Part shown: positions 1 to 64,000 of the stretch, piece after piece
Layout of the letters: every line of letters starts with the position of its first letter
Numbering within the stretch: the first letter of the stretch is position 1
The notes under the pieces: model-generated
Told to the model about the DNA's origin: nothing
Database searches by the model: none
Seen by the model: only the letters and a program-made list of their open reading frames with translations
DNA from: Albula goreensis
Taxonomy: Eukaryota; Chordata; Actinopteri; Albuliformes; Albulidae
DNA length: 64,000 nucleotides
Direction: 5' to 3'
Assembly (NCBI GenBank): GCA_022829145.1
Contig: CM040743.1
Span: forward strand, 1,052,501 to 1,116,500
Translations under genes and position numbers: made by a program

Positions 1-280
1 ATGGTCAGGAACTTCCTCTTCTTCTTTGGCTCACCAGAAGCCTTAGATGATGAGCGTTTGGCATTTTTGGGGTTATTAATAAAACACAGAAACAGCACAA
101 AACATTCAAGGTTATGCGGAACACAGTACACTGTGGGAGAAACGCGGAACTGAGACAGAGCAAGGCAAGCAGCGAGATGCTTCTAGAACACAACAGCCAA
201 TCAGCGGCCGAGAAAACAATACCAACGCTGATTGGCTGAATTGGTACATATGGCTATGAGCCGTGATATAATGGGGGTTT

Positions 281-440
281 ACTCTATACACACTCTGTAC
301 ATCAGTAATACTATAGTAACACACACCCTGATACACATCTGTACACTCTGTAAATCAGTAATACTGTAGTAACACACACCCTGATACACATCTATATACA
401 TTCTGTACATTTGTAATAATATAGTAACACACACCCACAC
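281..440 (+). repeat. 55-bp minisatellite, partial array (about 3 units)
   Basis: Tandem units with the core ACACTCTGTACATCAGTAAT. The same unit follows the CTLD3 exon of genes A, B and C, and here it runs in the plus-gene orientation. This suggests that a plus-strand CTLD gene ends here and that its domains lie left of the window. Bases 1-280 hold no recognisable gene, only CCAAT-like motifs (CAGCCAATCAG near 200, CTGATTGGCTG near 225). Confidence 0.8.
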
Positions 441-464
441 ATGTTGTGTCTGTTTTCTCTCCAG

Positions 465-1350
465 GATTCTAATCCCAGTAAATCTGCAGCTTCCCTCCTG
501 GATCCACTGGACCTCTGGGCTCAGAACCAGATCTTTCATCTTTACTTAAGTTTGAGTCTCACCTGTGTAGAAACTCACACCAGTGACTAAAGCTTTTCAT
601 ATTCATTAACAGGTAAAGGGGTTCAAAATGTATCAAACAAAATTAAATCTGCATTCAAGAGTATTTTGTGTAGAGTAGCATGTACAGTGACACTAAGCAG
701 TTTGGCACTGCACAGTCTCACCAGGTAACTGTACCTGTGACCACTTATCTGCAAACCCACAAACATGTGCTGTCAGGCATGTTTTCTCACTGTTTCAAAA
801 ATGAGATGTCCATGGGGGAGTGGTAAAGAAAAGATCAGACTTTAATTACGGTGCAGTAGACTGTAGCTACCTCTAACATGTGTCACATTATCAGCGTAAA
901 GCTAGGCACCTGCATAGTGAAGTGTCCCCACCTCTAGGAAGCTAATCTTTGCTATTGAACAAATGCATTTAAGCCATTAAGCCACTTGCGTGTGTGAGCT
1001 GAATGTTGTGACTTCATTTCCATGATATCTGCTGTAACCTCGATGTGCATAGACAAACCTGTTCTTTATCTCCTCGATGTGCATAGACAAACCTGTTCTT
1101 TACCTCCTCGATGTGCATAGACAAACCTGTTCTTTATCTCCTCGATGTGCATAGACAAACCTGTTCTTTACCTCCTCGATGTGCATAGACAAACCTGTTC
1201 TTTATCTCCTCGATGTGCATAGACAAACCTGTTCTTTACCTCCTCAATGTGCATAGACAAACCTGTTCTTTACCTTCACATCTTAACACAACTTTCCTGC
1301 TGCACTGGTATGGTTAACTTGAGGAAATAAAGACTTGCTACCTTAAACTG
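465..1350 (+). other. Candidate 3'-terminal exon/UTR of a CTLD gene cut by the window edge
   Basis: A good acceptor (TGTTTTCTCTCCAG) ends at 464. The sequence after it recurs at 12743 on plus and, on minus, at 32750 and 42043, each time after the 55-bp repeat or a CTLD gene. Joined in phase 1, as the CTLD3 donor requires, it gives Gly-Phe then a TAA stop, so it would be almost wholly 3' UTR. In phase 0 it is open for about 40 codons starting DSNPSK. A polyadenylation signal AATAAA lies at 1326-1331. A 34-bp minisatellite sits inside. The opposite strand also reads as an ORF beginning MKDLVLSPEVQW, but the 12743 copy has a stop in that frame. Confidence 0.5.
1037..1277 (+). repeat. 34-bp minisatellite (7 units) in candidate 3' UTR
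   Basis: Unit core GATGTGCATAGACAAACCTG, spaced 34 bp, followed by the AATAAA at 1326. The same array, enlarged to about 13 units, lies at 13317-13752 in the paralogous 3' region. Confidence 0.9.
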
Positions 1351-1440
1351 TTGTCTCTGTACTTACTTTATAAACAATACTGTTAATTCAACCTTAAACA
1401 GTAAATTTTGTGTTAATACTCTATAAACTATGTGGGATAT

Positions 1441-1545
1441 ACATTTATCCATCTTTATAACCAGTTTATAAACCAAACAGAGCAAGAGTGGTAATGAAGC
1501 CTTTGATAGAATATATTTGTCTTTATAACCAGTTTATAAACCAAA
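1441..1545. repeat. 68-bp repeat, two units
   Basis: Two units sharing CTTTATAACCAGTTTATAAA. The same 68-bp unit is expanded at 13920-14310. It lies just beyond the candidate polyadenylation site. Confidence 0.75.
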
Positions 1546-1842
1546 CTTTCTGGGTTTAGGAAAGAAGTGTATTTTAACCCTTTCAACCTCATTATGATTT
1601 TAGATGTCATGTGGTGGGGAAGGGATATGCAGATTTCAGGTTAAATTTGATTGGTCAGTTAAAATGAGGCCCAGTTATTTGGTCATATCTGGAAAACTGT
1701 TCAGATTCAGAACTGGTTTGTCAATCTATGGACACATACCTCCCAACAAGCCAAACATATTTTGTTTTTCTAACAGAAAAAATCCAAAAATACAAATACA
1801 CTCATACAAAATGCCATCACTGGTGTTGATATTCACTCACAT

Positions 1843-1848
1843 TTTATT
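1843..1848 (-). terminator. Candidate polyadenylation signal of gene A
   Basis: AATAAA on the minus strand, about 520 nt downstream of the gene A stop codon. It is the first good signal seen. Apart from it, 1546-2371 shows no coding signal. Confidence 0.4.
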
Positions 1849-2371
1849 ACAGCATTGAGATGTTACACAGACTCACTCATCTCCATTCCCATAAAGCAGG
1901 AAAAACACAGAGTTTTAGGACCACAGAGATTGAGCCATCAGGTGAGATAGGTGCTGTCTCCACTAACACTCTAAAACACTAAAAAACTTATTTCAACTTC
2001 TGTTTGGAGACAGACTTTCATAATATGCTGAGCGTTATAAAACAATGCTTAGATAGATTTAGAAGTACTGGCATAAGAGTAAACCATTCATGAGATATTG
2101 ACAGTTGGATAAAATGTAGACTGAATGCATCAAAGAGAACAGTACAAATACTGAGTGAGTTCAGTCTAAGAAGTTTGTAACAGAGAACTGTTTAAGATTA
2201 CTAAGTTAACAGAAGAATATGTCATGATTGGATCATTCTACAGGGATGTGCATTACCTGCACTAAATATCTAAGTGTTACTGTTAGACTTCACACACATA
2301 TTAGAGCATCAGAGTGATGCAGAGTGAATCTCCTTAAAGAGATAAACTGAGAGACTCAGGGGTGCACACAG

Positions 2372-2506
2372 TCACACCTCCGGCTTCTTACACTCCTCTT
2401 TCTCCTCCTCCTCCTCCTCCTTTTGGTGGAAAATCTCTCCATCTGGCTGCTTTCTCCATCTGAGTTTAACTCCAGTAATCCCGTCCTCAGCCAGTTTCAT
2501 CGTCAT
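2372..2506 (-). CDS. Gene A last exon, charged tail
   Basis: The acceptor TTCTGTCTCAG precedes ATGACGATG. The exon encodes 44 residues and a TGA stop: [17 protein letters not shown], then KQPDGEIFHQK, then a Glu-rich run ending KKPEV. The gene B exon is the same but three codons longer in the Glu run. Fish multi-CTLD lectins often carry this kind of 'KLxWRKQPDG' tail. Its function is not established. Confidence 0.85.
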   Translation of the reverse strand: MTMKLAEDGITGVKLRWRKQPDGEIFHQKEEEEEEKEECKKPEV

Positions 2507-3306
2507 CTGAGACAGAAACACACAAATACTCCTCTCCTGTGAATATCATTCATTTTACACAAACAGTAACTCTGTTTCTGTTACAGTTCATTTCACTCTC
2601 AAATTTAATTCTGAAATGATATTGTATATTTACATTTATATTCAATTGAACATCATAAATCTTATGGCTAAACCTTGCTAGCACTGGTAATCTGCCTATA
2701 AATGTGTACAAGCATGATGCAACTACTGATGCAAAAACACTGCAGCTAAATGTAACATTAGCACTAGCATGGCTACTGATTCAAAAACCATACAGCTAAA
2801 TGTAACATTAGTGCTAGCATGGCTACTGATTCAAAAACCCTACAGCTAAATGTAATATTAGCGTTAGCATGGCTACTGATGCAAACACAGGGAGTTTGAA
2901 AGCTGTGTGATGGGTGATGACATTGTTCAATTCAGATTGGAAAATGGGGGAAAACACTAATAATGAAGAAAGTGTAACTTCTGTGTTTGGGTAGTCAAAG
3001 GTGAGTATGGGAGCAACCAGGTATAGAAGCTACACAGTGCTGGAGAGGTTGATGAGATTTAAATATCTGATGCAGAATTTCATCCAGATTAGAGATTGTG
3101 CTTATGTGAAATACTCTAATGGTGATGGTGTGTTTCTGAACATTGTCTGTAAAGAAAGGAAAGCTTGAGTGGCATTTTCTCTCTCTCACCTGCTGTAAGA
3201 TGGCTTCACCGACTGCAGGATCATTCATATTCAGAGCTGAGGGGGTTTCCAGCTCAACCTGCAATATGTGTTTCTTCTTCACTGAGTAACACACACCACC
3301 TAAATG

Positions 3307-3388
<82 letters not shown>

Positions 3389-6300
3389 TACTGATTGCAT
3401 TACGCATGTACAGACTGGAAAAAGGTTTGTATCAGGGTATGTTTTACTATAGTATCACTGATGAACAGAGTGTGTATAGATGTGTATCAGGGTGTGTGTT
3501 ACAATAATATTACTGATGTACAGAGTGTGTATAGATGTGTATCAGGGTGTGTGTTACTGTCGTGTCACTGATGTACAGAGTGTGTGTAGATGTGTATCAG
3601 GGTGTGTGTTACTGTCGTGTCACTGATGTACAGAGTGTGTATAGATGTGTATCAGGGTGTGTGTTACTGTAGTATTACTGATGTACAGAGTGTGTATAGA
3701 TGTGTATCAGGGTGTGTGTTACTTTAGTATTACTGATGTAAGAGTGTGTATAGATGTGTATCAGGCTATGTGTTACTATAGTATTACTGATGTACAGAGT
3801 GTGTATAGATGTTTACCAGGGTGTGTTACTGTAGTATTACTGATGTACAGAGTGTGTATCAGGGTGTAGTTTTGGGGTGTTGCCTCAGACTCACCCCGAC
3901 ATTTGATGCAGATGAAGTTGAGCCTCTCAGTCTTGGGCAGACTGACCCACTGTTGCCCCACTCCAGATTCTAGTGCCCCCCTGCGCCCACACTCCCCGGT
4001 CTCATTTCCTGGGGCCCAGTTCTGGTACTGGCCCTCTTCCCCACTGACCCAGAACCAGAAGTGCAGGGCACAGGAGTAGCGCAGGCCCAGCCACACGTGA
4101 GCTGTGGAGGCGCTCTGAGCCCTCCTCTTCACCCAGTGCTGGAGCTGCTCTGTGGACACGGAGACCAGGTCTCCATAGTGCTGTCTGCAGTAGCTCAGGG
4201 CCTCATCCCAGCTCTTATTCTCACCCACCAGGACCAGATTATCTGCAGACAGAGAGGAAGAAGAAAATTAGAGAGAATGAAACTAAAATAAAAAAGACTG
4301 AATCACATGCCTTAAATCTGAGGATCGCAGGTCCTGACTTAAATCAGTTTGTATTCAAAGTTTTATGTGATTACAGAGATAATATCTGGACGCAATCTGT
4401 GTTTAAACTACAGATTGTAACGCTTTCAGTGTCACTTTCTTCCTCCAATTGGCTGAAAGATTCTGTCCTGATGCCCTAACTCTCTCAGCCCCTCCCCCGA
4501 CTGCAGGACATTCCCCGTCAATCATGTGACATCAGCACTGCTCATACAAACTGACCAACCGGTTTAAATCTGGAACAGACTTTACAATCAAACTGGTGCA
4601 GCAGGACACTGATGGACTCACCTTCATAGCAGATGAAAGGGTATGTGTTACTACAGTCCCAATCATTCCACTGGCCCAAGTCTGTAATAAAGTAGGGTTA
4701 GGAGCAGGAGGACACCGACACTCACCTTCATAGCAGATGAAAGGGTATGTGTTACTGCAGTCCTGATCATTCCACTGGCCCAAGTCTGTAATAAAGTAGG
4801 GTTAGGAGCAGGAGGACACCGACACTCACCTTCATAGCAGATGAAAGGGTATGTGTTACTGCAGTCCTGATCATTCCACTGGCCCAAGTCTGTAATAAAG
4901 TAGGGTTAGGAGCAGGAGGACACCGACACTCACCTTCATAGCAGATGAAAGGGTATGTGTTACTGCAGTCCTGATCATTCCACTGGCCCAAGTCTGTAAT
5001 AAAGTAGGGTTAGGAGCAGGAGGACACCGACACTCACCTTCATAGCAGATGAAAGGGTATGTGTTACTACAGTCCTGATCATTCCACTGGCCCAAGTCTG
5101 TAATAAAGTAGGGTTAGGAGCAGGAGGACACCGACACTCACCTTCATAGCAGATGAAAGGGTATGTGTTACTACAGTCCTGATCATTCCACTGGCCCAAG
5201 TCTGTAATAAAGTAGGGTTAGGAGCAGGAGGACACCGACACTCACCTTCATAGCAGATGAAAGGGTATGTGTTACTGCAGTCCTGATCATTCCACTGGCC
5301 CAAGTCTGTAATAAAGTAGGGTTAGGAGCAGGAGGACACCGACACTCACCTTCATAGCAGATGAAAGGGTATGTGTTACTGCAGTCCTGATCATTCCACT
5401 GGCCCAAGTCTGTAATAAAGTAGGGTTAGGAGCAGGAGGACACCGACACTCACCTTCATAGCAGATGAAAGGGTATGTGTTACTGCAGTCCTGATCATTC
5501 CACTGGCCCAAGTCTGTAATAAAGTAGGGTTAGGAGCAGGAGGACACCGACACTCACCTTCATAGCAGATGAAAGGGTATGTGTTACTACAGTCCTGATC
5601 ATTCCACTGACCCAAGTCTGTAATAAAGTAGGGTTAGGAGCAGGAGGACACCACACTCACCTTCATACCAGATGAAAGGGTATGTTTACTACAGTCCTGA
5701 TCATTCCACTGGCCCAAGTCTGTAATAAAGTAGGGTTAGGAGCAGGAGGACACCGACACTCACCTTCATAGCAGATGAAAGGGTATGTGTTACTACAGTC
5801 CTGATCCTTCCATCTCCCTGCATCAGTAGCACTCATTACAGCACAGTTCTCATTCCCTCCAGCATTGTCTGGCTGTCCTAATGTCCAGTTGCGGTATGAG
5901 GAGCTGCTCTGGTCTGACCACTTCCAGGACTCTCTGAACAGGCCGATCCACACCCACTCTCTTGCTCCTCCTGCAGTCTGCTGTATCTCCTGGTTCTCAG
6001 CCTGGTTCCTCACACTGGCCAGGTCTGTGTGATGCTCTCTGCAGTAGCTCTGAGCCTCTCTCCATGTCTTAAGCTGTTTAATCAGGATGTATCTCTGAGC
6101 AGCGTCTCCTGTAAACACACAGCAACTTTAACCTCACAGCTCATCACTCTGCAAGACTCATCAATAAGGATGAATCTCTGATTCCAGGAGTCATGCAGAC
6201 CTGAGTATCCTGTAATGCCATTGGTCCATATTTACTCAACATTTTAGTGGGAGAGAGGATTGTGAACATGCTGGAGAAAGAGTTACAAAAGCACCGTAAC

Positions 6301-7362
6301 ACCACCCGAAAAGATCAGCAAAACTAACCATCCTACTCTCCGAATTAGTCTCTCTGAATCAGACTCCACTGCTGTGTGTCTAATGAGATTAAAGGAGTTA
6401 CTCTCTCTGAATCAGACTCCACTGCTGTGTGTGTAATGAGATAAAAGGAGTTACTCTCTCTGAATCAGACTCCACTGCTGTGTGTGTAATGAGATTAAAG
6501 GAGTTACTCACCATCGTAGCAGATGAAGGGTCTTGATTTGTAATCACAGGAAATATCATTCCAATTCCCATGAGCGTTTACCATTACACAGTAATAATTC
6601 TGTGTGGTCTTGTAATTGTTTGGTTGCCCACTGTCCCAGTTCCTAAACTCAGTCTCTCCTTCACTGTAGAAATCTTTGTCTGCCAGAGACCACAGCCAGC
6701 TTTCGCTGTCATGATACAGTCCTATCCAGACACTTTCATTACAGCCACTGCCTACAACTCCCATCAGCGCCTCCATTTCCTCCCGGTTGTGTATGGTTGC
6801 CAGGTCAGCGTGGTTCTCTCTGCAGTAACTCTGTGCTTCAGTCCAGCTCTTCTGTACATTCACAAAGTGGTACTGATGAGAGAGGCAGGAGCAGAGTGTG
6901 CAGAGTCCTGTGGCACACACACACACACACACACACACAAGGGCACACATGCACACATCTTTCACATATTAACATTTCAATTTTAAACCTTTGAAGTTTA
7001 ATTAGTAATTAGGATGATATAATGATTTTAAGTTCTGCCTGTTTCATCTCTAAACTTCACTGAAGTTCTCAATGAAAATTACTGGATGTGGGGAGAGGGG
7101 ACATTTAAATCATAATCTTATCTTTCTGTTTTGAACAGACATTTGTACCTCGGCTTCAGTTTAGTTGTTTACCTAAACTTGTTTACTTCAATAAAAAATA
7201 TATTCAGTCAGGTGTGTTGAAAACTTTGGTACTGCAAATCATATCAGATACAAAAATACACACAATAACACAGTCACAAATACACACATCAATACATCTA
7301 AAAACATAAAAATTGTTTATCAACTGACCTGAGATCAGCACAATAGTTACGTCTTGCATCAT
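2372..7362 (-). CDS. Gene A: secreted three-CTLD C-type lectin (macrophage mannose receptor-like / CLEC20A-like)
   Basis: Six main exons: 7329-7362 (leader), 6512-6907 (CTLD1), 5764-6108 (CTLD2), 3895-4242 (CTLD3), 3190-3299 and 2372-2506 (tail). All junctions are GT-AG and in frame, giving 455 aa without the micro-exons at 4622-5719. The leader is MMQDVTIVLIS followed by GLCTLCSC. It is weaker than in the paralogs because it has an Asp in the hydrophobic stretch. CTLD1 has WIGL, QPN and WND. CTLD2 has WIGL, QPD and WKD. CTLD3 has WLGL and no Ca2+ motif. N-glycosylation sequons are seen in CTLD1 (NES) and CTLD3 (NET). No membrane segment was found, so a secreted carbohydrate-binding protein is inferred. 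It is an inverted paralog of gene B. Family membership is firm; the ligand is unknown. Confidence 0.85.
2700..2890 (-). repeat. 50-bp minisatellite in gene A last intron
   Basis: Units share GCTAAATGTAACATTAG at 50-bp spacing (near 2745, 2795, 2845). The same family sits in the matching intron of gene B at 26685-27040, in mirror orientation. Confidence 0.8.
3190..3299 (-). CDS. Gene A first tail exon
   Basis: 110 nt, phase 1 to phase 0. It encodes GVCYSVKKKHILQVE then [12 protein letters not shown]. The acceptor GACATTTAG lies directly beside a long (TG)n tract on the sense strand, and the donor is CAG|GTGAGA. The gene B copy is 26304-26413. Confidence 0.85.
3308..3388. repeat. (CA)n microsatellite, about 40 units
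   Basis: Pure CA on plus, hence (TG)n in gene A sense, ending 9 nt before the tail-exon acceptor. Confidence 0.98.
3425..3870 (-). repeat. 55-bp minisatellite, about 8 units
   Basis: This is the gene A copy of the array that follows the CTLD3 donor. Its unit is the reverse complement of the one at 24555-26245. Confidence 0.92.
3895..4242 (-). CDS. Gene A CTLD3 exon
   Basis: 348 nt, phase 1 at both ends, acceptor TCTGTCTGCAG and donor GGG|GTGAGT. It encodes [34 protein letters not shown] and FICIKC. The fold cysteines and the WLGL core are present. The EPN/QPD Ca2+ motif and the WND motif are absent, so sugar binding at the classical site is not expected. Confidence 0.9.
4622..5719 (-). CDS. 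Array of eleven 60-nt CTLD-tail micro-exons
   Basis: On minus, ten micro-exons of exactly 60 nt occupy 5558-5617, 5454-5513, 5350-5409, 5246-5305, 5142-5201, 5038-5097, 4934-4993, 4830-4889, 4726-4785 and 4622-4681. The eleventh, 5661-5719, has 59 nt because one base is lost. Each encodes [20 protein letters not shown], the last beta-strand region of a CTLD including two cysteines, and starts and ends in phase 1. Introns between them are 44 nt with GTGAGT donor, CTAAC branch-like motif and TTATTACAG acceptor. The period is 104 bp and the units are nearly identical. CTLD2 already contains its own tail, so these exons are extra. Whether any is spliced in is unknown; retention of an intron shifts frame and meets a stop. 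Confidence 0.6.
4622..5763 (-). repeat. 104-bp tandem repeat carrying exon plus intron
   Basis: Eleven units of 104 bp (one of 103). The only variation seen is a few single-base changes, such as CTGCAGTCC versus CTACAGTCC. The first unit abuts the CTLD2 donor through a 44-nt intron (5720-5763). Confidence 0.97.
5764..6108 (-). CDS. Gene A CTLD2 exon
   Basis: 345 nt, phase 1 at both ends. It encodes GDAAQRYILIKQLKTW, a WIGLF core, a QPD motif (galactose-type in the CTLD literature), RWKDQDC and PFICYE. It is intact, unlike the gene C and D equivalents. Confidence 0.9.
6341..6505 (-). repeat. 52-bp minisatellite, about 3 units
   Basis: Core TGAATCAGACTCCACTGCTG. It lies directly after the CTLD1 donor of gene A and is the shortest of the four copies of this array. 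Confidence 0.9.
6512..6907 (-). CDS. Gene A CTLD1 exon
   Basis: 396 nt, phase 1 at both ends. It encodes [30 protein letters not shown], a QPN motif, GNWNDISC and PFICYDG. The acceptor CCACAG is preceded by a short (TG)n tract (plus 6914-6938) instead of a pyrimidine tract. Confidence 0.9.
7329..7362 (-). CDS. Gene A leader exon (coding part)
   Basis: ATGATGCAAGAC leads to CTGATCTCAG and the donor GTCAGT. It encodes MMQDVTIVLIS. Position, donor and the conserved LIS end match the leader exons at 19983, 37047 and 47428. An Asp at residue 4 makes the signal peptide atypical. Confidence 0.75.
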
Positions 7363-9351
7363 TACTCCAGATTTTCAATCTACAGACACACACACAGAGT
7401 TAAACAGTGTATATTTATCCTATGGTTTATGATTCTTTTTATGAATGTAATATACATTGTGGAGTAGCATAGCCATGTAGCATTAGTACTTTCATGATAT
7501 TGCATATGTACAAATTGATCTGGAAATAAATGCGTCAGGCCCAATATCATTGAGATTGTGTTAGCTCCTGCTGATTTTATGTATGATAATATCAGCAGGT
7601 TAGCTAGCCATACCAGACAGCCAGAACTCTGATGCAAAACGATACCCATTTGAATACATTAGTGATATCTCTGCTAGCTACCACTCTGAGTTTTCCTGAT
7701 AACGTTGTGAGGCTTTCCTCAATTCGGTGTTGTTCACCTGAATCCTTAACTTCGTAGTTCCAGTGTGGTACATAGAACTTCAAAAACTGTCTGTGGACAC
7801 ATGTTAATCTGGGTAACTGATTTTGCGTTTTATCACCAACCTGCTCAAGGGAAACAGTGAGGAAAGCGTTTGAAAGATCAGAGCCTTATGTCATCCACCA
7901 GTTCCACAGAGTGCAATCTGTTTCGCAAATGGGAAAAGCGGAAATAGTAATACATTAAATATGTAGTTTTTACAACACAATACTGGTTGAAATCATATAC
8001 ATATTTCTGCTGTTTGTGGTCATTAAAAACGCATTTCCAGTGCCTTAACAAGGGGGACATTTTTCTGCATTAGTTTCACCAGGGTCTTCAAAAACCACCT
8101 AAGCACTTCATCAAAGAATCTTTGTAACAAGATGCTTCAGTTGCTGCAAATACGAGCTTCACAGTGTGTAGTCCGTTGCTTGTTTTTCTCCATACAGGCT
8201 GTTGTATTTAAAGGAGCTGAAATGGATTTCACGGTCAATGTTCCAATTAACTAAACGATCCTGTTTTAACATAAAGAATCACCATAGTGACTCTCTCATG
8301 GTTAGCTCAAAAAGCTCTTTGTCCGTAGAGGTAAACAGCCCAACTGTGTGACAGGGCAGTTCATAGACTTCAGTTTAGACTTCCTTCTCATCAGCGTTAC
8401 ATAAATATTGATTATCTATTATAGTTAAAGCAATTAAACTAATTTGCCTAACCAGTCAGATCACCTGTAAACTATCCTATGCTAAATGTATTAACCAATG
8501 GTATCATATGGCTACCGTTTCCACCCATAAATCTCATGGATTCATTTAAGTAGTTGGTAAATAGCCGATCCTCTTCATTATTTGTCAGCTGACTTCTTTA
8601 AGCTTATAATAATTATGCTCCATTTAGCGATATGTTATGATCTGATGGTATGAAAACAAGCTAGATAGCATAATCATAAATAGCCATCTAGTTTACCAGT
8701 GAACTGGCTGGCTGTATCAGAGCAAAACATTCCAGCTGAAAAAACAAACAAACAAACAAACACTGCTGTTCAAAACGCTCAGAGCTCACTGCCCTCCTCT
8801 GCAGTATTTTCAGCAGGGAAAAATGCTTTCATGGATTTGGCCATCAGGTTTCTCATGTACGTAGCAAGCTAAAACAATCTCAGTCTCTACCATGGCCTGT
8901 GCAAACTCTGAGAGGCATTTTTATGTAAGGGGTGCATGTGAAACCCAGCTTTGCCAGCATAAATCATTTAAATGAGGTAACTCAGATGATAAGCTCCTCC
9001 ACCCTGGATTCACCCTGAATTCCACAAGCGTGCACATCAATTTAACACCTAATTCTAAGTTTAATAAGAGGACAATGGTATGAACACTTTGTAACCTCGT
9101 ATATATTCTCATCTTATGAAAATTAAAATGAAAATCAAGTGCTCCTCCTTTTACTGAAAATAAAAGTAATAAATATACATGGATTCAGAGAATGGTTTGG
9201 TCAACATACAGCTCCTCATATACACTCAACTGTTCAACTGTTCACCCGTATATCAAAAACATAATTCTTTTTATTGTGATTTTAATTTGTCAAAGGAAAT
9301 TCTTAGTGATGACAAAAGGTACTCTAAACGTGCAGTATTGTAGGTTCTTAC
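7363..9351. other. Probable gene A first intron; no gene seen
   Basis: AT-rich unique sequence with short ORFs only and no domain, RNA gene or array recognised. It is interpreted as the intron between the leader exon and a possible non-coding first exon ending at 9352. Confidence 0.4.
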
Positions 9352-9500
9352 CTGGACAGCTTTAGTTTTCAGTCAGCTTCCTTAGTTAAACTGGCCTGAC
9401 TGAAGATTCAGTACCTGCTTATTGTTGTTGATGCAAACTGCTGTCATTTGTTTAGTTTTCTCTTTTTCCATGAGACAAGTTCATTTGCAGGAGACAGAGC
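9352..9500 (-). promoter_or_regulatory. Possible gene A first exon/promoter arm of an inverted duplication
   Basis: On minus, CTGTCCAG|GTAAGAACC forms a donor at 9352. About 60-140 nt upstream is GTCTCATGGAAAAAGAG, then CAAATGACAGCAGTTTGCAT. The same block reads on plus at 10450-10500. The divergent placement fits paired promoters of genes A and E. Confidence 0.35.
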
Positions 9501-9559
9501 AAGTTAGAGTAAAATATGCCATCAGACATCGACTGGCCTTCCAGGGTGAGAGAAAAGAC

Positions 9560-9700
9560 TCAGAGAGATGAAGGACTGTGTGAGACTGGACTCAGTGAGA
9601 CTGCACCCCAGAGAGGACAGGCTGTGCACCCACTGCTGTCAGCAGGAGCTGGAGACAGAGCTGTGTGATGTTCTGAAATGTGATGAAGACACATTAGGGT
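9560..9700 (+). pseudogene. Short retroelement-like Cys-rich remnant
   Basis: An open stretch encodes RLCTHCCQQELETELCDVLKC. This resembles the C-terminal 'LCxxC..ETE.H....C' segment common in fish LINE-type polyproteins. It is only about 45 residues long and isolated, so it is a weak call. Confidence 0.25.
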
Positions 9701-9879
9701 TCACCGAACAACATTCATTTGAAATGTACCCCTTAACAGGTGCACATTTTACCATTTTACTTCTGTTACTTAACAAGTTTGGCAAATTCAGAGACAGGTA
9801 CTGAATTTTACTTCCTAAAATTAGACTGTACACATCTCTCTCATGAGCCCAGTTTCACATATTACAGTACTCAGTGTTA

Positions 9880-10073
9880 CCTCTCGCTCTCTCTCTCCCT
9901 CTCTCTGTCTCTCTCTCTCTCTCTCTCTCCCTCTCTCCCTGTCTCTCTCTCTCTCTCTCTCTCCCTCTCTCTCTCTCTCTCTCCCCCTCTCTCCCTGTCT
10001 CTCTCTCTCTCTCTCTCCCCTCTCTCTCCCTGTCTCTCTCTCTCTCGCTCTCTCTCTCTGTCTCCCTCTCTCT

Positions 10074-10104
<31 letters not shown>

Positions 10105-10105
10105 A
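9880..10105. repeat. (CT)n low-complexity tract
   Basis: An imperfect pyrimidine tract of about 225 bp at the centre of the inverted duplication. The Ser/Leu-rich ORFs across it are artefacts of the repeat. Confidence 0.97.
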
Positions 10106-10449
10106 GAGCAGCCCCATGTAAATCTATACCCAGTGCAGAAGAGTAACCAGAGGTAAGAGAAGAATCAGAGAATCACCGCAGAACTGTTTTGATCACATAT
10201 TTACTCAAATGCAGTTATTGAACATTTTTGCTCAGCTTTGATTGGTTTTACCTCCATCAACATATCTGTGACTCTTATTTCTCTGAAATTATTTTTAAGA
10301 TATATATTGGGGAAATAGTTGATTGCTGCTGCCTCCAGTAAGGTGATCATGAAGAAAGCACTGGAGTGTTCGCAGTCACGGTTTGGATGGCTTGGAAGAA
10401 GCAGGCTCTGAGACCAGGGTTTGTGATGGGGAAAGAATTTTCTGGTCAT

Positions 10450-10560
10450 TGTCTCATGGAAAAAGTGAAAACCAACCAAATGACAGCAGTTTGCATCACC
10501 AAAATAAGCAGGGAAGTATACAGAATCTTTACTCAGGCCAGCCACAGTTTTGCATGTTTC
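10450..10560 (+). promoter_or_regulatory. Plus-strand arm of the inverted duplication
   Basis: GTCTCATGGAAAAAGTG and then AAATGACAGCAGTTTGCATC match the minus strand of 9410-9490. The block lies upstream of the gene E leader exon. Its promoter role is inferred from position only. Confidence 0.4.
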
Positions 10561-10989
10561 CATAGCAACATTTAAAGGTTGAGATTGAGATTTATAGCTT
10601 GTTGTCACAGTTCCCCATTATTATTAAACAGTATTAGTGCTAGTACTCAAAAAGACAGGCTTAATTTGGGAGGTTTAAGCAGATGTCCTCTATCCAAAAG
10701 AGAACTGGCCAAAGACATTAAGCAGTGCATACACACTGTCTCTCACTGAATCACAAGGATGGCACAAACCCACATACGTTCACCGCAGAAAAACTATATT
10801 TGACAAGCTAAAAAGTGCAAAGGTGTTTAAGTTCAACAGTTCCATCAATGTAGGACTACGCTCATTGCACAACGGTCTCACAATGTGGCAGAACAGCCAG
10901 ACCAAAACTGTTTTAAAACTGTAGTTTCAAAGCAAAATACGTCTCACTGCCAAGTTTCTCAAATAGCAATATCAGCTTGTGTGCTACGT

Positions 10990-11171
10990 AATGTTGAACA
11001 TCATGATGTGATTGCCAAAGTTACGAAAACATAAATTAACATAAACAAATGATGTTGAGTCATGTTGTTCAGTCTAGGAAACAAGCAAATATAGAACCGC
11101 CTGTTAGAGAAACAGAGACACTCAGAGGCAAAGAGGAGATAGAGAAAGAGAAACTCTCTGACAGTAACCAG
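10990..11171 (+). promoter_or_regulatory. Gene E 5' exon with AP-1-like site
   Basis: The sequence is homologous to 17610-17757 upstream of gene B: shared AACATAAACAAATGATGT, then a GAGTCATG block (here TGAGTCAT, an AP-1 consensus), then CCTGTTAGAGAAAC, and the donor CAG|GTAAGA at 11171. It is interpreted as a non-coding first exon. Confidence 0.5.
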
Positions 11172-11413
11172 GTAAGATCTTGTGATTTTTTTGTTTTTGA
11201 TGTGTTTTCTCTTTCCTATGGAACTCTGTTGAGGATTGGACTTTTTGAATTTCAATGTATTGATGTTTAACTCCCCAAACTGTTGGGTACACAGGGTCAT
11301 GTAAGAATTTCATGTAAGCAGGTTCAATGTAAGAATAGCTAATTAATACATGCTCAGAATCCATTGATGATCTGTTATTAATTATTCCTATAAAATAAGT
11401 AACTTCTCTGTAG

Positions 11414-11758
11414 ACTGCTAAAATAAAGTTTTTGCCATGAAGTTTAGTGATGCAAAGAAACACTGCAATGATAATTACGATGACCTGGCCACCATGGACA
11501 ACCAAGAGGAAATGCAGGTGCTGATGGGAGTTGTAGGCAGTAATTACACTGGAAATGCCTGGATAGGACTGGAAAGGAAAGGGTCCATAAATTGGCACTG
11601 GTCTCTGGCAGATACAGGTTTCTATGGTGACGGGGAGGCGGAGTTTAGGAACTGGATGGCAGGGCATCCAGGCGATGATGCCTGCACAGGAATGACCGTG
11701 GCTGGGACATGGAGGACTGGGCCCTGTGGTGGCCAAAGAGCCTTCATCTGCTACGATG
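11414..11758 (+). pseudogene. Gene E: single decayed CTLD1-type exon
   Basis: It encodes a full CTLD1-type domain (KKHC, WIGL, RNW, GTWRTGPC, FICYDG) and keeps the phase-1 donor GATG|GTGAGG at 11758. The probable acceptor CTCTGTAG gives an in-frame TAA at 11419-11421, before the first Met at 11437. No leader exon lies between 11171 and 11414. The Ca2+ motif is degraded to HPG. No CTLD2, CTLD3 or Lys/Glu tail follows. It would be cytosolic if translated from the inner Met; a pseudogene is more likely. Confidence 0.65.
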
Positions 11759-11904
11759 GTGAGGACTGTTTTTATCCCTGCTTCTGTTTTCTACAAAACA
11801 CATTTACAAGATTGCTTTCATTTTAAGCTTTTAAGACCCTTTAGAATAGTATCAATCAGCAGTCGTGCACAGTCCTACTTACTGACTTAAGAGCCAGTCC
11901 CAAA

Positions 11905-12395
11905 CAGCATGCTCCCACACTCCATACTCCCACCACATCCACACTCCCACACTCCAACGATCCATACTCACACAATCCATGCTCCATACTCCCATACTCC
12001 AAGCTCCCACGATCCATACTCCATACCCTCACTCTCCATACTCCCACCCTCCATACTCCCACGATCCATACTCCACACTCCCACACTCCACACTCCCACA
12101 ATCCATACTCTATACTCCCACACTCCACACTCCCACGATCCATACTCTATACTCCCACCCCACACTCCCACGATCCATACTCCATACTCCCACACTCCAC
12201 ACTCCCACGATCCATACTCCATACTCCCACACTCCACACTCCCACGATCCATACTCCATACTCCCACACTCCACACTCCCACGATCCATACTCCATACTC
12301 CCACACTCCAAGCTACCACGATCCATACTCCATACTCCCACACTCCATACTCCATACTCCCACACTCCATACCTCCACTCTCCAACACTCACTCC
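11905..12395. repeat. About 37-bp minisatellite, about 13 units
   Basis: Core CCACGATCCATACTCCATAC. The array is open in several frames on both strands, which creates false Thr/Pro/His-rich or Trp/Gly-rich ORFs. Confidence 0.95.
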
Positions 12396-12742
12396 CACAC
12401 TCCTGAGCACGCACTTCAGCCCATGCTTCACCATATGGGGGCATAGAAGCATGGAAAACAAGGTCACTACTGCGATGCACCTCATTGTGAACTTGACCCC
12501 TAACCTTTCACCTTCACTATGACCACACGGATTAACTTCTGGTTTACAAACAAACCAGAACAACAACATTCCAGTACAGTACGCTTTTGCTTATTCACCT
12601 CATGTTTGTTTATTGACTGCTGTTATGTCAGTGGAAAGAAATGATAGCAAATAATATTTCTTTTCTTCACTGGATTTTCATATTTCACAAGTGTAGAGGA
12701 CCAACACACACACACACACGTTGTGTCTGTTTGCTCTCCAAG

Positions 12743-13830
12743 AGTCTCATCCCAGTAAATTTCTAGCTTCCCTCCTGGATCCACTGGACCTCTGGGCTCA
12801 GAACCAGATCTGTCATCTTTACTGAAGTTTGAGTCTCACCTGTGTAGAAACTCACACCAGTGACTAAAGCTTTTCATATCCATTCACAGGTAAAGGGGTT
12901 CAAAATGTATCAAACAAAATTAAATCTGCATTCAAGAGTATTTTGTGTAGAGTAGCATGTACAGTGACACTAAGCAGTTTGGCACTGCACAGTCTCACCA
13001 GGTAACTGTACCTGTGACCCCTTATCTGCAAACCCACAAACATGTGCTGTCAGGCATGTTTTCTCACTGTTTCAAAAATGAGATGTCCATGGGGGAGTGG
13101 TAAAGAAAAGATCAGACTTTAATTACTGTGCAGTAGACTGTAGCTACCTTTAACATGTGTCACATTATCAGCGTAAAGCTAGGCACCTGCATAGTGAAGT
13201 GTCCCCACCGCTAGGAAGCTAATCTTTGCTATTGAACAAATGCATTTAAGCCATTAAGCCACTTGCGAGTGTGAGCTGAATGTTGTGACTTCATTTCCAT
13301 GATATCTGCTGTAACCTCGATGTGCATAGACAAACCTGTTCTTTACCTCCTCAATGTGCATAGACAAACCTGTTCTTTTCTCCTCAATGTGCATAGACAA
13401 ACCTGTTCTTTTCTCCTCGATGTGCATAAACAAACCTGTTCTTTACCTCCTCAATGTGCATAGACAAACCTGTTCTTTACCTCCTCGATGTGCATAGACA
13501 AACCTGTTCTTTACCTCCTCAATGTGCATAGACAAACCTGTTCTTTACCTCCTCAATGTGCATAGACAAACCTGTTCTTTACCTCCTCGATGTGCATAGA
13601 CAAACCTGTTCTTTACCTCCTCGATGTGCATAGACAAACCTGTTCTTTACCTCCTCGATGTGCATAGACAAACCTGTTCTTTATCTCCTCGATGTGCATA
13701 GACAAACCTGTTCTTTACCTCCTCGATGTGCATAGACAAACCTGTTCTTTACCTTCACATATTAACACAACTTTCCTGCTGCACTGATATGGTTAACTTG
13801 AGGAAATAAAGATTTTCTGCCTTAAACTGT
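12743..13830 (+). other. Gene E candidate 3'-terminal exon/UTR
   Basis: Direct-repeat copy of 465-1350, collinear for more than 1 kb including the 34-bp array and the 68-bp units beyond it. The acceptor is TTGCTCTCCAAG. The AATAAA is at 13805-13810. Confidence 0.5.
13317..13752 (+). repeat. 34-bp minisatellite, about 13 units
   Basis: Same unit as 1037-1277 at about twice the copy number, inside the paralogous 3' region. Confidence 0.95.
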
Positions 13831-13919
13831 CTGTGTATTTACTTCATAAAATATACAGTTAATTCAACCTTAAACAGTAAATTTTGTGTTAATACTCTAT
13901 AAACTATGTGGGATATACA

Positions 13920-14310
13920 TTTATCCATCTTTATAGCCAGTTTATAAACCAAACTAAGCAGGTACAGGAATGAAGCCTTTGATAGAATATATTTGTCTTT
14001 ATAACCAGTTTATAAACCAATCTAAACAGCAGTAGTAATAAACCCTTTGATAGAATATATTTGTCTTTATAACCAGTTTATAAACCAAACTAAGCAGCAG
14101 TAGTAATAAGGCGTTTGATAGAATATATTTGTCTTTATAACCAGTTTATAAACCAAACTAAGCAGCAGTAGTAATAAAGCCTTTGATAGAATATATTTGT
14201 CTTTATAACCAGTTTATAAACCAAACTAAGCAGCAGTAGTAATAAAGCGTTTGATATAATATATTTGTCTTTATAACCAGTTTATAAACCAAACTAAGCA
14301 GCAGTACTAA
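13920..14310. repeat. 68-bp minisatellite, about 6 units
   Basis: Units contain GATAGAATATATTTGTC at 13981, 14049, 14117, 14185 and (variant) 14253, an exact 68-bp spacing. Confidence 0.93.
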
Positions 14311-15423
14311 GGAAGCCTTCATTAATAGCATTCCATTGCAGCAGTGCTGACGATAGAGCCCTCATTCCCCCATTTGATTGGTAGATGTGCATTTACAGTT
14401 TATTCTGAAACCTCTACACATGAATCATCATTAATAATGCTGGTAAAGCGTATCGTTTAATGCAGTATTGCTTACAGTATGAAAATGACACACACATGCA
14501 CCATGTTGATAAGCCTTACTGATAAGCAGTTGCACACTGATGTGCCTGGTGTAAAACAGCACTATGAATTCCTTCATTCCCCAGCAGACTGATGCTCTGC
14601 GTGAGACTCTGCCAGAGCAGAGCACCTCCTTCACCCAGCAGCAGAGCCATGGCCAGGCTGTGAGGAAGCATCTCCTGGCATGACACGATCAGCCTGGTTA
14701 TGCCTCTGCACTTATATTCAGCAGTTTGTTCATTCGCTTAGTCCAGCATTTTCAACAGTGCTTTCCCTGGGAACCCAAGAGTGGTGATATTTATGAAACA
14801 GAGTCAAATGTAGGGATTTTGTGTCGTGTTTTGTAAAAATAGGAACAAAAGTGCAGGTCAGACCCAGTAAACATGCAGAAGCAGCTCCTCAGACTGCCAG
14901 CTCTGCTCAGGGAAATGCAGTCAGAGAAGCATCTCTCCCAGCACTTTGCTCCCCTCTCTGCTCAATATCTCTCTCTAACCACCAGGGGGCACACTTCTTC
15001 ATATTTTCCTTCTGGGGGAATGATCTGAAGCCAGTTCTTTATTTTCATGAACAGGTTCAATGACCAGGTGTCCCCCGTTTCAGTTTCTGTGTTTAGGCTT
15101 CACACAGCCATCAGCTACAGGTCCAAATGGCTTTATTGCTAGTTGTGACAGAATGATCAGACTAATGAACTCTTTAAATGGCAATAGGGTCTTAAGAGTT
15201 TGAATCACTCTTCATATTGTGACTGGTGTGTTTCAGCAGTTGAGTGATTAACCAAAGGTATTGGTTGGGTAAAGAGCTCACACATGTTTCCAAGGCATTA
15301 AGTGGCTGCTGATTGGAAGGAAAGCACAAAAACGGACAGACACTGTGGCCTTCTGGGAATTTGAGTTTGGCAACCCTAGGGTAAAACTACACACTCTCCA
15401 CTGAGTGCCACATAGTGCCACAA

Positions 15424-15427
<4 letters not shown>
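14311..15427. other. Intergenic; no gene recognised
   Basis: Unique sequence with only short ORFs. No domain, array or RNA gene was recognised. Confidence 0.4.

Positions 15428-15517
<90 letters not shown>
15428..15517. repeat. (CA)n microsatellite, about 45 units
   Basis: Pure CA tract of about 90 bp. Confidence 0.98.
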
Positions 15518-15522
<5 letters not shown>

Positions 15523-15539
15523 ACACCCTCATGAGGAAC

Positions 15540-16410
15540 AGAGTTTCATTCTGATAATCTGCAGTTTTTATTTGGACAAATGAGGATCTGATTTCTGCTC
15601 TCTCCTGTTTTTTCTCTCATTCTCTCAGTTTCTCTCTTTCTGTCCTTTACCCTCTCTCTCTCTTTTCCTCCGTCTTGTTTTCTGCATTGCGTGAACTTTT
15701 TGCATTTGTTTGTTTTGTATAAAACCTTGTTCCTCATATATGGTTTAAATAAAGTCATAGTGTCTGTTCTGCTGTTTCTCTCTCTCTTTCCTGTCAATGT
15801 TCACATTTTCCATTCAAATCAGCAGGAGTGGTTTGCAGTACTCCAGGTAGGACAGCCCAAAAGCATGGGGTGGCAGAACCACTCGCTGCACCCAGGGGCT
15901 CTTCCCGTCATTTAGCCTGTGCTGCACATTTGTCCCTCAGTAGAGGCTCATGGGTAGTGCCCCTCCCTCTCTGCAGACTCACTGTGGGCTGCATGGAGCG
16001 CAGCGCTAACAGGCCTGAGGCCCACAGCACGCGCTGCCTTAAGCAGCTGCCCATTGCCCTGTAATCCAGTCCACACATCGCAGGTATAATATAATGCATG
16101 ACAATGTAATCTGGGAGGGGACAGGTCAGTAATCAACACTGCGTAAACATTTGTTCAAATAAGCTTACTTCTGTTGTTTTTATTTTCTGACTTTCTGTCT
16201 TTCTTCTTATTCTCTCTCTCTCTGTTTCTCTCTTTCCTGCCCCCCCCGCATCTCTTTTGTCCATTGCCACATTGCCATGAAGCTTTTTGCATTTGTTTGT
16301 TTTGTATATAACCTTGTTCCTCATGTGTAATTTAAAAAGGTCATTGTGTCTGTTCTGCTGTTTCCTCTCTTTCCTGTCAATGTTCACATTCAAATAGAGA
16401 TCTATGTGAC
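15540..16410. repeat. Local direct duplication of a TC-rich/AT-rich block
   Basis: About 15600-15815 and 16150-16395 share GCATTTGTTTGTTTTGTAT, CCTTGTTCCTCAT, GTGTCTGTTCTGCTGTTTC and TTTCCTGTCAATGTTCACAT. The sequence between them (15830-16090) is unassigned and CpG-containing. Confidence 0.7.
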
Positions 16411-16825
16411 AAATAAATATATGTGTAAAAGCACAGCAGGTAGGGACACAAACCAGACTCAGAACATCTCAGTAACGGGGCTTCTGATTGGCTCGTGATT
16501 TCTGTGCTTATTTTTGCACCAGATGAAATAGCCCATTAAAACTGCCACTTGCAAAGACGGAAATCAAGGAATAATGCATACTATTATAAATATAGTAAAT
16601 TATTATATTGATATGTGCATCGTGAGAACTACTTTAAATCAGCATCATTAAATACTTGGGCAAGGTGTGTTACCTGAAATGCTTCACTGAATACCCGGCT
16701 GTGGGGAGAAATGTAAGCTGTATAAGAGTACAGTGTGTAAATACCCAGCCATGGGTAGAAATGTAAGCTGGATAAGTTCTGCCCCTCACCCACATATACA
16801 TTCTGTTTCTTTCATCTATTATAGA

Positions 16826-17506
16826 GCACCAGCTACACAGGAGCATTAATGTGGCAGAGCACCAGCTACACAGGAGCACAATGTGGCAGAGCACCAGCTA
16901 CACAGGAGCAGAATGTGGCAGAGCACCAGCTACACAGGGCACAATGTGGCAGAGCACCAGCTACACAGGAGCACAATGTGGCGGAGCACCAGCTACACAG
17001 GAACAGAATGTGGCAGAGCACCAGCTACACAGGAGCAGAATGTGGCAGAGCACCAGCTACACAGGAGCACAATGTGGCAGAGCACCAGCTACACAGAAGC
17101 ACAATGTGGCAGAGCACCAGCTACACAGGAGCAGAATGTGGCAGAGCACCAGCTACAGAGAAGCACAATGTGGCGGAGCACCAGCTACACAGGAGCAGAA
17201 TGTGGCAGAGCACCAGCTACACAGGAGCAGAATGTGGCAGAGCACCAGCTACACAGGAGCACAATGTGGCAGAGCACCAGCTACACAGGAGCACAATGTG
17301 GCAGAGCACCAGCTACAGAGGAGCACAATGTGGCAGAGCACCAGCTACACAGGAGCAGAATGTGGCAGAGCACCAGCTACTCAGGAGCAGAATGTGGCAG
17401 AGCACCAGCTACACAGGAGCACAATGTGGCAGAGCACCAGCTACAAAAGGAGCACAATGTGGCAGAGCACCAGCTACAAAAGAGCACAATGTGGCAGAGC
17501 ACCAAA
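16826..17506 (+). repeat. 32-bp minisatellite, about 21 units
   Basis: Core GTGGCAGAGCACCAGCTACA. It is open in all three plus frames for more than 210 codons because the unit has no stop in any frame, so those ORFs are not genes. It lies just upstream of the gene B first exon. Confidence 0.97.
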
Positions 17507-17609
17507 ATTATAATCATGTAAAATGAGATGCTGTTAAAATAAAGCAAATCTCATTGATTATAAAAAGAGTCAAAGAACAATATCTGTCTTTACTATTTGA
17601 ATGCTTTTG

Positions 17610-18091
17610 CCAAAGCTGCGGAAACATGAATTAACATAAACAAATGATGTCGAGTCATGCTGTTCAGGCCAGGAAACAGGCTAATGAAGCAGAGCCTGTT
17701 AGAGAAACGGAGACACAAAGAGAGACAGAGACAGAGAAACTCCATCATATTCACCAGGTAAGACCTTAATCTCAGAGAGACAGAGACGGAGAAACTCTGT
17801 CATATTAACCAGGTAAGAACTTAATCTGAGAGAGACAGAGACAGAGAAACTCTGTCATATTAACCAGGTAAGACCTTAATCTCAGAGAGACAGAGACGGA
17901 GAAACTCTGTCATATTAACCAGGTAAGACCTTAATCTCAGAGAGACAGAAACGGAAAACTCTGTCATATTAACCAGGTAAGACCTTAATCTCAGAGAGAC
18001 AGAAACGGAAAAACTCTGTCATATTAACCAGGTAAAACCTTAATCTCAGAGAGACAGAGACAGAGAAACTCTGTCATTTTAACCAGGTAAG
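17610..18091 (+). promoter_or_regulatory. Gene B 5' leader exon with seven tandem splice donors
   Basis: Homologous to the gene E leader. The first donor CAG|GTAAGA follows base 17757. A 55-bp unit (GAAACTCTGTCATATTAACC then AGGTAAG) is then repeated, placing further donors after 17812, 17867, 17922, 17976, 18031 and 18086. All lie upstream of the ATG exon at 19966, so the choice would change only the length of the 5' UTR, in steps of 55 (once 54) nt. Confidence 0.55.
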
Positions 18092-18275
18092 AACTTAATC
18101 TTAGTTTGCCAATGTGTGTCTAATGAATTTCCTTTGAGGATGAACAAAATGTATAATGTTAATTTATTGAAATCTATCTTTGAAAAGTAACATTGGGCAA
18201 ATTAAATTTCCTTCATTATGAGATTTAGTGTGTGGAATGCAGATATAGATTGTTAGGGTCCTGTTTGGGATGGCC

Positions 18276-19820
18276 CCAGGGCTGGGTTAGGGTTAGGGGG
18301 GTTAGGGTTGGGTCTAGGGCTAGGTTATGAAAAATCTTTTTTTCCAAAGTTCCCCTTGTGAGGGCCCCTTGGGAAAGAAAAGTTTGCACTGGCCATTCAG
18401 TGTACTGGAGCCTTTGAGTAGGAAGAATTTGGTCCCTCTTGTGTTGAATTTTAAGTGTGTTTGTTTAATCCACCCGGGAACATGGTGTTGAGTTTCAAAA
18501 TCCAGGATTTTTCCACTCTCCGTCTGTCCCCTGGTGTCCAGTTTATATTTGCTTCCAGGCCCGATGTTTGTAATGCGTTCTGCCTGCTGTCTGCATCTGG
18601 GAACTCCTCAGGAATTGCCACTGTGTGGGTTAGGGTTCGCTGTGTGGGTTAGTGTTAGGGTTTGCTGTGTGGGTTAGGGTTAGGGTTTTACTGTGTGGGT
18701 TAGGGTTAGGGTTCTCTGTGTGGGTTAGGGTTAGGGTTCTCTGTGTGGGTTAGGGTTAGGGTTCACTGTGTGGGTTAGGGTTAGGGTTTGCTGTGTGGGT
18801 TAGGTTAGGGTTCACTGTGTGGGTTAGGGTTAGGGTTCACTGTGTGGGTTAGGGTTAGGGTTAGGGTTCACTGTGTGGGTTAGGGATAGGGTTAGGGTTC
18901 ACTGTGGGTTAGGGTTAGGGTTCACTGTGTGAGTTAGGGTTAGGGTTCTCTGTGTGGGTTAGGGTTAGGGTTCGCTGTGTGGGTTAGGGTTAGGGTTCTG
19001 TGTGGGGTTAGTGTTAGGGTTAGGGTTCACTGTGTGGGTTAGGGTAGGGTTCGCTGTGTGGGTTAGGGTTAGGGTTCACTGTGTGGGTTAGGGATAGGGT
19101 TCGCTGTGTGGGTTAGTGTTAGGGTTCACTGTGTGGGTTAGGGATTTCGCTGTGTGGGTTAGTGTTAGGGTTTGCTGTGTGGGTTAGTGTTAGGGTTTGC
19201 TGTGTGGGTTAGGGTTAGGGTTCGCTGTGTGGGTTAGGTTAGGGTTCGCTGTGTGGGTTAGGGTTAGGGTTCGCTGTGTGGGTTAGTGTTAGGGTTCGCT
19301 GTGTGGGTTAGGGTTAGGGTTTGCTGTGTGGGTTAGTGTTAGGGTTCGCTGTGTGGGTTAGAGTTAGGGTTTACTGTGTGAGTTAGGGTAGGGTTCGCTG
19401 TGTGGGTTAGGGTTAGAGTTCGTTGTGTGGGTTAGGGTTAGGGTTCGCTGTGTGGGTTAGGGTTAGGTTTGCTGTGTGGATTAGAGTTCGCTGTGTGGGT
19501 TAGGGTTAGGGTTTGCTGTGTGGGTTAGGGTTAGTTCGCTGTGTGGGTTAGGTTAGGGTTCAGTTCGTGTGGGTTAGGGTTAGGTTTGCTGTGTGGGTTA
19601 GGGTTAGGGTTCACTGTGTGGGTTAGGGTTCCGGTTCGCTGTGTGGGTTAGGGTTAGGGTTCACTGTGTGGGTTAGGGTTAGGGTTGTGTGGGTTAGGGT
19701 TTGCCGTGTGGGTTAGGGTTAGGGTTAGGGTTTGCTGTGTGGGTTAGGGTTAGGGTTTGCTCTGTGGGTTAGGGTTTGCTGTGTGGGTTAGGGTTAGGGT
19801 TTGCTGTGTGGGTTAGGGTT
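18276..19820 (+). repeat. Telomere-like TTAGGG minisatellite, about 60 units
   Basis: A unit of about 26 bp: two or three TTAGGG hexamers plus a TTCGCTGTGTGGG spacer. It fills most of the gene B first intron on the sense strand. The sequence is degenerate and interrupted, so it is an interstitial satellite and not a chromosome end. Confidence 0.93.
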
Positions 19821-19965
19821 TGCTATGTGGTGTGTCTCTTACACACAAAGCCATGAGTGTACACAAATGTGTGAGTGTATGTGTGTGTTTGTGTGTCTGT
19901 GTGTGTTTGCTTGTGTGTGGGACAATGCCAGTGACACTATCTTCTGTGCCTGTTTGTGTCTTTAG

Positions 19966-20019
19966 GCTGAGAATCTGCAGTAATGAAGAGGGGTGTGGTC
20001 ACAGTCCTGCTGATCTCAG
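19966..20019 (+). CDS. Gene B leader exon
   Basis: The acceptor GTGTCTTTAG precedes GCTGAGAATCTGCAGTAATG. Coding begins at 19983 and encodes [12 protein letters not shown]. The donor is CAG|GTCAGT, phase 1. Confidence 0.85.
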
Positions 20020-20383
20020 GTCAGTTTATACTACTGAATGCATTTCCCTATGAAACACCACAAAGAAAACAATTCTTCTATTATTGTGTCTACTATTAAG
20101 TGTTATAGCATGCAGTAATATTGAGTGTGTGTGTCTGTGTGTGTATGCATGTGTGTGTGTGTGTGTGTGTGGGTGCCTGCACGTGTGTGTGTGTGTATGC
20201 GTGTGTGTGTGTGTGGGTACCTGCACGTGTGTGTGTATGCATGTGTGTGTGTGTGTGTGTGGTGCCTGCACGTGTGTGTGTGTATGTGCATGTTTGTGTG
20301 TTATACCTATGATTTCCCTGTGAAGCACCACAGTGTTATTCTGTTATTGCCTTCATTCTTGTGTTGTCACAGCATACAGTAAT

Positions 20384-20433
<50 letters not shown>

Positions 20434-23400
20434 CTGCAGGGCTCTGCTTTTGCCTCTGTAATCAATATCACTTTGTGAACATAGGGAAGAGCTGGACTGA
20501 AGCACAGAGTTACTGTAGAGAAAACTATGACGACCTGACCACCATATACGACCAACAGGAAATGGAGGCACTGATGGGAGTTGTAGGCAGTGGCTATGAG
20601 GGAGAGGCCTGGATAGGACTGAAGACTGAAGACACCTGGAAGTGGCGGTGGTCTCTGGCAGAAAGAGGATTCCACAGTGAGGGAGAGACTGAGTTTAGGA
20701 ACTGGGCCGGTGTGGAACCAAATGATTATCTAGGCATAGAGGACTGTGTGGAAATGTATAACACTGGACTATGGAATGATCTTCCCTGTGAGATGAGAAT
20801 TGCACAGTTTATCTGCTACGATGGTGAGAACTCCTGCCTGTTTATATCTCAATACACATGACAGTGGAGTCTGATTCAGAGAGAGTAACTCCTTTATCTC
20901 ATTACACACATAGCAGTGGAGTCTGATTCAGAGAGAGTAACTCCTTTATCTCATTACACACACAGCAGTGGAGTCTGATTCAGAGAGAGTAACTCCTTTA
21001 TCTCATTACACACACAGCAGTGGAGTCTGATTCAGAGAGAGTAACTCCTTTATCTCATTACACACACAGCAGTGGAGTCTGATTCAGAGAGAGTAACTCC
21101 TTTATCTCATTACACACACAGCAGTGGAGTCTGATTCAGAGAGAGTAACTCCTTTATCTCATTACACACACAGCAGTGGAGTCTGATTCGGAGAGAGCAA
21201 CTCCTTTATCTCATTACACACACAGCAGTGGAGTCGGATTCAGAGAGAGTAACTCCTTTATCTCATTACACACACAGCAGTGGAGTCTGATTCGAGAGAG
21301 CAACTCCTTTATCTCATTACACACAGCAGTGGAGTTTCAGAGAGAGTAACTCATCTCATCACACACAGCAGTGGAGTCTGATTCAGAGAGAGTAATATCA
21401 TTACACACACAGGAGTCTGATTCAGAGAGAGTAATATGGATGGATGGCTAGTTCTGCTGAGCTTTTTGGGTGGTGTTGTGGTGCTTCTGTTACTCTTTCT
21501 CCAGCATGTTTACAATCCTCTCACCCACTAAAATGTTGATTAAATATGGACCAATGGCATTACAGGATACTTAGGTCTGCATGACTCCTGGAATCAGAGA
21601 TTCATCCTTATTGATGAGTCTTGCAGAGTGATGACCTGTAAGGTTAAAGTTGCTGTGTCTTTACAGGAGATGCTGTTCAGAGATACATCCTGATTACAGA
21701 GCTTAAGACTTGGAGAGAGGCTCAGAGCTACTGCAGAGAGCATCACACAGACCTGGCCAGTGTGAGGAACCAGGCAGAGAACCAGGAGGTCATGGGAATG
21801 ATTGATTCAAACATTGATGGACGTGGGGCATGGATCGGCCTGTTCAGAAATCTCTGGAAGTGGTCAGACCAGAGCAGCTCCTCATACCCCTACTGGAGAT
21901 CAGGACAACCAGACAATGCTGAAGGGACTGAGAACTGTGCTGTAGTGAGTACTACTGATGCAGGGAGATGGAAGGATCTGGACTGTAATGAGGCGAAACC
22001 TTTCATCTGCTATGAAGGTGAGTGTTGGTGTCCTCCTGCTCCTAACCCTACTTTATTACAGACTTGGGCCAGTGGAATGATCAGGACTGTAGTAACACAT
22101 ACCCTTTCATCTGCTATGAAGGTGAGTTTTCCTGCTCCTAACCCTACTTTATTACAGACTTGTGTCCTCCTGCTCCTAACCCTACTTTATTACAGACTTG
22201 GGCCAGTGGAATGATTGAGTGTCGGTGTCCTCCTGCTCCTAACCCTACTTTATTACAGACTGTAATAACACATACCCTTTCATCTGCTATGAAGGTGAGT
22301 GTCGCTATGAAGGTGTCCTCCTGCTCCTAACCCTACTTTATTACAGACTTGGGCCAGTGGAATGATCAGGACTGTAGTAACACATACCCTTTCATCTGTC
22401 CTCCTGCTCCTAACCCTATGAAGGTGAGTGTTGCTATGTGTCCTCCTGCTCCTAACCCTACTTTATTACAGACTTGGGCCAGTGGAATGATCAGGACTGT
22501 AGTAACACATACCCTTTCATCTGCTATGAAGGTGAGTGTCGGTGTCCTCCTGCTCCTAACCCTACTTTATTACAGACTTGGGCCAGTGGAATGATCAGGA
22601 CTGTAGTAACACATACCCTTTCATCTGCTATGAAGGTGAGTCCATCAGTGTCCTGCTGCACCAGACAGGCAGTATCACTGCCTGATAGGGGAACTGCTCT
22701 GCCCGTGACCGCGGCGCCCTGCAAAGAGTGGTACGTTCAGCTGAACACACCACCAGAATACCCTTTCCCTCCCTGCAGGACACCTACACCAGGTGGGTGA
22801 GGATGAGAGCCCAAAACATACTGAGAGACACTTCACATTGTTCACTGATCAGACTGCCGAGGTCAGGCAGACGCCTCTGCAGTCGCATGGCCAAAACTGA
22901 AAGACTGAAGAGGAGTTTCTTTCCTCAGGCCATCTGGATCCTCAACACTCACTCTTCACTTTAACAAACTTCCACATATCTGAACACTTTGCAATACTGC
23001 ATATTGTCTGTTTGTTCTGCACTGCCACCTCACTGGCACACCAGGTCACTTTAACTGTAAATACTGATAGTTTTGGTAAAATTGTATGTATATTGTATAT
23101 TATTTGTATATATATTAGCACAAGCAATTGTATTTATTTTGCACGAGTAATTTTATTTATTTTTATTTGACTCCTTTTATCTCATGTTCTAATTCCCTTC
23201 ATTTCATTTTTTATTTGAGCATGTGACAAATAAAGAACCTTGATCTCATGTTCTCACAGAGGGATCATCAGGAGCTCTGAACATCCCTGTCATTTCATTG
23301 CATGTTTTACAGAGGGAAAAGTTGTGCCTCTGAGGGATCAGTGACAAATCTGCAAAGAACCTTCTGCACAGAGGGAACAGGAGCTCTGCACAGAGGGATC

Positions 23401-26400
23401 AGTTCAGTTCAGTTCAGGAGCTCTGCACAGAAGGATCAGTTCAGGTGCAGAGGATCAGATCAGGAGCTCTGCACAGAGGGAACAGTTCAGGAGCTCTGCA
23501 CAGAGGGATCAGTTCAGGTTGCAGAGGGAAAATTCAGCTCTGCACAGAGGGATCAGTTCAGGAGATCTGCACAGAGGGAACAGTTCAGGAGCTCTGCACA
23601 GAGGGATCAGTTCAGGAGCTCTGCACAGAGGGAACAGTTCAGGAGCTCTGCACAGAGGGAACAGTTCAGGAGCTCTGCACAGAGGGAACAGTTCAGGAGC
23701 TCTGCACAGAGGGAACAGTTCAGGCTCTATGGGTGCACAGTCGCTGATGGGTACTGAGAATACTGACCACCACTGGGTACCACTGGAACATCTGCCTCCT
23801 GCATGAGAAAGTGTCCTACTTCAATTTTTTCTTGTTGACTCTGCTGCCAGAATGGTAAAAAAGGAAAAAATTGGAGCAAATGACAATAATGAATTTTACT
23901 TACATGAATGGTACTCTAATAAAAATGGGTGAGTAAACCAGAAGGTGAGAAAACCTTAGCTAGTAGTTTCACAGATGCAAACTACATTAGGGACCTGGTT
24001 TGAGCCAAACTGAATGTTCCTAATTAACTGTTACCAATAAAAAATGACATCAGTGTGGATCATGGTGAGCAGGGATAGATACAGAAAAAGTTTGTGTACC
24101 CCTTTTACAGGTGTTAGAAATTAAAGGTATGTCACTCTATCATTTTAAATTAATTTTCATTCTTCTTTTCTTCTTCCTCTCTCTCCAGACAATCTGGTCC
24201 TGGTGCATCAGAATAAGAGCTGGGATGAGGCCCTGAGCTACTGCAGACAGCACTATGGAGACCTGGTCTCCGTGTCCACAGAGCAGCTCCAGCACTGGGT
24301 GGAGTTTATGGCTCAGAACGCCTCCACAGCTCACGTGTGGCTGGGCCTGCGCTACTCCTGTGCCCTGCACTTCTGGGTTTGGGTCAGTGGGGAAGAAGGC
24401 CAGTACCAGAACTGGGCCCCAGGGAACGAGATTGGGGAGTGTGGGCACAGGGGCGCAGTAGAATCTGGAGGGGGGCAACAGTGGGTCAGTCTGCCCAAGA
24501 CTGAGAGGCTCAACTTCATCTGCATCAAATGTGGGGGTGAGTCTGAGGCAACACCCCAAAACTACACCCTGATACACATCTATACACACTCTGTACATCA
24601 GTAATACTACAGTAACACACACCCTGATACACATCTATACACACTCTGTACATCAGTAATACTATAGTAACACACACCCTGATACACATCTATACACACT
24701 CTGCACATCAGTAATACTATAGTAACACACCCTGATACACATCTATACACACTCTGTACATCAGTAATACTATAGTAACACACACCCTGATACACATCTA
24801 TACACACTCTGTACATCAGTAATAGTATAGTAACACACACCCTGATACACATCTATACACACTCTGTACATCAGTAATAGTATAGTAACACACACTCTGA
24901 TACACATCTATACACACTCTGTACATCAGTAATACTATAGTAACACACCCTGTACATCAGTAATACTATAGTAACACACCCTGATAAACATCTATACACA
25001 CTCTGTACATCAGTAATACTATAGTAACACACCCTGATACACATCTATACACACTCTGTACATCAGTAATACTATAGTAACACACCTGATACACATCTAT
25101 ACACACTCTGTACATCAGTAATACTACAGTAACACACCCTGATAAACATCTATACACACTCTGTACATCAGTAATACTATAGTAACACACCCTGATAAAC
25201 ATCTATACACACTCTGTACATCAGTAATACTATAGTAACACATAGCCTGATACACATCTATACACACTCTGTACATCAGTAATACTATAGTAACACACAC
25301 CCTGATACACATCTATACACACTCTGTACATCAGTAATACTATAGTAACACACCCTGATAAACATCTATACACACTCTGTACATCAGTAATACTATAGTA
25401 ACACACTCTGATAAACATCTATACACACTCTGTACATCAGTAATACTATAGTAACACACACCCTGATACACATCTATACACACTCTGTACATCAGTGACA
25501 CTTCAGTAACACACCCTGATACACATCTATACACACTCTGTACATCAGTGATACTATAGTAACACACACCCTGATACACATCTATACACACTCTGTACAT
25601 CAGTAATACTATAGTAACACACTCTGATAAACATCTATACACACTCTGCACATCAGTAATACTATAGTAACACACACTGATAAACATCTATACACACTCT
25701 GCACATCAGTAATACTATAGTAACACACCCTGATACACATCTATACACACTCTGTACATCAGTAATACTATAGTAACACACACCCTGATACACATCTACA
25801 CACACTCTGCACATCAGGAATACTATAGTGACACACACCCTGATACACATCTGTACACACTTTGTACATCAGTAATATTATAGTAAAACACACCCTGGTA
25901 CACATCTACACACACTCTGTACATCAGTAATACTATAGTAACACACTCTGATACACATCTATACACACTTTGTACATCAGTAATGTTTTGGTAAAACACA
26001 CCCTGGTACACATCTACACACACTCTGTACATCAGTAATACTATAGTAACACACCCTGATACACATCTATACACACTCTGTACATCAGTAATACTACAGT
26101 AACACACACCCTGGTACACATCTACACACACTCTGCACATCAGGAATACTATAGTAACACACCCTGATAAACATCTATACACACTTTGTACATCAGTAAT
26201 ACTATTGTGACACATACCCTGAGAAACATCTATACACACTCTGTTCATGCTTAATGCAATCAGTGTGTATGTGTGTGTGTGTGTGTGTGTGTGAGACATT
26301 TAGGTGGCGTGTGTTACCCAGTGAAGAAGAAACACGTATTGCGGGTTGAGCTGGAAACCCCCTCAGCTCTGAATATGAATGATCCTGCAGTTGGTGAAGC

Positions 26401-27368
26401 CATCTTACAGCAGGTGAGAGAGAGAAAATGCCACTCACAGACTTTCCACACCATCACCATTTCTTTAATCTGGATGAAATTCTGCATCAGATATTTAAAT
26501 CTCATCAACCTCTCCAGCACTGTGTAGCTTCTATGCCTGGTTGCTCCCACACTCACCTTTGACTACCCAAACACAGTAGTTACGCTTTCTACATTATTAG
26601 TGTTTTCCCTCATTTTCCTATCTGAATTGAACAATGTCATCACCCATCACACAGCTTTCAAACTTCCTGTGTTTGCATCAGTAGCCATGCTAACACTGAT
26701 ATTACTATCTAACTGCAGGGTTTTTGCATCAGTATTAAGGCTGGCCATGCTAGTGCTAATACTTCATTTTGCGGCAGGGTTTTTGAATCAGGAGCCATGC
26801 TAATGCTAATATTACAGTTAGTTGCAGGGTTTTTGCATCAGTAGCCATGCTAATGCGCCATGCTTGCGATAATATTACATTTCGTTGCAGGGTGTTTGCA
26901 TCTGTAGGCATGCTAGTGCTAATATTACATTTAGCTGCAGGGTTTTGAATCAGTAGCCATGCTAGCAGTAATATTACATTTACCTGAAGGGTGTTTGAAT
27001 CAGTAGCCATGCTCGTGCTAATATTACATTTAGCTGCAGGTTAGTGCCAGCACCTTTTAGCTGGATGATTTCTAATGTTTAATTAAAATGTAAATGTCAA
27101 TATGAAATATTATTTTTTAATTAAAATTCAAAGTGAAAATGTGTAAAATGAACTGTAGGTGACCCAAAGTTACAGTTTGTGATGATATTCTCAGGAGAAG
27201 AGTGTTTGTGTGTTTCTGTCTCAGATGACGATGAAACTGGCTGAGGATGGGATTACTGGAGTTAAACTCAGATGGAGAAAGCAGCCAGATGGAGAGACTT
27301 TCCACCAAAAGGAGGAGGAGGAGCAGAAAGAGGAGGAGAAAGAGGAGTGTAAGAAGCTGGAGGTGTGA
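19983..27368 (+). CDS. Gene B: secreted three-CTLD C-type lectin (macrophage mannose receptor-like / CLEC20A-like)
   Basis: Exons: 19966-20019 (leader, ATG at 19983), 20440-20823 (CTLD1), 21667-22017 (CTLD2), 24189-24536 (CTLD3), 26304-26413 and 27225-27368 (tail). The sum is 1374 nt, in frame, giving 457 aa without micro-exons. The leader [19 protein letters not shown] is a good signal peptide. CTLD1 has WIGL, EPN and WND, the pattern linked to Ca2+-dependent mannose-type binding. CTLD2 has QPD and WKD. CTLD3 lacks a Ca2+ motif. The tail is Lys/Glu-rich with no transmembrane segment. Every exon is open, so this is the best candidate for a working gene here. It mirrors gene A in exon order and intron repeats. 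Confidence 0.88.
20125..20300 (+). repeat. Imperfect (TG)n-rich block
   Basis: TG runs are broken by GCCTGCACG. It lies in the second intron of gene B. Confidence 0.9.
20386..20431 (+). repeat. (TG)n tract abutting the CTLD1 acceptor
   Basis: About 23 TG units end 8 nt before the acceptor AG (TTCTGCAG). The usual pyrimidine tract is replaced by TG. Confidence 0.97.
20440..20823 (+). CDS. Gene B CTLD1 exon
   Basis: 384 nt, phase 1 at both ends. It encodes [32 protein letters not shown] and FICYDG. It is the only CTLD1 in the window with the full EPN plus WND pair. Confidence 0.92.
20860..21435 (+). repeat. 52-bp minisatellite, about 11 units
   Basis: Reverse orientation of the 6341, 35178 and 43868 arrays, and in the same place: directly after the CTLD1 donor. 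Confidence 0.96.
21667..22017 (+). CDS. Gene B CTLD2 exon
   Basis: 351 nt, phase 1 at both ends. It encodes [22 protein letters not shown], a QPD motif, RWKDLDC and PFICYEG. Confidence 0.92.
22018..22635 (+). repeat. Degenerate 104-bp micro-exon array, three intact cassettes
   Basis: Intact 60-nt phase-1 micro-exons lie at 22062-22121, 22472-22531 and 22576-22635, each with a TTATTACAG acceptor and GTGAGT donor. Intervening units are rearranged: one stops at GGAATGATTGAGTG, one lacks its first half, and one has TAACCCTATGAAG fused in. The intron after CTLD2 is again 44 nt. This is the mirror of the gene A array. Confidence 0.85.
22640..23254 (+). mobile_element. LINE 3' end fragment (CR1/L2-like, tentative)
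   Basis: An open stretch resembling the C-terminus of a fish LINE polyprotein ([18 protein letters not shown], stop near 22963) is followed by a 3' UTR ending ACAAATAAAGAACCTTGATC. It is 5' truncated and lies in the CTLD2-CTLD3 intron of gene B. Confidence 0.55.
23260..23735 (+). repeat. 27-bp minisatellite, about 17 units
   Basis: Core CAGGAGCTCTGCACAGAGGG. Because 27 is divisible by three, it keeps open frames; these are not genes. It lies in the CTLD2-CTLD3 intron. Confidence 0.95.
24189..24536 (+). CDS. Gene B CTLD3 exon
   Basis: 348 nt, acceptor CTCTCTCCAG, phase 1 at both ends. It encodes [34 protein letters not shown] and FICIKC. No Ca2+ motif is present, as in gene A. Confidence 0.92.
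24555..26245 (+). repeat. 55-bp minisatellite, about 31 units
   Basis: The largest copy of the array that follows the CTLD3 donor. Units vary by small deletions (53-55 bp). It is open on the minus strand, giving repeated [17 protein letters not shown]-type false ORFs. Confidence 0.97.
26304..26413 (+). CDS. Gene B first tail exon
   Basis: 110 nt, phase 1 to 0. It encodes [17 protein letters not shown] then [12 protein letters not shown]. The acceptor ACATTTAG follows a (TG)n tract at about 26266-26293. The donor is CAG|GTGAGA. Confidence 0.88.
26685..27040 (+). repeat. About 50-bp minisatellite in gene B last intron
   Basis: Units share CATCAGTAGCCATGCTAATG and ATTACATTTAGCTGCAGGG. It is the mirror of 2700-2890. 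Confidence 0.85.
27225..27368 (+). CDS. Gene B last exon, charged tail
   Basis: 144 nt from the acceptor TTTCTGTCTCAG to TGA. It encodes [28 protein letters not shown], then a Glu/Lys-rich run ending CKKLEV. A possible polyadenylation signal AATAAA is at 27636-27641. Confidence 0.88.
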   Translation: MTMKLAEDGITGVKLRWRKQPDGETFHQKEEEEQKEEEKEECKKLEV

Positions 27369-27641
27369 CTGTGTGCACCCCTGAGTCTCTCAGTTTATCT
27401 CTTTAAGAAGAGTCACTCTACATCACTCAAATGCTCTAATATGTGTGTGAAGTCTAACAGTAACACTGTGATATTTATTGCAGGTAAAGCACATCCCTGT
27501 AGAATGATCCAATCAATGATATATTCTTCTGTTGAGTATAAATTATCTTACCATTCATCTGTTCAAAAATGTCTTAGATGTAGTTTAAACTCATTATGTG
27601 TAGTTTCCCATTTTTTAGTATTTAGCCAAGAGGAAAATAAA

Positions 27642-28977
27642 GAAAAAATGAGATCTGAAACAAAAACTGAAATATCTGATCTATTAGATAAGAAATGTAA
27701 AATTGCAGTTTTCGTACAGACCGCATCTGTATTTGTTCTGTGAAAATTGTGTAAAAATAGGCCCCTCTTGCTGTGTAAATGCAAACCTTGAGTTCATTTC
27801 ACCAGCAATTTAATCAGGATTACTGTGAGTCTTGTCAGTTCCTGAAAATATTTTCTTTTCAGTGACCTGCTGTCTTTGGCTTCTTTTGTGCAGTTATTGT
27901 GGGTGAAGACAGGGTGTAGCAAGTTACATGAATAAAAAAACAGACAAAATCTTCCACCTTTATTCTGAGATTCTGTGTAGGAATTGAAGCCTGATCTGGA
28001 CAGTTTACTTTGCACGCATGTCACCCCTGCCACCTTTGTAAAACAAACAAATCAAACAACATGTCTTTGAAACAGCACAAAATATGATTGTTTTCAAAGG
28101 CAAATTATTGTAGAGGATCTTAAGTATATAAAAGGCCGAGTTAATTCTGACTGAGTGATGAATTAATCCAGCCATGGTTTGGACACGTTTCTGCACACAT
28201 CTCTGCACGTCTCTGCATGTCTCTGCACATGTTTCTGTACACGCCTCTGCAATGATTGGGTGTATTCTGTGGTTTGCCGTATGTACTGACGAAAGATCAG
28301 CACAAAATGGAAGACTAAGCCTTCATGTGATAAGAATACACTCAGTTAACATGTTGTTAATCATTTTTTTTTTTTTCTTGCAGGAGGGAGGGGCAGGTTT
28401 GTGAGTGTGTAGGCCTGTATAAGTTATAAGCACAGATATTAGAGCTTAAAACTCAAGTATCTGCATAGTTCATAAGCACAGATATTGCTATTATGCCGGG
28501 GACCAATTCCATTGTGTATTAAAAGCAAAACAAATGTATCCTAGACGTAAAAACATCAAACACAGTCAGATCATTTTTAACATGGTCACCACATTCCAGA
28601 AGTCATTTCGGGGTAAGTATTGTGTCTCCCCAAAACTCTGACTGAGTCCAGCCAATGAAAAGGACATCAGGGTGCTGTTGACTCCACCCATGATGCACCT
28701 CTGGTTTCCTTTAAAGTTTCCTGGTCCTGTATTTTGTGTGGGGTTTGTGCATCCTAGTAATATGTTACAGCGCTGGTTCATTAGCATGACTGAATCAATG
28801 TGCCACACCCACTCAAACAGCTGTTTATGTCGATGTGAGAGAAAGCGTTCCAGGAACAAAGGTGGACATAACATAAATTATGAATCATAAATGAATAAAA
28901 TATGTCTATATGATTATCATTTTTAAATTGTTACAAAACATAGATGATCAGGGATGATTTCACATTGAAACCGAAAT
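27642..28977. other. Intergenic; no gene recognised
   Basis: Mostly unique. About 27855-27935 is similar to 40095-40175 (TTTTCAGTGACCTGCT and a nearby ATGAATAAA). A short TCTGCACGTC-type imperfect repeat lies at 28185-28250. Confidence 0.4.
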
Positions 28978-31900
28978 GACAGAATGGGGCTGAGAGTGTG
29001 AAGGGCAGCAGGGTGTGACAGAATGGGGCTGAGAGTGTGAAAGGGCAGCAGGGTGTGACAGAATGGGGCTGAGAGTGTGAAAGGGCAGCAGGGTGTGACA
29101 GAATGGGGCTGAGAGTGTGAAAGGGCAGCGGGGTGTGACAGAATGGGGCTGAGATGTGAAAGGGCAGCAGGGTGTGACAGAATGGGGCTGAGAGTGTGAA
29201 AGGGCAGCAGGGTGTGACAGAATGGGGCTGAGAGTGTGAAAGGGCAGCAGGGTGTGACAGAATGGGGCTGAGAGTGTGAAAGGGCAGCAGGGTGTGACAG
29301 AATGGGGCTGAGAGAGACAGAATGGGGCTGAGAGTGTGAAAGGGCAGCAGGGTGTGACAGAATGGGGCTGAGAGAGTGAAAGGGCAGCAGGGTGTGACAG
29401 AATGGGGCTGAGAGTGTGAAGGGCAGCAGGGTGTGACAGAATGGGGCTGAGAGTGTGAAAGGGCAGCAGCAGAATGGTGTGACAGAATGGGGCTGAGAGT
29501 GAAAGGGCAGCAGGGTGTGACAGAATGGGGCTGAGAGTGAGGGCAGCAGGGTGTGAAAGGGCAGCAGGGTGTGACAGAATGGGGCTGAGAGTGTGTGAAA
29601 GGGCAGCAGGGTGTGACAGAATGGGGCTGAGAGTGTGAAGGGCAGCAGGGTGTGACAGAATGGGGCTGAGAGTGTGAAGGGCAGCAGGGTGTGACAGAAT
29701 GGGGCTGAGAGTGTGAAGGGCAGCAGGGTGTGACAGAATGGGGCTGAGAGTGTGAAAGGGCAGCAGGGTGTGACAGAATGGGGCTGAGAGTGTGAAAGGG
29801 CAGCAGGGTGTGACAGAATGGGGCTGAGAGTGTGAAGGGCAGCAGGGTGTGACAGAATGGGGCTGAGAGTGTGAAGGGCAGCAGGGTGTGACAGAATGGG
29901 GCTGAGAGTGTGAAAGGGCAGCAGGGTGTGACAGAATGGGGCTGAGAGTGTGAAGGGCAGCAGGGTGTGACAGAATGGGGCTGAGAGTGTGAAAGGGCAG
30001 CAGGGTGTGACAGAATGGGGCTGAGAGTGTGAAAGGCAGCAGGGTGTGACAGAATGGGGCTGAGAGTGTGAAAGGGCAGCAGGGTGTGACAGAATGGGGC
30101 TGAGAGTGGGAATGGGGCTGAGAGTGTGAAAGGGCAGCAGGGTGTGACAGAATGGGGCTGAGAGTGTGAAAGGGCAGCAGGGTGTGACAGAATGGGGCTG
30201 AGAGTGTGAAAGGGCAGCAGGGTGTGACAGAATGGGGCTGAGAGGGTGAAGGGCAGCAGGGTGTGACAGAATGGGGCTGAGAGTGTGAAAGGGCAGCAGG
30301 GTGTGACAGAATGGGGCTGAGAGTGAAAGGGCAGCAGGGTGTGACAGAATGGGGCTGAGAGTGTGAAGGGCAGCAGGGTGTGACAGAATGGGGCTGAGAG
30401 TGTGAAAGGGCAGCAGGGTGTGACAGAATGGGGCTGAGAGTGTGAAAGGGCAGCAGGGTGTGACAGAATGGGGCTGAGAGTGTGAAAGGGCAGCAGGGTG
30501 TGACAGAATGGGAGAGTGTGAAAGGGCAGCAGGGTGTGACAGAATGGGGCTGAGAGGGAAGGGCAGCAGGGTGTGACAGAATGGGGCTGAGAGTGTGAAG
30601 GGCAGCAGGGTGTGACAGAATGGGGCTGAGAGTGAAAGGGCAGCAGGGTGTGACAGAATGGGGCTGAGAGTGTGAAGGGCAGCAGGGTGTGACAGAATGG
30701 GGCTGAGAGTGTGAAGGGCAGCAGGGTGTGACAGAATGGGGCTGAGAGTGTGAAAGGGCAGCAGGGTGTGACAGAATGGGGCTGAGAGTGTGAAAGGGCA
30801 GCAGGGTGTGACAGAATGGGGCTGAGAGTGTGAAAGGGCAGCAGGTGTGACAGAATGGGGCTGAGAGTGTGAATGGGGCTGAGAGTGTGACAGAATGGGG
30901 CTGAGAGCAAGGGCAGCAGGGTGTGACAGAATGGGGCTGAGAGTGTGAAAGGGCAGCAGGGTGTGACAGAATGGGGCTGAGAGTGTGAAAGGGCAGCAGG
31001 GTGTGACAGAATGGGGCTGAGAGTGTGAAAGGGCAGCAGGGTGTGACAGAATGGGGCTGAGAGTGTGAAAGGGCAGCAGGGTGTGACAGAATGGGGCTGA
31101 GAGTGTGAAAGGGCAGCAGGGTGTGACAGAATGGGGCTGAGAGGCAGCAGGGTGTGACAGAATGGGGCTGAGATAGTGAAAGGGCAGCAGGGTGTGACAG
31201 AATGGGGCTGAGAGTGAAGGGCAGCAGGGTGTGACAGAATGGGGCTGAGAGTGTGAAGGGCAGCAGGGTGTGGGGCTGACAGAATGGGGCTGAGAGTGTG
31301 AAAGGGCAGCAGGTGTGACAGAATGGGGCTGAGAGTGTGAAAGGGCAGCAGGGTGTGACAGAATGGGGCTGAGAGTGTGAAGGGCAGCAGGGTGTGACAG
31401 AATGGGGCTGAGAGTGTGAAGGGCAGCAGGGTGTGACAGAATGGGGCTGAGAGTGTGAAAGGGCAGCAGGGTGTGACAGAATGGGGCTGAGAGAAAGGGC
31501 AGCAGGGTGTGACAGAATGGGGCTGAGAGTGTGAAAGGGCAGCAGGGTGTGACAGAATGGGGCTGAGAGTGTGAAGGGCAGCAGGGTGTGACAGAATGGG
31601 GCTGAGAGTGTGAAAGGGCAGCAGGGTGTGACAGAATGGGGCTGAGAGTGTGAAAGGGCAGCAGGGTGTGACAGAATGGGGCTGAGAGTGTGAAAGGGCA
31701 GCAGGGTGTGACAGAATGGGGCTGAGAGTGTGAAAGGGCAGCAGGGTGTGACAGAATGGGGCTGAGAGTGTGAAAGGGCAGCAGGGTGTGACAGAATGGG
31801 GCTGAGAGTGTGAAAGGGCAGCAGGGTGTGACAGAATGGGGCTGAGAGTGTGAAGGGCAGCAGGGTGTGACAGAATGGGGCTGAGAGTGTGAAGGGCAGC

Positions 31901-32323
31901 AGGGTGTGACAGAATGGGGCTGAGAGTGTGAAAGGGCAGCAGGGTGTGACAGAATGGGGCTGAGAGTGTGAAAGGGCAGCAGGGGGTGTGACAGAATGGG
32001 GCTGAGAGTGTGAAAGGGCAGCAGGGTGTGACAGAATGGGGCTGAGAGCGTGAAAGGGCAGCAGGGTGTGACAGAATGGGGCTGAGAGTGTGAAAGGGCA
32101 GCAGGGTGTGACAGAATGGGGCTGAGAGTGTGAAAGGGCAGCAGGGTGTGACAGAATGGGGCTGAGAGTGTGAAGGGCAGCAGGGTGTGACAGAATGGGG
32201 CTGAGAGTGTGTGAAGAATGGGGCAGCAGGTGTGACAGAATGGGGCTGAGAGTGTGAAAGGGCAGCAGGGTGTGACAGAATGGGGCTGAGAGTGTGAAGG
32301 GCAGCAGGGTGTGACAGAATGGG
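28978..32323 (-). repeat. 40-bp satellite, about 84 units
   Basis: Units of 40 or 39 bp with core GGGCTGAGAGTGTGAAAGGG. The unit has no stop codon in any minus frame, so two overlapping ORFs of over 1100 codons arise (28923-32348 and 28931-32332). They have no start context, domain or splice logic and are not accepted as genes. It separates genes B and C. Confidence 0.98.
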
Positions 32324-32639
32324 GCTTTTCACACGGGGAAGGAGTCACAGGTCACACAGAAACACCCAGTGGGATAATTACCTCATTCCCACTCAATAAA
32401 ATCATTCTACATCATTATTATTTAGTAAATGCATAACAGACACAAACTAAAAATGTTTAGTAGAGATTAATCTAAAGACACACTTCCTTCTCCAAGTACA
32501 GAGCACCCAAAAACATGGAGGGTAACGGTCTGTTTTAACCCAGGGGGCTAAAAAATGGGAGTGTAACCCATTAATATTTAAACTATATATTATTAAAATG
32601 CATGGACAGGGTTTACTTTGCATTCTGAAATAAGATGTG

Positions 32640-32750
32640 AGTTTCTACACAGGTGAGACTCAAACTTAAGTAAAGATGAAAGATCTGGTTCTGAGCCCAG
32701 AGGTCCAGTGGATCCAGGAGGGAAGCTGCAGATTTACTGGGATTAGAATC
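32640..32750 (-). other. Gene C candidate terminal exon
   Basis: The acceptor TGTTTTCTCTCCAG on minus gives an exon beginning at 32750 and reading toward lower coordinates. It is homologous to 465 and 12743 on plus. Gene C already has its stop at 33380-33382, so this would be 3' UTR. No AATAAA was seen before the satellite. Confidence 0.4.
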
Positions 32751-32774
32751 CTGGAGAGAAAACAGACACAACGT

Positions 32775-32826
<52 letters not shown>
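32775..32826. repeat. (TG)n microsatellite
   Basis: Pure TG on plus between the terminal exon copy and the 55-bp array. Confidence 0.97.
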
Positions 32827-32828
<2 letters not shown>

Positions 32829-32879
32829 GTCCTCTATATGTGTGTCTCAACATAACAACACATGAATTACTACAGTATT

Positions 32880-33345
32880 AGTGATGTACAGAATGTGTAT
32901 AGATGTGTATCAGGGTGTGTGTTACTATAGTATTACTGATGTACAGAGTGTGTATAGATGTGTATCAGGGTGTGTGTTACTGTCGTATTACTGATGTACA
33001 GAGTGTGTATAGATGTGTATCAGGGTGTGTGTTACTGTAGTATTACTGATGTACAGAGTGTGTATAGATGTGTATCAGGGTGTGTGTTACTATAGTATTA
33101 CTGATGTACAGAGTGTGTGTAGATGTGTATCAGGGTGTGTGTTACTGTCGTATTACTGATGTACAGAGTGTGTGTAGATGTGTATCAGGGTGTGTGTTAC
33201 TGCAGTATTACTGATGTACAGAGTGTGTATAGATGTGTATCAGGGTGTGTGTTACTATAGTATTACTGATGTACAGAGTGTGTATAGATGTGTTTCAGGG
33301 TGTGTGTTACTGTAGTATCACTGGTATACAGAGTGTGTATAGATC
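32880..33345 (-). repeat. 55-bp minisatellite, about 9 units
   Basis: Gene C copy of the array following the CTLD3 exon. Confidence 0.95.
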
Positions 33346-33378
33346 AGGTTTTATTTTTTGGTGTTGCTTTGGACTTAC

Positions 33379-33726
33379 CCTAACATTTGCTGCAGATGAA
33401 GTTGAACTTCTCAGTCTCGGGCAGACTGACCCACTGTTGCCCCCCTCCAGATTCTACTGCCCCTGTGTTCCCACACTCCATGGTTCCATTCCCTGGGGCC
33501 CAGTTCTGGTGGCAGACACCCTCCCCACTGACCCAGAACCAGAAGTGCAGGACACAGGAGTAGCGCAGGCCCAGCCACACGTGAGCTGTGGAGGCGCTCT
33601 GAGCCCTCCTCTTCACCCAGTGCTGGAGCTGCTCTGTGGACACGGAGACCAGGTCTCCATAGTGCTGTCTGCAGTAGCTCAGGGCCTCATCCCAGCTCTT
33701 ATTCTCACGCACCAGGACCAGATTAT
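33379..33726 (-). CDS. Gene C CTLD3 exon with built-in stop
   Basis: 348 nt. It encodes [29 protein letters not shown] and FICSKC, then TAG just before the donor GTAAGT. Reading back through the acceptor, an in-frame ATG at 33775 gives [16 protein letters not shown] joined to the domain, a 131-aa ORF that looks like signal peptide plus CTLD. Confidence 0.85.
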
Positions 33727-36700
33727 CTGCAGAGAGAGGAAGCAGACAGGCAAAAAACAAAATAAAAGGATACATTGCATCTATCTTATCAGCATTATTT
33801 AAGACTCTTGTGTCATTTTGATTTTCAGGTCCTTTTAGTTCTTTATGAAGCTCTCAATGGCTCAACACTTTCTCTCTGTACCAGCACAGGCCCTTAGCCT
33901 TCTCTCTGTACCAGCACAGGCCCTTAGCCTTCTCTCTGTACCAGCACAGGCCCTTAGCCTTCTCTCTGTACCAGCACAGGCTCTTAGCCTTCTCTCTGTA
34001 CCAGCACAGGCCCTTAGCCTTCTCTCTGTACCAGCACAGGCCCTTAGCCTTCTCTCTGTACCAGCACAGGCCCTTAGACTTCTCTCTGTACCAGCACAGG
34101 CCCTTAGCCTTCTCTCTGTACCAGCACAGGCCCTTAGCCTTCTCTCTGTACCAGCACAGGCCCTTAGCCTTCTCTCTGTACCAGCACAGGCCCTTAGCCT
34201 TCTCTCTGTACCAGCACAGGCTCTTCGCCTTCTCTCTGTACCAGCACAGGCTCTTAGCCTTCTCTCTGTACCAGCACAGGCCCTTAGCCTTCTCTCTGAC
34301 CCCACTGCCCAGATCTGCTCGAGGACCCAAAGGAAATACACATAAAGAGGTGGGAAACGACCTCCTGGTTTTATGCACCAAAAGTGTGGAACGCTTATCT
34401 CAAGAGTATGAGTGAGAAAGGCTCAGATGCTATTTTAAAAAGCAGTTTCCATACCACTTCACAGTTATTATTATTATTATTATTATTATTATAGAGTGTT
34501 TTTCCCCAGCTCCTGGGTTGTAATTGTTCCACTCATAAAGTCTGGAGCAGCAGGTGGCAGATGGACTCACCTCCATAGCAGATGAAATTCTGTTTCTCAT
34601 CACAGCGTCTGTCATTCCATTTCCCTGAGTGTCCAAACCGCACTTCAGCACAGCCCTCATTCCCTCCTGCATTGTTGGGTTCTTCTGATCTCCAGTTGTG
34701 GTATGAGGAGTTGCTCTGGTCTGACCACTTCCAGGACTCTCTGAACAGGCCGATCCACACCCACCCTCCTGTTCCTCCTGCAGTCTGCTTATCTGCTGGT
34801 TCTCAGCCTGGTTCCTCACACTGGCCAGGTCTGTGTGATGCTCTCTGCAGTAGCTCTGAGCCTCTCTCCAAGTCATCTTCTCTTCAATCAGGATGTATCT
34901 CTGAGCAGGGTCTCCTGCAAACACAAAGCAGCTTTTGTTTTTTTCTGCCTGTTTGTGACCAAATGAGCAGCATCCCTTCAGATTTCAGAAAATACCTTGT
35001 TTTGCCAGAAATGTTTTTTTGCCATTTCACATGTGAAAAGGTTCCCTGAATTAAACATGAGATCACATGACCTCACATGTGCTCTTGTTTCCCTGTGTGA
35101 AAACTTCACCTCTCAGACACTGAATTTCACATGTGATTTCTGGGAAGCAGCAATATTGAAGACATAATCAAGTTAGAGTTACTCTCTCTGAATCAGACTC
35201 CACTGCTGTGTGTGTAATGAGATAAAGGAGTTACTCTCTCTGAATCAGACTCCACTGCTGTGTGTGTAATGAGATAAAGGTTACTCTCTCTGAATCAGAC
35301 TCCACTGCTGTGTGTGTAATGAGATAAAGGAGTTACTCTCTCTGAATCAGACTCCACTGCTGTGTGTGTAATGAGATAAAGGAGTTACTCTCTCTGAATC
35401 AGACTCCACTGCTGTGTGTGTAATGAGATAAAGGAGTTACTCTCTCTGAATCAGACTCCACTGCTGTGTGTAATGAGATAAAGGAGTTACTCTCTCTGAA
35501 TCAGACTCCACTGCTGTGTGTGTGATGAGATAAAGGAGTTACTCTCTCTGAATCAGACTCCACTGCTGTGTGTGTAATGAGATAAAGGAGTTACTCTCTC
35601 TGAATCAGACTCCACTGCTGTGTGTGTAATGAGATAAAGGAGTTACTCTCTCTGAATCAGACTCCACTGCTGTGTGTGTAATGAGATAAAGGAGTTACTC
35701 TCTCTGAATCAGACTCCACTGCTGTGTGTGTAATGAGATAAAGGAGTTACTCTCTCTGAATCAGACTTCACTGCTGTGTGTGTAATGAGATAAAGGAGTT
35801 ACTCTCTCTGAATCAGACTCCACTGCTGTGTGTGTAATGAGATAAAGGAGTTACTCTCTCTGAATCAGACTCCACTGCTGTGTGTGTAATGAGATAAAGG
35901 AGTTACTCTCTCTGAATCAGACTCCACTGCTGTGTGTGTAATGAGATAAAGGAGTTACTCTCTCTGAATCAGACTCCACTGCTGTGTGTGTAATGAGATA
36001 AAGGAGTTACTCTCTCTGAATCAGACTCCACTGCTGTGTGTGTAATGAGATAAAGGAGTTACTCTCTCTGAATCAGACTCCACTGCTGTGTGTATAATGA
36101 GATAAAGGAGTTACTCTCTCTGAATCAGACTCCACTGCTGTGTGTGTAATGAGATAAAGGAGTTACTCTCTCTGAATCAGACTCCACTGCTGTGTGTGTA
36201 ATGAGATAAAGGAGTTACTCTCTCTGAATCAGACTCCACTGCTGTGTTTGTAATGAGATAAAGGAGTTACTCTCTCTGAATCAGACTCCACTGCTGTGTG
36301 TGTAATGAGATATAAACAGACAGGAGTTCTCACCATCGTAGCAGATGAAGGGTCCTTTTCTGTCACAGGAAGCATCATCCCATTTCCCATTAGTTCTCAT
36401 TGCTACACAGTGCTCTATGCTTTTTTTATTGTCTGGTTGCCCACTGGCCCAGTTCCTAAACTCAGTCTGTCCCTCACTGTAGAAATCTCTGTCTGCCAGA
36501 GACCACTGCCAGCTATCCCTGTCATCATACAGTCCTATCCAGGCTTTTCCATTATAAACGCTGCCTACAACTCCCATCAGCGCCTCCATTTCCTCCTGGT
36601 TGTCTATGGTTGCCAGGTCAGCGTAGTTCTCTCTGCAGTAACTCTGTGCTTCAGTCCAGCTCTTCTGTATGTTCAGAAAGTGGTACTGATGAGAGAGGCA

Positions 36701-36757
36701 GGAGTAGAGTGTGCAGAGCCCTGTGAAACACACACACACACACACACACACAACACA

Positions 36758-36853
<96 letters not shown>

Positions 36854-37047
36854 ACTCCATCAGAGACCCTTATTCCCATCAGAACAAGGTTGCATCATGA
36901 TTATGCCATTGATGAACATTCAGGTGTGACACAGAGCAGCACTGATCTGAAATCAGTATGATTATGATGTCACTGATGAACATTCAGGTGCAACACAGTG
37001 CAGCACTGACCTGAGATCAGCAGGAGAACAAACACACTCTGCCTCAT
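33380..37047 (-). CDS. Gene C: three-CTLD lectin gene with one frameshift
   Basis: Exons: 37011-37047 coding (leader, exon from 37064), 36334-36720 (CTLD1), 34571-34914 (CTLD2), 33379-33726 (CTLD3). The leader [12 protein letters not shown] is a strong signal peptide. CTLD1 has WIGL, QPD and WDD. CTLD2 has EPN and WND but is 344 nt, one base short at CAGATAAGCAG compared with gene A. This shifts frame, and a stop follows early in CTLD3. CTLD3 ends with TGT TAG at 33380-33382, so an intact form would be about 371 aa without the Lys/Glu tail. The defect may be real or an assembly error. Gene D is a tandem duplicate. Confidence 0.65.
33872..34300. repeat. 30-bp minisatellite, about 14 units
   Basis: Core CTCTCTGTACCAGCACAGGC. 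It is open in several frames because 30 is divisible by three. It lies in the CTLD2-CTLD3 intron of gene C; a short (ATT)n tract follows at 34466-34492. Confidence 0.97.
34571..34914 (-). CDS. Gene C CTLD2 exon, frameshifted
   Basis: 344 nt. The first part reads [16 protein letters not shown] and [15 protein letters not shown]. After the missing base the domain continues in another frame with [21 protein letters not shown] and NFICYGG. Confidence 0.8.
35178..36310 (-). repeat. 52-bp minisatellite, about 22 units
   Basis: Core TGAATCAGACTCCACTGCTG, directly after the gene C CTLD1 donor. Units are nearly uniform. Confidence 0.98.
36334..36720 (-). CDS. Gene C CTLD1 exon
   Basis: 387 nt, phase 1 at both ends. 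It encodes [22 protein letters not shown], a QPD motif, KWDDASC and PFICYDG. Confidence 0.9.
36728..36850. repeat. (CA)n tract beside the CTLD1 acceptor
   Basis: About 120 bp, (TG)n on the sense strand, ending within 8 nt of the acceptor. It is the longest of the four such tracts. Confidence 0.98.
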
Positions 37048-37064
37048 GACTGCTGATTATCAAC
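37011..37064 (-). CDS. Gene C leader exon
   Basis: The acceptor TTTCTGCAG precedes GTTGATAATCAGCAGTCATG. ATG is at 37047. It encodes [12 protein letters not shown] with donor GTCAGT. The gene D leader is identical apart from Lys2. Confidence 0.88.
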
Positions 37065-37740
37065 CTGCAGAAACACACAATTTTTTTCTCAATAACACAC
37101 AAATTGTGAAAAACACAAACCTAAGTACTATAAGTGAAATAAAACGGAGATACAGATTATCATTGTACAATTACTTGTATGGACCCTACTGACACAAAGC
37201 AACACAGAGACCCAAACTGGAGTTTATTGCTGCTTTTCCCTGGCAGTTTTTTGGCCTGTAGTGAGTTTTTCTGCCTGTAGTGAACGTGTTTGTGCTGGTG
37301 AGGGAGGGGTGGAGTTACTGGGAATCACTTCAGCTTTTACCTTTTTCACCTGGAACAGAGTCATTTACTTTGAACATACCAGAAATACCCTTTAGAAACA
37401 ACACAGGGATTTCTCCACAGTGTTGAGCATGCAGTCATAGACCCCTCTCACATGTGTGCACTCCATGGTGTACTGTAGTGTATTATGTTATTACAGAAAT
37501 CATGAGCCACACAAAGTTACCGAGTCACCAGATGTCACTGTGGTACAGGCTGTGCATTTAATGCCTCAGTCCAATTACACCATCCCCTTACAAGTGTGAA
37601 TTTCATGATGTGAGCCAGCAAAAGGTGTTTTATCTGTGTGCGCATTAAAAATAACTATGAGGTCATCACACCAGTGAGAGAAGCACACCTGCATGTGTCA
37701 TACACACAGTTAGATCACAAAGAAAGTCTGGTTAAAGCTG

Positions 37741-37770
37741 CCATATTTAAATCATATGCAAATGAGGCTC
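37741..37770 (-). promoter_or_regulatory. Octamer plus TATA-like element upstream of gene C
   Basis: On minus, the octamer ATTTGCAT (37756-37763) is followed at once by ATGATTTAAATATG. The element is conserved upstream of gene D and resembles the octamer/TATA arrangement known from immunoglobulin light-chain promoters. Flanks (CACCAGTGAGAGA, CCTGCATGTGTC, GGCTCC, CCATGG) are conserved too. Confidence 0.45.
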
Positions 37771-38454
37771 CTGGATTGGAACTCACAGCAGCACCATGGC
37801 AACAGATTCAGGGGAGTGGCTTGGATAGCAGTGAGTTTTTTTTTCAGCACATCCAAAATCAGTCAGAATCAGGAGATTTAATCAGCTTTTCACTGCTGCA
37901 TGATCAGCCAGCACTAATGCAGGGGCTGAGAAGCACTTTAATATCAGTGAAAAAAATATCATTCAAACTCATTCAAGCTTCAGCCGTATTTTACCACACT
38001 ATTCAAAAACCATACAAAACACAGCCAAACATGTCCAGGGGTTTCTAAGTGTACCAAATTTAAAATACATCTTTAATTGCCTAGGCTTACAAAAATTAAA
38101 GTTAGCTTTACTGACAGCATATCTGCATAACCCAAGATAACCTGCAGTGCATTTACTCAGCAGTGCTCTTTTTCTCTGTGAATTTTGCATGAGTGAAAAT
38201 GCTGAATATTTCCTGCCAAATCCAATAAAATGGATTGTGTAAAATGCTCATGTTTCTCAGTCATATCCAGCTTTGACAAAGATACATAAGAACCTCCTGC
38301 TGACAGCGTTAGCTTTAAATGCTGTATGTGTTAATGTATATTATGTGTGGTAACAGGGCTGTGTGTTTATGCTTGAGTTTGCTGCTGATAGTCTGGCTAA
38401 TCACTATTCTAAATACAAGAAGAAACACATTTCCTGCTTTCCCTCAGATTATAA
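37771..38454. other. Upstream flank of gene C; no gene seen
   Basis: Unique sequence with no array or domain. Confidence 0.4.
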
Positions 38455-38810
38455 TGGAGGTACTGAGGTTTCCCTTTTGAGAACAATGTGTTAGCATGTT
38501 GGCTAACTAAAGAAACATTATAACCCAGTCATGTTGCTAACTACTGTACTATACCATACTGAGTTTTCCCTATTGAGAACAATGTGGCTAACTCATGAAA
38601 CATTGTTACCCAGTCATGTTGCTAACTACTGTACTGTACCATACTGAGTTTTCCCTATTGAGAACAATGTGGCTAACTCATGAAACATTGTTACCCAGTC
38701 ATGTTGCTAACTACTGTACTGTACCATACCGAGTTTTCCCTATTGAGAACAATGTGGCTAACTCGTTAAACATTGTTACCCAGTCGTTTTGCTAACTACT
38801 GTGCTGTACT
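38455..38810. repeat. About 85-bp tandem repeat, 4 units
   Basis: Units share CAGTCATGTTGCTAACTACT and TTTTCCCTATTGAGAACAAT at about 85-bp spacing. Confidence 0.85.
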
Positions 38811-41180
38811 GTACTTGAATGTGCAGCTGAGCTGACTAAGATTTTTTTGGATTTATCAAAACCTTTTTCACTCTTTTTCAGTTCTAGTCATTTTTCAGTA
38901 AAAGCATTCAAAGCACTATTCAAGCCAATTATTCAAAACAATAAAACAGTCATAATTATTAACTCCAACAAAAACATTGCAAAAATAAATATGACTGACC
39001 TCTTGATGTTTCTGGGTGGATTGAATTATTTCAGTTCAGCGTGTTTGTCTCTGTGTCTCTCTCCGTGTCTCAGCTCTTCTGTCTCTGATAGCATTCCTAT
39101 GGGGCACATATACTCTCACTGTTCGCCTGTATTTGACTGTAAAATTATATTCCTGTAACTAAGACGAAATGTATGTTTATTTATGCTTCATGTACATACT
39201 GTAAACATTGACCTGCTGGTGCCTGCTGTCACATAGAAATATGTAAAGCTATGAGCACTGTCCAGCAGAGAGGCAGACGGAGGACTGTAGATGTCCAAAC
39301 TCAGAATTCACCCAGCAGGAGACAGAGTCACGGTGAAGCAGAACTTTATGAATTGTTTATTAAAGTAAACACACAGTTCACAGAAAGCTTATCCTTCATT
39401 GATGTCCCCACATTTCTGGCACCCCTGTTTTCAGAGCAGCGCACCCTCCCTTTGCAAGCATAACACTACAGAGTCATCTTCTGTTGTGTTTCATGAGATT
39501 GGTGAACATATTAAAGGGAACCTGGGCCATTCCTCCACACAGAATCAACAACCATCCTTCAGTTCTTTCTGCCTGATCCCTCACTTTCACTTCATTTCAT
39601 TCCTGTTTACAGAATCCTGTTAAAATACATATTTGTTTACCCATAAATGTATTTTGTGTGTATTTATTTTTCACATCTTTGTTTATATCCTGTTTACTAT
39701 GATTTAAGGGATTTGAGTGACAGATGTTTTATGAAAGGTGTCTCTAATACTAACAACAGAAAATCTGCAGGACAGAAGTCAAACACTCTTTCTGTGTTTC
39801 TCTCTCTCTCTCTCTCCCCTTTGCTCTCCTGTAAACACAGATATGCAAAACAGAGTCGTCACTAACGTTCCAGGAAGCATGGAACAGAGGACTGACACAA
39901 ACACTCATTCATTCTCCTGGCACACACAGCCTCCCTGTTCCTGAAACACGGGCATAAACACACCTTGAGTGTTTCATTTGTGAAAGAGTACCAATTGCCA
40001 ACTTTCCCTGGAGTTGTGTATATCAGGAAATGAAACAATGAAAGCAGCAGCCTGGTGAATCTCATTGGCTTTCTGGATGCTATCTCCCCTTTTCAGTGAC
40101 CTGCTTTCTTTGGCTGTTTTACTCATTTTGGGGCAGAGTGCAGGTGTAGAGAGCTAGATGAATAAACTGCTCTTAAAACGTCCTGCTGTCAGAGCTGTGC
40201 AGTATTTCTCACAGAAAATGTATCAAATAAAACTCATATTTACTAAGTTATGTGTGTTTTTCACCCTGTCAGTAGAAAGGCCCACCTGGAAGCACAGAGA
40301 CTGAAAGAGACATCTGTACTGGCTGTGATATATGTGTCCAATGATAGCAGTACACTGTAAACACCTGGGTGTCTATTCATTAATGAGGGTATAACTGCAT
40401 CACACTCTTTCTGTCGCTGTGATAATGTACTTGCCCTGCTGGCATTAGTGTGGTAAAAATTGTCAATAAATCCCCGTGTTTGTAAGATAAATTTAAGTAC
40501 TGTGAGCACCAAGAGTTGTCAGAACGAGCATTATGTGCCATAAATGCAGTGCGTATGTTAGCAAGGCACATGCTACAACATGAGAACACATGAAATGCAA
40601 CCACCACTGACTGACAGATTATGAACATTTTCATGTTTTTGTTATTGTTAGTAACACTGTTATTGTTATGTGTTCAGACATTAATTTTGTAAAATGGTAA
40701 AGTTTCCATGTGTAGTTTTGGGCCTATGTCCATTTTTTTAATAATAAAATCTTACCTGTCAGTTTGACCGGAAACACAACAGATGTTATTTTGTGCCAAT
40801 ATTTAAAGATTTGAAATGGTTTCAAAACAAATGTCCTTGTCAAACTTTGACACAAAGTAGTCTGTGATAAATAGCACAATATGTTTCATCTGAGTATTTG
40901 TTATTGTCAAAATAATCCATACATTATGCTTTTTTTACTCATAAACAAGTTATAACTGAGTATGAGCTCACGTCAATGAGGTCTGCAGGCCATAGATAGC
41001 AAATAGAAGTTCAAAACTTGCAATGTTTACAAGAACTTAAGTTGATAAAAGGATCTAACACAGCACTGGGTGATGATATATGTATTATTATGATTGGTTT
41101 ATAATCAGCTATAACGGGGCGGTTATTCTGAGCCGGGAACACAGAATTAATTAACATGAAACAAACACAACAGGAGGGTT
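38811..41180. other. Intergenic block duplicated upstream of gene D; no gene seen
   Basis: 39000-39140 resembles 49690-49810 (TTGAATKA-CTTCAG block, CTTCTGTCTCTGA, ACATATACTCT). 39835-39930 resembles 51925-52015 (ATGCAAAACAGAGTC, CATTCAyTCTCC). No coding gene was recognised. Confidence 0.45.
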
Positions 41181-41194
41181 AATGCATCAAAACC

Positions 41195-42043
41195 TTTATT
41201 TAATCCAATGGATTCAGCTGTCGACTGTGCAGCAATGGCATGAGACAGACTGTACGTTAACATGAATTAAAATTAAAGAAATGTATTCAATATAAATAAA
41301 CTGTCCAGATCATAACACAGCCATATCGGTGTATATATAACTATTACATAACAGTGAAGCATTTCAGCCATAAGGAAAGATAACGACTACAAATGAGTAC
41401 AAATCAATTAGAGGTTACACAGGAGCACACGATTAGACAATTATAATAACTCTAGGGAAAACTATGACTCTTCATTATTGTTTACTTAGATATAGAAAAA
41501 ATGAAAAATCAATAAGTTTTATTTGAAAATAGGATAAAATGCTTTTTAAGGGTGTAACTGTTTTAGCACACTGCCTTCACCAGGGAAACTAACAAGAAAA
41601 CCTCACCACAAACGAGCAAGCCAATTACAGAATCTCAAACAACCAAAAACACTAAAACCCCCAGAATTCATATGTAGAAGTCAGATATATTTTAAAAAGT
41701 GTTACTGTTTTAGCACACTGCTTTCACCAGTGATATAGTGTTATGTAGTGATGGCAGCTCTTTATACCCTCAACATCACCACAGGTGAACAACCAAACCA
41801 AAAACATGACAGGATTCAAAGATTTAATAATATCTATGCTTAAAAATTAGTTTAATTTATTCAGATTTAACATGTATATTATTATTAAAATGCATAGACA
41901 GAGTTCAGCTATTTGTGGAGTAAAATAAGATGAGAGTTTCTACAGGTGAGACTCAAATTTCAGTAAAGATGACAGATCTTGTTCTGAGCCCAGAGGTCCA
42001 GTGGATCCAGGAGGGAAGCTGCAGATTTACTGGGATCAGACTC
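41195..42043 (-). other. Gene D candidate terminal exon/UTR
   Basis: The acceptor CTGTTTTCTCTCCAG on minus gives an exon starting at 42043. Joined in phase 1 to CTLD3 it gives Gly-Val then TGA. An AATAAA on minus lies at 41195-41200. A degenerate remnant of the 55-bp array lies at about 42090-42160 and 42460-42590. Confidence 0.45.
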
Positions 42044-42618
42044 CTGGAGAGAAAACAGACAGTGTGTGTGTTTGTGTTAGTCCTACAGGCATTGTTACAA
42101 ATGGTGTACAGAGTGTGTATAGATGTGTTTCAGGGTGTGTGTTACTATAGTATTACAAATGTACAGTTTCATGTCTACATGTGTCGAATATAGATGTGTT
42201 TTTTTAGGTGTGTGTATGCTTCGTTAGTTTTAAATATGATGTTCATCTCAGAGTTTGTGTAGGGAAAACCTAGATGTGTGTCATCAAAATGGCAGTGTGT
42301 GTTAAACATAAAGATAAACTTTTTTTTTTACTGATTCTGCCTTATATGTCAGAGTGTTTCAAGTAAATAGATGTGCTCACTCCATCCAACAGGGAATTTC
42401 CAAGTGTACTGAACTTCGTATTGGTCACTTTGATGTCACAGAGTGTTGATGTATTTTCAGATGTGTATCAGGGTCTGTGTGTGTGACTATAGTATTACTG
42501 ATGTACAGAGTGTGTATGTGTAGATGTGGCTCTTTGCAGGGTAAAAAATGTTCTTAGTCTTACTGATGTACAGAGTGTATATAGATCAGGTTTTTTTTTG
42601 GTGTTGCCTCAGACTCAC

Positions 42619-42961
42619 CCCCCCTGCTGCAGATGAAGTTGAGCTTCTCAGTCTCGTGCAGACTGACCCACTGTTGCCCCCTCCAGATTCTACTGCCCCT
42701 GTGTTCCCACACTCCCCGTTCTCATTTCTTGGGGCCCAGTTCTGGTGGCAGACACCTCCCCACTGACCCAGAACCAGAAGTGCAGGGCACAGGAGTAGCG
42801 CAGGCCCAGCCACACGTGAGCTGTGGAGGCGTTCTGAGCCATAATCTCCACCCAGTGCTGGAGCTGCTCTGTGGACACGGAGACCAGGTCTCCATTGTGC
42901 TGTCTGCAGTAGCTCAGGGCCTCATCCCAGCTCTTATTCTCACGCACCAGGACCAGATTAT
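42619..42961 (-). pseudogene. Gene D CTLD3 exon, two or more indels
   Basis: It opens with [19 protein letters not shown] and WLGL, then loses frame at GEV. The lost-frame part is readable in another frame as VCHQNWAP and [11 protein letters not shown]. Confidence 0.75.
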
Positions 42962-43165
42962 CTGCAGAGAGAGGGAAAAAATATATATATAAAAATGAAA
43001 GTCACAGAATAGCACACCTTTACTCTGGATATATTTACTTTAGCTTGTATTGTCCACGGCTTGTTACTTTAAAAAAATCCTTCAGTGTCCCAGTGCTTAC
43101 TCCATCCCAGAATCTGTTGCCAGGAGCAACCAGTGGCTAACTGACCTCATGACTGAGGGACTCAC

Positions 43166-43511
43166 CATCATAGCAGATGAAAGGGTGGCTGTTACTACAG
43201 TTTTGATCTCCCCATCTTCCATCATGTTTAACCCACATTACAACGCAGTTCTCTTCTCCTTTCTATTGTTGGGTTGTCCTGATCTCCAGTAGCGGTATGA
43301 GGAGTTGCTCTGGTCTGACCACTTCCAGGACTCTCTGAACAGGCCGATCCACAGCCATGCTGTTTGTTCTGCATCCCTGTCTGCTTTATCTCCTGGTTCT
43401 CAGTCTGGTTCCTCACACTGGCCAGGTCTGTGTGATGCTCTCTGCAGTAGCTCTGAGCCTCTCTCCAAGTCATCTGCTTTTTAATCAGGATGTATCTCTG
43501 AGCAGAGTCTT
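43166..43511 (-). pseudogene. Gene D CTLD2 exon, two frameshifts
   Basis: It opens with QRYILIKKQMTW and [17 protein letters not shown]. The WLWIGLF, QPNN and RWGDQNC parts are in other frames. Acceptor TTTCCAG and donor GTGAGT are kept. Confidence 0.75.
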
Positions 43512-43867
43512 CTGGAAACACACAGCATCCTTTGGTTATTTATGCCTGTTTGTGACCAAATGAGCAGCATCCCTTCAGAATTCAGAAAATACTTTGTTTT
43601 GCAAAAATTTGTTTTTGTCATTTCACATGTCAAAAGGTGCCCTGACTTTAACACATGAGATCACATGACCTCACATGTACTCTTGTTTCCCTGTGTGAAA
43701 ACTTCACCTCATCAGACACTGAATTTCATATGTGATTTCTGGGAAGCAGCAATATTGAGTATATATAATCAATATAATTTGATTAAGGATTTAATCTAGT
43801 TTGTTTGCTTTAAATTGACATCAAAGCAGAAGGACTGCTTCTCTTGCCCTATCCTGATCCCACTCCT

Positions 43868-46305
43868 GTACAAACAGACTCCACTGCTGTGTGTGTAATG
43901 AGATAAAGGAGTTACTCTCTCTGAATCAGACTCCACTGCTGTGTGTGTAATGAGATAAAGGAGTTACTCTCTCTGAATCAGACTCCACTGCTGTGTGTGT
44001 AATGAGATAAAGGAGTTACTCTCTCTGAATCAGACTCAACTGCTGTGTGTGTAATGAGATAAAGGAGTTACTCTCTCTGAATCAGACTCCACTGCTGTGT
44101 GTGTAATGAGATAAAGGAGTTACTCTCTCTGAATCAGACACCACTGCTGTGTGCGAAATGAGATAAAGGAGTTACTCTCTCTGAATCAGACTCCACTGCT
44201 GTGTGTGTGTAATGAGATAAAGGAGTTACTCTCTCTGAATCAGACTCCACTGCTGTGTGTAATGAGATAAAGGAGTTACTCTCTCTGAATCAGACTCCAC
44301 TGCTGTGTGTGTAATGAGATAAAGGAGTTACTCTCTGAATCAGACTCCACTGCTGTGTGTGTAATGAGATAAAAGGAGTTACTCTCTCTGAATCAGACTC
44401 CACTGCTGTGTGTGTAATGAGATAAAGGAGTTACTCTCTCTGAATCAGACTCCACTGCTGTGTGTGTAATGAGATAAAGGAGTTACTCTCTCTGAATCAG
44501 ACTCCACTGCTGTGTGTGTAATTAGATAAAAGGAGTTACTCTCTCTGAATCAGACTCCACTGCTGTGTGTGTAATGAGATAAAGGAGTTACTCTCTCTGA
44601 ATCAGACTCCACTGCTGTGTGTGTAATGAGATAAAGGAGTTACTCTCTCTGAATCAGACTCCACTGCTGTGTGTGTAATGAGATAAAGGAGTTACTCTCT
44701 CTGAATCAGACTCACTGCTGTGTGTGTAATGAGATAAAGGAGTTACTCTCTCTGAATCAGACTCCACTGCTGTGTGTGTAATGAGATAAAGGAGTTACTC
44801 TCTCTGAATCAGACTCAACTGCTGTGTGTAATGAGATAAAGGAGTTACTCTCTCTGAATCAGACTCCACTGCTGTGTGTGTAATGAGATAAAGGAGTTAC
44901 TCTCTCTGAATCAGACTCCACTGCTGTGTGTGTAATGAGATAAAGGAGTTACTCTCTCTGAATCAGACTCCACTGCTGTGTGTGTAATGAGATTAAAGGA
45001 GTTACTCTCTCTGAATCAGACTCCTCTGCTGTGTGTGTAATGAGATAAAGGAGTTACTCTCTCTGAATCCGACTCCACTGCTGTGTGTAATGAGATAAAG
45101 GAGTTTCTCTCTCTGAATCAGACTCCACTGCTGTGTGTGTAATGAGATAAAGGAGTTACTCTCTCTGAATCAGACTCCACTGCTGTGTGTAATGAGATAA
45201 AGGAGTTACTCTCTCTGAATCAGACTCTCTGCTGTGTGTAATGAGATAAAGGAGTTACTCTCTCTGAATCAGACTCCACTGCTGTGTGTGTAATGAGATA
45301 AAGGAGTTACTCTCTCTGAATCAGACTCCACTGCTGTGTGTGTAATGAGATAAAGGAGTTACTCTCTCTGAATCAGACTCCACTGCTGTGTGTGTAATGA
45401 GATAAAGGAGTTACTCTCTCTGAATCAGACTCAACTGCTGTGTGTGTAATGAGATAAAGGAGTTACTCTCTCTGAATCAGACTCCACTGCTGTGTGTGTA
45501 ATGAGATAAAGGAGTTACTCTCTCTGAATCAGACTCCACTGCTGTGTGTGTAATGAGATAAAGGAGTTACTCTCTCTGAATCAGACTCCACTGCTGTGTG
45601 TGTAATGAGATTAAAGGAGTTACTCTCTCTGAATCAGACTCCACTGCTGTGTGTGTAATGAGATAAAGGAGTTACTTACTCTCTGTGTGAATGAGATAAA
45701 GGAGTTACTGAATCAGACTGCTGTGTGTGAAATGAGATAAAGGAGTTACTCTCTCTGAATCAGACTCCACTGCTGTGTGTTTATTGAGATAAAGGAGTTA
45801 CTCTCTCTGAATCAGACTCCACTGCTGTGTGTGTAATGAGATAAAGGAGTTACTCTCTCTGAATCAGACTCCACTGCTGTGTGTGTAATGAGATAAAGGA
45901 GTTACTCTCTCTGAATCAGACTCCACTGCTGTGTGTGTAATGAGATAAAGGAGTTACTCTCTCTGAATCAGACTCCACTGCTGTGTGTGTAATGAGATAA
46001 AGGAGTTACTCTCTCTGAATCAGACTCCACTGCTGTGTGTGTAATGAGATAAAGGAGTTACTCTCTCTGAATCAGACTCCACTGCTGTGTGTGTAATGAG
46101 ATAAAGGAGTTACTCTCTCTGAGTCAGACTCCACTGCTGTGTGTGTAATGAGATAAAGGAGTTACTCTCTCTGAATCCGACTCCACTGCTGTGTGTGTAA
46201 TGAGATAAAGGAGTTTCTCTCTCTGAGTCAGACTCCACTGCTGTGTGTGTAATGAGATAAAGGAGTTTCTCTCTCTGAATCAGACTCCACTGCTGTGTGT
46301 GTAAT
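43868..46305 (-). repeat. 52-bp minisatellite, about 47 units
   Basis: The largest copy of the array after the CTLD1 donor. Most units are uniform with scattered 2-bp TG losses; one stretch at 45675-45730 is rearranged. Confidence 0.98.
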
Positions 46306-46332
46306 GAGATATAAACAGACAGGAGTTCTCAC

Positions 46333-46719
46333 CATTGTAGCAGATGAAGGGTCCTTTTCTGTCACAGGAAGCATCATCCCATTTCCCATTAGGTCTCATA
46401 GCTACACAGTGCTCTATGCTTTTGTTATTGTTTGGTTGCCCACTATCCCAGTTCCTAAACTCAGTCTGTCCCTCACTGTAGAAATCTCTGTCTGCCAGAG
46501 ACCACAGCCAGCTATCCCTGTCATGATACAGTCCTATCCAGACACTTTCATTACAGCCACTGCCTACAACTCCCATCAGCGCCTCCATTTCCTCCTGGTT
46601 GTCTATGGTTGCCAGGTCATTGTAGTTCTCTCTGCAGTAACTCTGTGCTTCAGTCCAGCTCTTCTCTATGTTCACAAAGTGGTACTGATGAGAGAGGCAG
46701 GAGCAGAGTGTGCAGAGTC
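46333..46719 (-). CDS. Gene D CTLD1 exon, intact
   Basis: 387 nt. It encodes [22 protein letters not shown], a QPN motif, KWDDASC and PFICYNG. Confidence 0.9.
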
Positions 46720-46725
46720 CTGTGG

Positions 46726-46727
<2 letters not shown>

Positions 46728-46797
<70 letters not shown>
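46728..46797. repeat. (CA)n tract beside the CTLD1 acceptor
   Basis: About 35 units, (TG)n on the sense strand, directly upstream of the acceptor. Confidence 0.98.
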
Positions 46798-46800
<3 letters not shown>

Positions 46801-47179
46801 GCACACCAACAACATACAGAAACGCATCACACGTCATTCTGTCCATATATCAGCATAGAGGTGGGTTATTAAATGGACAAATTAAATGGACTTGAGTAAA
46901 TGATAGACTAGTATCTGCAGAGCAGAGGCTACCTCACAGTGTAGCTCATCCATGAATTAAGCAGATAACATCCCAGCATGCACTGGGTGATGTATTAAAA
47001 TGCTGGACAGGCCTGGTTGCCTATAATTATGGCCAGAGGAGACCTCAGTGACTCTGAGAGAGGGCTTAATGTTGGGGTGCGTGATTACCTCAACTTGCTG
47101 ATGCTTCATGAGCATGACCCTGTGCATTCTGGGATGCTATCTGCCTAATGCAAAGATGACCCACACATTTAAGGTGCAC

Positions 47180-47400
47180 TGACACACAGTAGCACTGATC
47201 TGAGATCAGTATGATTGTGATGCCAATGATGTACATTCAGGTGTGACTCACAGCAGCACTGATCTGAGATCAGCATGATTGTGATGCCAATGATGTACAT
47301 TCAGGTGTGACTCACAGCAGCACTGATCTGAGATCAGCATGATTGTGATGCCAATGATGTACATTTAAGTGTGACACAGAGCATAACTGACCTGAGATCA
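47180..47400. repeat. About 65-bp direct repeat, 3 units
   Basis: Three copies share CAGCACTGATCTGAGATCAG and GATTGTGATGCCAATGATGT. They derive from the sequence around the leader-exon donor (CTGATCTCAG on minus), so they contain decoy donor-like sites. Confidence 0.75.
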
Positions 47401-47784
47401 GCAGGAGAACAAACACACTCTGCTTCATGACTGCTGATTATCAACCTGCAGAAGCACAAACATAATCAGTTTGGCAGAGTTTGGGAGGGAAAACTGGGAA
47501 ACATCACTGGGCAGAATCCAGAGAATTAGGAAACGTGTTCTGGAGCAAAAAGCAATCTAATGTAGTTTGGTTTGGTTTTCACCAAACAAAGCTACTCATT
47601 AACCAAACCACAGCCGTTTCTCTCCATTTTTAATTTTACGATCCCTGCACACATACACATGTTATGAGACTGTAAGTTTAATTAGGTTTGTGTGATAAAT
47701 AGGAGTGCATGGTCACCACACCAGTGAGAGATCTGCACCTGCATGTGTCCTACACTCTGATTAACAGATAAGACAGAAATAACT

Positions 47785-47815
47785 GGCTCTATTTAAATTA
47801 TATGCAAATGAGGCT
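47785..47815 (-). promoter_or_regulatory. Octamer plus TATA-like element upstream of gene D
   Basis: On minus, ATTTGCAT (47802-47809) is followed by ATAATTTAAATAG. It is conserved with 37741-37770, about 375 nt upstream of the leader ATG. Confidence 0.45.
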
Positions 47816-48139
47816 CCAGGACAACAGTGCACAGTAGCGCCATGGAAACCGATTCAGAGGAAACTGATAAATCACCTCTGACCCCTGTGTTCCACTTTAT
47901 TATTAAGATTTTCAAAGATTACACATTCTATATTTACCTGCTATGAAATGGGATCATGTATGAAACATAATTTAAGGAATGGTATAAATGACTAAATTAA
48001 TATGCTGCTATAAATTCTAGTTTTCCTTATAGTTAAGGCAAACTTCACATGTAACTCTTATTGACAGGGGAGCAACGGTGTGTTGAAAATTTAACCCACG
48101 ATAAGGATAAACACCACATTTCAGCAGCTTGTTGACAGA

Positions 48140-49292
48140 CTGACGCAGGGTACATGCAGATACTCGCTCAGACTAAAGCAGGGTACATGCAGATACTCGC
48201 TCAGACTAAAGCAGGGTACATGCAGATACTCGCTCAGACTAAAGCAGGGCACATGCAGATACTCGCTCAGACTAAAGCAGGGCACATGCAGATACTCGCT
48301 CAGACTAAAGCAGGGCACATGCAGATACTCGCTCAGACTAAAGCAGGGCACATGCAGATACTCGCTCAGACTAAAGCAGGGTACATGCAGATACTCGCTC
48401 AGACTAAAGCAGGGTACATGCAGATACTCGCTCGGACTAAAGCAGGGTACATGCAGATACTCGCTCAGACTAAAGCAGGGTACATGCAGATACTCGCTCA
48501 GACTAAAGCAGGGTACATGCAGATACTCGCTCAGACTAAAGCAGGGTACATGCAGATACTCCCTCAGACTGAAGCAGGGTACATGCAGATACTCGCTCAG
48601 ACTGACGACAGGGTACATGCAGATACTCGCTCAGACTAAAGCATGGTACATGCAGATACTCGCTCAGACTAAAGCAGGGCACATGCAGATACTCGCTCAG
48701 ACTAAAGCAGGGTACATGCAGATACTCACTCAGACTAAAGCAGGGTACATGCAGATACTCGCTCAGACTAAAGCAGGGTACATGCAGATACTCGCTCAGA
48801 CTAAAGCAGGGTACATGCAGATACTCGCTCAGACTGACGCAGGGTACATGCAGATACTCGCTCAGACTAAAGCAGGGTACATGCAGATACTCGCTCAGAC
48901 TGACGCAGGGTACATGCAGATACTCGCTCAGACTAAAGCAGGGTACATGCAGATACTCGCTCAGACTAAAGCAGGGTACATGCAGATACTCACTCAGACT
49001 AAAGCATGGTACATGCAGATACTCGCTCAGACTAAAGCAGGGTACATGCAGATACTCACTCAGACTAAAGCAGGGTACATGCAGATACTCGCTCAGACTA
49101 AAGCAGGGCACATGCAGATACTCGCTCAGACTAAAGCAGGGTACATGCAGATACTCGCTCAGACTAAAGCAGGGTACATGCAGATACTCGCTCAGACTAA
49201 AGCAGGGTACATGCAGATACTCGCTCAGACTAAAGCAGGGCACATGCAGATACTCGCTCAGACTAAAGCAGGGTACATGCAGATACTCGCTC
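48140..49292. repeat. 33-bp minisatellite, about 35 units
   Basis: Core CATGCAGATACTCGCTCAGA. It is open on both strands because 33 is divisible by three; the resulting repeats are not genes. Confidence 0.97.
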
Positions 49293-49879
49293 TGAAACCC
49301 ATGATCTTCTCCTGTTTCTCACTGGCATCTATCAGCTTTTTGTACATTAACTGAGTATTACAGTCATTCTGATCAGCTGCAGTGTAAAAACAGCAATTTA
49401 TACATTTTAAGGAAAGCTCAAAAAAAATATGCCTGGTTTGTCTGAGAGGAATTATCTGCAAATGGGATGAGAAAAAATGATTTGATAGACTGTCTTAAAT
49501 TTAAAAAAAAATTTAAATAATAAAAATAAACTTTGTGGTAAAGTTCTTGATAAGACAGCTAATGTTTTCATTTTGGCACTGTGGAAATAATTCTGACATG
49601 AAAATAAATATTTTTTGTTTATTATATTTTACACAATTATTCTTTCTACTAAAACAAATAAAATGTGACCCCATGAATGTAAATGTGACTGACCTTCCGT
49701 TGTTGTTGTTTGAGAGGATTGAATGACTTCAGATTCTGTCTCTCTCTGTCTCTTTCCTCTTCTGTCTCTGACAGTGTCTTTCTAGGTACATATACTCTTT
49801 GTGCTGTACTTCCTGGAACCAAATGTAATTGTACACCAGTATGGGCCCAACCACATTTATCTGGAGAGCTGTAAAAACT

Positions 49880-51095
49880 CACCTGCACACACACAGACAG
49901 GTACAGTGCTACACAGACAGGTACAGTGCTGTACACACACTCACCTGCACACACACAGACAGGTCAGCTGCACACACACACACACACTCACCTGCACACA
50001 CACAGACAGGTACAGTGTGCTCACCTGCACACACAGACAGGTACAGTGCTGTACACCTCTCTTCCACACACACAGACAGGTACAGTGCTATACACACACA
50101 CTCACCTGCACACACACAGACAGGTACGGTGCTGCACACACACACACTCACCTGCACACACACAGACAGGTACAGTGCTATACACACACACTCACCTGCA
50201 CACACACAGACAGGTACGGTGCTGCACACACACACACTCAGTGCTGCACACACACAGACAGGTACAGTGCTGTACACACACACAGACAGGTCAGTGCTGC
50301 ACACACACACAGACAGGTACGGTGCTGCACACACACACACACACTCACCTGCACACACACAGACAGGTACAGTGCTGTACACACACACACACCTGCACAC
50401 AGACAGGGTATGACAGTACAGTCCACCTGCACACACACAGACAGGTACAGTGCTGCACACACACACACACACGCACACACACACAGACAGGTACAGTGCT
50501 GCACACACACACACACACACACAGACAGGTCACCTGCACACACACAGACAGACAGGTACAGTGCTGTACACACACACTCACCTGCACACACACAGACAGG
50601 TACGGTGCTGCACACACACACACACCTGCACACACACAGACAGGTACAGTGCTGCACACACACTCACTTCCCAGACAGGTACAGTGCTGTAGGTGCTGCT
50701 GCACACACACACACACACACACAGACAGGTACGGTGCTGTACACACACACACTCACCTGCACACACACACAGACAGGTACACACACACTCTCTGCTGTAC
50801 ACACACACTCACCACACACACACAGACAGGTACAGTGCTGTACACACACACACACACACACACAGACACAGTGCTGTACACACACACTCACCTGCACACA
50901 CACAGACAGGTACGGTGCTGCACACACACACACACTCACCTGCACACACACAGACAGGTGCACAGTGCTGTGCTGTACACACACACTCACCTGCACACAC
51001 ACAGGTACAGACAGGTACAGTGCTGTACACACACTCACCTGCTGATGGACAGACAGGTACAGTGCTGTACACACACATCACTTCCACCACACACA
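49880..51095. repeat. About 44-bp CA-rich compound minisatellite
   Basis: Units combine CACCTGCACACACACAGACA, GGTACAGTGCTG and CA runs of varying length. It gives Thr/His-rich and Cys/Val-rich false ORFs. Confidence 0.95.
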
Positions 51096-51289
51096 CAGAC
51101 AGCTGCTGTATAAACTCACTCATTAATATTAACACTGTAAACAGCTTTTCCCATAAAGTCGATGAGCAGTGAGGACACTCTGATAAAACAAGCACTGGGT
51201 CATGAAGATTTAGGGGGCATGTCAATGTCCAATCAGAAATAGAGTTACTCAAGCTCCAATGTGGCTGAGTCAGTGGTGCTCCTTTTTTG

Positions 51290-51565
51290 CCCTGAGTCAG
51301 TGTGCCTCCAGTCAGGCAGTCAGTGTGTGGCTGAGTCAGTGTGTGCTCTGTGTGTTTGACCTGAGTCAGTGTGTGCTCTGTGTGTTTGCCCTGAGTCAGT
51401 GTGTGCTCTGTGTGTTTGCCCTGAGTCAGTGTGTGGCTCTGTGTGTTTGCCCTGAGTCAGTGTGTGCTCTGTGTGTTTGCCCTGAGTCAGTGTGTGCTCT
51501 GTGTGTTTGCCCTGAGTCAGTGTGTGCTCTGTGTGTTTGCCCTGAGTCAGTGTGTGCTCTGTGTG
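51290..51565. repeat. 30-bp minisatellite carrying AP-1 consensus sites
   Basis: Core CCTGAGTCAGTGTGTGCTCT. Ten copies of TGAGTCA occur between about 51265 and 51550. Confidence 0.93.
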
Positions 51566-51569
51566 TAAA

Positions 51570-52899
51570 TATTTAAGTGTAAAAAGTGCTGATCGATCTG
51601 ATGTCAGAATGACCCCCCCCCAACCCCACAGAGGTACAGTCACATGTCAGATTTAGGAGGTCATTTTAGTCCTACCTTTTTAACATGGCTGATTTCTATT
51701 TTCTTACATCTTATTATCGTTTTGTACTTCAGTCTTGAATCCTGCATTTACTACATCTTATTCAGTAGTAGAAATTCTCAGACAGCAATGGAGCATTAAA
51801 ATAAGTCTTTGATTGAAATGGAATATTATAGAGAATGTACTTGCGCCCCCACCCCCAGAGAGTCTGGAACACAGAGTCTGTATCTCCCTTCTCTTCATCA
51901 TGCTCGTTCTGCTCTCCAGGAAATAAACAGACATGCAAAACAGAGTCAGAACAAACTTTCCAGGAAAGAGGGTGCAGAATCCAAACACACAAGCGTTCAT
52001 TCACTCTCCAGGGTGCAAGTACAGATGCAAAACAGGATCCTAATATAAATCCATTTTACACGGCACATAGTCAAAGGTCAGAGGAAATAACACTGCTGCA
52101 TGCATGTGTGTGTGTGTGTGTGAAAGTGTGTGTGTCTGCGTGTGAGAGTGTGTGCGTGTGTGTGTGTGAGAGAGAGTGTGTGTGTGTGTGTGTGTGGATA
52201 GATCTGCTGAAGGCTGCAGGCTCAGTGAAAACGTGACCCAGGCCAGATGTCAGACTTTCCCCCACATGCCCAGTGCATGTGTGAAAGGAGACAGTCTGTG
52301 TCAGCCTTATTCATTCCCATGTTTTACTCCTGATCCAAAACGACTCCATTTTGGCCTTTCCTCAGTCACACAGTGTCCAAGGTGTCCATGCAAACTGCTT
52401 TACAAACCCCTCTTACTGCTGTCTTTGGAGTCTAAACAGAAAATAGTATTCGCCCTTACCACACATATAAAAAATGCTACAGCTTTAGCATCCATCAGTG
52501 TAAAATGGTACAGCAAATAGCCTCCTTCAGTGTGAAATGTTACATATTTAGCCTCTTTAAGTGTAAAATGCCCCAGCTTTAGCATCCTTCATTGTAAAAT
52601 TTAGCTTTGGCTCTTTCCTGATCTTTGTCCTAAAGTGGGTTGTAAAATACTATAGCTTTAGCTCCTGTTCCTGAAAGGCCCACAGCTTGTCAAAAAAGTG
52701 GAGTTGGGAACCCCTAGTGACGAAAAGAAAACACAGCAACTGCCTAAAACAGGAAGATGTCATGGTGGTTGTTGAGATCACATCCAGCTGAGAGCCCAAT
52801 TTTGCTGGCATAACACGCCTGTGTTTTTACCACTAAAGCTCATTATGTCATTAGCTGTTGTGCGTAGATCCCGACTGCTTGTGTGAAGATGTGCAACAT
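51570..52899. other. Intergenic; no gene recognised
   Basis: Contains a TG/GAGA-rich low-complexity stretch at 52105-52197 and several spaced 'GTGTAAAATG' echoes at about 52500-52600. No coding support was found. Confidence 0.4.
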
Positions 52900-54730
52900 T
52901 CCTGGAGGGGTTGAAACACTCCTGGGGCACTGAGATCCCTGGGGCACTGAAACACTTCTTGGAGCACTGAAACACTTCCTGGCCTTAAACACTTCCTGTC
53001 ACTGAAACACTTCCTGGAGCACTGAAACACTTCCTGGGGCACTGAAACTCTTCCTGGGGCACTGAAACACTTCCTTACCTGTTCTCTTCCTGGGGCACTG
53101 AAACACTTCCTGGGGCACTGAAACACTTCCTGGGGCACTGAAACAATTCCTGGAGCACTGAAACACTTCCTGGGGCACTGAAACAAAGGACACTGAAACA
53201 CTTCCTGGGGCACTGAAACACTTCCTGGGGCACTGAAACTCTTCCTGGGGCACTGAAACACTTCCTGGAGCACTGAAACACTTCCTGGGGCACTGAAACA
53301 CTTCCTGGGGCACTGAAACACTTCCTGGGGCACTGAAACACTTCCTGGGGCACTGAAACACTTCCTGGAGCACTGAAACACTTCCTGGGGCACTGAAACA
53401 CTTCCTGGAGCACTGAAACTCTTCCTGGGGCACTGAAACACTTCCTGGAGCACTGAAACTCTTCCTGGGGCACTGAAACTCTTCCTGGAGCACTGAAACA
53501 CTTCCTGGGGCACTGAAACACTTTCCTGGGGCACTGAAACACTTGTCCAAACACTTCCTGGGGCACTGAAACTGTCCAACTGCCTGAAACACTTCCTGGG
53601 GCACTGAAACACTTCCTGCATAACACGCCCAAAACCATAAACACTTCCTCGACACTGAAACACTTGCTGCACTCACACACTGGGCTCTGCACTCAAACAC
53701 TTCCTGGACCATAGACACTTCCTGGGCACTAAAAATTAGCCCTGGAGCACTGAAGATGTCATTAGCAGGAAACACTGTCTGGTAGATCCGCCACGCCAAT
53801 TTTGCTGGCCTTACTATTTCCTGGAGCACTGAAACACTTTGTTCACTGAAACACTTCCTGGGGCACTGAAACACTTCCTGTGCACTGAAACATTCCTGAG
53901 CACTGAAACATTTGGAGCACTGAAACACTTCCTGGAGCACTGAAACACTCTGGGCACTGAAACTCTTCCTGTATTGAAACACTACAGGATGCACTGAAAC
54001 ACTTTATTGTCACTGAAACTCTTCACTTCTGGGGCACTGAAACTCTTCCTGGGGCACTGAAACACTTCCTGGAGCACTGAAACACTTCCTGGGGCACTGA
54101 AACTCTTCCTGGGCACTGAAACACTTCCTGGGGCACTGAAACTCTTCCTGCACTGAAACTCTTCCTGGGGCACTGAAACACTTCCTGGGGCACTGAAACT
54201 CTTCCTGGGGCACTGAAACACTTCCTGGGGCACTGAAACACTTCCTGGGCACTGAAACACTTCCTGGGGCACTGAAACACTTCCTGGGGCACTGAAACAC
54301 TTCCTGGAGCACTGAAACACTTCCTGGGCACTGAAACTCTTCCTGGAGCACTGAAACACTTCCTGGGGCACTGAAACACTTCCTGGGGCACTGAAACACT
54401 TCCTGGGGCACTGAAACTCTTCCTGGGGCACTGAAACACTTCCTGGGGCACTGAAACACTTCCTGGGGCACTGAAACTCTTCCTGGGGCACTGAAACACT
54501 TCCTGGGGCACTGAAACACTTCCTGGAGCACTGAAACACTTCCTGGGGCACTGAAACACTTCCTGGAGCACTGAAACACTTCCTGGGGCACTGAAACACT
54601 TCCTGGAGCACTGAAACACTTCCTGAGGCACTGAAACACTTCCTGGGGCACTGAAACTCTTCCTGGGGCACTGAAACACTTCCTGGAGCACTGAAACACT
54701 TCCTGGGGCACTGAAACTCTTCCTGGAGCG
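52900..54730. repeat. 20-bp minisatellite, about 90 units
   Basis: Core CTTCCTGGGGCACTGAAACA. A more diverged stretch lies at 53575-54020. It is open on minus in three frames, giving false FSAPGSVSVPQEVFQ-type ORFs. Confidence 0.97.
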
Positions 54731-55072
54731 TTCAGGCCTTTGGGAGAGCCCCTCATCCAGAGCGACTGTGTGGGCTCAGAGTGCACCATTTGCATAACCG
54801 CGGTGCTAGCAGCACGCCGCGTCGCGCACTTTTCTCTTATCTCTCCATCCCTTGAATGAGTGCGCAGAGATAGTGAGATAGGGAAGAGCGATAGGGAGCC
54901 TCCCAGTGTTAAAATGTGCAGTTTTGACCAAGGACAAAAGGATACTGGTATTGTAATATTATCCACACCAGCGGAATCAGTGGCAACTGTGCCCTCACAG
55001 AGTTTTAAAGTTTAATCCGTTAGCAGAAAAACGTGGTACTGTGAACTTAATTTGAGAGTACAGCAGTTCTCC

Positions 55073-55106
<34 letters not shown>

Positions 55107-55840
55107 CGATTATTACTGACAGTCGGTAGAGGTAGGGTGACCAGATTCCCTGGAGACAAATAAGGGATGGTGGACCCTGCTTCAGTCAAAAAACACACGA
55201 GAGTCACTGTAATAGAAGACGCTATTCAAATATGTCACCAGCACAAACATGTTAAATGGTGTTACTCGGATACATTGACCGCTATCTTCATATCATTAAT
55301 AACATTAAAGAAAAATAAAAAAAATGGGTATTTCAATTGAGTTTCTAGCTGGACGTGCTGGAGTTTCTCACGCGGTGTATCGTCCTGTGACCTGTACTTC
55401 TCATTTAAGACAATTTTTCTCAGGGTGTGTTTCTCAGAGCAATTACACACACACACATGGGTAACTAAATTGGTTCTTGGCATAAAACAGAGAAGTTGCC
55501 TTCTATAGGCTGAGTTCCATCTGCAGCACAAAAAAGGGAAAAAGGGAACTAGTTGAGAGTAAGGTCCACTGTGGGCCAAATGTTCTGTTCTCATTGTAAT
55601 ATGTTCAAATGCTCTTATACACCCTCTCTTAAGCTCTCTCTTCTTCTACCTCTGTTTTATCTAAGATAAATGACTACATTACTGTGCATACATTCAATTA
55701 AAACAGAAATGTAGGTGCGAAAATTTGAGATCAGGACTCAAAGACAAGGAAACTGTGTTTGTGCGAGGGGGAGGGGGGATGGGGGAGAGACAGAGAGAGT
55801 ATGTGAGAGAGTGTGTGAGAGCGTGTGAGAACTGTAAAAT
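54731..55840. other. Unassigned sequence with a small CpG-rich patch
   Basis: 54795-54830 is GC-rich (CCGCGG, GCCGCGTCGCGC) next to ATTTGCATAA. A (TG)n tract lies at 55077-55103. No gene was recognised. Confidence 0.4.
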
Positions 55841-55842
55841 GT

Positions 55843-56395
55843 GCACACTGTTCCTTTAAGGTATACGTGCTAAAATGCAGCCCTTACTGCTACACTCTCA
55901 CCACAGAGAAAAAGTTTTCCTCTCAGCACAAAGTAGCATGATTTCCTGTAAATGTACAGAGTCAGACTCACTGCTTATGCGTCTACAGCACAAAGAGCAC
56001 ACTGCAAAAACTGAGAGGGGAAAACTGCTTATCATTTAGACAAAAAAACATCTTCAAGGTAAGGTGGTTTTGTCATTCCAGTTGGCTGCTTTCATTTTTC
56101 AGTATTGCACCTACTCACAGTTTAACATAATGCTCTTTAAAAGGTCTATATAAGATGCAGTGTTGAAAGGAGTTAATGTGCTTAGGTTAGAATAACTGCA
56201 TTACCTCAGATGCACCTAAAATCAGTGAAGATGCATATTTAAATAGGAGGAATGCAAAATGAGGTCCTGCATACTCTAACAGATTCCATCTTCTACTTTT
56301 TATTTATGTTATACATATGTAATGATTTTACAAACCCACAATGATGTTTACAAGGTATTATGGATGCTCTCTACATATATCTTTTTTCCTCAGTT
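55843..56395 (+). promoter_or_regulatory. Leader/promoter cassette, copy 1
   Basis: Shares CACACTGTTCCTTTAAG, AAAAGTTTTCCTCTCAGC, ACAGCACAAAG or variants, and the donor TTCAAG|GTAAGG (exon end 56058) with the copies at 61455, 62080 and 62795. The kappa-B palindrome is degenerate here (GAGGGGAAAACTGC). Downstream, 56060-56395 matches 62995-63330. Confidence 0.5.
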
Positions 56396-56457
56396 TATTG
56401 TGTCCAGGCTCACAGGTCTGGATCTGATCTTCATAAGTGAAGTTTTTTTTAAGTACA

Positions 56458-58020
56458 TAAGAACATAAGAACATAAGAGCATATTATGACGAGGACAGGC
56501 CATTCAGCCCAACAAAGCTCACCATTACATTATTTAAAGAGTATCCAAAACTGCATCAAGTCTGGACTTGAAAACAGCAAGGGTCTCTGCCTCAACTACA
56601 TGACCTGGGAACCCATTCCATGTATTGATCACTCTTTGTGTAAAATAATACTTCCTTACATCAGTGCAGAACTTACTCTTAACTAGTTTCCATTTATGTT
56701 CCCTTGTCCTACAGACTGAACTCACCTTAAAAAATGTATTGTAGTTAACCTTGTTGAGTCCTTTTATAAATTAAAAAACTTCTATTAAATCACCCCTTAG
56801 TCTCTTGCTGGGTCTAAATAGGTTAAGTAACTTAGTTAACTTAGTTAAGTAAGTCTTTCCTCTTAGCTTTTATATTTCATGCCAGGAACTAATTTAGTTG
56901 CCCTCCTTTGTACTTTTTCAAGAGCCTCGATATCTTTCTTATAGTGCAGTGCCCAGATCTGCACACAGTATTTCAAGTGGGGTCTGACTAAAGCATTGTA
57001 TAATTTTAATATAACCTCCTTAGATCAATACTTATAATCAATACTTTTGGCTATATACCCCAGCATCCTGTTGGCCTTTTTACTGCTACGGCACACTGCC
57101 TAGATCCTGTTAAGATTGGGTCAACTATTACTCCCAAGTCTTTTTTCATATTGAGCACATTCTAGTTTACTTCCTCCCATGAAGTAGTCTTGTCTAAAGT
57201 TCTTATTTCCCACATGCAAGACTAAATTGAATGTCATCTGCCAGGCATCCGCCCACATATGGATGCTGTTTAGGTCTTCTTGTATTACCTTAGTTGATTC
57301 TATACTGTTGGCTAGACCCCCTAGTTTTGTGTCATCTGCAAATTTGACTATTTTACTACTAACCCCTGCATCAAGATTGTTTATGTATTTAAGGAATAGC
57401 AAAGGCCCCAACACCGATCCCTGTGGGACTCCACTTCTCACAGGACCCTGTTCTGAAACAATTCCTCCAACAGTTACACTCTGCTTTCTACCAGTCAGCC
57501 AACTTTGAACCAACTCAGTGATAGCTCCTGATATTCCTGCAGATTTCATTTTCACTTTGAGCCTCTCATGTGATACTTTGTCAAATGCCTTTTGTAAGTC
57601 TAAATAGATAAAGTCATAAGCTTGGTTTGCATCTAAACATGCTGTAGCTTCCTCAAAAAAGTCCAGGAGGTTTGTTAAGCATGACCTCCGTCTGTGAAAA
57701 CCATGCTGTCTATCGTTTAAGATACCATTTTGTTCAAGGAATAATTCCAAATTGTCCCTAATGATGGATTCCAGTAATTTACAAGTGATACAAGTTAAGC
57801 TCACAGGCCTATAATTTCCTGGATCAGTCCGGTCTCCTTTCTTGTAGATAGGTACTATACTGCCTAGCTTCCATTCATCTGGTATTTCTCCAGTTTTAAG
57901 AGATTGCTTAAATATAATTGTCGGGCTCGTAGACCACTTCCGCTAGTTCCCTGAGAACTCTTGGATATATTCCATCGGGGCCTGCTGCCTTATATGTTTT
58001 AAGTTTTTGAAGTTTATCTA
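56458..58020 (-). mobile_element. CR1/L2-clade LINE, 5'-truncated and decayed
   Basis: The minus strand encodes the 3' part of a reverse transcriptase: YLDLQKAFDKVSHERL, GVPQGSVLGPLLF and the catalytic FADD box followed by TKLGG (57121-57804). After several breaks comes the usual C-terminal segment (RKYYFTQRVINTWNGFPG, LAVFKSRLDAVLDTL, 56534-56725). It ends at 56458 with a short ACATAAGA repeat. There is no endonuclease or ORF1, and stops lie between the two open parts, so it is inactive. Confidence 0.85.
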
Positions 58021-58069
58021 GTACTGCATCATACATACATGTCATAAATATTTAAGACATGTAGATCAG

Positions 58070-59720
58070 TTAACAATAAATTTCAAGCTGGAGTGGGGGA
58101 ACCAGTCTTACCAACATTGGTCCTGTGAAATAACTGGGAACCAGTCTTAGGTCTTGAAATAAACATTGGTCCATTTAGGGAACCAGTCTTACCAACATTG
58201 GTGAAATAACTACATTTAGGGAACCAGTCTTACCAACATTGTCCTTGTCCTGAAATAACCAGTCTTACCAACATTGGTCCTGTGACATTTACCAACATTG
58301 GGAAATAACCAGTCTTACCAACATTTGTCCTGTTAAATAACTACATTTAGGGAACCAGAAACATTGGTCCTGTGAGTCTTACCACCATTTAGGGAACCAT
58401 TTCCTGTTAAATAAATAACTACATTTAGGTCCTGTTAACCAGTCTTACCAACATTGGTCCTGTTAAATAACTACATTTAGGGAACCAGTCTTACCAACAT
58501 TGGTCCTGTGAAATAACTACATTTAGGGAACCGGTCTTACCAACATTGTTCCTGTTAAATAACTACATTTGGGGAACCGGTCTTACCAACATTGGACCTG
58601 TTAAATAACTACATTTAGGGAACCGGTCTTACCAACATTGGTCCTGTGAAATAACTACATTTAGGGAACCGGTCTTACCAACATTGGTCCTGTGAAATAA
58701 CTACATTTAGGGAACCAGTCTTACCAACATTGGTCCTGTGAAATAACTAAATAACATTTAGGGAAATAACTACATTTAGGGAACCAGTCTTACCAACATT
58801 GTCTTACCATTTAGGGAACATTGGTCCTGTGAAATAACTACATTTAGGGAACCTGTCTTACCAACATTGTCCTGTTAAATAACTACATTTAGGGAACCAG
58901 TCTTACCAACATTGGTCCTGTGAAATAACTACATTTAGGAACCAACATTGTCTTACCATTTAGGGGAACATTGGTCCTGTTAAATAACTACATTTAGGGA
59001 ACCAGTCTTACCAACATTGGTCCTGTTAAATAACTACATTTAGGGAACCAGTCTTACCAACATTGGTCCTGTTAAATAACTACATTTAGGGAACCAGTCT
59101 TACCAACATTGGTCCTGTGAAATAACTACATTTAGGGAACCAGTCTTACCAACATTGGTCCTGTTAAATAACTACATTTAGGGAACCTGTCTTACCAACA
59201 TTGGTCCTGTGAAATAACTACATTTAGGGAACCAGTCTTACCAACATTGGACCTGTTAAATAACTACATTTAGGGAACCAGTCTTACCAACATTGGTCCT
59301 GTTAAATAACTACATTTAGGGAACCGGTCTTACCAACATTGGTCCTGTTAAATAACTACATTTAGGGAACCAGTCTTACCAACATTGGTCCTGTTAAATA
59401 ACTACATTTAGGGGTCCTACATTTAGTTAAATAACTACATTTAGGGAACCAGTCTTACCAACATTGGACCTGTTAAATAACTACATTTAGGGAACCAGTC
59501 TTACCAACATTGGTCCTGTTAAATAACTACATTTAGGGAACCAGTCTTACCAACATTGGTCCTGTTAAATAACTACATTTAGGGAACCAGTCTTACCAAC
59601 ATTGGTCCTGTTAAATAACTACATTTAGGGAACCTGTCTTACCAACGTTGGTCCTGTGAAATAACTACATTTAGGGAACCAGTCTTACCAACATTGGTCC
59701 TGTGAAATAACTACATTTAG
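58070..59720. repeat. 46-bp minisatellite, about 36 units
   Basis: Core CCAGTCTTACCAACATTGGT with CCTGTTAAATAACTACATTT. The left part (58070-58450) is scrambled and the right part regular. It starts just after the 5' truncation point of the LINE. Confidence 0.97.
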
Positions 59721-61454
59721 TTTCACCACCTGCACTATAGTTTCTTTACTATCTGAGTGAGAAAACAAAGTTTTTGGATAAGAATTTTAAATAATAATAA
59801 TTTTCAGCTTTGACTAAGACTGCTGTTGTGACATATAGATTTCTGAGAATTCAGATCGCTGAGAACTTCCTGATGAACTGTGTGCTGTGGCTATATCACA
59901 TGACCTGATATATCACATGACCTGGAGAGAGCACAAATACACCCTCAGCAGAGCAGAGGAAGTTACCTTTACTATACATATGAATCTCCAGGTTAACTTC
60001 CTTTTTTACTGCACTCTGGAAATGTCGGGTCATATCTTCTCTCAGAACTTCATAGGCTTGTGTGCTTTTCTGAACTCTTCGGTTAGTAATGCTATTTCAG
60101 AACATCAGAACTGGTTCTAGTGGGATACTGAACCAGTCTTCAGGCCTGCAGTTCTTTCAGAGATTAAAGAGGTGAAAATCTACTCCGAGCAGTACATTTA
60201 AAGAACTTCCCATAGAGGATGGATGATGTTCAGATCAGGTGATTGAGGAAGCCTTGGAAAGCCTGAACTTCATCAAGGTGCACATGAAACCATTCTTAAT
60301 CCTGTTGGATCTTGAGCCCAATGAGGAAACAGTGTTCACACCTGGACAATAATATCATGTCAATATTTAATCACACAAACCTTTTTTAAGTAAGTATCAC
60401 TTTTATATGCCGGGGATTGTAAAAGGAGATTTATTACAGAGTGTAAAGGTCAGAGCTCACCAAACAGGGACCAGCAGAACCATGAGATGCAGAACAATGA
60501 CACATGGAAAAGGTTCCATTAAAACCTAAAGCTTTCCCATTTGCTGCTGACTTCATTGTATACCTGTGTTGTATTGTGTGTATATGGGGTCTGTCTTAGC
60601 ATATGAACTAATTTATGTAAAATACATAATGTCAGTATCGTCTACAACATGAACCTGTTATATTTGCATCACACACGGAAAATCCAAGATGGCAGCCAGG
60701 CAGTCTGTTGAATGTTGGTCAGTCCCAGTGGTTAAAATTTAAAAAAAAAAAAATGTTTTTTATGCTTTGTTTTTGCCGATTAATTTATGAGCCAGTTGTT
60801 TTTCTGTAGACGTGTGATTGTTCAGTGTGTCTTGTTCTGTTCTCCAATCTCATGGAAACAGTAGCCTATGTAGTAACTTTCCACAAAATTTGACTGTAGT
60901 TACCCACTTTTTGCTATTGTTGAATGTATGACCATCACCCTGTCAGTGTCTATGAAGTGAAAAGTATGAGGCATTCTGGCTACTTAGGTCACTTCTGTGT
61001 GAGCTGGCTGGCTGTTAGTGAAGGCATTTCCAAAACTTCTCAGAGATAATACACATCTACTTCTGGTCATAAACACATTGAAAAGTATGCTGGATTTGAT
61101 GTTTCATGATTTTATCAAAACTGAACAATCAGCAAATGGTTAATCTTCAGCCTTAGGAAGAGCTTCATGGTGAAGGAATAGCGCAGGGAAGTAATCAAGT
61201 AAATAACATGGTTCACTATTCAATAACCTGCAGTTTCATGTTCTACAAGCAAAATGCACCCTGCCCCATTTAAAAGCATTCTAAAGCCCACCTCTACTCC
61301 ACCCCACCAATCAGTGTATTATGTTATCTTGAGTTATGTTATCATTTGCTTTCCTTCTTTCATATTCACTTGCTTTTTATCTTTTCCCCTACAAAAAAAA
61401 CTGGGTGTGTGTGTGCAAAGAGAGAGAGAGTGTGAGAGTGCGTATGAGACAAAC
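59721..61454. other. Intergenic; partly duplicated, no gene seen
   Basis: 60318-60480 is repeated at 63532-63695 (GAGGAAACAGTGTTCACACC and on to AACAGGGACCAGCAG). No coding region was recognised. Confidence 0.5.
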
Positions 61455-61680
61455 TTTAATGTGCACACTGTTCCTTTAAGTGCAGAGGTATACATGGTAA
61501 AATGCACCCTTATCATTACCCTGTCACCTCTAGGAAAAGTTTTCCTCTCAGCACAAAGTAGCGCGATTTCAGCTATTTTCAATGGCGCAAAAACAGCACA
61601 CTGCAAAAATGTAAAAGGGGAATTTCCCAATCCTTTAGAAAAAAACATCTTCAAGGTAAGGCGGTTTTGTAATCAAATTT
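61455..61680 (+). promoter_or_regulatory. Leader/promoter cassette, copy 2, with kappa-B palindrome
   Basis: TTCCTTTAAG, then AGGAAAAGTTTTCCT (61532-61546), AGTAGCGCGATTT, ACAGCACACTGCAAAAA, and GGGGAATTTCCC at 61617-61628, a perfect kappa-B palindrome. The donor TTCAAG|GTAAGG follows base 61655. Confidence 0.55.
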
Positions 61681-62059
61681 AAACTGTCCAAATCGTGATT
61701 GTAAACATGGAATATATGAATTTTCATAACTATAAAAAATTGGTTCCAATTGTAGTGCTGAGATTAAATTAAGCTTTACTTAACTAAAGTTGATTCCTCA
61801 TGTTCTCATAAAGTGCTATGGGAGACTTAAACATATAAACAAACAGACTTCAAAATATAAAGAAATGCATCTGAATTTAACAAACAGACCTTAAATCACC
61901 TCAAGTCACATAATTATTTTTATTTCAATTACAAAACACTCTGTCTGCCCATAAACATTAAGAATTTATATATGAGCAAGTTATTTTTTTACCTGTTCTT
62001 GATTTTTTTTTTTTTTTTTTGTCATTAAACTTTCTTAGTAGTTTTCAATTTTTTTTTCT

Positions 62060-62280
62060 TTCTGCATTACATTGCTCTCACCTCTGAGGAAAAGTTTTCC
62101 TCTTAGCACAAAGTAGCGCGATTTCCCGTAAATGCCCATTAGACACAAACTCGCTGCTTACGCGTCTACAGTTATTTTCACTGGCGCAAAAACAGCACAC
62201 TGCAAAAATGTAAAGGGGGAATTTCCCAATCCTTTAGAAAAAAAAAACATCTTCAAGGTAAGGCAGTTTTGTAATCAAAT
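62060..62280 (+). promoter_or_regulatory. Leader/promoter cassette, copy 3, with kappa-B palindrome
   Basis: Palindrome GAGGAAAAGTTTTCCTC at 62086-62102, kappa-B GGGGAATTTCCC at 62216-62227, donor after 62257. Copy 2 and copy 3 together with about 400 bp of following intron-like sequence (61656-62040 and 62258-62650) form a roughly 600-bp tandem duplication. Confidence 0.55.
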
Positions 62281-62789
62281 TTAAACTGTCCAAATCGTGA
62301 TTGTAAACACATGGAATATATGAATTTTCATAACTATATGAAAATTGGTTCCAATTGTAGTGCTGAGATTAAATTAAGCTTTACTTAACTAACAGTTGAT
62401 TCCTCATGTTCTCATAAAGTGCTATGGGGAGACTTAAACATATAAACAAACAGACTTCAAAATATAAAGAAATGCATCTGAATTTAACAAACAGACCTTA
62501 AATCACCTCAAGTCACATAATTATTTTTATTTCAATTACAAAACACTCTGTCTGCCCATAAACATTAAGAATTTATATATGAGCAAGTTATTTTTTACCT
62601 GTTCTTGATTTTTTTTTTTTTTTGTCATTAAACTTTCTTAGTAGTTTTAATTTTTTTCTTTCTGCATTACATTGTGGAATATGTGTGACTGTCATCATTT
62701 TGTGTGTTGGGCGAAATGAAGAGGGAAAAAACAATCAATTAGTTGCAATGAGGGCAGATATGGGCTCCATCTGTTGCTTTACATGCTGA

Positions 62790-63010
62790 AGTCCAGCCCT
62801 TATCGTTACCCTCTCACCTCTGAGGAAAAGTTTTCCTCTCAGCACAAAGTAGCGCGATTTCCCGTAAATGCCCATTAGACACAAACTCGCTGCTTACGCG
62901 TCTACAGCTATTTTCACTGGCGCAAAAACAGCACACTGCAAAAACGTAAAGGGGGAATTTCCCAATCCTTTAGAAAAAAAAAACTTCTTTAAGGTAAGGT
63001 GATTTTGTAA
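62790..63010 (+). promoter_or_regulatory. Leader/promoter cassette, copy 4, with kappa-B palindrome
   Basis: Palindrome GAGGAAAAGTTTTCCTC at 62822-62838, kappa-B GGGGAATTTCCC at 62952-62963, donor TTTAAG|GTAAGG after 62993. The following sequence matches that after copy 1. No coding exon follows before the window ends. Confidence 0.55.
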
Positions 63011-63330
63011 TTCCAGTTTGCTGCTTTAATTTTTTTGTAGCTATTGCACCTACTAAGAATTGAAGATAATACTCCTTAGAAAGGTCTGTATAAGGATGCA
63101 CTGCCAGTGGGAGTTCATGTGCTTAGGTTAGAATAACTGCATTACCTAAGATGCACCTAAAATCAGTGAAGATGCATATTTAAATAGGAGGAATGCAAAA
63201 TGAGGTCCTGCATACTCTAACAGATTCCATCTTTTACTTTTTATTTATGTTATACATATGTAATGATTTTACAAACCCACAATGATGTTTACAAGGTATT
63301 ATGGATGCTCTCTACATATATCTTTTTTCT

Positions 63331-64000
63331 AACAAAATTAAATAAATAAACTACTATCATGACAAATTTTGCCCTTACTGTTGTTTAGGTGTGTTTTAGA
63401 ACCATTAGATTTATACAGAACATTTTTACTGTGGTGTATGTAAAATAATTCATATATAAAGGTCTGCATATATAAAAACACGGGTGATTCTGCCTTTTAT
63501 ACCTGAGGGCAGTATAGTACTTTTAATATATCAATGAGGAAACAGTGTTCACACCTGGACAATAATATCATGTCAATATTTAATCACACAAACCTTTTTT
63601 AAGTAAGTATCTCTTTGATATGCCAGGGATTGTAAAAGGAGATTTATTACAGAGTGTAAAGGTCAGAGCTCACCAAACAGGGACCAGCAGGGTCACAGGC
63701 TACGGCCTGCTGCTCACTGTAGAGTTAGCACTTAGAGTAGGTGAGATGTAGAGTAGAAGTCTATGGGGATAACTACAGAACCAGGAAGTGTAACAGTCAA
63801 ACAGACATGCTCAGTTGTGTCCTGTGTCATATGTCCAGCCAAATGCTGAAAGAGAAAGATGCAGAACTGTGTGGAACAGGTTACATTAAAACCTTTCCCC
63901 TTTCCCTCTCGCTTAACAAAATTGAACCTTCTTTAGACATTGTAATGCGTCTAAGAAAGACTACCTGAGATGCGTTCCTGTGTATCCTGTATGCCATATC
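63331..64000. other. Sequence to right edge; partly duplicated, no gene seen
   Basis: 63532-63695 repeats 60318-60480. The rest is unassigned. It may be intron of a gene lying to the right. Confidence 0.4.

Follow-up and report, generated by a model that had tools for sequence, protein, structure and literature searches.

Architecture of the gene A locus

The window analyzed here, a 64,000-nt stretch of the Albula goreensis genome (C3:1052501-1116500), harbors on its minus strand a lectin gene (gene A) whose three CTLD exons all matched Lectin_C in a Pfam search: CTLD1 at 6512..6907 (-), CTLD2 at 5764..6108 (-) and CTLD3 at 3895..4242 (-). CTLD2 is an open reading frame that scores 81.7 bits and has both an acceptor and a donor. 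Gene models were examined for gene A and a second gene, gene B, at their CTLD exons, and the five CTLD exons of the two genes score 48-82 bits against a cut-off of 22.6 (PF00059).

The 3′ end of CTLD2 carries an array of 11 units at 4622..5763 (-), its first intron included, in which a unit comprises a 60-nt exon and a 44-nt intron. TRF placed the repeat at 4616-5812 with a period of 104, 11.5 copies, 98% matches and a score of 2303, and this period, together with a parse of the minus strand, confirmed a first-pass annotation that had described complete 104-bp exon-plus-intron cassettes in the correct phase. The copies lie head to tail and their number differs between related loci, as in a tandem repeat or minisatellite. 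Units 2-11 each contain a 60-nt open exon running from phase 1 to phase 1; unit 2, the first in frame, lies at 5558..5617 (-), and the others follow every 104 bp up to unit 11 at 4622..4681 (-), which adjoins the ordinary intron gtgagtccatcagtg and is therefore the positional counterpart of the original CTLD2 tail. Unit 1 (5661..5719 (-)) keeps its donor, branch motif and acceptor; its exon (59 nt) and the intron that follows (43 nt, 5618-5660) are each 1 nt short, which shifts the frame. The introns that precede unit 1 and that separate units 2 to 11 from one another all measure 44 nt, and unit 11 leads into an ordinary long intron. The annotated tally of ten units in eleven with signals and frame preserved was thus correct, as was the content ascribed to each unit: 20 residues with two cysteines and a WND motif.

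Translated joins revealed that the frame into CTLD3, which has a strong acceptor and would be the splice target of a skipped array, is kept if the array is skipped or if units 2-11 are taken, and that inclusion of unit 1 alone or of all 11 units runs into a stop shortly after the frame has entered CTLD3. The earlier proposal that any number of units could be added without breaking the frame therefore holds for units 2-11 and fails at unit 1, the first acceptor met; because unit 1 is frame-broken, inclusion of every unit would be out of frame. Units 2-11 allow 144 in-frame combinations if joins between adjacent units are barred and 1024 without that limit. By itself the frame match is weak evidence, because the micro-exon mostly inherited CTLD2 coding sequence (see below) and its acceptor would fit phase 1 with a prior chance of about 1/3.

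Splice signals and intron length

The donor GAAG/GTGAGT (slash, exon boundary) is identical at the end of gene A CTLD2 and in 11/11 units, and all 11 unit acceptors read CTAAC...TTATTACAG with the exon boundary CAG/AC. CTAAC occurs in 11/11 introns preceding the units, with its A 16 nt from the intron end; 27 nt separate the donor from the branch, and 14 nt lie between the branch-like A and the AG. Scored with generic splice-site frequencies, the donor of the unit ties with that of CTLD2 itself, at the 99.6th percentile of 9047 GT sites. Its acceptor scores 4.66, which places it at the 97.7th percentile of 9464 AG sites; the real acceptors of CTLD1, CTLD2 and CTLD3 score 2.15, 3.11 and 8.57. 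Since 203 AG sites that lie outside the arrays reach or exceed 4.66, the unit acceptor alone is unremarkable.

The first-pass annotation had singled out the intron of about 44 nt as an obstacle, and at 43-44 nt the introns are indeed shorter than vertebrates usually splice and fall under the teleost minimal-intron peak of 76 bp (PMC9438311). They also fall within the 43-65-nt class of human introns reported to be spliced, in which a 56-nt HNRNPH1 intron has the same donor-to-branch distance of 27 nt; the likeness to these SPF45/RBM17-dependent ultrashort introns, which includes a short pyrimidine tract, is one of signals (PMC8363638). Skipping one unit yields an intron of ~148 nt, an ordinary size, and joins between non-adjacent units need that length or longer.

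Each unit boundary may serve in a second way. As an acceptor, AAG/GTGAGT scores 2.0 on the same frequencies, against 2.15 for the CTLD1 acceptor, and TAGTAAC is present, with 26 nt of exon tail between its branch-like A and AAG/GTGAGT. Because every such boundary scores as an acceptor, has its TAGTAAC and so resembles a dual-specific site, the array could possibly be removed stepwise, as at sites of that kind (PMC10809524).

Paralogous loci and copy number

Two DNA searches of the whole genome (932 Mb, 208 contigs), one with an array-type and one with a single-copy-type unit, returned the same ten CTLD2 loci; unit-bearing loci number at least ten, as the searches score best candidates only. 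One unit is present at each of five loci (L013-L017), two on C7, two on C8 and one on C24. The multi-unit loci found lie within 103 kb (C3:972440-1075162) and carry 3 (L009), 5 (L010), 4 (L011), 11 (gene A) and 7 (gene B) units, so that the annotated variability in copy number stands between paralogues (1, 1, 1, 1, 1, 3, 4, 5, 7, 11). Across these ten loci, 30/35 units are intact, with a 60-nt open exon, a GT donor and an AG acceptor: 10/11 in gene A, 3/7 in gene B and 17/17 at the other eight. The non-intact units are unit 1 of gene A and units 2-5 of gene B. A 32-mer gave no match in viral_contigs, and a 20-mer none in genome_contigs.

In gene B, the CTLD2 exon (21667..22017 (+), a Pfam Lectin_C match) is followed by its seven units at 22018..22635 (+), of which 1, 6 and 7 are intact, 2 and 3 are without a donor, 4 measures 36 nt and is in frame, and 5 measures 77 nt and is frame-shifted. 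Short templated rearrangements resembling microhomology template switching are visible among these units at 22122-22471 (+), where CTATGAAG has been copied into an intron, a piece of intron has been copied into an exon, and a deletion lies between GACT repeats.

At the single-copy loci, acceptors score from -1.3 to 2.69, the unit donor is GTGGGT in 4/5, and CTAAC is absent from all five. Given these weak acceptors and the missing CTAAC, a usable micro-exon at these loci is doubtful. A GTGAGT inside CTLD2, a possible cryptic donor, occurs in nine of the ten unit-bearing loci found (at 21945 (+) in gene B and at the same place in L009-L011 and L013-L017; not in gene A) and is in phase 0 in 9/9, with the frame-shifted L014 counted from the 3′ end. 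Replacement of the tail through this internal donor was considered and rejected, because a phase-0 donor joined to a phase-1 micro-exon puts the product out of frame.

Several related copies show lost frames. At the single-copy locus L014 (C8:40.457 Mb), a 1-nt deletion frame-shifts CTLD2, perhaps marking a pseudogene or an assembly error. Within the window, two further paralogues, C and D, have frame-shifted CTLD2 exons without an array (34571-34916 and 43166-43511, minus strand), and the CTLD3 of paralogue D, near 42.7 kb, seemingly has lost its frame too.

Origin of the unit

At an unduplicated paralogue, L012 (C3:1034k), the CTLD2 exon is ordinary: ...TTTCAGACTTGGGCCAGTGG continues through it uninterrupted, with the start of the micro-exon in frame. 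When L012 was aligned with the single-copy loci, the gap comprised the duplicated tail and the short intron except for that intron's last bases, and the downstream intron of L012 corresponded to the intron that follows the unit at the single-copy loci. Unit 5 of L010 is identical to the L012 tail (60/60), and L020-L023 carry GCAGACT at the corresponding coding place, in the contexts GCAGACTTAGGG (L023) and GCAGACTCAGGG (L020-L022). Together, these comparisons indicate at the sequence level that the micro-exon is CTLD2 coding tail, and that the acceptor CAG/AC consists, at least in its last bases, of former codons.

The unit intron opens with bases that match the start of the ordinary intron. 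The putative new intron is flanked by duplicated sequence and, by the alignment gap, is absent from the unduplicated L012, with a polarity that we infer; L012 could instead be a product rather than an ancestral relic. For the central part of the unit intron (about CTAACCCTACTTTATT), prefix-only alignments to three CTLD2 exons did not outscore shuffles; reading by eye from L012 suggests a coding origin here as well, which settles the source in part only.

L012 and the ten loci, which share one junction, support at the sequence level an origin in which a tandem duplication reaching from the 3′ end of the CTLD2 exon into the start of its intron would have produced an extra exon tail that carried a donor of its own. 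Within former coding sequence, a cryptic acceptor (...CAG/AC..., codons S/A/T then D) would then have delimited a presumptive 43-44-nt intron and a 60-nt, phase-1/phase-1 micro-exon. A source of the unit in the CTLD2 tail of gene A itself (98% identity over 49 nt) was considered and dropped, since a different tail type is common to eight other loci, and gene A and L010 look overwritten.

Amplification and probable exchange between genes

Tandem arrays with a period of at least 7 cover 37% of the window at 41 merged places, and amplification of the unit therefore fits the region. The three intact unit exons of gene B (180 nt) and one gene B intron equal the gene A consensus exactly, while divergence between the two genes is 6% in the intron preceding CTLD2, 10% within CTLD2 itself and 6% within CTLD3, pointing to exchange between the genes after their duplication.

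A similar transfer appears to have reached coding sequence. In a tree of the CTLD2 body, gene B and L010 are sisters with support of 100/100; the tree held 24/28 rows, leaving out L025-L027 and L029, whose exon end is off pattern and which carry no unit. Across the exon, 352 nt with its leading G, B and L010 differ at 11 positions. Of these, 7 fall within the final 35 nt, and L010 carries the unit base at each of the 7 (binomial P 2e-5, for a 35-nt window picked after seeing the data). Since the other tail type is common to B, L009, L011 and the single-copy loci, the coding tail of L010 CTLD2 has probably been overwritten by unit sequence. The CTLD2 tail of gene A (49 nt) shows 7-9 differences from five relatives and 1 from the unit, which, seen alongside the B/L010 comparison, suggests that it too was probably overwritten.

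We propose that the single-copy state, found at five loci on three contigs, was amplified to the observed 3-11 copies in one 103-kb stretch of C3, and that the route would have been minisatellite-type unequal exchange combined with exchange between genes. The same exchange would have replaced the CTLD2 coding tail with unit sequence at L010 and probably in gene A.

Selection on the units

Among the five single-copy units (10 pairs), exons show pS 0.158 and pN 0.048 (pN/pS about 0.3), compared to divergences of 0.067 in the unit intron and 0.038 in the downstream intron; for the 60-nt tail of CTLD2 itself, at the same loci, pS is 0.055 and pN 0.016. Variable columns number 8/60 in the unit exon, 7/44 in the unit intron and 9 in the first 100 nt of the downstream intron, and over these five loci, with low power, the unit exon evolves no more slowly than the introns. 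No stop arose in at least 20 substitutions over 30 units (P about 0.25 under neutrality), and changes among gene A units are too few for a usable dN/dS. The 17/17 intact units outside genes A and B, together with a pN/pS of about 0.3, hint at some constraint; overall, the selection tests on these sequences do not reject neutrality, and they establish neither it nor purifying selection.

Competing readings of the array

The account that we favor, with moderate confidence, is that the CTLD2 tail was duplicated with its donor, amplified, is mostly spliced out and perhaps sometimes included, and in places appears to overwrite coding tails. By default, splicing would link CTLD2 directly with CTLD3 and discard the entire array along with the intron, in one step or several. 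A minority of transcripts might carry a single in-frame unit or a few non-adjacent ones, with 20 residues gained per unit. Expansion would be tolerated because a skipped unit is invisible and an included one is in frame. Set beside this account, the first-pass observation was right and under-stated, and its interpretation is partly supported, about half of it surviving: beyond what it claimed lie the presence of the unit at ten or more CTLD2 loci, its source in the CTLD2 coding tail and the apparent overwriting of coding tails.

It is unlikely that the array is a functional tail of variable length, in which a varying number of micro-exons is stochastically included as in UBC and selected for the altered CTLD2. 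The intact 60-nt, phase-1-to-1 state of 30/35 units would suit such a tail, as would array splice signals that score level with those of neighboring real exons, the spliced human introns of 43-65 nt with the HNRNPH1 branch spacing seen here (PMC8363638), and the contrast between WKD in the CTLD2 tail at 9/10 loci and WND in 31/33 units with a parsed donor. Yet the unit exons at single-copy loci are about as variable as introns, the lack of stops has a P of about 0.25 under neutrality, 4/7 units in gene B and unit 1 of gene A are damaged, and single-copy acceptors are weak and without CTAAC; moreover, an appended half-domain would presumably add two partnerless cysteines.

Improbable, in our judgment, is a purely intronic minisatellite whose units are never exons, have no effect on mRNA or coding sequence, and owe their exon likeness merely to inheritance. 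Minisatellites are indeed abundant in the window, with further ones in the introns of these genes, the substitution pattern is compatible with neutrality, the CTLD3 acceptor is far stronger than that of the unit, and 44 nt is less than the teleost peak (PMC9438311). Intact array units nonetheless have a consensus donor and an acceptor above two real ones, one-unit skipping restores introns of ordinary size, and the match of the L010 tail to unit sequence means that the array seems to affect coding sequence.

A more ambitious extension, which we consider speculative and quite improbable, would make the array a two-level tail diversifier of immune-type lectins, combining an isoform ladder that varies in its number of non-adjacent 20-residue tails with a germline reservoir of cassettes that re-tails CTLD2 by unequal exchange. 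If so, a WKD tail could potentially become a WND type and, with the QPD motif present in CTLD2, complete a calcium/sugar site.

Finally, it is very improbable that CTLD2 ancestrally ended in a separate tail exon and that L012 and L018-L024 lost the intron: single-copy loci do resemble CTLD2 plus one short intron and one exon, but the part of CTLD2 that precedes the 44-nt intron already forms a full CTLD, both C-terminal cysteines included (in gene A, Pfam profile positions 2-106 of 107), making the micro-exon a second tail, and the micro-exon is absent from 14/24 CTLD2 exons in the tree.

Relation to known systems

The favored account, a duplicated and amplified tail, has close relatives among kinds already known, namely UBC/VCX3A, piccolo b and intron gain by tandem duplication (ATP2A1). 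UBC and VCX3A are human tandem arrays of dual-specific splice sites, and as reported they share with the array head-to-tail AG/GT units, a frame kept on loss or gain of units, fast copy-number evolution, and the proposal that expansion is tolerated as removable by splicing (PMC10809524). UBC is described as having 228-nt coding units without an intron of their own and splicing shown by RT-PCR (PMC10809524), whereas the 104-bp unit here pairs a putative exon with a putative 44-nt intron that has an acceptor distinct from the donor site. As in UBC, an AG/GT with donor and acceptor potential lies at every boundary, AAG/GTGAGT occurring in CTLD2 and in 11/11 gene A units; the 104-bp repeat unit, however, is not divisible by 3, only its 60-nt exon part being so.

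In teleost piccolo b, a zinc-finger exon is amplified to 8-16 copies, with the zebrafish structure backed by cDNA/RNA-seq, and unequal crossover has been proposed (PMC3484663). Both cases thus involve tandem amplification of one exon of a fish gene; piccolo b, as reported, multiplies a whole exon within its introns, whereas here an exon tail may have become an exon. Intron gain by tandem duplication has been reported for ATP2A1 (Hellsten 2011, as cited in PMC4974935) and for potato RdRp (PMC4974935), where, as here, duplication across or near an exon-intron border would yield a new intron from duplicated sequence. Rogers' model, as outlined there, conserves the peptide (PMC4974935); here an extra micro-exon would result, repeated up to 11 times.

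A literature search judged on titles and the openings of abstracts found no lectin of this kind, and within the literature searched the combination with ultrashort introns and a staged paralogue series in one genome seems new. Apparent stages of exon birth coexist in this genome: an unduplicated tail at L012, a single duplicated tail at five loci, small and large arrays at five more, a decaying array in gene B and an apparently overwritten coding tail at L010. Such a series makes both exon/intron birth by tandem duplication and the splicing of very short vertebrate introns directly testable in one species.

Other repeats in the window

Telomere-like GGGTTA-type repeats mixed with GGGTTCGCTGTGT units occupy 1.2 kb at 18627-19820, ~1.07 Mb into contig C3. 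A 3.3-kb minisatellite at 28977-32326, with a period of ~40 bp, is open for >1100 codons in all three minus-strand frames, and a 34-bp minisatellite is shared by 1038-1275 and 13315-13754, which are ~96-97% alike including part of the flank. Two segments resemble reverse-transcriptase retroelements: 22780-22965, in the CTLD2-CTLD3 intron of gene B, looks like the 3′ end of such an element, and 57121-57942 holds a reverse-transcriptase-like frame of 273 codons.
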